Below are positions 1 to 64,000 of a DNA stretch of 64,000 nucleotides, in pieces. Source of the DNA: Pontederia crassipes (taxonomy: Eukaryota > Streptophyta > Magnoliopsida > Commelinales > Pontederiaceae); the NCBI GenBank assembly GCA_030549335.1, contig CM060191.1, forward strand, positions 60,771,947 to 60,835,946, in the 5' to 3' direction. A program made the position numbers and the translations under genes. Under the pieces are notes generated by a model that worked only from the letters and a program-made list of their open reading frames with translations, was not told where the DNA came from and did not search any database. How positions within the stretch are numbered: the first letter of the stretch is position 1; each line of letters begins with the position of its first letter.

Positions 1-260
1 CCATCGACCAAGAGTTCATTTTATCAAGAAACGCACGAACTTAATGTCTTTGATCGTCCAAAATTCTAAATTCAAGCATTTCATGATAGCATTCTCACAA
101 GAGCCGTTGTTTAGACTCATTTCGAGTAAAAATTTGTATCTTTGACATTGTAATGCTCAGAGATCCACGTGACTTTCACGTGCTCGGAGTCGTCCCAGAG
201 GCACTACCCGATTCTATATAAAATAATTTTACAAAAAATAGATTCTATAAAATGCAGAAT
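1..260. repeat. Direct repeat copy 1 (LTR end plus shared flank)
   Basis: This stretch matches 745-1001 almost base for base in the same orientation. It begins CCATCGACCAAGAG and crosses into an LTR-like edge (TGTAATGCTCAGAG) at 149. The LTR edge resembles those at 892 and 2505. Because the 148 bp outside the LTR edge is also shared, the repeat is either a local duplication or a larger element that includes this flank. After about 260 the two copies diverge into AT-rich DNA. Confidence 0.75.
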
Positions 261-744
261 TAATAATAACAATATCTTAAAATCCATAATATCAAGGATT
301 AACTTTAATTCATTATTAAGTAAATAAATTTGTAAAATAAATAATTGAGTTATAACTTATATAAAATTAATTGGCAGGTAATTAATAAATATAGTAAATA
401 ATAATATATTATATAAAATTTATTGTATAATTCATAATAGTAGAATATCATATTAGTATAAGTCTATAACATTAGTAATATAGATAGTTAAGTAGTAATT
501 TACTATATACTAAAAGTAGTAATGGACATCGAGACATGGTAAAGCTATTTTATCCTACGTCCACAAGAGTTTTAATATTTTATCATTATTGATTATTATG
601 AAATATGAAAAAAATGCAAAGTTATAAAGCATTATAAGCGGAAAAGGTGTGTGTTTCATCATCTTCCATGTATGGTAATATGGATTACCGACCTTGCACT
701 CGAATATCTATGTCAAAGTAATATTTTAGTAATATACAAAACTC
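261..744. other. AT-rich spacer between direct repeats
   Basis: Very AT-rich sequence with no coding potential on either strand. No gene or clear element boundary is seen. Confidence 0.6.
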
Positions 745-1001
745 CATTGACCAAGAGTTCATTTTATCATGAAATGCACGAACTTAATGTCTTTGATCGT
801 CCAAAATTCTAAATTCATGCATTTCATGATAGCATTCTCACAAGAGTCGTTGTTTAGACTTATTTCGAGTAAAAAGTTGTATCTTTGGCATTGTAACGTC
901 CAGAGACCCACGTGACTTTCACGTACTCGGAGTCGTCCCGGAGGCATTACACTATTCTATATAAAATAATTTTACGAAAAATAGATTCTATAAAATGCAT
1001 A
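745..1001. repeat. Direct repeat copy 2 (LTR end plus shared flank)
   Basis: Second copy of the repeat at 1-260, beginning CCATTGACCAAGAG, with the LTR edge TGTAACGTCCAGAG at 892. Here the LTR continues into a long homologous sequence. A short minus-strand ORF across the junction is a chance reading of the repeat. Confidence 0.75.
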
Positions 1002-2164
1002 ATACCATACTAAATATGCGAAAAAATAAAAGCTAATCCAATAATCTAGTATGACTTAATCCTACACCATGTGCAATAACTCTATCACTGAGCCTGACCA
1101 CTTGCATCACCATCTTCTATCATCTCACCTGTATGAATTCATATGCAGGGGAAAACTCAAGAGTATAAAAACACTCAGTACGTAGGGTCTAACCATAACA
1201 ATATACAATAAATCAAAAGTGCTCAATAAATCAATAACGATATGAAATGATAATCAATAGAGCACTGGAGAGATCAATATGGTAGGAGCTCAATAATCAA
1301 TAGATCGATATATCAATAAATCAATAAAGCCATGAATCAATAAAGAGAATCAGGTAGGAGGTCAAAAGACCAATCAGTATCAATAAACAATAATCAATTA
1401 TGCCTTATCACTATGGCATTATCCAATTTAACAATTTCGATTCAATTATCAATATTAGTGATCATCGGCCAATAACAATTTTTTGTACGATTTAATGGGC
1501 GGAGGCAAATCCAAACAATGCCAAAAATCTGAATGACTATGATTCAATTCAATTCTATTTCCATTCAATCCGATTCGATTCGATTCAATTCAATTTACAT
1601 TCTATTCAATTCAATCTTTGGAGTTATTCAATTCAATAGGGAGCACTCAATTAATTAAGAGAAAATCCATGTCTCTTTCATGTAGGATCAAACCACGACA
1701 AGCCGCCCTCCAATAATAGTGCTAATAATAGTTTCGTGATGGCGAGGGACCATGGCCATCACAAGACAGTCATAACTTCCCTAAAGGATGACGTCTCAAA
1801 CTTCTAGGTACGCTATCTGCCCCATACAATATTCATATCAATAACAATGTGGCCCAGGAGGCTTAGAAATAATCGGAGAGTATGGAGATCCAACAGTTTT
1901 CATCTTTTATCTTGTTTACCTAATAGACCTATCTTTAACAATTTATGTTTATGTGAAATAAGGACCCAATCAGGAGAAAACTAGTATATCAATATAATGA
2001 AGAATCACAAGATTTGATGAGGTCTTTAACAATAACAATAATTTCAAATCAAATCTAATAGATATGATGAGATCATATCTATTTACAATATGATCAGGGA
2101 TGATCTAGAACAATTTTCTTAATGTCTATTCAATTATCCATAGTAAAATACCCAAAAATAGATT

Positions 2165-2490
2165 TTTTTTGTCCCCATAACCCGGCCCGCGTCGGCAGGA
2201 ACTCGGGCTGTGTTCGAAAACAGTCAAAATCTCCTCGGACAGAGCAAACCCGAGCGGGTGTACAGTGAACCCGTGCCAGATCAGTCGATTCACTTTCGAT
2301 CGCAATCACACCGCAACCCGAGTCGAGCCAAAGCCAGAACCCGGGTCGGGCCAATAAGAACCCATCGGGTTGGACAACCTAATCTAGTTCTAAATCTAAC
2401 TCGGTCAGGATTCAACGAAATCCGGGCCGGGTACAATAGAACTCGGGCTGAGTTCTGCCGCCAACGGAGAAATCGTTCCGACGTGACTTT
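2165..2490. repeat. GC-rich GAACTCGGGC-type repeat inside the outer LTR
   Basis: A GC-rich patch in AT-rich DNA with repeated variants of GAACTCGGGCTGAGTTC and ACCCGGGTCGGGCC. The same motif recurs at 30487-30780 and 32548-32860 in another LTR element. Overlapping short ORFs on both strands reflect base composition and are not genes. Confidence 0.6.
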
Positions 2491-2504
2491 TTGACCACAA
2501 TAAC

Positions 2505-5031
2505 TGTAACGCCCTGAGACCCACGTGTCTTTCATGTGCTCAGAGTCGTCCCAAAGACGCTACTCAATTTTCTATAATACATTCTTGCGGAATATAAACA
2601 ATAAATGCGAAAGACTTTTTCAATAATAACAGCTAATAATCCATTATATTCAAAATAATTAAAATATTAATAAGTTCACAATTCTAATAAATGCGGAAAT
2701 AATAAAAACTAGACAACTCAATGTAGAACATGTGCAACATCTGTCTATCACTGAGCATAGCCACCTGCAGGATCATCCTCTATCAAAGTACTCTCACCTG
2801 CACGGATCCAGGTACAGAGAAATATCCATGAGTATAAAAATACTCAGTACGTAGGGTCTACTAAACAATCAATATGCTCAATCGAAAATAAGATATAATC
2901 AATGATGAGTCAATTGAACAATCAATACAATAATCAATTTACAATATAGCGATTTATCAATATGAGCAACTATATTAAGTTATGGTCAAAAGATCAATTA
3001 ACAGAGATAGCAATTAATAATTGTCTAATCAATTGGATCGATGATTCAATATAACAATAGGACAATAAAGTCATAAATCAATAGGAAGGATCAGAAAAAG
3101 ATCAGATGATCGATCAATATTGATTTAGCAATTAAATGTCTGATCACTATGACACTATTCAATTTAATCATTTTCAATTCAATATCAATGATCATTGGTC
3201 AATAATAATTCCATTCGATTCAATAGACGGAGGCAATGCCAGTCAACGCTAGTATCCAAATGATCATGATCTATTCAATTCAATTCGATTTCAATCCAAT
3301 TCAATTCGATTCGATTTTAATTTAATTCAATTCAATTTATAATGTTCGGAGTTATCCAATTCAATGAGAGCGCTCAATCAATTAAGGGAAACTCCATGTC
3401 TCTTTCATGTAGACCGGTGGGGGATTAGTGCTACGGCAAGCCGCCCAACAATATATCGCTAATAATTATTCGTGAATGGCGGGGGACCATGACCAAACAC
3501 AGGATAGTCATAGCTTCTCTAAAGGATGATGACGTCTCAAACCTTTAGGTCCACTATCTGCCCCATTCAATTCAATAACAATATGACCCCGGGGCTTAGA
3601 GACAATCGGAGAACATGGAGATCCAGCAGCTGTCAGCTTTTAGCTTTTATCTTGTTTACCTAAGACATCTATCTTTTAGCAACTTAATTTAGATGAAACA
3701 AGACCCAATCAGAAAGACTACTAAATCAGTGTCATAATCCATGATAAGATTTGATATGGTAATAAAATATAATCAACTATGATGATGATATGTATGATCA
3801 GGTATGATAATATATAATCAGAAATGATAACCATATTATCATGACAATCAATAATAACGAAATCAATATATCATATTCAAATAATAATAAGAGCAAGATA
3901 ATCAAAATATACTAATACTAAAATTGCTAAAAGAATAACATCTCCATTATTCCTCTTATATATAATTTCCTGAAAAAAATAATAAAATAATTTTCTTTCT
4001 AAAATTCGAAGCCCAAAAAATAAAGCAATAACTTCATGCCGCCTAACTTTATTTTTTCCATATTTTTATTTCTACTTCCTTTCTCGGCTGAGAGAGGAAT
4101 CCAATTCTTCCTCTCATTTTTATTTTCCTCTCTCCTATACATCTGGCGCTTTCCCCATTTTCTTTTCCTTTTGCCTATCGCTTTCTCTCTCCATGCCTTC
4201 GGCAAAAATCTTTTTTTTTCTTGCTGGTTGAGGAACTCAACAAATAATTTTCCTTATCGAAAAAATCATAAATGAATTAAAGTGATGTTTCCTTCCTTTC
4301 CCCATGGCAATTAATCCCGTTTTTTTTTCACTTTTCTCTCTCTCCACATCACCCTGCACGCATGTTTTTTTTCCTTTTTGCCATAATCCCCTCTCTCTCT
4401 ATTAATTCCTTTCCTCTCTCTCCAGATTAGTTAACGGCCACGCTTCTCATCCTTTTTGTTTTCCCTATTTTTTTTCCTTTCTCCTTCGGCACCGAGATAT
4501 TGTTGGCCAAACCCCTTTTTTTTTAGCAATTCTTTTTTTTTACTTCGACCGTTAAGTAATTTATTTTTTTTCTTAACTATCATGTAGCAATAGTAATCCC
4601 AATAAAAAAATAATCAAAGAACATACGGATCCTCCTGCGTACCTCGTAGTCGTTCGACGTTGAATCATGCCTTGCTATGCCTCTGCCGTCGGACACCAAG
4701 AACCCATAGAGAAGAAAATTCTTTTGACGATCGACTCTAAGAATTTATTTATAGGACTCTTAAATCTTTATCTCCAATCCATCTATAACTTACAATCCTA
4801 ATCAAATTTAATCTTTTAATTAATCCCTTTTAATAATTTTGATTTATTTTAATAATTAAATAATTCTGAATTTAAATAAATATCCCATAATAGATTTTAT
4901 CCTTAATTAAACTCCTCCCCTATTTTCCTTTATTTTCGGAGTTATTTATTATAATAATATTAATGGTCATTTTTCTCAAAATAAATAATAAAATATTATT
5001 TTTTCAACTCTAAAAAATTGTGGTCGTTACA
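2505..5031 (-). mobile_element. Solo LTR nested in the outer LTR, 5-bp TSD ATAAC
   Basis: Starts TGTAACGCCCTGAG and ends GTGGTCGTTACA, the TG...CA termini of an LTR. It is flanked on both sides by ATAAC (2500-2504 and 5032-5036), a perfect 5-bp target duplication. Length is 2527 bp. On the minus strand a TATA box (CCTATAAATAAA, near 4750) follows about 280 bp after the sense start, so the sense strand is minus. No internal region, PBS or coding domain lies within it, which makes it a solo LTR left by LTR-LTR recombination. The termini fit Tekay/Del-type gypsy LTRs. Confidence 0.85.
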
Positions 5032-5737
5032 ATAACTTTACCATTCAATATCCAATCTATGCATACAATATATCAATGAACTCTCGGTATAAAGGAGAAG
5101 AGAATAGAGTTTCATGTCGAGAAAACCGACGATATAGGGATTCTCCTATGTACCTAAAGTTGACTAAAAAATCAACTGGATTCCCTTCTTTGGAAAATTG
5201 CACGAACATCGAACTTTGGCCAGCGATTACTCTCTGTCCACGTTCTGAAACCCATGGCCACCCCTTAGAAGATCTTCTCCTATATGTCCGCTTCGAAAGC
5301 AGCCGCCGCGTGCTCTCGGGGGTGTCTCGGTTCGCATGAAAACGAGGAAAAAAAGGGGCTCGTGGGCAGAATTCTGTTTGGCAGAAAAATGAGTTTCCAA
5401 CCATCTCTTAATGTCTATTTATAGTGCAAACTTAGGATTTACACTTCTATTAGGCATTGAACTCTTTTGAAATCAATCTTAGCCATCTATCAATAATTTA
5501 TCACCCAATAATTTCTCAGATTTAATTAAATATGAGATTAATTATTTTCCCATCATAACAACTCAATTAAATCTAATCCCTTTCAACTTCCCTCTTATCT
5601 CTTTAACCATCTTTTCTAATTTTTCTTGAATTTCAGAATTAATTAAATCCAAAATATTAACATTGAGATTTTTAAATCCATTAAATTAAAATAAATATCC
5701 GTTGTTTACTTTCTGAAAATCCGGGTCATTAGGCTCC

Positions 5738-7047
5738 TCGTTCAATTCTTTTGAAGTAATTAATTGGATCATTTTCTTCGTTCGAGAATGGGAGGAGAAT
5801 GTGTGTGTGTGAGAGAGAGGACTTGAACCTTGAATGGAGAAACGAGAGGGGGTGTGTGGGCGGATTTTATAAGCAAAGAAATGAAGTAAAATATGTCGTT
5901 CTTTTAAACATGACTCATGTTGTCCTCTTTCCTTGCGTCCATGATCGTGTTCTTGACACATCGCAAATAAAGCAACGCATGCCATTTGAAATGCCCGTGC
6001 ATCATGTCAACAAGTCATTTTAAATAACAACACAGTATGTGTTTATCCACATCTATCGTATTTTTCATGACATGTGATGGTCTTGGGTGACCCATTGTCA
6101 ATTGTCATACACGTAGACCATGTCAATTGCATTGCACGTTCTGTGTTAGTATGCGAAAAAAACTTGTACTACATCGTGTCGAGGCTGGGCCAGGTCCGTG
6201 TTCCCTTGTCCGAGCCATGTTGTACCTAGTGTGTAACTGGATGGCCCGGTACGAGATGGCATAGACCCGGTCAGTCAATCGTGCCCGGGATGAGCTCGTG
6301 CCGACACAACTTTCGGACGGGGGCATAGGAATAATATGATTAATAAAAATGATAAAGATTTAATAATAATAATAATAATAGGATTATTATGATTAATAAT
6401 AATGACATAATCCGTAACAGTAGAAATATTAAAAATATGTTCTGATTTACTTGTTTTTTAAAATTGAAGAAAGGAAAAAAAATGAAAAAAGGATTGACAG
6501 AAATTTAAAATTTCATTTTGCTCGCGTACAATCTATATGGTATGGTTACTTTATTACTTGCTAATCTACGGGAAATGCCTCACTATATTATTTCAATCGT
6601 CCGAATCGTATATATGGCTTTAAAACGGATCTAAATTGTACAAAAATCGGAATCCTATGGTGACAAGAAATGACAAAAATGATCGCATCTTTTCTTCACG
6701 CACGCCGGGAAAAAACACACGTCATTGTGCCACCACCAGGGGGATGAACTGGTCATATTCATGCATGCATCATGCATCATGTACGAAATCTGGTCCGACC
6801 GTTGACAGCGATTTTAAACATCTCAATAGAAAATTACAAATTCATTCCCAAAATATTTCGTGCTGCTTGAAATTATGATAATATATTTTTTTTAAGTTGG
6901 ATTGAACCAACAATCTCATTTTTTTTTTCTCTCTCTCTCCTCCACGCGTTACTAACAGAAGAAAAAATAAAAAATAAAAAAATCTTCCAGAAGAAGAATG
7001 AAAAGTAAAGCGCATTTATATTTCTCCGGAGTACTTTTCTCCAATTT
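5738..7047. other. Intergenic, no gene recognised
   Basis: Mixed AT-rich DNA with a GTGT/GAGA run near 5800-5820, an ATA/ATT tract near 6360-6400 and a few short ORFs without family resemblance. The last part would hold the 3' UTR of the cyclin gene, which lies on the minus strand. Confidence 0.5.
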
Positions 7048-8375
7048 TTATGTATTATTATTATAGCCGCAGTCGCAGGCGAAGAAGGCGGAGATGCGTC
7101 GCTTCTTGGGATCACGATCGTCCGGTCCAGATCTGACGGTGGTGCTCTCGCTCTCCGTACTCGCACTGTGCCGGTGGTGCCCCGGGAGCACCGTCACCGG
7201 CGTGTCCCGACTCCTCGACGCGCCTCCCGGCGACGAATCCGAACCATCCATCGCGCACAAGCACTCCATCAATTGCTCCTTAATTCGACAACAAGAAAAA
7301 TAAAAAGGACTGAAAGATTAAATATCCAAATGAACGCGTGTAAAAAATACGTACTTTATTTATGAATTGGCAGGACGCAACGGCGGAACGGAAGGCCGCG
7401 AATTGGACGGGGAAGAGCTCGTAGGCCGCGGAGAGAAGCGCCGTGGCAGCGACCACCGAGGGCTTGAACTCCAGCATTTTAATGTTGTCATTCTGAGCCT
7501 TGAAGACGTTCTGGGAGGCGTGGGACTTGAGGGCTTGCAGGAGAGGAGGTTGTGCGGGGGAGAAGAAGGAGATGAAGTACCCGAAGAACGAGAATGGTGT
7601 GATGGACCGCATTCGCCACTCCAGCGCACCGAGCACGAGCAGCTCCATCCGCCTGGTCGTTCCGGCGTCGAAGATGAATCCTTCCTCTCGTTCCTGACAA
7701 GGAATCCAAATCAAACACAAGGTATAGTAAGGACATCGTAGTTGCCTACTGCTTCATGAGAAGTTAGAAATTTGGCGAAAAAGTTGCGATCTTTATTCTA
7801 CAATGGAGTTGTACTACATACGAGAATTGTGATACCTGCAAATCGGCGATTGAGAAGTTTTTGACCCTCTTCATCTTGGCGGCGAGGGAGAGACAGGAGA
7901 TGGCAAGAAGCCGAATAATCCATGGCTTGTCCCTCTGCAACAAAACCAGTGACCGCGACGTAGTTTAGTACGAAACGATCGCATCGCAAGCACGCTTGTT
8001 TAGTTTTTTCTAATAAAAAGGGGATCGGGAACTGCTACCGGAATGTGGCGTTTGGAGAGGAATCTGTCGATGTAGTTGATAGCGAGATAAATGACCAACG
8101 GATCAAGATTGCAGCCGAACCGCGCCTGTCCGAGGGAGCAGAGCAAACCAGCAAGTGTAAAAAATGCGATTTTTTCCCCGTGTTATCGTATTCGTTTTGA
8201 TTGGTGCATTTACCTGGACGAGGATGGTGGCGGCCTCCCGACGGATGGTGAAGTCGATAGCGTTCGCGTCGCAGACCATGTGGTCGGTCTCGGCGGCGAA
8301 GAGTGCGGCCTCCGGGCCCCACTGCTCCTCCTCCTCGTCGGAATTCGTCAGCAGGCTTTCTCGATCGAACTCCAT
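7048..8375 (-). CDS. CYCD6: Cyclin D6-like protein (five exons)
   Basis: D-type cyclins partner with cyclin-dependent kinases in G1/S control; Arabidopsis CYCD6;1 drives the formative root ground-tissue division downstream of SHR/SCR. Exons on the minus strand are 8375-8214, 8125-8039, 7934-7836, 7693-7355 and 7278-7048. All junctions are GT-AG and the frame is kept throughout, giving 305 aa, close to the roughly 302 aa of Arabidopsis CYCD6;1. Exons 1-3 carry the N-terminal cyclin box (VIYLAINYIDRFLS, KPWIIRLLAISCLSLAAKM). Exon 4 has RRMELLVLGALEWRMRSITP and the C-terminal cyclin fold. The last exon is a low-complexity Ser/Arg tail with PKKRR. The N-terminus is acidic and lacks the LxCxE retinoblastoma-binding motif, as is known for CYCD6. 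It looks intact. A closely related CYCD4/CYCD2-type gene is less likely given the missing motif and length. Confidence 0.88.
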
Positions 8376-9236
8376 CTGTATCTCCTTCGTTTTCCTTTGA
8401 AGTGGTGCGGCAGGGAAGTGACAGATGTAAAGATGAGAGCTCTTTATGAGAATAGGAACAGAGGAGAAACCATTTAGAGAGAGAAGAGAGACATAGAATA
8501 GCGATATAGATAGATGTCAAAAGGAACGGAAGAAACACTCTTCTAGTTGCGAAAGCTTTCAGTCTTCTGCTCTCAATATTATTTTCTCTCTCTCGGTTCA
8601 CTATTTCGAGTTATGTCTCTTTCCTGCTTTCCTATCCATAGGCTTCTCTGTTTGTTTTCCTTGTTTTTGTTTTATTTTCATGTTCCTATTGTTTCAAGGA
8701 AAGAGAAACCATAAAAAAATCGGACGACTGATCATGCTACAGAGAAGCCTTTTTGCTTTGGCTTAATGATTTCAGAAGGCAGACGGCTGCTGTTGATATC
8801 AGAGAGAGAGAGAGAAAGGGAGTCAGACATAAGGGAATTTGTAGAAAGCATTAGTGGCGATAACAGTGAGCGAGTTACAGTGATACTAGTGGCAGTAGTA
8901 ATTGGGCTACGTTGCTTCAATTGCCAGTGGCATTGAGAGAGAAAGTTGGTGTTTGTCGGACGAGGGCAACAGGTGTCGCTGTCTTTGTGGGAGAGGAAGA
9001 GGGCATCACCAGCCAGCAACAGCTGCAGTAGCTGGTAGCTCTGCAGCAGCAACAGCTACAGCAACCGGCCTCAAAGAGGGGTTGCCTTTATCTCTTCTTT
9101 TTTAAGTTATTGTTATTTCTCCTCTTCTCCCATGACCTGTATCACTCTCCGAGGATTGCCTCAAATTGTTTTTAACCCATGCTTTGGCACTGACCACTGC
9201 TAAATGTAAATAAGTTATCGCCGCACTATGTGCATT
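8376..9236. other. Upstream region of the cyclin gene
   Basis: Probable 5' UTR and promoter of the cyclin gene. On its sense strand a CT-rich leader (8440-8600) precedes the ATG. Further out, 9010-9065 is rich in CAG/CTG triplets. A TATA box could not be fixed. Short ORFs here have no recognisable similarity. Confidence 0.45.
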
Positions 9237-9770
9237 TGTCCTGGAACTTTTCTCGGAGCACGTCGAGTTATCTTATTTTATGTAATTTTCTTTTTTTAAC
9301 TCATTTTTGTACTTAGTTTTATTTTCAAGTGTGATAGTGACAGTTTTGTAATTTTTGCACTCTTCAAAAGTGCATCAGCCTAGCTTGTTCTCTACATCAC
9401 ACGTCGCATATAGGCCTCCCGGACCTGCGGTATATTAGGGAAGACCCGCTAGTCCTTCCCCGAAATCTTGTAATCATTCTTATTTACTCAACAAAGATTT
9501 CAAGCTTCCCTAAATCTAACACCGTGCCTCGAGCGTGGGGTGGCAACCCACAAGAGCGTCCCAAGGAGATCGAGCGTCCCGCCGAGGTGCCCGTTCATTT
9601 ACGAACGCCTCTACCGAAGAAGCGGTCGTTCGTGACCGAGCGTCCCAAAAATTATGGCATTCGAAAAGTGGCATAAGCAAGCTTTCGCAAAGCATTCAAA
9701 AGAGCTTGCCTAGACGTTGGGCACATTTAGGCGCCACACGGGTCATCGAGCGAAAAATGACCCAATGACA
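9237..9770 (+). repeat. 5' LTR of the chromovirus
   Basis: Begins TGTCCTGGAACTTT and ends CCCAATGACA. Nearly its whole length matches 14419-14926, including the blocks TTTTGTAATTTTTGCACTC and GGTGGCAACCCACAAGA. A segment near 9590-9640 in this copy is missing or shorter in the 3' LTR. Confidence 0.92.
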
Positions 9771-9772
9771 AG

Positions 9773-9787
9773 TTGGTATCATAGTAG
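9773..9787 (+). other. Primer-binding site, tRNA-Met type
   Basis: TTGGTATCATAGTAG starts two bases after the 5' LTR. It resembles the plant initiator tRNA-Met PBS (TGGTATCAGAGC) with a mismatch. Confidence 0.8.
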
Positions 9788-9807
9788 CGTTTCTGGGACC
9801 GTTCAAG

Positions 9808-11113
9808 TTGGCGTTCGACGATCAAGGAGAAATGACGTCGAATTCGAAAATGACGAATGAACCCGTCGCACCGGAGAAGGGCTGCCCCGAGCGAGGGCAC
9901 GCCCGCTCGAAGGACGCCTTATCCGCCTTCGAGCAACGCCTGGACCAATTCCAATTAGACTTGAGCGAGATGCAAGTCCAACTCGCAACGCACGAGCGGG
10001 AGTTGGAGAAGACCGTGAATCTCGCAACGGTGCGGAACGAGATGGCGCCGTTGTATATGCGGCTGGAGTCCATGGAGGCGACGATCGTGGACATGTGGGA
10101 GACCTTGGACAATGGTTTCTCAAACATGCGGTTCGAGATGGAGCAAGAGTTCAAGACCATGCGGGAAGAACTCAAGCGACGCTATGGAGATGGGCGGCGT
10201 CCCGACACGCCCGCCCCGCATGAGGCAATGATTAATGTGCCGAAGCTGCGGCCCTACAAAGGCGAGCGATCGGCAAAGGAGATTAGTGACTTCCTGTGGA
10301 ACGTCTGAAGGTACATGGAGGCCTTGGACGTGACTTTTAAAGCGAGGATGGTGAAGACCGCATCCTTCTACTTGCAAGATGTGGCGAGTCTATGGTGACG
10401 GTGCCATTGCGACGATGTGGAACGTGGTAACGTCGAGCCCATTGAGAGGTGGGACGACTTCAAGAGGCAGCTGACGAATTACTTCTGCCCTGCCAAATTA
10501 AGATTGGAGGCCAAGATTGCGAGATTGAACGTCAAGATTGCGTTGTTCAACATTTGCCAGAAGGGCACGTTGAAAGAGTACGTGAAAGAGTTCACCGAGC
10601 TCCGCCTACAGAACTCCCAGGTGGACGAAGACACGTTGTTGGCGGTCTTCGTGAAAGGTTTGAAGCCATAGGCTAGGACTGAGTTGGAGCGAAGAAACTA
10701 CCTCAATCTCCGCTCGCTAGTCGCTGCTGCTGAGTCGCTCGTGGAGTATACCAAAATGAGCGCTCCACCACCAAAGCCCTCGGGCAAGGGCAATGATAGG
10801 GGAGAGAAGCCAAAGTCGTAAGGAGGCAAGCCGCACTATCAGGACAAAAGCAAGGGACACCAAGACAGGAGGCCCAACAATGATAGATTCAAGAGGGACG
10901 AAAAACCGCCGAAAGCCATGCTACATTTGCAAAGGTCCACATTGGACGAGCGATTGTCCGCAAAAGGCGACGGTCAACGCCATGTATTGCCCCGACGAGA
11001 AGGAGAAGGAGGAGGCGTATCTCAGTTCGATGCACGTCCTCAGTGCCATCAACGCCTCGAAGGGTCCTTCATCGGTCGCTCGACTTTATGCGGACATCGA
11101 GTTGAACGGGTAA
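9808..11113 (+). pseudogene. gag remnant of the chromovirus
   Basis: The frame opens at 9808 with a charged, coiled-coil-like N-terminal part and continues as the capsid-like retrotransposon gag domain (PKLRPYKGERSAKEISDFLW onward, then 10417-10671). It is broken by stops at 10306-10308 and about 10390 and by a frame change between 10671 and 10793. The last segment has a CCHC zinc knuckle (C-YI-C-KGP-H-WTSD-C), which binds nucleic acid in functional relatives. Confidence 0.85.
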
Positions 11114-14110
11114 GTCTTCAACGCCCTCATCGACACGGGAGCATTGGAGTTGTTCGTATCAGAAGTGGCCGCCAAGAAGCTGAAGCTGCCACTACAAAAG
11201 ACTAATGCCACATTCAAGATGGTGAACGCGAAGTCTATCTCGACCACAGGAATTTCTCCTGGAGTGAAGGTTCGCATCGGCAAGTGGTCGGAAAGCTTCG
11301 ACGTGACGGTGGCACTGGTGGACGACTACGAAGTGGTGGCAGGCATTTCTTTTCTGTGACACATTGCTGCATGTGTCATCCCGCTCACCAACTCAATGGT
11401 CATCTTCGACCCCAAGGGACCCTACAACGTTCTCGTGAGGTCAGGAGGTGATCTCAAGCAAAAGACCCTCTCCGCCATGCAAGTGATGAAGGAGTTGCGC
11501 AGACAGGAGCACACCTTCCTGGCGACCGCCATATTGGAAGATCTGGGGCCCTCCACTCCAACACCTCCCAAAGTCCTTAAAACTCTTGAGGACTTTGCGG
11601 ACGTCATGCTCCCGGAACTCCCAAAGCGATTGCCTCCGAAGAGTGAAGTGGACCATGTCATCGACTCGGTCCCAGGATCGAAGCCCCCTCATGGAGTCCC
11701 TTATCGGCTGGCCCCTCCGGAACTCGCAGAACTCCGTAAGTAACTCACCGAACTATTGGATGCAGGATATGTTCGGCCCTCAAAGTCTCTATATGGCACC
11801 CCGGTTCTCTTCCAGAAGAAGCATGATAGATCCCTCTGGATGTAAATCGACTATCGGACGCTCAACAAGCTTACGGTGAAGAATAAGTACCCCATCCCCT
11901 TGGTGGCAGACTTATTCGACCAACTTGGCGGTGCAAGATGATTTACCAAGTTGGATCTTCGTTCGGGCTATTGGCAAGTTTGAATCGCGGAAGATGATGT
12001 GTAGAAGACGGCGTGTGTCACAAGATATGGCTCCTACGAGTTCCTCATGATGCCTTTCGGCCTCATCAACGCCCCAGCAACTTTCTGCACTCTCATGAAC
12101 AAGGTATTGCAACCATTCCTTGACAAGTTCGTGGTTGTGTACCTCGACGACATTATGATCTACAGCCGCACCTTGGAGGAGCATATCGAGCACATTCGGC
12201 AAGTGTTCGAGGTGTTGCGGCAGAACGAGCTCTACGTCAAGCGGGAGAAGTGTGCCTTCGTCCAACCGGAAGTGCACTTCTTGGGACATGTCGTCGGATG
12301 TGACAAGCTGAAGACGGATGGCGCGAAGATTCGGGCCATCATGGAATGGGAGCCGTCCAGGCGGGTTCCCGACATGCGTTCGTTCCTTGGCCCGACGAAC
12401 TACTATAGGCGGTTTGTCAAGGGATATTCACATGTGACGACCCCTTTGACGAATCTCCTCCGGAAGAATGTGAAGTGGGAGTGGACGCCAACATGCCAGG
12501 AAGCGTTCGACACCCTCAAAAGGGCCATGACGGAGGAACCGGTGCTCGTCCTGCCAGACCACACTAAGCCCTACGAGGTACAGACAGATGCTTCTGACTA
12601 TGCCATTGGAGGAGTTCTTATGCAGGAGGGGCATCCCGTGGCGTTCGAGAGTCGAAAACTCAACGACACGGAGCGGCGCTACGCCGTTCAAGAGAAGGGA
12701 ATGACCGCGGTGATCCACTGCCTTAGGACATGGCAGCACTACCTTCTCGGGTCACGATTTCACATCAAGACGGACAACGTCGCGACAAGTTACTTCGAGA
12801 CGCAGAAGAAGCTCTCGCCGAAGCAAGCAAGATGGCAAGATTTTATGGTGGAGTTCGACTACGTTCTGGAGTACAAGCATGACAAGACGAATGTTATTAT
12901 CGACGCCCTCAGCCGACACGCGGAATTGACGGTCATGAGCTCCTCTCAAGCCGACATGGTCGAGAGGATCAAGAAGGGACTGGAGTCGGATCCCACAACA
13001 AAGAATCTGTTTGAGCAAGCAAAGGAAGGAAAGACACACCGCTTTTGGGTGGAAGATGGGCTGATCTTCACCAAGGAACGTCGCATCTACGTTCCTCTGC
13101 TCGACAACTTGCGGCACACTATCATGCAGGAGTGTCATGACTCCAAGTGAGCGGGACATCCGGGCATCCGCCGCACTTTGGCACTAATCTAAGATAACTA
13201 CTTCTGGCCAAGGATGGAGGATGATATTGAAGCTTTCGTGAAGACATGCGTTGTTTGCCAGCAAGACAAAAATCTCAGTCAAGCGCCCAGCGGACTTCTG
13301 GAACCCCTGCCTATTCCAGAGCGACCATGGAAAGATGTTTCCATAGACTTCATCACAGGCCTGCCCAAGTCTGAAGGGGCGGGTACCATCATGGTGGTCG
13401 TCGATCGGTTTTCTAAGTATGCCATCTTCGCCGCCGGCTGCGCAAGTTGTCCTGCTACTGAAACTGCAGAGTTATTCATGAAGCATGCAGTGAAGTATTG
13501 GGGCTTGCCACAAAGCATTATCAACGATCGGGATGGTCAATTCGTTAGCAACTTCTGGAAGAAATTGTTCAAGATGATGGGCTCCAACCTGCATTTCTCG
13601 ACAGCACTTCATCCTCAAACCGACGGCCAAACTGAGAGGGTGAAGTGTATCTTAGAAATCTACTTACGGTACTATGTGAGTGCCAATCAGAAGGACTGAG
13701 CAAAGCTACTCGACATCGCACAATTTTTCTACAACTTGCAGCGGAGTGAGTCGACTAATCGGAGTCCCTTCGAGATAATGATGGGGCAGCAACCTCTGAC
13801 GCTCCAAGCCATCGCCACATCATATGGTGGCAAAGTCCCCGCCGCTCACCGCATGACGAAGGAATGGCATGAGTAGAACGACATGGCGAGAGCATGTTTG
13901 CACAAGGCATCAAAGCGTATGAAGAAGTGGGTGGACACCGTCCGACGGGACGTCAACTTTAAAGTCAGAGACTTGGTTCTTGTGAAGCTGGTCCAACATC
14001 TTCGACTAAGTGGGATGAATCTGCACAAGGGCCTTGTTAGGCGTTACGAGGGCCCCTTCAAGATCCTGAAGAAGGTAGGCAAGGTGGCCTATAAGTTGGA
14101 GCTACCGCCC
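11114..14110 (+). pseudogene. pol remnant: protease, RT, RNase H, integrase
   Basis: The aspartic protease motif D-T-G lies at 11132-11140. Reverse transcriptase spans about 11660-12460, with the catalytic YLDD at 12140-12151. RNase H follows at about 12560-12920 (QTDAS at its start). Integrase has an N-terminal zinc-binding part ending in CVVCQ near 13255 and a core with Asp near 13346, Asp near 13526 and Glu near 13634 (TDGQTERV). All are in frame 2. Stops near 11111, 11357, 11741, 11843, 11939, 11981, 12002, 13148, 13697 and 13874 inactivate it. Confidence 0.92.
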
Positions 14111-14406
14111 AGATGCAACAACACCCCGTCTTCCATGTCAGCCTGCTCAAGCCTTTCATTGAAGACCCTGAAAATCCCGAACGTGGGGTTTCAGACCGCG
14201 CCCCGCCGGCCATCCGTCAGCAGTTTACTAATCAAGTTGAAGAAGTACTCGCCGTCCGCACGAAGAATCGGAAGAAGGAGTATCTTATTCGATGGAGCGG
14301 AAGACCGGACGCCGACACGAGTTGGGAGAGAGCGGAAGACCTGTGGCAGTTCAAGCAGAAGATTGAAGAATTCCAAGCTGCAGCTTCAGGGACGTCGCTG
14401 ATTTGA
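14111..14406 (+). pseudogene. Integrase C-terminal chromodomain
   Basis: In frame 1, after a shift from the pol frame near 14110, the translation begins HPVFHVSLLKPF, the usual lead-in to the chromodomain. The chromodomain itself (VEEVLAVRTK, EYLIRWSGRPDADTSWE) lies at about 14236-14385. In chromoviruses this module directs integration to particular chromatin. The stop TGA sits just before the polypurine tract. Confidence 0.9.
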
Positions 14407-14418
14407 GTGGGGGAGAAT
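14404..14418 (+). other. Polypurine tract
   Basis: GAGTGGGGGAGAA-type purine run immediately before the 3' LTR start TGTCCCGG at 14419, the standard priming site for plus-strand synthesis. Confidence 0.85.
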
Positions 14419-14926
14419 GTCCCGGGGATTTTCCCCCGGGCACGTTGAGTTATCTTACTTCATGTAATTTTTCCTTTTTAACTCACTTTTGTACTTAGTT
14501 TTATTTCCAAGTGTGATAGTGACAGTTTTGTAATTTCTGCACTCTTCAAAAGTACACCCCCTAGCTTGTTCTTCACATCACAAGTCGCATATAGGCCTCC
14601 CGGGCCTACGGTATATTAAGGGAGACCCGCTAGTCCTCCCCCGAAGCCTTGTAATCATTCTTATTTACTCAACAAAGATTTCAAGCTTCCCTAAATCTAG
14701 TACCGTGTCTCGAGCGTGAGGTGGCAACCCACAAGATCATCCCAAGGAGATCGAGCGTCCCACCGAGGTCCCCGTCCGACGGCCGCTCGGGATCGAGCGT
14801 CCCAAAAATTGTGGCATTCGAAAAGTGGCATAAGCAAGCTTCCGCAAAATATTCAAAAGAGCTTGCCTAGACGTTAGACACGTCTAGACGTCGCACGGGT
14901 CATCGAACGAAAAATAGCGTGTGACA
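14419..14926 (+). repeat. 3' LTR of the chromovirus
   Basis: Begins TGTCCCGGGGATTT and ends AGCGTGTGACA. It matches 9237-9770 over nearly all its length with scattered substitutions and a deletion of roughly 30 bp, so the insertion is not recent. Confidence 0.9.
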
Positions 14927-17900
14927 CATCGACACCAGCTAATAAAGGTTGTATATAACGAAAGACTGCTGCAAGACCTGTTTCATTGGCATATATAACA
15001 CATCGCCTGTTGCTTGAAATAACTACTTTTGTTCCATTTACAGATTTTTTTTACATCACTGGATAAAGGAAAAAAGGGCTAAATTGGTTGTAAATACTGC
15101 AACTACTAATCAATCAACAGTCTAGCCGTTTCAAGCCGGCTTCATTTTTTTTTTTAATTCAAGGCTGCTTCATGTTTTAGCTCATTAGCCTTGACCCGAG
15201 GAACCGAGGACTTCCTGGACTTGGCTTTGACCTGGACTACAGGCGGTCAACAGTCATTTACAGTTGTGTTTACGAGTGCTGAACCGGCTGGGTGTCTTCT
15301 CAATTTCTCAGAACAAGCTTGTTTCATTTTGGTGTCTGTGCTTGCGCACGCACAAGCACAGCCTAAAAGATATTAACCCTTGTGGTTGTGTTTTTTCAAG
15401 TGTTTCCAGTACGGCCATCTCAATCATGGATAAAAGAACAAGACATTTGGCAATGTTATATTACTCACGTCCCCATTGTGGCCGTGATGAGTCTTAATGC
15501 ACTGACAAGGCAATGTTTGCTATAAGCGCCAAGCAGCTAATTTTGTCGTGTTTCTTGAGCAAGAGAGCTCACGAAAAAGCCCGTCCAGTGCTTAGGCAAC
15601 CCCTCCCCTCCCCTTGTCCTATGCTGCTCATGTGCAGGAAGTCCTAAGCCCCAAACCTTGAATGTACGCAGATTTTTGGATGGTTGTCTATGTTGCCTCC
15701 TATAAACCAAATTTAGCTGAGATTTTTTTTAGCTAACAGGATGCAAAAAGAAGAGATTTTAGCGAGTCGATCAGGTTGTCATTGTGGGGCGGGGGAGAGA
15801 CCACATCATGTGTAGTGGAAGTAATTGTAGTGTGGTTGCTGAGAGGCCATGTGAAGATGGGGTTGGAATGGTTTAAAAAAGAAGAGGCCAAGTGATTGAA
15901 TGAGAATAAAGCTTTGCCAAATAGTGCTCTACATGGATGCAGCTTTTAAGTTCCCATGGGTGGCCACCACGGGAAGGAGCCACTGGGTGACAAGGACTTC
16001 ACGTCTCCCCTGTTCGATCACAGGCCTTCAGACGCATACAAGAAGGCGCATCAACTGAGTTTAAAATTCATGCATTTTGCATGAAACAAGCTGGATGGTG
16101 TAGCACTTGATTGTGCTGATTTTCTAAGTAAAGGTGAATTATTTTTCATCAAGCGATCCATTTCTTACTTTCTTAAAATATTTCAATTACAATCATTTGG
16201 AACGAGGTGCTTTTGAATATTCACTTTCAAGTTGCCAGCTGCATCTACAGAAGGAGTAGCATGGAAGCGTTGTCTTTATCAATCAAAATTCAAAATGCTG
16301 CAGTTTCTGGTTTGCGTGCAGCGAGAATGCTTTGTTAATATCCTCGTTGTGCAGATATATAACATGGACTTGTTCTATTTTTATTAGGGTTATGGACATT
16401 TCTTATAATAAGATTAGAACTAAGGATGGTAAAAGTGCATGCAGGCTAACCAATCTAGCTGGTTGACGCATCTGATTAGTAGATTGCCATGTGCTAGTAA
16501 TCATGAAGATAGGATTTACCCAATGTCCTAACACCGGATTAGCCTCAGAACACCAATCTATCCTAGACTTTGAACGAAAAAAGAAGGTGCATGCATCCAG
16601 TCATGATAGATTTCACCTGCTCACAGGCACGAATGGTAGGACAAGAACTCGAGAAGTTTGATAAGCTGCTTGTGTCCGTCCATGTCTGCGTGATGATCTT
16701 GTTTCCGCATGGTGCCCCATCGATGATTTCCCAGATTTCATTAGTGTTGTGCTGAGGGCGGACATCCAGGTCTCCGGTGAACCTTCCAAAAGCTTCATCA
16801 TTCTCTCCGTTGTTTTGTTGTTCATCACATCATCTCCAAGCCATGCTCATCTGTTCATGGATTCAGGGCGAATCCAGATATTGAATTCGGTTACGTAGCA
16901 AAAATAAAATAAAATAAAATAAAATAAATTACGTAGCAACCTTGACAGAGAACATACAAAACTGAATTGATCCTTTTAACCTTTTCAGAATTGGACAACA
17001 AGGACTTGTTGCCGCAGAACACTTTGAATTCGATTTTCTCGAATCTCATCGCTAAGAATTGACATTTTCTTCAACTAGAACTTTAATCCTTTCAGAAAAA
17101 AAAGACTCCAATTACTACGCAGGCCCCTTGCTGTTTTCGCATGTTGTTTCTGGTAAACACACACATATATATACATATATAAGGAACATCTTTCTAGATG
17201 CCAAGAGCTTTGGATGTTAACTAGTTAAATGTTTATTGGTGACGAGAAAACTATTTCCATTGAATTGTATGGAGTTGCTCTCTTGCTGAAACAGTGGGTC
17301 ATTATAGCATCGGCCTCGAAGCAACAATACAATTCGATTGCATCGCTGGAAGCAATCAAGATGAAAAGAGGTAGTCACAGTGTTCTTTCTTCCTTCACCA
17401 CTTCTTTTTTCCCCCCTAAAAAATGACACAGAGGTAGAGAGGGAGGGACAAATATCTAATTACGTGCAACACCAACTGTAGCCATTTGACGCGTAGGTAG
17501 CAGTTGGATCCGTTTTAAGGACCTCTGCCGCTGTTGTTGCTGAGCTGCTGCTGTAGCTTGCATAGAAGCGAGGGAGGAGACAAAAGAGGAACCGAGGAGA
17601 TTTCCTTTATCCACACATCAGAAGGGGCCTATGGTTATACTTATTGGTTAGTGTCTGTGTAGATGTGGGTTGTGGTAACTTGTGCATTTGCATTAATGTG
17701 CAGCCCTTGTAATTTGGCACTGTAAACCCTGGCGGTCAGATGGCTTCTCAAATGCATAGGGGTCATTCTTTAGTCTGCCTAAAGAGGAGCAGAAGGTGGT
17801 GCTGCAAACACATGAGTGCATGCTCCCACGCCTTGCCCTCGTGCAGAGACCATCCATTACTTTTAAGTCTTATACGATACGCGTCTATCTACGCGTACAT

Positions 17901-20406
17901 GAACTATACCTCACTTTGCTCTTGAGAGGGACAAGCTTCTTCGGTGTCTCAAAATTGGTAAATTGATACTGTTTAATTATCTGAAAAGTGGTACCGACAG
18001 GTTCAATTCGTGTAATTCTAACGACTAATCCAATAAGATCACGTACCTAGCAGCGATAGATAAAACTCTCAACATGAATTTTTTACACTCACCTTATTTA
18101 ATAAGTAAGAGCCGCTTATCATTTTCTACATCTTTGTTGATCTAGTGCATATTTAAAAAACAAACAAACACAAAAGGAGTCACAAATGGGCCTAATGAAG
18201 AGATTAAATGGGCCTATGTCACCCATCGGAATGGAGAAATGCACAAAATTACCGGGCTGAAGAAAGGGTTTAGACCCGCATATTAGAAATTTTCATGGGC
18301 CTAATGAAGAGATTAAATATCTTATCATAAAAATGACTTTATTCAGTTATTTTATAGATGTGTAAATAAATATAAAAAAAGTGAGAATCGAAATATTTTT
18401 ATTCTGTTTTTTTATAAATATCTTACCATAAAAATGCTTACATATGATATGACAACAAAATAGAAATGATGTCACGTATATTATAATTGTTTTACCTCAA
18501 AGATGATTACGTATGCTGGAAAGAACCTCAAGAATTAGGAATTATCATGAAATAAAAAAATAACGTTTATATTCTTGCACACATCCCTGTGTTAGGACTT
18601 TGGGTGAGTGTTTAGAAATAAATAATTATTTATAGATTATTTTAAAGAATTATTCATTATTTTTTGGATCAGTTTTTTAAATTAAAAAAATATTCTAAAA
18701 CTATTTAGAAATAAATCACTTCTAACAGGTCAAGTTTTTTTGAATAAAATTTTCGGACTCTATTTTATTATAATAATATTTCCAAATATTATATAATTAA
18801 TTAAAATTAATATAAATATATTTAATTTCATAACTATATATAGGAGATAAGTGTTGCATAACGTGATAAAAATATTATACCAATAATAAATAAATAATTA
18901 ATTATATATATTTGTAAATAAAAATTGTCTCCACAAACTATATTTATTTTAGATGGAATCTGTTGATGTGCCTTGAATTATGTACCATGTACTCAAAATT
19001 ATGAAAGAAAAAAAAATGAAAAAGGAGAAAAAATGAGAATATGTGGCGAAAGCGGAGGGAGGGTTAGGGTTTTATATGATGTACATTTCTCTTTTGGCTC
19101 ATAGTGAAAATTTTTGGCGGCTGCCTCCTTTGCCCGTGGATGTTTCTCTTGTTCACATTGATTAATAGAGTTTTATCACGTTAAATCTCTGTGTTCATCT
19201 TCTCTTTCTTTCGTTGTTTTGATTATTCATCGATCCTCGGTGTTCTATTCGCAATAGAATCCTAATTTGTCCGGGTTGTTCGATTAAAAAAAATATTCCA
19301 AAGAGTATTTCAATTGCGATTGCATAACGAGACGAAAAAATAAAAACCTATTTGACAAAAGTTAAATCTAGAGACAAGCAAGAAGAAATGGTGAATGTAT
19401 CTCAACAACAGACAAGGATGGCTTTTCTAAAGAGGATCACATCTGATCTTGAACATGACATTTCATATTTCTGAAATGTATGATTAAAAACTTATACAAA
19501 AAATGAATATAGCATTAAAATAGTAATTAACTAATTCAAAGAAAAATTGTTGGATAAGTGAGAAATCATTTCACACATATGTGTTGCGCCCACACTTTCA
19601 GGACCATCCGATCTGAGATAGATGGACTAGATTTGTGCGTGCCCGTGAGTGCATTCGTTCGGTTCGCAGACATTCGTCCGATACATAAAGCATTCCAACA
19701 CTAGCGCCGATTCACATGCATTCGCCTCTCTTCCCTTCTTTGCGCTAGCAACAATGACGGTGTCGCCAGGCAATGACTGCACTGGGGAATGACAGTGTTT
19801 GGACCAATGATTATGAAAAAGAGGGATGTCAGCCCCCTTTTGCGGACTTGCCAGTGAGCTCGCGAAAGCCGACGCCCCCCTTTTTCTCCCTTTTCTGTTG
19901 TGGCATCGAAAAAGGGGGCATCACCCCCTCTACGATTAGAAGGAGGAGAGGAGAGAGGGAGAAGAGATGCTGCCACTGATGACCCAAAGACAATGACAAT
20001 GGAGGATGATATAAGCAATAAGATGGGGGAGGGAGAAGTGGCAATGTGCGACATGGGGGAGGGAGGAGCCGTGATCGGCGCCCTGCACGAGATGGGGGAG
20101 GGAGGAGATGATGACGAAGGTACCGCCTTTATGTAGATTGAATATTCATCATCTCAATGTTAGTTTATAAATAAGTTTTTCAATAGTTATCATTTTTCAA
20201 ATCTTCAACACGCGCAGACTCTTAATCGTAAGTACAATTATTTTTTTTGTTGTCATAGTAATATTTTAGAGCAATTAAATGCATATTCAATATTTATTAC
20301 CTATAACTAATTTATGTCCTCTTTAAATGCACACACGAATCAATCTTCAAAGTTCAGATGAAATAATCAAGGCACAGATGAAGAGATTCGATAGATACTA
20401 ATAGAT
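14927..20406. other. Long intergenic stretch without a convincing gene
   Basis: No ORF over about 120 codons and no protein family recognised on either strand. It contains a (AATAA)n-type run at about 16893-16928, a duplicated CTAATGAAGAGATTAAAT at 18195 and 18300, and AT-rich low-complexity DNA at 18600-18960. At 19080-19260 a piece ending TTAAATCTCTGTGTTC resembles the 3' part of a copia LTR, but no boundary could be set. Decayed transposons are the likeliest content. Confidence 0.5.
19840..20130. repeat. GC-rich patch with GATGGGGGAGGGAG repeats
   Basis: Begins with AAAAAGGGGGCATCACCCCC-type sequence and continues with three near-copies of a GATGGGGGAGGGAG unit (about 20019, 20050 and 20090). 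It resembles the GC-rich cores of the MULEs at 20650-20960 and 55150-56220. ORFs on both strands here reflect composition only. Confidence 0.55.
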
Positions 20407-21475
20407 AGGATAAATTTCGCCAAATACCCTTTAACTTTGATCATTTTCTCAATGCTATTCTTAAACTTCATTTTGTAACAAGACTACTCTTCATTTTTTA
20501 ACTTGTTTTACCAAATGCGCTCTTAAATCGTTGATTGACCGTTTTTCGATCAATCTGCTGACGTGATGCCTACACAGCGATGTTCTCTTTCATCCACACA
20601 AATAATATGCTAACATGACAACATTAAAAAGTAAAAAATATTAAAAATAAGTAAAATATGAAAAAAGGGGCGTCACCCTTGACGGGGAGGGCGGCGCCGA
20701 CCACCGGCGATGCACAAGCAGGGGGCGTCGGCCCCCCTATTCGCCCGCTGACAACGTTGGCAAAAAGGGGAACATCATCCCCCCTCTGCGTATCGTTGGT
20801 GGGCGAAAAGGGTGACGCGATCAAAAAGGGTGACGCGCAGAGGGGCGATGCCCCCCTTCGGCAACGCCCGCCGCCGACTCTGGTGAAACGGGGAGGGGGG
20901 GATCGCCCCCTCTACGCGTCGTCGGCGACGTGCAAGCAGGGGACATCACCCCCCCCCCCCCCCTTCAGGGGGTTGATGACCTCTAGGAGCTGGACGTAGA
21001 ACACGTCGGAGGGGATGAAGAAGCCACTCTGTCCGCCGTCGTTGGGGGAGCAGTCGTCGATCCAAATAATGTAGTAGGAGGTGAGGAAGATGAGGTCGCC
21101 CTTGAGGGAGCTCGGGGGTTCTCTTTGGGCACGAGGTCGACAGTGGGGACTAGGTGCCCCATCCTCTTGCCAGGGCGAAGGGGGTGGGGGTTCGCCATCA
21201 TTCTCGTGCGACGACGGCCCGTTGGAACTCTCTTCTTCTTCGGAGCCTCCAATTTTTTTTTTATTTTTTAATATTGCCATATCGAATATTCGCTTACGTT
21301 GAAGAGAGAGAAGCGTCACGTGGATGCCACATAGGCAACGATCGAAAAACGAGCTACAAGCAGTGAAAAGATATTTAGTGAAACAAGTTCTAAGATGGAG
21401 GGCCGATTACAAATTGAAGTTGGAGAGTTGCGCTAAAAAATATTAAAGTTGAAGATTATTTGATATAATTTATCT
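20407..21475. mobile_element. Mutator-like element (MULE) with GC-rich cargo
   Basis: The first 170 or so bases pair with the reverse complement of the last 170: both outer ends contain GATAAATT..CAAATA..CTTxAACTTT, and both inner parts contain the CGTTTTTCGATC block. Imperfect 9-bp flanks (CTAATAGAT left, CTAATATTA right) would fit a decayed MULE target duplication. The core, about 20650-21260, is sharply GC-rich, unlike its surroundings. No transposase is present. A minus-strand open frame of 135 codons (21319-20912) covers much of the core, including GFFIPSDVFYVQLLEVI. I do not recognise it, though captured host sequence is possible. Confidence 0.7.
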
Positions 21476-21878
21476 CTAATATTAATCTTTGGAGTTGGTC
21501 AAAAGGATATCGTTTTGATCACTCACCCCGATTTTGAATTAATTAGAATTGCGTTAGAGGCCTCGTATAGACTCAAACTTCATCAAAAAAAAAAAATCAA
21601 GAGGCTTCCGATTCCACATCTATCATTATTATTTAACAGTTTCCTCCATTCCTCTCGAGTTCAGTCTCGAAATTATTATTGTTGGAAGATAATTTTTTTT
21701 ACTAAATATATGCTTTTGAAGATGTAAAACCAATTAATTATAACCTCATTCTTCGGCTTTTTTATTTAGCAAGTCCTTTCGATTTTAGATTATTATGTGT
21801 GAAAAAGGGAAATATTTTTTTCGTTTTTATTTATTTTATTATACGTGTAAAATAATAGAAATAACAAGTCATGTTGAA
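21476..21878. other. Upstream region of the PPR gene
   Basis: AT-rich DNA expected to hold the promoter and 5' UTR of the PPR gene. A TATA box could not be assigned with confidence. Confidence 0.4.
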
Positions 21879-23492
21879 ATGAGAGAGGTAACAGCAGCAA
21901 GCAGAATAGAGGAAATGAGAGATGGCAGTCTCCGCCGCCTCCTAGGGACACCAATTTCCCGCTACATTCAAAACTCCTCCTCCTCCTCCTCCCCCCCTCT
22001 GAAACCCAACTCAAACTCCATTGCTGCTTTCCTTCAGCTCTTCATTGATTCCGATTCGCCTTCCAAAGGCCGATCGCTCCACGCCGATCTCATCAAGGCC
22101 GGCACCCGATGCAACACAAATATTTCCATCAAGCTCCTCATTCTACACCTCAAATGCGGGTCCATCGCCAACGCGCGTCACGTGTTCGACCGGATGCCAA
22201 AGCCGACGCTCTCGGCTTTCAACTACATGATCGCCGGGTACTTCAAACGAGGTTCGGCCGAGAAGTCGCTGGACCTCGTCCGGAAGCTAACGTTTTCCGA
22301 CGGGAGGGCGGACGGGTTCACCTTGTCGATGGTCCTCAAGATCTCCGTGATGTTAACTTCGTTGGACGTCGCGCGGCAGGCGCATGCTCAGATCATCAGA
22401 CTCGGCTTTTACTCCGATGACGTGGTCCTTGCTGCTTTGATCGATTCTTACGTGAAGAACGAGAAGCTGGGATATGCAAAAGGTGTGTTCGATGCAATGC
22501 CTGAGAGGAATCTGATATGTTCCACTGCGTTGATTGTTGGCTATCTGAATCATGGGGCAACTGGTGACGCTGAGGAAGTATTCAGGAGCTTGAAAGAAAA
22601 GGATATAGTGGTGTTCAACGCTATGATCGAAGGGTACAGCAAGACGATAGATACTGCAGGGAGCTCCCTTCAAGTGTATAAGAACATGCAAATGGTCGGT
22701 TTCCGGCCGACACTTTCTACTTTTGTCAGCGTGATTGGAGCTTGCTCTCTTTTATCGGTGATGGAATTTGGGCAACAAGTCCATGCACAGATGATGAAGC
22801 TTGACCTGTCATCTGATGTGAAATCGGGCAGCGCACTCGTGGACATGTACTCAAAGTGTGGAAAGGTCGACGAAGCGAGGCAGGCATTCAATCGCATGCC
22901 GGAGCGCAATGTTATATCTTGGACTTCTATGATCGACGGATACGGCAAGAACGGAATGCCAAACAAGGCAATTGATCTTTTTTACCAAATGAAGCTAAGC
23001 CAAAACATTAGGCCCAATCATGCTACGTTTCTAAGTGCTTTATCAGCTTGTGCACATGCGGGTTTGGTGTCTGCAGGCAGAGAGATTTTTGAGAGCATGG
23101 AGAAGGATTTCTTGCTCGCGCCGAGGATGGAGCATTACGCTTGCATGGTCGATCTGCTGGGACGTTGTGGATTCTTGAAGGAAGCACATGATTTTGTAAG
23201 GCGGATCCCTGGCAAGCCAAACTCCGACGTATGGACAGCGTTGCTTGGTGCATCAAGGCTTCACGGCAATTTGGAGATTGCAGACATTGCGGCAAAGGAG
23301 GTATTCAATATGAGGGAATCAAGGCCAGGGGCATACATGGCGCTGTCCAATGCATTTGCGTCCGTGGAGAAGTGGCAGGGCGTGGCAGAAGTGAGGCAGC
23401 TGATGAAACAGAGGGATGTGTCTAAAGATGTTGGTCGGAGTTGGATTGGGACAGATGAAGGTCCCTGTAATTTCCGTGCTTTGCAGAGGTGA
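21879..23492 (+). CDS. PLS-class pentatricopeptide repeat protein, At1g28690-like
   Basis: Intronless gene for an organelle RNA-binding PPR protein. The open frame reaches back to 21795, but the first 28 residues are unlike the family. ATGs at 21879 (537 aa) and 21915 (525 aa) fit better. After a Ser-rich presequence, tandem PPR motifs run from about residue 50 to the end, for example KPTLSAFNYMIAGYFKRG, RNLICSTALIVGYLNHG, KDIVVFNAMIEGYSKT, RNVISWTSMIDGYGKNG and the MEHYACMVDLLGRCG signature typical of the PLS-E type. There is an E-like C-terminal part but no DYW deaminase domain. The text resembles Arabidopsis At1g28690 (predicted mitochondrial, about 520 aa) as I recall it. The transcript target is unknown. 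It appears intact. Confidence 0.88.
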   Translation: MREVTAASRIEEMRDGSLRRLLGTPISRYIQNSSSSSSPPLKPNSNSIAAFLQLFIDSDSPSKGRSLHADLIKAGTRCNTNISIKLLILHLKCGSIANARHVFDRMPKPTLSAFNYMIAGYFKRGSAEKSLDLVRKLTFSDGRADGFTLSMVLKISVMLTSLDVARQAHAQIIRLGFYSDDVVLAALIDSYVKNEKLGYAKGVFDAMPERNLICSTALIVGYLNHGATGDAEEVFRSLKEKDIVVFNAMIEGYSKTIDTAGSSLQVYKNMQMVGFRPTLSTFVSVIGACSLLSVMEFGQQVHAQMMKLDLSSDVKSGSALVDMYSKCGKVDEARQAFNRMPERNVISWTSMIDGYGKNGMPNKAIDLFYQMKLSQNIRPNHATFLSALSACAHAGLVSAGREIFESMEKDFLLAPRMEHYACMVDLLGRCGFLKEAHDFVRRIPGKPNSDVWTALLGASRLHGNLEIADIAAKEVFNMRESRPGAYMALSNAFASVEKWQGVAEVRQLMKQRDVSKDVGRSWIGTDEGPCNFRALQR

Positions 23493-23993
23493 ATTCTGGT
23501 TCAGGCTTGCGTTCATCCAGAACAATGTTGCTGCCACTCCCTCGTTGTGAACTTGTTGCAGGAATCACTTTTAACTTAAGGAAGATTTTGTTGCAGCTTA
23601 GAATTATTAGCGTGGACTTGCTCAGGTTTTCATGAGGTGTGTTAAATGATCTTACCATGGGAGATATGTGTCGTTTGACCATTTGACCTTATCTCTACCC
23701 TTTCTGCATTCATCTCTCTTCCACAAGTTGGCAGTGTTGAAGGGCACAGTACAGAGTTGTAAACTTGTACGAGCCTTGTAGAACATATCCTTCTCGGAGG
23801 TGGGTGCGTGGTAAACTGGTACGGTGGTACCGCCGTCACAATAAAATGAGGCGAGGAAATATGCATAGTAATATCGTCTACCGAAATAAATAAAACAAAA
23901 ATACGGGAAAAGAAATCCAAATATGTGGCTGGATGAGCTCAGTGGTCTCCCATCAACCAAATCCCCCCCAACCCTATCTTCTTCTTCCACCCA
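23493..23993. other. PPR 3' end and petC upstream spacer
   Basis: About 500 bp with no further gene. It should hold the PPR 3' UTR and the proximal petC promoter. Short minus-strand ORFs have no recognisable similarity. Confidence 0.45.
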
Positions 23994-24005
23994 GATATAT
24001 ACAAA
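23994..24005 (+). promoter_or_regulatory. Probable TATA box of petC
   Basis: GATATATACAAA sits about 50-60 bp upstream of the petC start codon, a plausible place for a TATA box with a short leader. Confidence 0.55.
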
Positions 24006-24052
24006 CCCAGTTTCGTTCCTGTTCGTAGGCTAGAGGTTCCGATTCCATCCCC

Positions 24053-26856
<2,804 letters not shown>

Positions 26857-28433
26857 AATCCTCATTCATTAATCGGACATCAATATGCTCCCAGAAAGCT
26901 ACTTGTTTCATGTGTTATTTCCGCCCGAATGAATGAATGTCTTTGTACTAAGAAACAAATTGGTATGAACTCTTTGAAAGCTCAAATTACCAGAAACATT
27001 AATATATTTTTGGCTTATTATGTATATCCCGTTTGCAGTCAATTGTGCATTTGATCATAACAGTTTAATAGGTCATGTAAAATTTCTGATTATTTGCGTT
27101 GTTATGCGTGCCTGTGATTAACTGCACAACAGCATGGCTTCTTATCGTTATACTTGCTGTGGCTGGAAGCAAGGTGATGGCAGACGCTTGATATCCGTCA
27201 GGTCGAATGAGAAAAATAAACAAAAAAGTGTCTAGTATTTATTTTGAAATACATGTCATCTGATTCTTATAGAATTAATTTGGCTTAGCTCTAGTAAATT
27301 AAAAGTATCATTTATAATTTTTTTTATTAATTGTTCAAAAAGTAATTTGGGTTCTTTTATGAATAAAATCTTAGCATTTTCATTCCTATTATATTTTTTT
27401 GTTTTATCAATTTTACATCTGATCCTTTTACCTCATTAATTACTTTAAAAAAGGAAAGAAAAATCACAAACTGCTTTAAATATTTTTTCCCCTTTCACCT
27501 TATGAGGTTGTTTGACATTGAGTTATATATTAAGAAATTATGGATAGCTAATTCAAGGTATTTTTATTCGGTATACGAAAATAATTCAAGAATTAAGTTA
27601 TCTTTTTTTTTTATCTTGACAGTCCAAAAGAGATCTTTAATCATATGCTATGTCTATTTATAGGGATATTTTTTACTCATTCTTGAAAAAAAAATCATAG
27701 TTTCTTATGGTTACCTAAACAAAAGGCAATCTGATGACGAACTGGGTTAGAGTTATGATTATCTAAAAAGTTGACTGACAAGTTATTTCAAATAGAAAGA
27801 AGAAAACTTACATAGTTCAAGGGACTAATCATCTTTTCACGGAATTAAAACTTCATATTTATCCTCCTTCTAACAAAAATTTCCACAAAGTAAAGAAGTT
27901 AAAAATCATCAAATTCTTACCGATCCACGAAACAAAACATGCTGCTACAACTCGTGAATAAAAGATAACGGAAATTTGACGACAAAATATTCAGCTACGA
28001 CTCTTAAATTTCTGCTTCCATGAAGTTAAAATTTGGACTTTGCGTTTTCGCTTAAACATATAATTCTAATTTCTAACTAAATGGAAACGGAAATTAGCGC
28101 ATGCACAAAATTAATTGTACAAGAAAAAAAAGATATATAAAATTATTGAATTCTTTCCTTTATCCTCTATTTCATTAATCCTATTTATTTAAATAAATTT
28201 ATTTCTATTTACCATTTTCTTATTTTAAATAATTCTGATATAATTAATTGATTAAGACCACATATTAATAATTGTGTAATTTTTAATATTTCTTTAGATT
28301 TTTGTGAGATTAACTTCAACAATTAAAAAAATGTTACATTTCACTCTGTCTAATTTTTTATTACTAACATCATTCTAAGATGAATTTGAACCCACTAAAA
28401 AGAACGGTCTCAGCCATTGATTTTAAGGCTATA
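26857..28433. other. petC 3' region and AT-rich intergenic DNA
   Basis: The petC 3' UTR is expected just after 26856. The rest is AT-rich, without ORFs of interest or a clear element boundary. Confidence 0.5.
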
Positions 28434-28448
28434 TTTGGTAAAGTTAGC

Positions 28449-29024
28449 TAGCCAACCCCACCTAGTGGGATTAGGGGTGTTCACGGGTCGGGTTTGACCC
28501 GACCCGTGAACAAACCCGACCCGACCCGGCCAAAGTTGGCCGGGTCGGGTCGGGTCGGGTGGTCGGGTTACCCGACCACCTTTTTCTTTTTTTTTTTAAA
28601 TTTATTTTTTAATATAAAAAGTATTTATTATTTTATTTTTTAATACAAAATAAGGTATTTTTAAATAACAAAAATATTTTTTAAAATATCTACATACTTT
28701 TCTACATTCAAAATAATTTATTTCATATTTTTTTAGATTTTAAATGATATAAAACTATACATTTAACTAAAAAATAAAAAAAAATTAAAAAAAAAAGAAA
28801 AAAATCGGGTCGTCGGGTCGGGTCGGGTCAACTCGGGTTGGAAAATTCCAACCCGAACCCGACCCGACCCTTGGTCGGGTCGTGATCGGGTCGGGTCGGG
28901 TCGACCCGACCACCGACCCGATCCGACCCAAAAGGGGTCGGGTCGGGTCGGATTTTCGGGTTCACCGGGTCGACCCGACCCGGTGAACACCCCTAAGTGG
29001 GATAAGACTTTGTTGTTGTTGTTG
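28449..29024 (+). mobile_element. Extremely truncated LINE/SINE tail, split by a hAT MITE
   Basis: Once the MITE and its duplication are set aside, about 45 bp of retroposon tail remain: CCCCACCTAGTGGGAT followed by AAGACTTTGTTGTTGTTGT. A 15-bp target duplication TTTGGTAAAGTTAGC lies at 28434-28448 and 29025-29039. It is the same tail family as the insertion in petC intron 3, in the opposite orientation. Confidence 0.85.
28472..28995. mobile_element. hAT-type MITE with GGGTC arrays, 8-bp TSD
   Basis: Begins TAGGGGTGTTCACGGGTCGG and ends with the near-inverse ...CCCGGTGAACACCCCTA. The perfect 8-bp duplication AGTGGGAT (28464-28471 and 28996-29003) marks the hAT superfamily. Both ends consist largely of CGGGTC/GACCCG repeats, up to about 100 bp on the left and 190 bp on the right, around an AT-rich centre. 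No transposase is present (524 bp). A minus-strand ORF within it is a reading of the repeats. Confidence 0.9.
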
Positions 29025-29039
29025 TTTGGTAAAGTTAGC

Positions 29040-29962
29040 GATTCGATTAGATAGCGGTTCGACTAGAGGATAACGATTTGATTAGAGGATAGCGGTTAAC
29101 TATTAACGGATAATAATTTGTTTACAAATTTGATAAAAGCTATTTGATAAATATAGCGGTTGAATTAGCATATATTTGTATAATGATAAAAATAGACATA
29201 AGAATATAATTTAGATTTATTCTTATAAGCATCATATCCATAATAATTAATTTAAAATATTTTATTTTGAATAAATTTTTTTAATACAAATTATTGATTA
29301 TTTTAATTTTTTTTCTTTTAAGTAAGATTAAAGATGTGATATATTAAATAAAAAATAATATATGATGTTTAAAAAATTAAACAAAGTTTTATATTAAAAC
29401 AAATGAGAGTATAATAGGAATAAATACAAAACCACTATAATATATTCTTTATGAGCTAGTAGGAATAGTTTATAGCGTTTTGTCCTAAAATTTCTAAACA
29501 CTACTTTAAAAAAATACGTATACGTAAAGATACGTCACTAGATATCTATAGCTAGCAACTATATTCGTATTGATCCATATTATGTAGATATACCACTAGA
29601 TACATCTTCAATCGGTGATGATTGATCAATTAATCAGGTATATACATATCCATATTTTCTAATTTTTCCGATGCATATATTTATTTTGGATATGACTGTT
29701 AATACAAATCTATGATGTGAACATTTGATTTAGTTAAGAGGATCAATATTCACATATCTTATCACTTCAACTAACCATTTGCAGGTATCTTGCACCAACT
29801 TGCGTCGATTATTTCACATATCTTAATTAACTTGTTCTAATTGCCGAACATAAATGTCGAAGCAGTTAGAAAATCATCAAACACGAATTTCAGAAGGCAT
29901 CATACAATATGTTAATTTTTTTCCAGATACTTTTTACTGTTTAGTTAATCATGGATTAGTTC
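29040..29962. other. AT-rich intergenic DNA
   Basis: No gene. From 29037 to 29110 there are short imperfect repeats around CGATTCGATTAGA and GGATAGCGGTT. The remainder is AT-rich and unstructured to the eye. Confidence 0.45.
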
Positions 29963-32900
29963 TGTAACGCCCAAGATTTTTTAAAAAAATGAGGATAAAA
30001 AAAGAAAGAAAAACCGAATATGAAAAAGATAAAAAGGAGAAATAAGGATTTAAATCTTTCTGGAGATAAGATCTAATATTGGAATTCCTATGGAACTCAA
30101 ATTCTTCTTCTATAAATATGAGGTCAAATCAAACAAATCAACTCCTTTAAATTTCTTGCAAGTTGGCCCTACCTTCTCTCATGTTTTTTGATGTTTTCCC
30201 GAGTCATATTGCACCTGACGGCTGCCGCCACACAGGAGAGATGTGGACAGTGGTGAACATGAAAGTGGCCGAAAGATGGACAGGAAGAAGAAGACTGCAG
30301 GATTAGTTTCTTGGACAGAAACTTATAAAGTATGAAATTAGGATAGATTCAACGTAGAATTGAAGCATGCTCTGGTTAATCCCTAATTATAATACAATGA
30401 GTTATGATGAATTGATAATGTTTGATGCCGATCATTGCCGGAAAGACGATCGAAAAATTAACGAAATCCGTTTGGGGTTTTATGAAACTCGGCCCGAGCA
30501 GGTCCACACTCGGATCGTGTTCGTCGAAACTCAATCTGAATCCGCCATTGTCAAGAGCTATGAGCTTTCGACGAAGATGAACCCGACCCAGATTAATGTA
30601 AACTCGGCCTGGGCGGTCCCATGATAAGAATTGCGTCGGCCGTGATTTTCGACCAAACAAACGATCAAACTTGGCTAGGGTACAACCCAGACCTGGCCCG
30701 AGTTTAGGCATTATTTTTTTAGAACAATGTCTGATGAACTCGGCCCGGGTTTTCATCCATACTTGGCTCGAGTTCCGATACTATCAAGATGATTTTTATG
30801 ATCTTTTGATCCCTAATTCATGTGCTAAATCTTGATCTTAATTATGATTATTATGTCATTTATGCTCCTGATTTACTCTCTATGAATCTATCTTGTAGTC
30901 TTGATTTAAGTCATAATAAATATTAATTAAAATTTGTAAGAAAAAGATGAAAAATGTTAAATAGAGTGTTTTTTTATAATGGAATGGCGGCGGTCAGGCA
31001 TGGGCTGACTTCAGTTAATTAAAGGCTGATTCCGATTGGCGATGGGATGGCTTTGCCAATGGTGATGATGATAATGATGGGTTGAGGCACGCCTCCCCGT
31101 GGGTTGAAATATACCCCATGATAAGTAAGATGATGAAGATGAGAATTCTTGCAACTAAGTCAAAGACTAGATGACTGTGAATCAGTACCATGTTTAGTTC
31201 GTTCGTCTGGTGAGGTATAACACTCTCAAGATGAGCAACAGATAGAAGGCATATCATTTTTGCCAAGGCCTAAACTCGACCATCAAAACAAACACGTTAG
31301 CAAGCCAATGTGCAAATATGAATTTGATGGTCGAGCTGACGACTACAATGGAAAGGAATTATACTAGAGAATAGAAGGAAACTAAGTATGTGAAACGAAA
31401 AGCCCCCATGCAGTCCCATGTGCAAAACCAACCTCGATGGAATGATAGGCGTCATTGAGGAGGACCTGATCATAGGAACCAACGTCGGGACAATAGGATC
31501 AGACCATATGAGCCTCGTGATGTTAATCGCCAGCAACAACCCCAACGTCAGTCCCAATATCAACGGCCTCAACAATAGGCACAGGGCACTGGTGTTTGTC
31601 CACACTACAAGAGATTCTATATCGGAGAGTGTAGGATGAAGGACGGAGTTTGCCTATATTGTTGCCACCATGGGCACTTCATTCGGGAATGCCCTATTAA
31701 GAATAAAGATGATTCAGTCGCAACTCCGCGTGGTGCCAAAAGAGGAAACAATTTGGTGCAAGAAAGAGCCTTCCACTTGGAAGAAGATGCGATGTCGACC
31801 GATGCCGAGGTCATTAGAGGTACACTATCTATAGTTGACCTTCCTTACTATCATTTTATTTGATTCGAGTGCATCGCATTCTTTCATATCAAAAGATTAT
31901 GCTACTACTCTGAGTATACCGCTGCATAACATAAACCGCTGAATGGAGGTGATCACTCCTATGGGAATGCTCCACGCCACGAAGTACCTCCCTGAGGTAC
32001 CAGTGCTTGATACAAGGCAAGAGTTTTTCAGTATATCTGATAATAATTCCAATGACGGACTACGATGTGTTTATCGGTAACCAAGGTGAACGCAAAGCTA
32101 CTATTTGAGGTACTATAAGCAAAGAAGGAAAAGTCATTATATCTACTATGAAAGTATAGAAGATAATACAAAAAGGATGCAGAGATTTTTATAGAAAACA
32201 AGGGAAACTCCTAATCATCGTTTCATATTTATATAAGTAAGTCATTATTCAGCTAGATAGGACTTATAAAATCATGAGATTTTATTATGGTCATATGTCA
32301 TCCGTCCACAAACTGGACACTTAAAGGGTCGAGCAGTATCCGTTGGAAGTTCATCGATAATCATTCAAAAAAGGAATCGGACATTCATTTAATCTCGCAT
32401 TACCATTATAATAACATATAATGTTTAGTACTACAGAGGTGTTCATGGATAAATTAGAGGCATAAATAGAAACAAATTATCATTGTAATCAGGTATGATA
32501 TAAGTACATAAATCAAGGTCAAAATAATGAAAATTATCATTTTATTAGTCAGAACTCAAATCGAGTGTAGGTGTAACCCGGGCCGAGTTCTGACCAAATT
32601 CATCTCAAAAAAATTTGAGCAGAACCCGGGCCAGGTGCGGTTCATACTCGGGCCGAGTTGGAACGAAATCAGGTCAAGACGTTCATCTCGCTTGATCGTC
32701 TTCCTCGAGGCAAAATCGGGCCGAGTCCTATTGAACTCAAGCTGGGTCATTTCGATCGCAGAGCTCCCGAGCTTGCGACTATGATGAACTCAAGACGAGT
32801 TCACGAGAATCCGATCTGGACTGGCATAACCTGGACTAGGCTACATAGAACCCGGGCCGGTTTATGTCACATAGACACTTCAAGAATCAATTTTCAGATA

Positions 32901-33570
32901 GAACTGAATTATTTCATGATGTGATAAAAAAGACAATCTAACACTAATAATCATGAATCATGCAAGGTTTGGCCATAAGACCATCATATAGCATAGGTTT
33001 CGGCATTCATCAATAAGTTTGATGGAAACATGGAAATCATTGCATGACATATGAAATATCATAAATTCTCGTACTATGTGGTTTTTATTCTTCCTGACAT
33101 GAATTCTTCATTTAGATAAGTCATTAAAACATGCAAAATTCGTCCATAAACTAATCTATGAGGTAGATCCCTAAGACACACCATTTATCATCGATCTCAA
33201 GTTCTTCTCACAAGGTTCGTCCTCAACTTCTCCCTCGTCATCCTCCTGCATCGCCTTGGCCTGAGGAGCTCAGCAGATCGACTTCTAAGCCCTCTGGTAA
33301 AGATCACCAGGAACAATGGCTAGCAATAGTGAGAATGGAGAGAGAACAACGAGAGAAGATGAAGAAAACGAGGGGGAGAAAAGGTGAAGTCAAAAATGGG
33401 TAATGAAAGGAATATAAATGGTGGGGTTTTTCATTTCTGTCGATTCAACGTTAAGATAGTGGAGGGGATTGCAAATCTTTGGTATAATGGTGGTGTAATT
33501 AAAAGGGGAGAGAGAGAGAGTCTATACGAGATATTCGGTTTCCCCTTTTTTTAATTTGTGGTGCGTTACA
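29963..33570. mobile_element. Decayed Tekay/Del-like Ty3/gypsy remnant(s)
   Basis: The left edge TGTAACGCCCAAG at 29963 is a plus-sense LTR start, with a TATA-like TATAAATATG near 30110. The right edge GTGCGTTACA at 33570 reads, on the minus strand, as another LTR start (TGTAACGCACC); both have AACCGAATAT about 30-60 bp in. GGGCCGAGTT-type motifs near 30487-30780 are best matched by 32548-32860 in the opposite orientation. The two ends may therefore be LTRs in opposite orientation, from two insertions or an inversion. Gag and protease fragments lie between. Flanks (AGTTC and GTCAT) do not match. Confidence 0.55.
31310..31960 (+). pseudogene. gag-protease fragment, Tekay/Del-like
   Basis: Around 31560-31710 the translation shows a Cys/His-rich pair: a degenerate GECRMKDGVC segment followed by a CCHC knuckle (C-LY-C-CHHG-H-FIRE-C). 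This arrangement is known from Tekay/Del gag. Beyond a frame change near 31860, FDSSASHSFIS resembles the gypsy protease active site, where D-S-G is normal, so the catalytic Gly looks changed to Ser. Reverse transcriptase and integrase are not seen. Confidence 0.7.
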
Positions 33571-33636
33571 GTCATGTTAATCATATTTTTAATTTCATCA
33601 TAATTTATAATATTTAGATTACTTGCGCATACTTTA

Positions 33637-33877
33637 GGATCTGTTTGGTTGAGGGTGAAAGGACGGTAAGGAGGGGGAAGGGAAATGAGGAGTATTCGTT
33701 CCCCTCATTTGATTAAATTTAAGTTTGAGAGGAATGAAAGGGAAAGTATCCTCCTTTTCCTTTCATTCCTCTCAAATATTTCATTTTTCTTTCTCCTTCA
33801 AATCAGGCAAGAATAACTATTCACTTTCATTCTTTTACCTTTCTTTCCTCTTAATAAATTTTAAACCAAACAAGCCC
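33637..33877. mobile_element. PIF/Harbinger (Tourist-like) MITE
   Basis: Ends GGATCTGTTTGGTT and AACCAAACAAGCCC are inverted copies with small differences and are flanked by TTA on both sides (33634-33636 and 33878-33880). At 241 bp with no coding capacity it fits the common GGxCTGTTTGGTT Tourist-like MITEs of plants. Confidence 0.8.
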
Positions 33878-35135
33878 TTAATTTGAAATGATCTATTTAA
33901 TCATTTCAGTGGTATCACCCCACAAGTGTATCTACTCTGCGTACTGACCCGTTTGGTTGAGGATTAAAATAGGTTGGGGTTAAGATATATATTCCATCGG
34001 ATTAGACGATTTTTGAAGTTTGCATCCGATTAAGTGTATTCCACCTTTTATAAAAAATACGATAACTCATATATTTTCACTATTTACATGGTTAATTTTT
34101 TTTAAAATGACAAGATTACCCTTCGTACTTTCAGTTATCAACAACATACTCCACAACATGTCTGGCTACTTGTTCTTTTCTCACCTCGCTTGGCATAGTT
34201 GAGGTTTATATGTACAATTAAGTTTATGCCCGGCTTTGCTGCTGGTCTTCTCGAAGGAGAAGTGGCTGGTGCTTTCTCCTTGATGTGCCCAAGGTTTGTT
34301 CAAGATGCATGCACGGATGTAGCTCCTGCTCGATCGGTTGACTCTCATAATTGTTATATATAAAATGATCTAATATTTTGTAACCATGACATCTGCACTA
34401 AGGTTTATAGCAAAGACAGCTTTTGCCAATTCAATAGATGGCCTTGGCAAGGAACCGGTAGCATGATCAATTGTGGCACCATATTACATATACCATTTCT
34501 GATTAAGTTTAATTGTGTGTTAATTAGTTAGTGGTGTTTAACCATCATCTCACGCCCTGCATGCAGTGATGTTTATCCTTGATGTGCCCAGTGTTGTTTA
34601 CCATAATGTTTCATTATTGTTAATAATATCTTGAATCTACCCCAATCGAAGTAAAAGGCGCCTTCGCACTACGGGGTTCTCGCTGTTAGTCAGCGAGCCT
34701 GTAGGGGTTTAGGGGGATCCCCTGCGGAGCCGCCCCTGTATGAAAATTTTATAGGATATTTTAGATGTGATTCGAAATTGATTTATTTTCTTATCACGAG
34801 ATAAGTGTCCTATTTTGAGGAATTAATTCAGAGTCTCAGTCAGTCTGTAATTTCTTTCTATCGTCTATAGAAGGGAGTGCTTATATAAATTCCTTAGAGT
34901 CCAAATCGAAAGCAATATGATTTTGTAGTCTTTTCATCTAATAAAATTTTACGTCATTTTAAGTTTCTCAAATTTTTTTTGATGCATAATTTTTTTTGCG
35001 ATGCATAATTTTTCTTGCGGGGAAATCCTAACAATTATATATGCATTTCTCTTTCCCAAGCTTGCAGTCGTGAAAATTTTTGGCATCCAAATGCCCAATT
35101 CACGAGCATGTAGTTCTGGTTTCATTAATTCCTTA
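33878..35135. other. Intergenic with LTR-like remnant near 34640-35040
   Basis: No gene. From 34640 to 35040 there is a GC-richer patch (GGGGATCCCCTGCGGAGCCG), then CTTATATAAATTCC followed by an AATAAAATTTTACG stretch. This order (TATA, then polyadenylation-like signal) suggests a decayed LTR, but termini and target duplication are not visible. Confidence 0.4.
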
Positions 35136-35783
35136 TGGCTGCGTTTGGTACGGGAACATCAGTAGAACATTTGTTTTCGAGAACTAATTGATGTGATAGA
35201 AAAGTTTGGGTTAGTGTTTTGATGAAAAAGTGTAATGATGAGAATTTAAAAAGTTGATGTGATGGATAAGTTTTAGTGGGTGTTTGGATAAAAAGTAAGA
35301 ACTAAGAATATAATTTATTATTTTATGAGGTATAAAATTATAGTAAATAAGAATATATTATTAATATTATATTTTACATAAATTTTTATATTGTTAATAT
35401 TATTTTTATTTATTTTGATTAAAAATTTTAAATATTATTAATATTATAATTTACGTACATTTTAAAATCCAAATATAATTTATTTTTTAAAAAAATAATT
35501 GAATAGTTTAATTAATAAAATATTTATTAATTATTAGAACTAATTATTTTATAGTTTTTAATTAATAACATTTAATAAATTATTTTATAATATTCTTAAT
35601 AATGTATTAATATATTATAAATTATATATACATACAAACCAAAATAATTAAAAAAAATAGATGAAATTAAAAAAATAAAAGATTATGGCTCCAAAACAAA
35701 AAAAAGGAAATGTTGACAAATGTTCTCGCTCAACTCATGTGACGGGAACATTTCAAATGTTTCGTGCTGCCAAACGCGGCCCA
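35136..35783. mobile_element. MITE-like element, GCGTTTGG termini
   Basis: Left end TGGCTGCGTTTGGTACGGG and right end CTGCCAAACGCGGCCCA form an imperfect terminal inverted repeat, with CGGGAACAT repeated inside both ends. The flanking triplets TTA and TGA could be a mutated 3-bp duplication, so PIF/Harbinger is possible but unproven. The interior is AT-rich and non-coding. Confidence 0.6.
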
Positions 35784-36203
35784 TGAGACCGTCTTCAGTT
35801 CATCTTTTGTTTGTTTCAATTGCAATCTTAATTAATTTCTACATATTTCATGCACACTTGATGCAGGTCCACGTGGGTCCAAATATTTTAAGCAATAAGC
35901 AACTGCTGCTCCAAAACATCGACTATGCCATTGATTTGTTTTTTGGTATATATTCTAACATTGTGGATATTTCTTGGATTCTTACCTGAGGACACAGGAT
36001 ACCGCGACATGGGTTCATGGTCAGTGCATATTTTGTGCATCTTCTTTTTTACCACTAATGAAGAGAAGCTCATAAATTAACTTTTGCATCCGTGGTTGAT
36101 CCTACAGGTATTCAATTGTTCTGATTGAGATGTATAATGTTCTTAATTGAGATGTATCATGGATCGCATGAAACAGAAGCCTCGAAAAGGACTCAATTCT
36201 CTT

Positions 36204-36449
36204 CTTTTTTTTTTTTTCGGTAGCCTACCGCCGATATTTAAAAAGTGGTGTCGATCGTCCAATTTACGTAACGTTACTCAGCGCACTAGCCACATGTTAG
36301 AAGGTTGATCCATCATCGAGTCCAACTAATACGATAAGGTCTCCCCGAGTGACGTACGTGACAATAATGAATAAGACTCCGAATAAAATTTTTTTATATT
36401 ACTTAAGCGAGGTAGAGCCGCTATTATTTCACCTCAATTCTTGTTGGTG
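36204..36449 (-). mobile_element. SINE-like retroposon with poly(A), 18-bp TSD
   Basis: On the minus strand a 246-bp unit ends in a poly(A) run (T14 at about 36204-36217 on the plus strand). It is flanked by an 18-bp duplication with one mismatch (36186-36203 AAAGGACTCAATTCTCTT; 36450-36467). A GTGGCTAGTGCGCTGAG stretch on the sense strand resembles a pol III A box. I could not confirm a B box, so the tRNA origin is inferred. Confidence 0.75.
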
Positions 36450-36467
36450 AAAGGACTCAATTATCTT

Positions 36468-37424
36468 GTGCTTGTTATTCATACCTTATTTCCACTCAAT
36501 AAGGAGATCAGGGTTGGACTTGGATGATCATGCTGACATCACTCTTGGGCCTAGGTTATGGTGCTTTACTGTTTGTGTTCTTACTGAAGCGCCCAAAGGG
36601 TACAAGTTCAGAGAACAATCACTGTCACTAATAGTTTTTTTTTTTTGAGAATTAGTATTTCAATAGTTTCAGGGCTGAAGAGTATATTCTGTTTTCTGCT
36701 TTTCATTTTGCTGATCAATTGATTGATGAACTGTTTTCTTCATTAATAATATTTTTCACTTGCAGGGACCCGACCAAAATGCATTGCGAAACCTTCTTGT
36801 ATTGTTCCTTCTAGGAGGTATATTGGCTTGAGTCCAATCAGATTGGGTTTTTTTGGTCGAGATTCATCAGTGTGTAGGCTACAAGATTAATTCGATATTT
36901 AGTCGGGAGCGGTATAAATGAATCATGATCAAAGCGATGATTTTAAAAATATAACATGACACTACTAACAGTCAGCAATTCAAAACAGGTCACTGTGGGG
37001 TTGTGCCAACCTTATTATATCATATTGGTTTTGGCTCATAGGCAAAGTGAGCCGTAAGAGTGGTGATTCCGCAGCCATTAGAGTAACTTACAAATTCATC
37101 AAAGCATATTATATATGCAACTCACAGTCCGTTAGACAATGAACGATCACAGATAGTTTGAATATTGGGTATTCTTATGTGCATGGTTGTATTAATTATA
37201 TCTGACTACATCATATGCAGAAGTCAGTAAAAGGATTTCGGTGTAAAGTGATTAAAATCCATGGAATGGACACTCGAGTCAATCTTTCGACAAAATCCAA
37301 TCATATATCATAGCTTTCTACATATTTCACACTTCGCAGATACCAAAATATTGTCCTCGATAATTTTACAGGCAGACAAAAGGACAAAAAGGAGTGAAGC
37401 AATTTGTTAACACAAATTTGGGCA
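36468..37424. other. Intergenic, no gene recognised
   Basis: A 60-codon open frame at 36466-36648 has no recognisable family. The remainder is non-coding and its end should include the 3' UTR of the SPARK gene on the minus strand. Confidence 0.45.
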
Positions 37425-38743
37425 CTAAGGAATGAGGGAGAGAAAAGACAGAACTATAGACGATGAAAGAACAAGGATGAAGAGGGGAACGGTCGAATGG
37501 TGCGAGGAGGAGGATTCACCGCCGATGTGCTGGAACTGGAGGGAGTCGACAGCTAGGGGCATATTCTCTTGGTCCGGACTACATTTGTAGTTGGTTCCAT
37601 TGCGGGTGGCCGGGTGTGCACTGTACAGTATGGCACGCAGGACAGCCGACACTGTCGGAATGTACGCTGTTCTGTTCTTGGCTAGCAGCCAAGTCAGTCC
37701 CATCAGCTGGCAATCTCGCCGGAACATCCTCGTCCCTCTGTCATCTCCGGAATCGGCGCCACTTCCACCACCATCTTTAGGTGCCTTCAGCTGCGGTTAC
37801 CGAATCCATTAATTCTAATCATAAGCGGATTGTTGTCTGATAACTTTGTCCGAACTAGAACGATATATCATATCGATCAATGTAATAAATGATGCATATG
37901 CAGCTCTACAGTACTTCTGACTACATCATTCTAGTAAGCTAAATAATACCCTGAAGAGAATATGGTAAGAGACGATGATAGCAAGAAGCAAACCTTTTCC
38001 AGCGAGTGAAGGCACCGACTGCACCCAGCATAGGACGCATTCCGGCAGTCACGCTCCAGCTTCCGGACGGCGGCCGTCGGCGTGGCATTCCGGACGCCAC
38101 CGCTGCCGACAGTGGCCATGCTGATATTGAACGCCGCGGGGCAACGGAGAGACCCGAGTTGGTGGAGCCTGATGCCGCAGAAGCAGAGTACCGTGTCGCA
38201 GGTCGCATTGGGCTGCGGCAATCGTATGTCCCGCCGCGCCAGAGAGCTCTGTAGAGAGTCCACGCACCGCTGGTTGTCGTCCGGCATCATCGGCCCCGCG
38301 TCCTCGTCTGAGCCGGCCGGCGCCGATGGCCGGACTTCGAGGGCGGAGCGCGCGTGGGCGGCGAAGAGCCAGGCGGCAAGGACGGGACAGCAGCGCGAAC
38401 GGTCGAGGCCGCCGCGGACGCAGGCGTCGCCGACACCGCCGAAAAGCTCGTCGGAGAGGTCCAGCCGGCAGGCGGCGGTTTGGTTTGCGGCCTGGTCGAC
38501 GGGGATAGCCGGGACGGTGATGGGAATGGTCGTAACCGCCGGCGACGAAGGAGAACCGAAGTTTCCGGGGTTCAAGGGTTGCTGTTCATCGGAATAGTAA
38601 AGCTCAGGCAGGGCTGCCGCGGCTGAGCGGGACGTTAGAGAGGGCATACAGAGGAGGAAGAAGAGAGCAAGGTGTAACGCCGTCGTCGCGATAGTAGTTG
38701 GAGCGGCGGACGTGGTAGGAGCTGCAGCACTCGGCGGTGCCAT
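37425..38743 (-). CDS. SPARK-domain GPI-anchored protein, At4g28100-like
   Basis: Two exons on the minus strand, 38743-37994 and 37790-37425, joined in phase 0 by a GT-AG intron, encode about 371 aa. A hydrophobic N-terminal segment (ALHLALFFLLCMPSL) is a signal peptide. The SPARK domain is rich in spaced Cys: CRLDLSDELFGGVGDAC, SRCCPVLAAWLFAAHARSAL, PMMPDDNQRCVDSLQ, NATCDTVLCFCGIRLH and, in exon 2, RRDCQLMGLTWLLAKNRTAY. A hydrophobic C-terminal tail (VPLFILVLSSSIVLSFLSL) after a Ser-rich spacer predicts a GPI anchor. Several N-x-S/T sites are present. It resembles the uncharacterised Arabidopsis GPI-anchored protein At4g28100; the outer plasma membrane face is the expected site. Molecular function is unknown. 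The coding region is GC-rich relative to its surroundings and seems intact. Confidence 0.85.
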
Positions 38744-38871
38744 TCTTACGGTCTTGTTTATGGAAGAGGAAGAATGCCTCGTGTGTAAACAAAGATGACC
38801 CTCATTTGAAGCGGATGCTGCTTCTAACTTTTAGTACAAAGCGACACCTCATATTTTTCATTAAATAAAGC

Positions 38872-38895
38872 ATATATATATATATATATATATAT
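38872..38895. repeat. (AT)n microsatellite upstream of the SPARK gene
   Basis: A 24-bp pure AT dinucleotide run about 130 bp upstream of the start codon at 38743. It may supply the TATA element of that gene, but no single box stands out. Confidence 0.8.
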
Positions 38896-41800
38896 GAATA
38901 TATAGTATGAATAATATCTGAGGGTCTTAATACTTCAAACTTCTTTCTCACGGAAATTCTTAATTATTTTCAATAATAATGTTCACTATAGTAAAATGTA
39001 ATATAAACATTATTACAGAATAAATAATAATGTGCTATTTGTGTTTCCACTTTCCAGGACAAATTTTGCCTACTAAACTTTTTCCTTTGTCTTCTTAAAT
39101 AATTATCCTAATTACTTTTCCTGTCAAACATAAAAGCGAAGAAAAATAATCTGTTTTCTTGCTAATCTATGCACAATCTTAAATGAATCTCACAAGACAA
39201 AACGACGATAAAAAAAGAGTTATTTTTCCTTCTGTGCAGGTATGGTGCATTGCATATATAATCTTTTATTACATGAACAAGAATAGAACCAAAAGATAAG
39301 AACTAGGAAGAAAATGGAGCGAGCGAACATAGACAAACAAAGGGAGCCGGCTGTTTTTTTTTTTTTTCATGCGTCATTTTCTCACGCATTCCTTAGTGCA
39401 GCAAGTGTTTCTTTCTGACCGTTACTTTGTTGTACATATGTCCATGTTAACTGCGTAAGTAAAAGCTACTCGTTTGCATGTTGATTCATTCTTTCGATTA
39501 ACTCATTTCTTTGTATTGTTTCTTTTGCTGCAACTGCTTTCCATTTGTATAAATATGATTGCTTTGTTTCTCAAAAAGATTACTGGTACTATTAAATGTC
39601 TTGCTTACCGGTACTATTTAAATGGCTTTAATTTGTAATATAATTTTAAGCATGCAAACTATAAGAGTCGTACACATGAGAGAGAAAGCGTGTGTGTGTT
39701 TGTGGCCGGACTCTGGTTCTTGTGCCCCTGGATTGGAGGAAAGCTTTGGATTGTGGTGCTCGTAATCTTGCTTCTTTCTCTAGGCAGGAGAGGACAGTGG
39801 ACTAATTTTTGCTGCTTTGGAACAGAGAAGTATCACTCACATGTGAAGACGGAGGAGGCTGCAGAGTGCAGACTGCTTCGTTTCTACCAACCGCTGCTGC
39901 TGCTGCCTTCTCCTGAGTCCTGCTTTGCTTCCTCCTCTGGCTCACGTGAATGGATGGAGGACTATATGATCTCTATAGTATCATATAGTAATATGTAATT
40001 AATTAAATTATATATTTACGTCATACTCTTGTGTCACGGCTAGGCAATGGGCATCCATTGGATAGTTCTGTGGCTAGCTCCTTCGAAAACTTGCATGCAA
40101 GCAGAGCAAATAATTTTTCTTCGGTTCCGCAGAGTTCTGGCTCTGACGATCGGATGAAAAAATCTCAGCAGAAACTTTCGGCATATGTAAATAATTAGAT
40201 TCGAAATTTTGTTAAGCAAAAGCAAAATGAAAGGGAGAGATGATCATGGACTTGGAGCGGAAATCTTCTACACAAGAAAGCAGCTGATCAAAAGTGATAA
40301 ATTCAAGGACTTAGAGCGGTGCCTCCGATATATGTCCAGTACTTGCAGCTTTCTCTCTGCGGTCAGCATGCAGAACATGATGGCCATCTACGAGTAGACA
40401 GCATGCAGACACGAAGAACTGCAAAATTTAAGGAGCAACAAGAGATCTGAAAAGGAAATCCACATACATTCCACAAAGCTACCAAGAGATCGAAAAGATC
40501 TTCCCTTTGTCTTGACTGCTTAACATGCATAACTCGCTTGCGGATTGAAGTTTTTTTTAAAAAAAAAGAAAGAAAGAAAGAAAGAAATATCATGTCATTC
40601 ATACTAAACTACAACTGATTAAGCCTTTTACTTTGTTTCTCTTTAATTAAATGGGTAGCTATAGATTATAAATTAATTATTCGGAGACATATAGAAAGGA
40701 CAAACGGTCGCAGCCACTGGGGTTGTGAATAATTAATAGAAGACAGGGGATGCCGAAGAAGAGGACAAATTTAACACATCAAATAATCAAACTGGAGAGA
40801 GAGAGAGAGAGAGAGAGAGACCAATGTGGGTCGTCTTTGGGCAGTGTACTGGAATACTACTACTGAATATATATGCAGCTAGCGACGACACGCTACCGGA
40901 ATCTACTGCCGCTCCGCGTCAGGGCGTGTATATACATACATAGATCGTGTACTTAAACACCAAACCCCGAGGCAGACACGATCGCGAACGCCCATAAGAC
41001 CTTAGTTAATCAACCAGCATATTATAAATTATAATGTATGGGGATATCTTATATGTAGCAACAGGAGGGTTTTATATAAATAATTAGCCATGAAAAGCTA
41101 CTTTGCGGTTGTGGATCATCACCTCAGTCATCAAAACAGTATACAACTCATCATAAGATCGGAAAAAGGTTAGAATATCTAAGAAAAACAAGTAACAATA
41201 ATATTTTTAGAATGACAATAGTGTCACTAAAATGATGACAAATCAAATATTAGTTTAAATGAACTATGGTAAACCATTATGTAGTGAATATTTTATCTTC
41301 AGGTCGTTAGATGATGGCCCAACGGGTCACTTTTTCCTCATAGTTCTTATTCTTTTTTATCCATTTGTTTTCAATATATATATATATATATACATAGTTC
41401 TTATTCTTTTTTTATCCATTTGTTTTCAATATATATATTTTTTTCGTCATTTCATATCATTTTAATATATAATATGAATTTTTCCGTATTATAATTGTGA
41501 CTCATTTTTATATGAAATCCTTACATTATAATTTATCATATATTAAATTAATAACTTAATATTAACATATAATATTATTTTATTTAATTAGAATAAATAT
41601 TTGATTTAATTAAATATTTTTAAATTATAATATTTTATTATTATTTAGTTCGATCAATCACTTCAACTGATTCAATAGATTTGATCTAAAATTAAAACTT
41701 ATCCCAATCAAAGTCTCATTCTATTTTGACAACTCTGAATTTGGAGCTAAGCTAGTTATCCCAAGGCCAAGATTTGGACCAGATATCTAATCAAAGGTTT

Positions 41801-42172
41801 TTATCGTTATTTAGTTTTTTTGTCTTTAGGGAATGTGAAAAGCTAATGATCAATACTTCAATTCCAAGTGATAGCAATGTAGTGTGTTTGGGAGATGACT
41901 ATCGCTATGGCTAATAAATATGCAAACACCAACATGTCGGAGGCAATTCACTCTCATGATTTAATGAAAGTTGGGTGGGAGCCACTGGAGGCCGACAAGG
42001 TCTTGCTCCGTTCGAAAGGGTCCTTTGTGGACCGGACCCAATTGGGGAGATGGGCTTCATCATTTGTGCCCCTAATGCATTCTTTTAAATGTAAACAAAT
42101 TTTAAATTAAAGTTTTTAAAATTTATTTCTTAAACTCTAAACATATTTATTTGACATTTTCGATAAAAAGAA
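38896..42172. other. Intergenic, microsatellites only
   Basis: No gene recognised in about 3.3 kb. Contents include a T run at 39353-39368, a GAAA-type run at about 40563-40586, a (GA)n run at 40794-40820 and a direct tandem copy of a roughly 45-bp unit starting TAGTTCTTATTC (41341 and 41395) with (TA)n between. An open frame of 102 codons at 39690-39998 has no similarity I can name. If the copia element had a 5' LTR it would lie at the end of this stretch, but none was found. Confidence 0.5.
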
Positions 42173-43108
42173 CAATGCCAAAATTTGTTGCTAGCAAACT
42201 GGCCAAGTTGGCACGCTTTAATAGTGCTAATTATGATATATAGAGCCGAAGAATCGATATGGGCTAGTTGATAATTTGCAAAAATATGTTGATAATACTG
42301 CTCGAACTCTTTTAGAAAATGATACAGATGAACAAAACTTAGCTCATACAAAAACTATGGAATAGTGGAAGCTGAGTGATGAGAAAGCATGAACCTTCAT
42401 GTATATGGAGGATAATCTCATCAGAGTTTTTGAAATATATAAAAGTGTACAAGAACTTTGGAATGCTTTGAAGAACATGTATGCATCAAAAGATATATGA
42501 ACTTAATGCTCCTATTACATAAATACACTACTTGTAAAATGAAAGTAGATGATAATATATCAGATCACATCAATCAAATTATTGTGATGGTCGTAGTCAT
42601 ATCAAATGTAGATGACAAACTATTCGGAACTGTTGTTCGTGTGAATGAATTTATCGAGCAAGTGATACAATTGCCTTCAATCTTTGTAGTTGAACAAGAT
42701 ATGACTAAAGGAAAGAAGAAAATAGTAATCTTTAATGCCAAGAAAAATGAGGAAGGGCAAGAGGATGAAGCTCACGATATTCATCACAAAAGGAATCTCG
42801 GCCCGAATAGAAAGCAATTCAAGCCCAAAGCCAAGAAGACTTAACGTGGAGCTTGTTATAGTTGTGAAAATTTTGGACATTTTAGATCCAGTTGTTCTAC
42901 GACATCTGGATATAGTCAAAATAAGGGCCCACAACACAGCGAACAATCGAGAAAAGGAATAAGCTCAAGCAAGACGTCATTCCTCAGTGTTGTTGAGTGC
43001 AATGCTACAACGACAAACATAGAAGGGTGATTGTAACTCGTCATATTGCCAAGACAAAGAAGGTCTAATTGAATTCAAAGAACTACAAAAGGGGGAACGG
43101 AGAATCTA
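42173..43108 (+). pseudogene. copia gag remnant
   Basis: Early frames show YKSVQELWNALKNMY-like text across frame changes, then a 128-codon open stretch (42458-42844). A CCHC zinc knuckle (C-YS-C-ENFG-H-FRSS-C) lies at 42854-42895, in the same frame but after a TAA stop. The region ends in the insertion site of the first solo LTR. Confidence 0.8.
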
Positions 43109-46100
43109 TGTAATATCACAAATTTAATTCGCATATAATCATATGGGTTAATGTTATATAATAGGATTGATATGCAGTATGATATATGTGTTAAGGCATG
43201 AGTTGTAACTTATAGTGTTTGATCGTTGAAATTGGCGAAAATTCGCCCAAGACATGAAAATATAATTTTCGAAAATGTCAAAATTAAAAAATTAAAATCT
43301 CGGTAATTATTCCTATATATCAAATAATTTTAAATGTGATTTTACCAATTTTTAGGAGGTTTTTTAGTTAGGTAAAATGTAGACACAAAATCAAAAAATA
43401 TGTAAAATCACGACTTTTGCTCTTTGGACAAAAATTTAGATTTAGATTTCTTGATTATTTATTTTTATAAATATTTTACTTGAATCCAAATAAAAGGTAG
43501 TTTCTTATTTACATGTAATGTCTTAAATAAATGAATGAATAAATAAATAAATGGAAAATGCAAAATCGTTTACTTAAATGGCATTACATGTAAATAGTGA
43601 AAAAATCAAGGGCATTTTGGAAATCTCAATTCTTAACCAGCTTAAGTCGGTTTCCACATCACTTCCTATCCACATCATGGACTCTTTTATCACATGTTGC
43701 TGCCTTCTTATACATCTTATCCGAATTGCAAAAGGGAGGAAAACAATCTAAGAAGTGGAAAAGAATTTTGGGAAAACAAAGGAGTTGGACTCTCTAATTA
43801 TGGTAAGTGTTTTACAAATCCTATGAAGTTAAAACTATTCCTTCCTTTTGATCTAGTGTTTTCCTTCTTTTCATTGTCTCCCCTCTGAAATTCTCAAATT
43901 TATTTTAAGGCAACCCAAACACTAACTACACATGGTGAAGGATAAACACTAAGTGCAATGAATCTATTCTTGAAACTTTAGTTACATAGTTCCATACCTT
44001 TCACTGCTCCAAAAATGAAACCTACTCTGATTGATCATCTTTGAGTCTATTTTCTTTGAGATGTGGAATCAAGTTATTTGGAGCTTTGTAGAAAAGGTTA
44101 TGTCCTCGTCTTTAAGGTGCTAACTTTCCATCCTCCGAAACTATTACCTGATTTTGTAAATTATGTATTGAATCTAATATGCCATAAACTTATTTGATAA
44201 TTTAGGTTACGAAATATGCGGATGTTAGGTTTCATTTAGATTGGAGTCATCAGAAAATGATATGCCAACTAGAAGTTATAAATTGTTAACCGAACCTTAC
44301 TTAATCTGTCAGAATGAAACCAAGGGAAGATTATGTTAGTATTTGTTAAATTTATTGTGCTCATTACAAAGAGTAATAATTTCAAGGAATTTTATTATTT
44401 GTACCATAGGAAGTAGAGAAAAATTAAAACTACTAGAATTGGTGATGTTTACTATTTTATGAAAATGATGAAAGCAAGGTCACTCATACTGCCAGAACAC
44501 AATAACAATATAAAAGTTAGTCTGCTATTGATTTTCTTGATAACAAATCATAATGGAATAAGATTTAAAACTTTTATAGAGTTGATTGTAATATGGAACT
44601 AATGAAAATTGGAATCATGCCAATTGGTTATGTATATAAGAAGATATGGATTTTTCTTTACTATGTTACTACAATAAAATTTAGATTTTCCGACGGGCAG
44701 TTTCCGACGGATAAAAATTCGTCGCAATTTACGACGGATAACGATCCATCGAAATTTCCGAAGGCCACAACCATCAGAAATGAAAATAATAAAATATATA
44801 ATTTCTTATATTATTATTTTATTTTTTGACGATTGGGAATGTTGAAATTTTTGACGAATATCCATCCGTCGCAATTTCCGACGGTCCTAACCATCGGTAA
44901 ATATAAAATAATATAATATAAGGAGTATTTTATTAATATAATTAGCGACAGTTTAAACCATCATAATTTCCGACGGTTAAGACCGTCGGTAAATGAAAAG
45001 TAATATAATATAAGGAGTATTTTATTAATATAATCAGCGATAGTCCAAACCGTCGTAATTTTCGACGGTTCCGATCGTCAGTAATAATTAGCGACAGTTC
45101 AAACCGTCAGTAAGTGAAAAATAATATAATATAAAAAGTTTTTTATTAATCTAATTAAATACAGACCATCGAAATTTCCAACGGTCTGCACCATCACGAC
45201 CGTCGGTAAACTAAAAAATAAATATTATATATAACTAAATATAGTATATTATTATAATTAAATAATTTTCGACGATCACGACTGTCGGTAACTTTAAAAA
45301 TAATTAATATCATATTCATATCATATCATTATAATATATATTATTAATATTTATTAAGTTTTCGACGGTCATAGCTGTCGATAATTAAAATTTCACTATC
45401 CTGCTACTTTTTTTTGTTTTCCCGCTTTCTCATATTTCCCCCTCTCCTCTCTCTCTCCCTCTCCCTCTCCTTGTTGGTGAGCCTCTCCCGACCGGATGAT
45501 AAGCCTCTCCCGCCGGCTACCCTCTCCCTCCCGGACAAACCTCTCCCGCCGGCGACCCTCTCCCCCCATCCCCCCTCTCTCTCTTTCTCTAGCCCGGACC
45601 GGCAGCGGTCGGAACCAGCCGTCGGCGACCGGATCCAGCTTCCAGGTGGCCGCCCACACTGGATCCGGCCACCAGGCGGCCAGATCGACCGTTTGGCGGC
45701 CGGATCTGATCGCTGGCCATCGGATCGGCCGGCTAATTTTTTTATATTATAAAAATTCTTTTGCGACGTTTTTGATCGTCGAAAGTTTCGACAACTTTCG
45801 ATGGTTGCTATCGTCGAAAGATTCGACGGTCGCGACCGTCGAAAGTTTCGGCGATTTCATCGACCGCCAAAAATATCACAGTCGCAACCGTCAAAAGTTT
45901 CGACGGTTCGCAACCGCCGAAAGTTTCGACGGTCGCGACCGCCGGACTTCCATCGGAACTTTCGACGTTTTTTTCCAACCGTCGAAAATCAATTTGAGAT
46001 GACCATTTTTTGGACGAATCGATTTCGCCGAAAAAGCCATCTAAAACCGTTATTTCCGATGATTTTTGAGAAATTACAAACGGTTGAAACTGTCCATAAT

Positions 46101-47645
46101 TGCCATCTTTCTTGTAGTGTGTGTGCAATCTGTAATAATATTAAGTTAGTCCTTATGATAAATAGTTACTTAGGTTATAAAAGTTAATGCATGAGTACCA
46201 TGTAACATTTCTAATTATTCATGTATCATGTATGATATGATAGTGTTCAAATCATAGTAGTAATGTGGTCCTTATCATTATTGTATAGGAGTATAAGAGT
46301 AAGGTAGAGAAAAAAGAAATGAAAGGAAAAACTTTTGTTAACACTGATAAGTAAGTTGGTTTCTCCTACTCTATGTATTTACATCTTTTGAATTCGATTT
46401 GACATTGATTGTAATATATATCCAATACATCTTTGGATAAGTTCTTAAGAATTGTATATTTAGAATGATTGATAAATAGACATGTGATATGTTATGAATT
46501 GATTTCGAGAAATACAATTATGAAAAATACATATAAATGATTGTATGATTGCACATTTGAAAAGCATATGTCATATGACATGGATGGATTTCGAGAAGTG
46601 CAATATTGTCCCATTTGAAACTGTATTTTATATGATTCATCTTGATATATAGTTGTTATGTGATGAATTATACAACCGCATCTGCCTGCATCGGCATATA
46701 TGATGGTTGGAGTTAAGTGCTACATTGGTGATCACAAGGAGAGCCATCTTTAGAGTCCAATCAATCATTTTGTTCCTTAAAAATGGGATGAGATAGGATG
46801 GAGCCAAGTGCCATTCGGAATTAAGTGCTACATCGTGAGAAATTAAGATGGAAGTCACCTCTAAAATCCGTAGGGACTGCCTCTAGAGTCCACATATCGC
46901 TATATGATATGTTCGGATGAGATAGAATGGAGATAAATGCTACATCACAGATCATGATGGGAGCCACATCTAGGGTCCACCTACTTATCATTAGTCAATT
47001 GATGATACGTGCATTCATATGAGAGTAATGCATTTGCATACATACGTGTGATATGATTTAGATGATATTAGTTGCATATTGAGTGAGATACTTCTGATTT
47101 GCATGTTATATATGTAATTATCCAATATATGAAAATAGCTATTTTGACATTATAATTATTTAATGTCTTTTCATGTCTCTCCGAATTGATTAGTCGGTAA
47201 CCCATAGGTTATGAGTTATCAATTTACTGAGCTATTTTAGCTCATGATATTATTTCTAACATTTTCATATTAATATACTTATTTGGATTGTACGAGTTGG
47301 CAATCCTAGTAGGGAGTGTATCTGTTGATGCTAAGGTATTGACGGAAGTTATTCTCACATCCTTTTATTAGGATGTGGAGAGAGCTGATTTTGTATATTA
47401 TAGAAGTGTCATTTTGTATCTTGTAAGAAGGCAAAGTCCTTTTGATAAAATGTAAATCTTAAGGAAGTTGGTTGGCTCTAAAATGATCATAACTTATTAT
47501 ATAGTTTGTTTAATTATATATTTTTGTTCTTATGTTATAAAAAAGTTACAACACATTTTCACATTCCTTCGTAATCTTTATTTGATCGTATGTAATGAAT
47601 CGGTCAACTCTGATTTAAATCACCATTTAAATTGGGGTTGTGACA
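43109..47645 (+). mobile_element. Solo LTR, family A copy 1, TSD ATCTA, with CACTA insert
   Basis: Starts TGTAATATCACAAATT and ends TTGGGGTTGTGACA. ATCTA duplicates lie at 43104-43108 and 47646-47650. Without the CACTA element it is about 3.1 kb, matching the family A copy at 56839-59747 (2.9 kb); shared blocks include TTCTTATTTACATGTAAT and the final CATTTAAATTGG-type end. No coding domain lies within. Several imperfect repeats of GTTAAGTGCTACAT...GAGCCA occur at 46690-46980. Confidence 0.85.
44667..46119. mobile_element. Non-autonomous CACTA element nested in the solo LTR
   Basis: The right end CTTTCTTGTAGTG is the inverse of the CACTACAAGAAAG terminus. The left end TACTACAATAAAA is a mutated copy. 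TGT flanks both sides (44664-44666 and 46120-46122), the 3-bp duplication of CACTA transposons. Subterminal regions hold many TTCCGACGGTC / TTTCGACGGTCGCGACC repeats on both strands, as expected for transposase-binding arrays. The core at 45420-45740 is CT- and GC-rich; its long open frames are low complexity and not convincing genes. Confidence 0.87.
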
Positions 47646-47693
47646 ATCTACATGGGAAACAACTCCTCCTTGGATGTTGAAGGTATTGGAAAG

Positions 47694-48905
47694 TGTAGGA
47701 TCCTAAAGGGCACCAGGGGGGAATTGGTCTTTAATCGAAAATATCGATTTCACGAAATTCGTAGCGGAAGCACAAAATCGATTTTTAAAACCTTTACAAT
47801 TCAGATTATAAACACAATATTAGAGGGGGGAGAGAGAGAGAGAAATCAAACACAAATAGACGAGGTTTGGCCACACCTTAGCCTACGTCTTCGCTCCGAC
47901 TTCTCGACCTCGAGAACACCGGAGATTTCACTAAGCACTTTCTTTATTCCAAATGGGGCAAGGAAGAAATTCTTTTACACCAATCACCTTTTCTCCGCTT
48001 CGAGAGGTAAGACAACCTCTCCTCCTAGCAAGTTAATCTTTTCTCTCGCTCAAGAGGTAAGATTTGGAACCTCTTTTACACAGGAGCTCTCACAATCTTT
48101 CTGAAAAAATAGTTTCTCTCTTTTACAATAGAACACTTACAAGAAGAGAAGAGAGAAAGAGAGAAAGCTCTAAATGATAACTTCAAGAGAAATGATTTTC
48201 TTTTGATTTCTTGAAGTTTTGCTTTGATACTTGGATTCATTGCTTTTGCTTCTGGCCTTGGCACTCCTTTTATAGGCTCTAGTACGTGGAAAATTCGTCC
48301 AGAATTAATTCCACATTTTTCTCCTCAAAATATACCCCTTACTGTTCATTTCATTAATGGACCGGTCGACCGCATTTATGAACCGGTCGACCGCATTTAT
48401 GGACCGGTCGATCGGACTATATGACCATTGCGTTGATTTCTCTAGTTACCGTAGCTGGTCGGTCGACCGAACCATCGATCGGTGTCTCGACCGGTGCAGT
48501 CTCGCAGTTTTGATTTATAGCCATTGAGCTGATCGGTCGACCGGTGCTTGGATTTGGTAGCTCATGCATTAATCGGTCGATCGATGTCTCAGATCCGTCG
48601 ACCGGACTATCTCGACCGGCCTTCATAGCTTCGATCGGCAGGTTGATCGCCCTGCACTATTTTGAGTATAACGTTTTGCACGGTTATTTAAATTAGATGA
48701 TCTTCAAGTCTATGGAAAGCTAACAGAATTCTCTACAAGTTCCACATTCATCAAAAACTAATAAGATCAGTGCCAATTATTTAATCAAAGTGTAGTGCAT
48801 AAAGTTATCTCTTTTCTTTAAACTTTTTAGCATTTTATCTTTAATCATTTGAGGTTTGTATCATCAAAATATAATTTAATATATCATTAAAATTTAGATC
48901 CAACA
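47694..48905. mobile_element. Solo LTR, family B, in the copia protease region
   Basis: Starts TGTAGGATCCTAAAGG and ends TTTAGATCCAACA, a TG...CA pair with inverted GGATC. The flanks GAAAG (47689-47693) and TAAAG (48906-48910) differ by one base. Removing it makes the copia frame read on through this point, which confirms the insertion site. It is 1.2 kb with no coding domain. It carries a cluster of CCGGTCGACCG palindromes at 48361-48620. Confidence 0.82.
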
Positions 48906-51783
48906 TAAAGTACAAGTTTGACGTTGGAGATAGGTTCATGATACTCCAAGAAATTTTGTACATGCCAAGAATTCGGCGAAACTTAATCTCCATCCCAAAT
49001 CTACTACAGAATAATTTAGAAGTTAGATTCTATAATGGTCGTGTGACAATTGGCAAAGACAAAAATATTTATGCCGTGGGAAAAATATGTACCTGGACAC
49101 GCCTTATTTTCTCTGTCTGTAAATAATAATGAACCGATGAATTGTTCTTTTGAGTATACTCTGCATTATGTGTCTGATTTTGATTTCTGACATGAGAGAT
49201 TAGGACATTTCGGAAACTCTAAAATGAATCCAATAATTAACATATTTGGTACAAGAACAATGCCATGTGAGAATTGCTTGACCGGTAAGATGACTCGAAT
49301 GCCTTTTCCAATTGGGACAAGGTCGACGGAATTTTTAGGATTAGTTCATTCTGATGTTTGTGGGCCATTGAGTGTTCTTACATATAGAGGTAAGGAATAT
49401 TTTAGTACATTCATTGATGATTATTCTATATATTATTATGTTTATTTCTTAGAAAGAAAAGCTGAAGCTTTTGAAACTTTCAAGAGATATAAGATAGAAG
49501 TGGAAAAATTATTGAGAAGACCAATCAAATGTTTAAGGACATATAGAGGAGGAGAGTATACCTCCTAGGAATTTGAAAACTACTGCATTGCAGAATGCGT
49601 ACATAGACAAACTATGATGCCATATACACAGCAATAAAATGGAATGACAGAAAGAAAAAAAATAGGATATTAATGAATGCAGTAAATGTATGTTGTCCCA
49701 CTCAATTATACTCAAATAATTTTGGAGAGAGGCAGTGTTAATCGCGAGTTACATACAAAATAGAATTCTCACAAAGTTCGTAGAATTGACACCATATGAG
49801 TTATGGAATGATAGGAAGCCTGATTTGGATCATTTTCGAAAATGGGATGTAAAGTATATGTATTAGTTCATAGTCAGTTGAGGGACAAACTGGACTTTAG
49901 GACGGAAACATGCAGATTTATTGAATGTAGTCAAAATTCTAAAGCGTATAGATTCTTCTACACAAATAGAGGTCCCATAGAGAGTCGAAATTCTACTTTT
50001 CTAGAAAATGAAAAAAATGCATCTAAGAGGATGATGATCCTTTGATGACTATGGGAGATGGTGGAGTCAACTCTAAAGACACAGTGAATTATCTAACAGT
50101 GGGAGTTGATGCTACATAGAATATTATACATTTGGATGAAGTGGAGGAACCCTCACTCTCCATGAGTATAATCGGCAATAGGAGGCCATGGACGAAACTC
50201 GCACATTTGGGTGATTATGTGATGTACGAGTGTGAGGCTTCATGTTACTCCATTGATGCTGACATAGAGGGTAGTACATATCTTATTATTTGTATGCTTC
50301 TAATGAATCGATATCATGGTTGGCCTCCATGTTATGTGAATTGGACCCAATCGATCGGAATGGAGTATGGACACTATGTAACTTCCCAGAAGGTAGGCAA
50401 TCCATAGGGTGCAAGTGGGTATTTAAGAGAAAGTATTGGACTGATGGTTCTATAGGCACAAAGCTAGATTGGTTTCCAAAAGGTCATACTCAGCAAGTCA
50501 GAATTGACTTTTAGGAAACTTATTTTTCAGTAGCTAAGTTTGCCTCGATTAGGATGATCTTAGTTGTGTATATAGATTTGGAGTTATTCTAAATGGATGT
50601 TAAGACAACATTTTTAAATGGTGACTTAACAGAAGCTATATACATGTGTCAGGAAGAAGGTCAGGAGGATAAGGTATATAGACTGAAGAAGAGTCGTTAT
50701 ATGGCTTAAAACAATCGTCTAGATAATGGTATTTAAAATTCCATGAGACAATAATCCAATTTAGTTTTAAAGCGAACAAATTAGATTATTATGTACATCA
50801 AGAAAAGTGAGAAATTTTTTGATATTATCATTATACGTAGATGATATCTTGCTCTTCAGTAATGATGTCACGATGCTCAATGAAGTAAAGGATAAATTTA
50901 GCAAACAATTTTAAATGACAAACATGGGATATGCATCCTACGTATTAGGCATTCAAATTATTCGAGATAAAAAATCAAGATGTTCAGTTTAAGCAAGAAC
51001 AATATATTAATAAAATATTGAGAAGGTTTGGCATGCAAAATTATAGTTCCATACCTATATCACTTGTGATTGAAAAAGACTTAGTAAAAGTCAGTGTCAT
51101 AATGTTAGGAAAAATCCTTTAGAGGAACCTTATGCACAAGTAGTGGGTAGCTTGATGTATATTTAGCTTATGCAATATGCTTGGTTAGTAGATTTCAAAC
51201 TAATTCCGGAAAGACCTATTGGGAGACCATTAAGAGAATTCTACAATATCTGAAAGGCACAATACAATTGAGATTGACATACCAAGCCGATACTTTGAGG
51301 CTATAGAATATTCGAAAGTTCACATCATGTCATTTATTTTTGTTAGGTGGAGTTGTTTCTTGGGTAGCAAGAAATAAGGATGCGTGGCAAGACATACACA
51401 GAAAGTTGAATACATTGCTTGTAGTATAGTAGCCACCCATGGAGTCTGACTCAGATGTTTTCTCTTGGAACTAGAGCTCAATTTGGTCACTAGATCACTT
51501 CAAATGTAATGTGATAATCAATAAACAACTAACAATTTCAAAAGAAACACACATGGATATAGAATATCACTATATTCAAGATATACTGGAAATGAAAGAA
51601 ATTATTGTTATGTATATGCCTATCAATGATATGTTGGTTGATTCCTTCACAAAAGAATTACAATTGGAACATTCATTAAACATGTTAGTTTATTGGGACA
51701 TAGGAATATATGAGCCAAAGGATTTTTTTAATCTCCAAACTAGTACCTCACGAATAGTGGAAATATTAAAGTTGCATGAATAA
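48906..51783 (+). pseudogene. copia pol remnant: integrase, RT, RNase H
   Basis: 48938-49120 holds the end of protease and the linker (ILYMPRIRRNLISI). 49190-49570 holds the gag-pre-integrase zinc motif (HERLGHF, CENCLTGK) and integrase core (HSDVCGP, FIDDYS, RTYRGGEYTS). Reverse transcriptase runs from about 50300, with GCKWVFKRK near 50409 and the catalytic YVDD at 50834-50845. RNase H-side text (KETHMDIEYHYIQD, MLVDSFTKEL) ends at 51783. Numerous stops and frameshifts separate these pieces. Confidence 0.87.
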
Positions 51784-52240
51784 TGTAAGTGTTGAAATTG
51801 CATGACCATGTTGGGCAAGTGGGAGATGTTATGTCATGACTCGATGAAGCATAAGAGGCGTTCATCGAGTGGAAGGCGTTGTGCGCACGATGACCGGGCA
51901 ACACAGATGGATGAAGAAGAAATGGACACGGAAGGGATGAACCTAGTGGTTGAATATGCATCCATATATACAACTCGTAATCGAGTGGGATGAACCACTT
52001 GAGGAATCCCCAAAATCACAATCGTTTTTTCCTTCAACAAGTTCCTTATATTATGTTTCTAATTTTGTCCGTGTGTTGAAAGCGTGGGGTTGATCCGGGG
52101 GTTCCTGGCTTGCCGATGTTCAATAGAATTCAGGCCAAAGTCGATTTGCAAATCCTTGTGAAGAAAGAAGTGTGTTATCCATGAAAAATTAGAAATATCT
52201 TGTGTAAGAGCACTATTAATTCATTTTCCTCTTTTGAGAT

Positions 52241-52624
52241 TTGTCATAGTGAATGTAATAACACAAGTGATCTTTTGACATGTATCGGAAGATTATTCTT
52301 TTTTCGATGGAGATTTTCCTCTTTTGGGATTTGTCATACTTATAGTGAATGTAATAAGTTGCTTCTTTTGAAATAAAAATAAATAAATAAATTGCACCAG
52401 TGGGAAACCCCAACAGCAAACTAACTTGCATTATAGCCTTAGCACTCGAGACAAAAGCTAGGGACAATGTCAAATGGCTATCGGGCAATGTTTTCTTTTT
52501 TAATATAGTTTTTTATAAAAGACCTTTGGGCCGTACGTAGTTTCTTATAGTTCCTTCTTTTTGTTTTCATAGATGATTAGTATGTACACATGTCTACATA
52601 AGATAGGGATTTAGAAGAGATCTC
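52241..52624. other. Spacer with a local duplication
   Basis: Non-coding. The phrase TTTTCCTCTTTTG[A/G]GATTTG followed by a GTGAATGTAATA block occurs twice, at about 52224-52261 and 52314-52355, straddling the uncertain 3' LTR boundary. Confidence 0.5.
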
Positions 52625-54538
52625 TATAACACCTCGAATTTCATCCCTAAATTGTCAATGACAATTAGGTCATTCGGTTGTGTTAACCCGTTCACCATCA
52701 CATAATCATAATAAAATATGATTTTCATCTATTACAGTGGAAGCATAAAGTCATAAATAAGATAAAATAATTCTTCAAAACATAGCGGAAGACTTCATGA
52801 AAACATCAAAAGTAATGTTATAAAATTGAAACACATCTAAACATCATCTCTACTAGCAATTAAAATATCTTTTTAAAAACATAGTCAAAAGACTCTAGAA
52901 CTTAATGACTCAACATCTCAGACTAGTTTGCAATCTTTATTGTCATGATCTGAACCATCATCCATCCATCATTATGCACTTACACGAATCTAGGATGCAG
53001 GGGTTTCCCTGATTAAAGTATGTAAAGACCATACATGCGATGCTATGATCCTATACAGGATACTACATGATATGCATCATCATCTTTATATAAAAAAGTA
53101 AACAATATGCATGTCATGCATTAACATATGAACTACATGTCACTCATTCATTCATTTCTATCATCATAAGATAAGTAAAAGCATAGAAAGACATGTAATC
53201 ATTTTCATCATACTTTCAGTATGGACAATCATAACCATCATCAATTCAATCCATAGATACATAAGTGAAATGCACTTACCATAACCATCGCCTCCATAAC
53301 TTTCCTCAAGGTGATTTATAGCCATTTGGACTTCCACTTTCATGGGACATCATTCCATTCCATCGATCATTGTTCCATTCCATCGATCATTGGCCCTTTC
53401 ATTTAAATTATATCTTTCGATAGTTGGGATTTATGTTGTTTCCCTCTCAATAGGCTAGCTAAGCCATGAAGACAATGCTCCCACGTAACACTCGAAGGTG
53501 ACATCAAAATACACACCATTGTTGATATATATAACAATCATTCTGGACTCTCGTCCGAAGGCAACATCGGAATGACACACCGTTGTCAATGTGTGTAACG
53601 ATCATTCCGAACAATATCCGATAAAGGACCATAGAGAGTCTACATGTAACATCATCCATAATTGGATTCATTATGCTATACAATCAACAAACATTTACGT
53701 CTCTCAATTTTCATATTTTAATCTAGTTATGTGGAAACATGCATATACGTGTATCTAGGTTCTTATACAACCAACAAGCATCAATGCATACTATTAATAC
53801 TTTGAAAATAACATTTTAACTATCATATACAACTTCTATTGATGGTCACGACCATGCAGAACTCCATAAAAAAACTCCTTCTGTCACGGCTGTGCCCAGA
53901 TGCAGTCACGATCGTGCTGGGTCATTGTCACGGCCATGACATTATTCGTCACGGGCACCGATTTTGGGCGTTCTTCAGCCATTTTGTCACGTGCGTGACG
54001 GGATGCATCACAACTATGATTGAACTCTGAAGTTCCGTCGCTCAGCCTGATTTTACATATTTTTATCCAAAAATTGGGGGAAATGATTTATAATATTCAG
54101 ATTCAAAACATATGGATTTCCTAGGCATTCTAAGATCCAGGGTTCATTCCTAAATCATGAACAATAAGACAAGCATGAATCCTAAATATTAGATCTAATC
54201 ATAAAATCCTATACATGCATAGATCTAATGCTTTAAACAATAAACACCTTCATCACAATCCAATACAAGGAATCCACATGCTCTCAATCCAATCATGAAA
54301 AACCATTGAGAGAGGAAAGGGGTTTTGGATCCCCTCGATCTTGAATCTTTCTCCTCTTTCTTCCTCTTCTTCCTCCTCCTTGTTCTTCTCTTTCTCCTTC
54401 CTCAAGCCTTAGCTGCCGGGTGAGAAAATTTGACGAAAGAGATTAACAAGAGGCTTTGGGGCCTTTATATAGGGGAGAATCATGAAAGTTTGGACAAAAA
54501 GTTCAAATTGTCCTTTAATAAAAATCTGGGGTATTACA
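52625..54538 (-). mobile_element. Solo LTR, minus sense, near-perfect TSD
   Basis: Left edge TATAACACCTCGAATT (TG mutated to TA) and right edge CTGGGGTATTACA mirror the TGTAACACC...GGTATTACA ends of gypsy LTRs. The flanks ATCTC (52620-52624) and ATATC (54539-54543) differ by one base. A TATA box on the minus strand (CTATATAAAGG, near 54460-54470) shows the sense. Inside are a tandem CCATTCCATCGATCATTG duplication (53349-53395) and a roughly 70-bp imperfect duplication at 53490-53610. No coding domain. Confidence 0.8.
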
Positions 54539-54939
54539 ATATCTTTTTGTGTAAAATAGACTAGTGGCTTTTATTTAATGTATACACATATCTAGCATAT
54601 TTCTTTTGTGTATTGTATGTATACGCATATTTATACTTAATACATACACGTCTATAAAGGATAGCAATATTGAATGTATGGGCTTAGCCCAGTTGAAACG
54701 TTGTGTCCTTGGATATACTAAAAACAAGGAACTCTCAATTATTTCTATTATTCTTTCAATAAATGACCTAACATGTCAGTGTTTTGCAAACAAAAAGAGT
54801 CAAAATAAGGTCATGTTCTTGATCTTCTCCTCAATCCAAATGGAACCTATATTAGAGAACAAGACAATATCACTCTGTGGATAAAAGAAGTTATGAGTTT
54901 GACTCTAAGGAGAAATTATGTATCTTTTATCTTTAAATA
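54539..54939. other. Intergenic spacer
   Basis: About 400 bp of AT-rich DNA. A 92-codon open frame (54606-54884) has no recognisable similarity. Confidence 0.45.
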
Positions 54940-56461
54940 AGGGTTATTTTCATAAACCACCGCTAAACTATCATGATTTTTCATATCTAACATCAAATTA
55001 TGAACTTATTTTTTGGATCCCTAAACTATCCTGACTTTGTCACTTTAATCCTTACGTCCACTTCTATTATATTTTTTTGTTATTTTTGCTTCTTATGAAA
55101 ATACTAAATTACCACTCATCATATAACACATAAAAATAAAAAAAGAAAAGAAAAGAGGGGGATCCATCTACGCTAAAGGTCGTAGAGGGGCGACCCCCGC
55201 CCCTCTTTCTTTGCGTGTGCACCAGCGTGCGCAGGAAAGAGCCGCCTTGCCCCCCTCTATGAGAACAAAGTGCAATTCAGTCGTGATTGGAAGTTTTGGA
55301 TGGATGATTTTTGCAATTAGTACCGAGGATCCGGGCGGTCTGGCAGAGGCGTTGGCTTCCCGATGATGGATAAGAGGAATTCGACAGCGATGTTTGGGAT
55401 GCCGGAGGAAGACGGCGGCGTCGACGAGCTGCTGGCAGCTCTTGGATACAAGGTCTGGGCGTCTGACATGGTGGATGTTGCGTAGAATCTTGAGCAGCTG
55501 GAGATGGTCTTCGACGGGACTATTGCGGCCTGCTGCCAATGACGTTGCGTCCATTTTTTTCCGCCTCACATCTGACACCATCCACTACAATCCTTCTGAC
55601 CTCTCTATGTGGCTCGATAGCATACTGCCGGACATTAACGTGCCTCTATCGCCTCTAGCCGCGATAGCCTCTCAGAGCCATCATTTCCCTAGTCGGACAT
55701 CGTTCCCCCCGGGATCGAAAATGGATGTGGATGTCTGATACATCGACAACGACGACAACTTGTTCTTCGTCGTCCTCTTCGTCCATAGGAGGAGTCACCG
55801 AAAGAATGTTGAGATCGTCAACGACAATAGGGATGGCATCGATCTCCAAGACGTCATCTCCTCCGCCGATGATGCCAGTTGCGGTAGTGGACTCACAGGA
55901 GGCTGCAATCCGGCTTGTGCACGTGCATGGCCTGCACCGAGGCAGAGAAACAAGAGAACATCAAGGCAGAGGATGCCCTTGTAAAGCAGATAATGGTTCT
56001 GGCTGCTTCGTAGGGAGACGTCATGCATAAGGTCGCGGGATACTTTGTCGAGGTGCTCGTGTGCAAGAAAGAGGGGGATCGCCTCTTTGCGCTCCCCTAC
56101 GCGCACGTAGGAAAGAGGGCCCCCTCCCCCTTTCTTTACGCATGTGCCGGTGCGCGCATAGAGAAGAGTAGGGTGGCGACCCCGAGTGCACCGGCGTGCG
56201 CCCCTGTGCCACAGGAAAGAGAGGGGGACCTCCCTTCCGGTGACTTTCCGGCAAAGAGCTTGCTGACGACAGACAAGGAGAGATGAGGATGAAGGGTAAT
56301 TTCAACTTTTCATAAATGGAAAAAAAATGAAGTTAACATACAATGTAACAGAAGTGGACCGAAGGGTGGAAAAGTCGCGATAGTTTAGGGATCCAAAAAA
56401 ATAATTTCGTAGTTTGATGATAGATGTGGAAAATTGCTAGGGATGGTTTACGAAAATAATC
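54940..56461 (+). mobile_element. Pack-MULE carrying a DELLA gene fragment
   Basis: Roughly the first 150 bases are an inverted copy of the last 150: both contain GGATCCCTAAACTATC and GGTCCACTTCT/CGTCCACTTCT blocks in mirror order, and outer ends with TTATTTTC(A/G)TAAACCA. The 9-bp flanks CTTTAAATA (54931-54939) and TTTTAAATA (56462-56470) differ by one base, the duplication size of Mutator elements. There is no transposase. The core carries broken DELLA sequence bounded by GC-rich GGGGGATCGCC-type DNA at 55150-55260 and 56060-56225. Confidence 0.88.
55366..56060 (+). pseudogene. Captured DELLA (GRAS family) N-terminal fragment
   Basis: DELLA proteins are nuclear repressors of gibberellin signalling. 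This fragment starts with ATG at 55366 and contains the signature DELLAALGYKV (from 55423), NLEQLEM, then TIHYNPSDLSMWLDSIL (from 55577), a Ser/Thr-rich linker, VVDSQEAAIRLVH (near 55890) and the start of the GRAS leucine heptad region (MACTEAEKQENIKAEDALVKQ, in part, from 55927; HKVAGYFVEV). The order is that of GAI/RGA/SLR1. Frames change three times, and stops follow DVA and LAAS, so it cannot make a normal DELLA. VHIID and later GRAS motifs are absent. Open frames on the opposite strand are shadows. Confidence 0.9.
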
Positions 56462-56470
56462 TTTTAAATA

Positions 56471-56838
56471 ATTGTTTTATTTCTTGCATTAGTGCCCTAG
56501 GTCTAAGAAAACTTTTTTGAATAAATTTTATCAACATTTGTTTTAATCTTTTATCAACCTATTTTTTTGTTTCTATCTAAAGGTTTCAAATTTTTAATTA
56601 AAATTAGAGCACTAAATATTGATTCAACGGTTTAATGTGTATAATTGAATATTAAGTCACAAATTTAATATTTTTTACTTTTTTCCATAAAATTATTATG
56701 TTATTTTAAATCAATATGAATTTAACATTTATTGATTTTTTTTATAACAACAAAGTTACATAGAGTAAACTATAATCATATTAGTTTTAAATTTTTTTAG
56801 CGTAAAAAGATTGTGACAAGTTATTCACTTATACATGT
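56471..56838. other. AT-rich spacer
   Basis: Non-coding DNA between the Pack-MULE and the next LTR. Nothing recognisable. Confidence 0.45.
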
Positions 56839-59747
56839 TGTAATATTCCTACTTCTAACATATATGATTAAATTTGTTAATGTTATATTATGTGATGGTT
56901 TCATTGTATACATTCAAGAGAAAGGTCTCATTTAAGCAAGGGGAGTAGAGAAGGTGACAAAATTTGTCTAATTCATGAAAAGATGATTTTTGAAAATGTT
57001 AGAATTAAAAAAATTAAAGTTCCGATAATTGTTTCCTTATGTTAATGTATGATAAATATGATTTTTAATAATTTTTAGATAAAGTCTTTGTTAGGTTAAA
57101 TTATAGCGCAAAATTGAAAATTTTGAAAAAAATTATCAATTTTGTTCTTCGGACAAAAATTGAGTTTTGATTCCTTCATAATATATTTTATTTGAATCCA
57201 AATGGGGGTGGTTTCTTATTTACATGTAATTTCTTAAGTAAATGAATAAATAAAAAAAATGATAAGTCATTTACTTAAATGATACTTTTGTATATAAGGA
57301 GAACTTCAAGGGCACTTTGGAGATTTTTTCTACAACCGATTTTAGGTCAGTATTCTTACTATATAAGAAAGCAATACTTATCTTTATCACCTGGACACTT
57401 GCCCTAAACACATGAAACTCAGCTGAAGAGGGCAACAAGAGAAGGAAACAAAAACAAACGGGAAAAAGAGAGATTTCAACAACAAATCAAGGGCATCCTC
57501 AGAATTTCATCCAAGCAAGTTAAAAGCTCCTCTCCTATGAATTATGCATATGAAATTGGATTAAAACAAGTCTTCTCTAATCTCTGTTAGTTTTTCCTCA
57601 TCTCCTCTTTCACATGATTGAGAAAGAGTGAGTTCTAAGATGAAGGACGAACCTTAGCTTGGCTAAAATTTGAAACTATCAATATTAAATTTTCTTCTCA
57701 TACCTTCTGTGCCTCAAAAAATTATGAAATTAAATCTGAAATACTCAAAGTTTATAGTTCGCCTTTGGAATTTGATTGATTGGGTACCTATACAAGAAGT
57801 TATGTATGAAACCCTATGGGTCACTCTAGTTGTTCTAGAAAGTACATAGACTGAAATGATAATTCGACCATAAATTTCACATTTAAGGTTTTATGTTGTA
57901 ATTTAAGGAATATCAATATATGTTTGTAAAAGTTCTAGAGCAATTGGAATCATGAAAACAGTACGTGTACTAGGAATATAATTTTTATAATGCATAAATC
58001 ATAGTCGGCCCGTTTCAAAAGTATGACAGAACATCTTCAATATCTAGAAATTTTTGTAGAATAATATAGAATGAGAAAAATTATAAGATTGATACTAATT
58101 AAAGCTCAAGAAGTCTAATTTTGTTAAAATTTTAACTCCATGTGACAGAATGTACATCCAAAAAGTTATGAATTACAGTCAAGGTTCTAAAGTGAAGCAG
58201 AATATATGTTAATTCTATAATTTTCTAAGGTCATTTCATAATGAGTTCATGAGTTTTATGTTGATTATAGGTGATGAAGTCTTTTGTCACTAAAAATTAG
58301 TTTCACATCCATAGGAGTTATACACCAATTGTTATATATTTTATATTGTACATTGTGCAATCCGTTGTGTGTCAAATAAAAACAAAGTGTTTGTGCTTAT
58401 GCGACCATATGATGTGTGAATTTAGAAATTGATTAATGGTTTTATTTGATTACATGATACATGAAATTATATGTTATATGAATGGGTGCTATGTGTACAC
58501 GTATATTGTATTAATTGTTATGTGTGCAACTATTTATTACAAGAGATAATATAATATGACATGACATGATACGAAATGATATGATTTCACTTGACAAGTC
58601 AGGTAATATGATATAATAAGATAGGACATGACATAATATGATTGTGTCATGCATTTGCATCTCATTATCATGCATTTGCATTACTCCGATCGGACGACAG
58701 TTTACTCTTGTATAGTTGAAAGACTTGCAAGATCGACAGTTGACCCTTGTATAGTCGAAAGATTTGCAAATAGGACAGTTTACCCTTGCATGTTTGAAAA
58801 ATCGTATAAGGTCGACAACTTACCCCTATTTAGTTGAAACACTTTATAGGGCGACAAATATCCCATAGGGATTTTAGGTGGTTTGAAGTTAAGTGCCATG
58901 TGAATCGAATTGTGGAATTACACCCATCGTTTGTATACACAGGAGCCACGTCTAGAATCCATCAACTTCCTCGACAAGGTCGATAGATATTTCGAAAGGG
59001 ATGTCTTTGGCCATATAGTGATATGGCATGTACAAACATACATGATTTATACATCCATACATTCATGGTTTGTGCATTGATGTCTCATTCTTATGTATGA
59101 TATGATGATTGTACTTTTGACATGACCTATAGATGTTTTTCATATGACATGACCTATAGATGTTTTTCATATCATGTGACATGATAAAGTTTTGAATTAT
59201 TTATAACTTATTGTTATATAAAATATGCTAAAATAAAATAGTAATACTTTTCAAGTATGAAGAAATAATATTAATATTACTTTACTCAAATGGAATATGT
59301 GATAACACATAGGTTATGAATTTTTGACTTAGTGAGCTGTGGTTTGCTTATATTGTTACTCTTAATATTTTTCAATCAGTAAACTAGTCTGTGATTGTGC
59401 TTGGTGATCTTTTGTCAGGATTGGAAGCACTTTTGATGAGAGGCATATATGGGCCTTAGGTCTTTTAAATTCCTTTGAGAGGATTAAAGAGAAGTGTTTT
59501 GAATGTGTATTATTAGACAAAAATAAATATAGTTTCATTTTAATATGTGATAATGTTTTTGTATAAGTACATAGTGTTTATAATGTTTACTTATTTTAAA
59601 TTATATAATATCATATGGTGTGGTTTGGATACTTTAATTATTGTATCTTATAAATAAATTATAACACGCTTTCGTAAACTATATAAGATTACATGTATCA
59701 GATTGTGACCTTTAAGTTAAATCATGGTTTAAATTGGAGTCCTGACA
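56839..59747 (+). mobile_element. Solo LTR, family A copy 2
   Basis: Starts TGTAATATTCCTACTTC and ends TTGGAGTCCTGACA, parallel to 43109-47645. The flanks CATGT (56834-56838) and TATGT (59748-59752) differ by one base. A TATA-like GTATATAAGGAG near 57291 supports plus sense. No PBS or coding domain is seen. It carries its own tandem array at 58696-58858. Confidence 0.78.
58696..58858. repeat. Tandem repeat, period 39-40 bp, about four units
   Basis: Units beginning GACAG/GACAACTTACCC..., followed by a TAGTTGAAA block, start at about 58696, 58735, 58774 and 58814, with a partial fifth at 58853. A 62-codon plus-strand ORF here just translates the repeat. Confidence 0.8.
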
Positions 59748-59752
59748 TATGT

Positions 59753-60456
59753 GACGTTTGCTGAAGTAGTATTTAATATTTTTTAGTAAAAATATAATAA
59801 TAGTAGGTTAAATTTGAATTCAATTTAAAAGTTAAGAAATTTTTACAAAAGAAATAAAAGTTTAAGTTCCATATCACAACAAAGTTTAATTTTTTTACAT
59901 GTTTTTTTGTCAAACTTGAGATGAATAGATGCCCTAAAAATCTCGTTTTCCACAAAGATTTTTCGGGGTGTGAAAGAAACACATACTCGATCTTTTTTTT
60001 TTTTTTGCATTGCAATTGGCAAATATGTCATGCATGATTAATACAAGCCCTAAAACTAATTAGTTGGCTATGTAAGGATCGACAGAAATACACTGGATCT
60101 TATAAGATCGTATTTCCACTAATTCAAAATTAGATTCCCAAAGCTTAGTTGGCCGAATTATATGTAAGGATCAACAGATCTAATAACACGATTTAATTTT
60201 AAAGTGGTTAATTTGGTCAAGCATTTATCACTTAAAATGGGGAAAACTTTCCAAAATCCCCTGTAAGAAATAGTTGATCATTTCAATTCACTCCGCACCT
60301 ACCCCACAATAATTCATGAAATTCTATGTACTATCACTTCTGCTTTGAACTTTTTAGACTATTTTTGAATGAGAACTTTGGTTTTGAACTTGGCGAAGTT
60401 CAGCCAAAAATCGATGGGTCTCATCAGAACTAAGTTGTGATCAACGACCAAAGTTA
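59753..60456. other. Intergenic spacer
   Basis: AT-rich, non-coding, with an A/T homopolymer near 59993-60006. No element edge was identified before the CACTA element. Confidence 0.45.
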
Positions 60457-60909
60457 CACTACAAGAAAACTGTCGACTAGCGACGCGAATTAGCATCGCC
60501 AAACCACACGACGCTAAATAGACACTAATTTCATCACAATAGTGATGTCCTTGAGTCGACAAATGCAGACGCTAATTGCCTCTCTATAGAGTCAACTTAG
60601 TGTCGCATTAGCGACAAAGAATGTAGACGCTAAATGAGGCTCCACCTAGACGCTATTTTGGCATTATTATCACATGTGAAAATTAGAAAACACACGACAA
60701 ATTGTAGTGTTATATCGGCGTCACAAGCCATCGACGCTAAATTAGCATCACCATGATCGAGATGCTAATTGATGCTAAAATAAGAGGCGATATTAGCGTC
60801 AACTTCTTGTGTTGTATTGGCGTCAGAGGTTGGCAACGCTAAGTAGACGCTAGTTTGTGCTCTTTTGGTAATATATGTTATATAGTGTATTGTATATTAT
60901 AGAATACTA

Positions 60910-61165
60910 TACTGACTACATTATATAATACTATACTATATTATATTATACTATACTATACTATATTAATTATAAACTAAACTAAGCTAAACTAAACTAA
61001 ACTATACTATACTATACTATACTATACTATACTATACTATACTATACTATATTATATATACTATACTATACTATACTATACTATACTATACTATACTATA
61101 CTATACTATACGATACTATACTATACTATACTATGCTATGCTATGCTATGCTATACTATACTATA
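60910..61165. repeat. Pentanucleotide (ACTAT)n array
   Basis: Long runs of ACTAT interspersed with ACTAA and GCTAT variants, inside the CACTA element. No coding content. Confidence 0.9.
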
Positions 61166-61959
61166 ATATATTATTCTATTATATAATATATAAAAATTAA
61201 TATACCATGTTATACATGCTTTATACCCCAATTCCCAAATTTCAAAATAAAAGGAATAGTGCTTCTTCATTTTTTTATGGAATTCAAATGTTAATTGCCG
61301 AAGATCTGATTGTCGGATCATCGCAAAATTTGTACCTCCTATAGATCACAGCAACAAAACTTCTTTCAGTATTTTTTGATGATTTTAGGAGGCCGAATTT
61401 TTTTGTAATTATAAAAATTCCTTAAAACTTTCGTCCCCCCTAAGAAATCTAAAAATGCACGTTCTTGAAAATCGGACCTTTCGACAGCGCTCAGAACGGT
61501 CCCATTTAGTCCACATAGAGTTTTCAAATTTTTCTGAGAAATGATGAATTTTTTAGAATTTTTTTATCCAAACTTAAAAAGAGTATTCACATTATAGTTG
61601 ATAACTTTAGGGTTTAGCGTCGCACGTCTGTGAGGCCAATGTGATGCGATGTTCTACATTAGCGTCGCAATGTCAGGGTCGCTAATATGCGACGCTAGTT
61701 TGCATACCTTATAATTATAACATGGCGCCACATTAGCAACTCCGTAGCATCGCCTATTTGTCATTGCTAATGCATGATCCGTGTGCTCATCACAGAATGT
61801 ATCCTAACTGTTCTTTATTTTAATCCAATGCTTCGTAGCACCTTCCTCTTTCCCTCTTTCAATTCGATCCTCTTTTAATCCCTCCTCTCTCTTTCAATCC
61901 ACCATCCTTCCTCTCTTTCCATCCATCGTCCCTGATGATGCCTGTCCACCACAACAGTC

Positions 61960-62190
61960 AACATCATCTTCGTCATCATCCCGGTCATCGTGGTGCCACC
62001 CCCTTCTCCCTCTGCCCTCTGCTCTGACGACTCCACCGCCACGACCACCGCTACCCACCCTCTTCTCCCTTCACCCTCTGCCCCAATGACTCCGCTGCCA
62101 TGACCACCGCTACCTCACCCCCTACGCCCTCTGCTCCAATGAATCCGTTGCCATGACCACCGCTACCCCCACCCCTTCGCCCTCTGCCCC
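61960..62190. repeat. Imperfect tandem repeat, CCTCTGCxCC/ACCACCGCTACC units
   Basis: About four units of 50-65 bp with the pattern CTTCxCCCTCTGC...GACTCC...CATGACCACCGCTACC, just upstream of the PDR-like fragment. It may be an expanded copy of the 5' end of captured sequence. Confidence 0.7.
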
Positions 62191-62201
62191 ACCCCCTTCA
62201 C

Positions 62202-62374
62202 GATGAGGAGGAGGCCCTCACACTCGAAGAGGAGAAGCTGCCCACCTACGACCGTGTGCACTGGGCATCCTCACACTTGAAGAGGAGAAGCAAGAGATCG
62301 ACATTCAAGGCCTCGACTTTCGAAAGTGCATGGCCCTGTTCCAGTGCCTCATTTGGGTCGCCGAGGACGATTGA
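62202..62374 (+). pseudogene. PDR/ABCG-type transporter exon fragment (captured)
   Basis: Translation gives DEEEALTLEEEKLPTYDRV and, after a one-frame shift, EIDIQGLDFRKCMALF...VAEDD then a stop. Plant full-size ABCG (PDR) transporters have DDEEAL+WAALEKLPTYDR+ near the N-terminus, followed by EVD++GLG...L+++VAEEDNE, in the same order. Only some 170 bp are present, so no transporter can be made. The identification rests on two short motifs in the right order. Confidence 0.65.
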
Positions 62375-62991
62375 AATGAGGGGCGCAAGAATAATTTAAT
62401 TTGATGTAATATTATGTAATTTGATGTAATTGTCATAGATGTAATTTGATGTAGAAGAACGATTATCTCATGGATCTGTAATTTGATCTAATTTGATATA
62501 ATGGAAATGTTTATGTCATGTAATGTAATTTGATGATGTAGCAATCAATGAATGTAATGTAAAAAATTAGCAATCGATGAATGTGCAAGGCAATGTGATT
62601 TCTTTGAATGCATATATGTAGTTAGTGTCTCCTTTGCGTCGCAGTGGCGTCTTAGCGTTTAGCGCCACATTGGCGTTTGATTAGCGTCTCAAAGTAGCAT
62701 CAACTCAGCGTCGAAGTAGCGTTGACACATTCAGCGTCGTTTTAGCGTGTAAGTAGAGAAGCAGATGAGTGCTTCATGATGACACTTTTCGTGTCATTAT
62801 AACATCTCAATAGCGTCGCCATGCGATGGTAATAGCGTCGATGAACTCGTGGACGCGAAGTCAACGCTAATAGTGACTGAAATTTTGTGTCGCCAGGCCT
62901 ATGGCGTTAAGTCGACGCTAATGCGTTTCTTCAGCGCCGCATTAGAGCCTATTATGCTGTGTTGCTAATCACATCTTTTCTTGTAGTGTTA

Positions 62992-63626
62992 TGAGAGAAA
63001 AATTCTCGTCCGCCGTCATATGTCTTTGTGACTTTTCGACAAATACATCCAATCAACGTCCAAAGTCTTCATTCATCAACGTTGGATCAAATATGAACTT
63101 GGTGAGAACTTTAGTCCCACATCCAAAAGAAGAAAAAAGGATAATGAAAGGAGAAGTGGAGGATGAAACTTCTTATATGAAAATAAAACTATTTTTGTTC
63201 CCTAGCCGTTCAATTTTTACTCTCATATCGATTTTTTCCTTTCCCTGAATCCAAATACACTCTGAAACATCTAAAAATGTTGTCATGCATAAGGTCCGTC
63301 TAAGTCTAACATCTCCATATGTGGGCATATATGCATGCACACACGCAGATGAGTATATATGAGGACTAATATAATACATTCGATCAAGCCATGCATGGAA
63401 TCTTCAAAGTCAAATATCTTATGATTTACAACGTGACTGATAAAAAGGATGATACAACTGTAACAAGTAGCGGCGCTGCTGGCGGTTTGTAACCTCGCAA
63501 AATTACAGCAGATCGATTAATTTGAGTAGAGATACAAATGCCATGCCAGCCCATGGGGAATTAAGGATGACGAGGTCGATCACTCAAGGTTTTGCTCTCT
63601 TAATCATACAACGATACGCCATTAAC
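62992..63626. other. Downstream region of LHCB4
   Basis: AT-rich DNA that should include the LHCB4 3' UTR at its right end (minus strand). An 85-codon open frame at 62991-63248 has no recognisable similarity. Confidence 0.5.

Positions 63627-64000
<374 letters not shown>

Follow-up and report, generated by a model that had tools for sequence, protein, structure and literature searches.

The 64,000-nucleotide stretch of the Pontederia crassipes genome analyzed here (C9:60771947-60835946, from a genome of 1.13 Gb; hereinafter, the window) contains a non-autonomous Mutator-like element of 1,522 bp that carries part of a DELLA gene between terminal inverted repeats (TIRs). This focal element is very probably a member of a family, denoted A, that captured the 5' half of a DELLA gene, spread through the genome and decayed, and that now probably persists as silent passenger DNA. 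The original prediction of a Pack-MULE is borne out by the combination of the TIRs, a perfect target site duplication (TSD) and a DELLA gene fragment the intact parents of which are located elsewhere.

Structure of the focal element

The element spans positions 54941-56462 of the window (Table 1) rather than 54940-56461, as initially proposed, and is flanked on both sides by the 9-bp TSD TTTAAATAA. The enclosing duplication was recognized correctly but described as near-perfect; in fact, its two copies are identical. An exact 9-mer repeat at the TSD spacing is found at 3 of 62,460 positions in the window. The TIRs are about 175 bp long. The two arms (54944-55120, 177 bp, and 56288-56459, 172 bp) align with 71.5% identity over 186 columns (E 1.8e-21), and the score of this pair, 91.5 bits, exceeds the scores of all 400 random arm pairs with the same span (maximum 59.0), in full agreement with the long inverted repeats noticed at the outset. 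This identity is below the 80% that one published TIR library uses, so that the element is either old or has imperfect arms.

The criteria for Pack-MULEs adopted here, in part taken from PMC3310237 and PMC4858842, include TIRs of 100-500 bp, a TSD of 9-11 bp, the absence of an own transposase, movement as a unit, and a gene fragment with a parent elsewhere. The lengths of the focal arms and TSD fall within these ranges, and the 1,522 bp are accounted for by TIRs, filler and DELLA DNA. No transposase was detected in the element, with PF12041 (DELLA) being the sole profile above the cut-off in a Pfam scan of 6 of the 33 open reading frames from 54500-57000.

Several other features of the window are worth mentioning. 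Just left of the element, parts of 52625-53814 and 54281-54538 are 68-78% similar to a stretch nested in one of the other copies (L017), in inverted order. Farther away, the regions 21789-24485, 37934-38830 and 12005-14398 contain two open frames, one of the PPR type (E-motif) and one with a SPARK domain, together with an exon for the PetC anchor and the remains of a retroelement that include reverse transcriptase and RNase H.

Table 1. Features of the focal element in window coordinates; gene positions refer to the donor with the A of ATG as +1
Feature	Position	Strand	Comment
Left TSD, TTTAAATAA	54932-54940	.	Identical to 56463-56471
Left TIR, family A	54941-55120	+	54944-55120 pairs with 56288-56459; matches TIRs of L011, L012, L013
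GC-rich filler, left TIR to captured DNA	55150-55261	.	Donor gene without match; similar filler in L011, L038
Captured 5'UTR, gene -92 to -24	55262-55330	+	85.5% identity to L010
Captured DELLA coding sequence, +10 to +374 (DELLA and TIHYNP motifs)	55325-55686	+	84.2% identity to L010; PF12041 matches
DELLA motif block, PF12041 positions 1-20	55423-55482	+	E 3.2e-6
TIHYNP motif block, PF12041 positions 38-66	55556-55642	+	E 3.4e-9; frame differs from that of the DELLA block
Junction of donor +374 and +591, 217 bp missing	55686-55687	+	Left break common to L011, L012, L013, L017
Captured DELLA coding sequence, +591 to +967	55686-56059	+	85.4% identity to L010; covers the initial 49 or so codons of the GRAS domain
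GC-rich filler and spacer, right side	56060-56287	.	
Right TIR, family A	56288-56462	-	Pairs with left arm; TIR comparison across loci
Right TSD, TTTAAATAA	56463-56471	.	Identical to 54932-54940

Captured sequence and donor genes

The captured DNA (55262-56059) comprises 798 bp of a DELLA gene, including 5'UTR and N-terminal codons; the capture was predicted correctly, but its extent, 55366-56060 or about 700 bp, was underestimated. The two PF12041 matches reach 27.4 and 36.9 bits, above the cut-off of 23.8, and the cargo is similar to the PDB chain 2zsh_B (GAI) with an E-value of 2.2e-5. Together with the alignment to L010, which resolves the cargo into donor segments -92 to -24, +10 to +374 and +591 to +967, these matches confirm that the DELLA motif, TIHYNP and the start of the GRAS domain follow in native order and that the capture ends before most of the GRAS core (in L010, the GRAS domain starts at residue 274). 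Names of motifs that go further than the Pfam and PDB annotations are general background or come from the original prediction.

Unlike a DELLA protein gene, the fragment has neither an open frame nor a full GRAS domain. The start codon of the donor lies within a 39-bp deletion of the focal copy, an in-frame TAG (55483-55485) directly follows the DELLA motif block, the fragment ends at codon 323 of the donor, and there are five frame-breaking indels and, in the parental frame, three stops, i.e., greater damage than the at least three indels and two stops first counted. Given this damage and the even distribution of substitutions over codon positions (see below), a protein function of the fragment, already considered doubtful at first reading, is very unlikely. 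The possibility that the 217-bp gap is a spliced intron was rejected because there is no GT-AG at its borders and the reading frame of the gene continues through it.

The genome encodes four intact DELLA proteins of 673-693 residues each, in two pairs: L009 (C10) and L010 (C9), and L014 (C14) and L015 (C13). L009 and L010, the two that were scanned against Pfam, contain full DELLA and GRAS domains, and the best protein matches to L010, including those from palms, are 68-70% identical. Alignment to these host genes, suggested along with the original prediction, gives 85% identity of the focal fragment to L009/L010 and 74-75% to L014/L015, and identifies the former pair as the donor lineage. The intact donor-type genes are located on other contigs or far away on C9.

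Two observations concern the genes themselves. The otherwise intact L009 (C10:70.867M) has DEMLAVLGYKV where L010 has DELLAALGYKV, so that the change falls in the name-giving motif of the family. In addition, L044 (C1:37.378M) and L045 (C2:0.24M) are open frames of 647 and 648 residues, respectively, with a DGLLA-type motif, and represent a third DELLA-like lineage.

A single capture that spread

Other DELLA fragments in the genome were collected with a near-whole-gene query (L010, -212 to +2022), which avoids the bias toward the captured region that affected an earlier search with the focal fragment; only the best candidates were considered, so that all counts are lower bounds. This search yields at least 36 matches: four to the DELLA genes, four to the DGLLA-type frames, and 28 others. 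The latter represent at least 16 fragment loci, of which six belong to family A, eight lie beside four other TIR types and two show no TIR.

The family-A cargo is present in at least six loci (the focal one, L011, L012, L013, L017 and L038), as expected of a Pack-MULE that moves as a unit. In five of the six, the donor sequence breaks at +374; it resumes at +591 in four of these and at about +697 in L012, although the support for the +374/+591 junction is thin in L013, with five aligned bases on the left side, and in L017, with about 13 on the right. The 3' end of the capture in the same five loci falls between +965 and +992. L038 is cut off before the +374 break and is assigned to the family by the tree and its TIR. 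TIRs of family A are found at all five other loci, not always at both ends, and those of L017 and L038 each match the focal TIRs in part. The family-A clade has aLRT/UFBoot support of 98.8/99 with five copies and 98.5/86 with six. On these junctions, TIRs and tree positions, the six loci are taken to be copies of one capture. Tree nodes that bear on whether this capture predates or postdates the split of L009 and L010 are weak.

The segments of C9 and C10 that harbor L013 and L017 (about 26 and 21 kb, respectively) are collinear, with 13 matching blocks of 71-97% identity in the same orientation. The two loci are therefore best read as one insertion copied together with its segment, which would make family A older than that duplication. 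Because of the shared orientation of L013 and L017, the notion of C9 and C10 as inverted homologues was rejected, and only a segment duplication is claimed.

Beyond the focal element, TSDs were sought at seven loci: L012 shows one mismatch in 9 positions, L016 and L020 show one in 10, L019 has a candidate only in A-rich sequence, and none was found at L021, L042 and L043.

Other captures of DELLA sequences

Family B (L016 and L019) has TIRs of its own. Family C (L018, L021 and L041) derives from the L014/L015 lineage (aLRT/UFBoot 99.7/100) and has a third TIR type, which flanks the L021 element on both sides but was seen on a single side of L018 and of L041. TIR type D is associated with donor positions +718 to +828 in L020 and +736 to +817 in L043, and type E with +606 to +752 in L042. 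In a comparison of 19 hand-picked TIR ends, a set that does not include those of L017 and L038, all pairs within families match (A, 10/10; B, 6/6; C, 6/6; D, 6/6; E, 1/1), and matches between families are confined to 7 of the 20 A-B pairs (54.5 bits or less) and one of the eight C-E pairs (31 bits). Types B to E are putatively attributed to MULEs by the length of their TIRs; no transposase was seen. In L042 (C11:54416800-54420800; element of about 1,028 bp), gene-like sequence flanks the DELLA piece, so that this element may be a chimera of several genes. Finally, L039 (C8) and L040 (C7) are strongly diverged fragments of the DELLA 5'UTR and start (-142 to +70) without visible TIRs, located in a duplicated segment (92% identity over 2.9 kb and 86% over 1.6 kb).

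The AU test rejects a common origin of A, B and C in one capture event (p=4e-10), and the separation of family C, with L014/L015 as donors, from both A and B can be considered firm. The relationship between A and B is less clear-cut. Under one alternative, the two families descend from the same capture, and the TIRs were later replaced or strongly diverged. The AU test does not reject a single clade of A and B (p 0.375), the weak TIR similarity between the two families would fit such a history, and some single substitutions are common to B and part of A. However, the TIRs differ; the 5' junctions differ as well, being CGAGG^TCGTCGG in B and extending further upstream in A, as seen in L012; B retains the 217 bp that A has lost; and in the substitution lists, no substitution is common to all present members of A and B and missing from L014/L015. 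With repeated hits at the same sites, some of the shared substitutions may be parallel, so that the grouping of families leans on junctions and TIRs. A common capture of A and B thus appears unlikely, albeit deserving of serious consideration, and the TIRs and junctions make the independence of family B likely where the tree is undecided. Altogether, two independent captures are firm, three are likely and five are possible.

All 28 fragment matches end at or before query position 1204, that is, donor +992 of the 2,031-bp coding region, with none beyond this point among the matches listed. GC content alone is insufficient to explain this 5' bias because the donor coding region is GC-rich over its full length (0.58-0.69 in 150-bp steps). 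With up to five MULE-like TIR types, apparently independent, and two DELLA lineages involved, it is fairly likely that, in this lineage, DELLA genes have a hot spot for capture in their N-terminal half.

Decay and methylation-like footprint of the copies

The copies decay neutrally. Substitutions in the focal fragment are evenly distributed over codon positions (28/32/40, p 0.24), compared with 40/23/89 for the gene L014 against L009/L010. The same evenness is observed in L011, L012, L013 and L017; L016 is borderline (0.07), and in L019 the distribution is uneven (0.03) but not skewed toward third positions.

The focal copy shows an excess of C-to-T changes at CG (43/195) and CHG (20/112) over CHH (12/186; Fisher p 1.6e-5 and 0.003), compared with p 0.46 and 0.75 in the gene control. 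The rates at CG and CHG exceed the CHH rate in all seven A and B copies counted, with Fisher p < 0.006 in all five that were tested (the focal copy, L011, L012, L016 and L019). In family C, L018 shows rates of 0.245 (CG) and 0.217 (CHG) versus 0.112 (CHH), and the numbers for L021 are small. Private changes pooled over 11 copies follow the same pattern (CG 106/1577, CHG 64/928, CHH 63/1677; p 1.4e-4 and 5.7e-4), but those of the focal copy alone (CG 16/197, CHG 1/111, CHH 8/185) are weak and partly contrary to a methylation reading. The observed/expected ratio of CpG is 1.14-1.21 in the donor genes versus 0.82-1.06 in the copies. These patterns suggest past cytosine methylation of the copies.

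The best explanation of these findings, which we consider very likely, involves a non-autonomous Mutator-like element with family-A TIRs that took up the 5'UTR and the N-terminal half of the coding sequence from a DELLA gene belonging to the L009/L010 lineage, with 217 bp lost inside the captured fragment. The element then spread by transposition, presumably with a MULE transposase acting in trans, to at least six loci including the focal one, and one insertion was later copied with its chromosome segment. Subsequently, the copies decayed without constraint, probably under cytosine methylation, leaving the focal element most likely an inactive, silent relic.

Possible effects on the DELLA genes

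A broader reading combines the capture hot spot with a methylation-checked reservoir of RNA that affects the gibberellin response; we consider this combination improbable. Its second component, namely that the copies are a lasting source of DELLA-like RNAs that methylation restrains and that could occasionally shift the gibberellin response, is unsupported.

A related scenario, in which transcription of the element or the set of copies from the TIRs gives rise to small RNAs that reduce DELLA expression in trans, appears very improbable. Exact 21-mers common to the focal element and a donor locus number 22 for L010 and 11 for L009 (seven and two exact 24-mers, respectively), which makes small-RNA targeting in trans possible in principle; none of the 21-mers of the element are shared with L014/L015. 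The focal counts cover both strands and flanks, those of the other copies only the sense CDS. Some of the other copies share more than the focal element does: for L016, there are 69 exact matches to the CDS of L009 and 43 to that of L010. Against L014, the numbers are 20 for L018 and 11 for L021. A precedent comes from maize, where captured genes are described (PMC13317346) as siRNA reservoirs able to affect their donors. At third codon positions, a small excess at CHG, which would be compatible with such an effect, is present in each of the two gene pairs (6/171 and 8/156); L009/L010 show no CG excess (5/395 versus 6/486 at CHH), however, and that of L014/L015 is slight (11/408 versus 8/489). 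Furthermore, an inverted-repeat scan of 54700-56700 detects the TIRs and short arms only, with no inverted DELLA arrangement. The methylation-like footprint, by which the copies look silenced, along with the CpG-rich donor genes that show little of it, argues against strong trans-silencing.

The possibility that the focal sequence is simply the remnant of a native DELLA gene or of a tandem copy, with which the native order and the presence of the 5'UTR would be consistent, can be dismissed for practical purposes, since the homology is not continuous with the flanks but stops at GC-rich filler inside TIRs bounded by a TSD, the intact genes are elsewhere, and the same portion of the gene is found again on other contigs.

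Relation to known elements and implications

The focal element resembles the Pack-MULEs of rice, maize and tomato in being non-autonomous, with long TIRs, a 9-bp TSD, a GC-rich fragment of a host gene and no visible transposase. It differs in its DELLA cargo and in TIRs more diverged than the library standard, and the genome differs in that pieces of one gene family are found in elements with several TIR types. The PM-ZIBP family of tomato is similar in that one captured fragment was amplified to several copies with different TSDs (PMC3310237). In part of Table 5 of that article, the outer TIRs of the PM-ZIBP elements are 87-95% identical and most of the elements have tandem TIRs, whereas the decay of the focal element is further advanced and its TIRs are single. 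Compared with DELLA proteins such as GAI and SLR1, which the cargo resembles in its DELLA domain and GRAS start, the cargo has a broken frame and lacks the start codon as well as the greater part of the GRAS domain. No report of a captured DELLA gene was found in the titles and opening lines of abstracts among the papers listed for Pack-MULEs with DELLA or GRAS, or for DELLA capture by Mutator-like transposons. The Pack-MULE itself is thus of an ordinary kind, the DELLA cargo appears to be new, and the repeated capture is the interesting part.

One published annotation pipeline (PMC8903248) rests on the assumption that it should be rare for different elements to capture the same sequence independently; a gene family taken up by elements with up to five TIR types is a candidate counter-example. 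This raises the question of whether capture is driven by a property of the donor, such as GC content, open chromatin or breakage, or by retention. Being highly conserved and determining plant stature, DELLA genes would also provide a stringent test of whether captured copies harm their donor via small RNAs.
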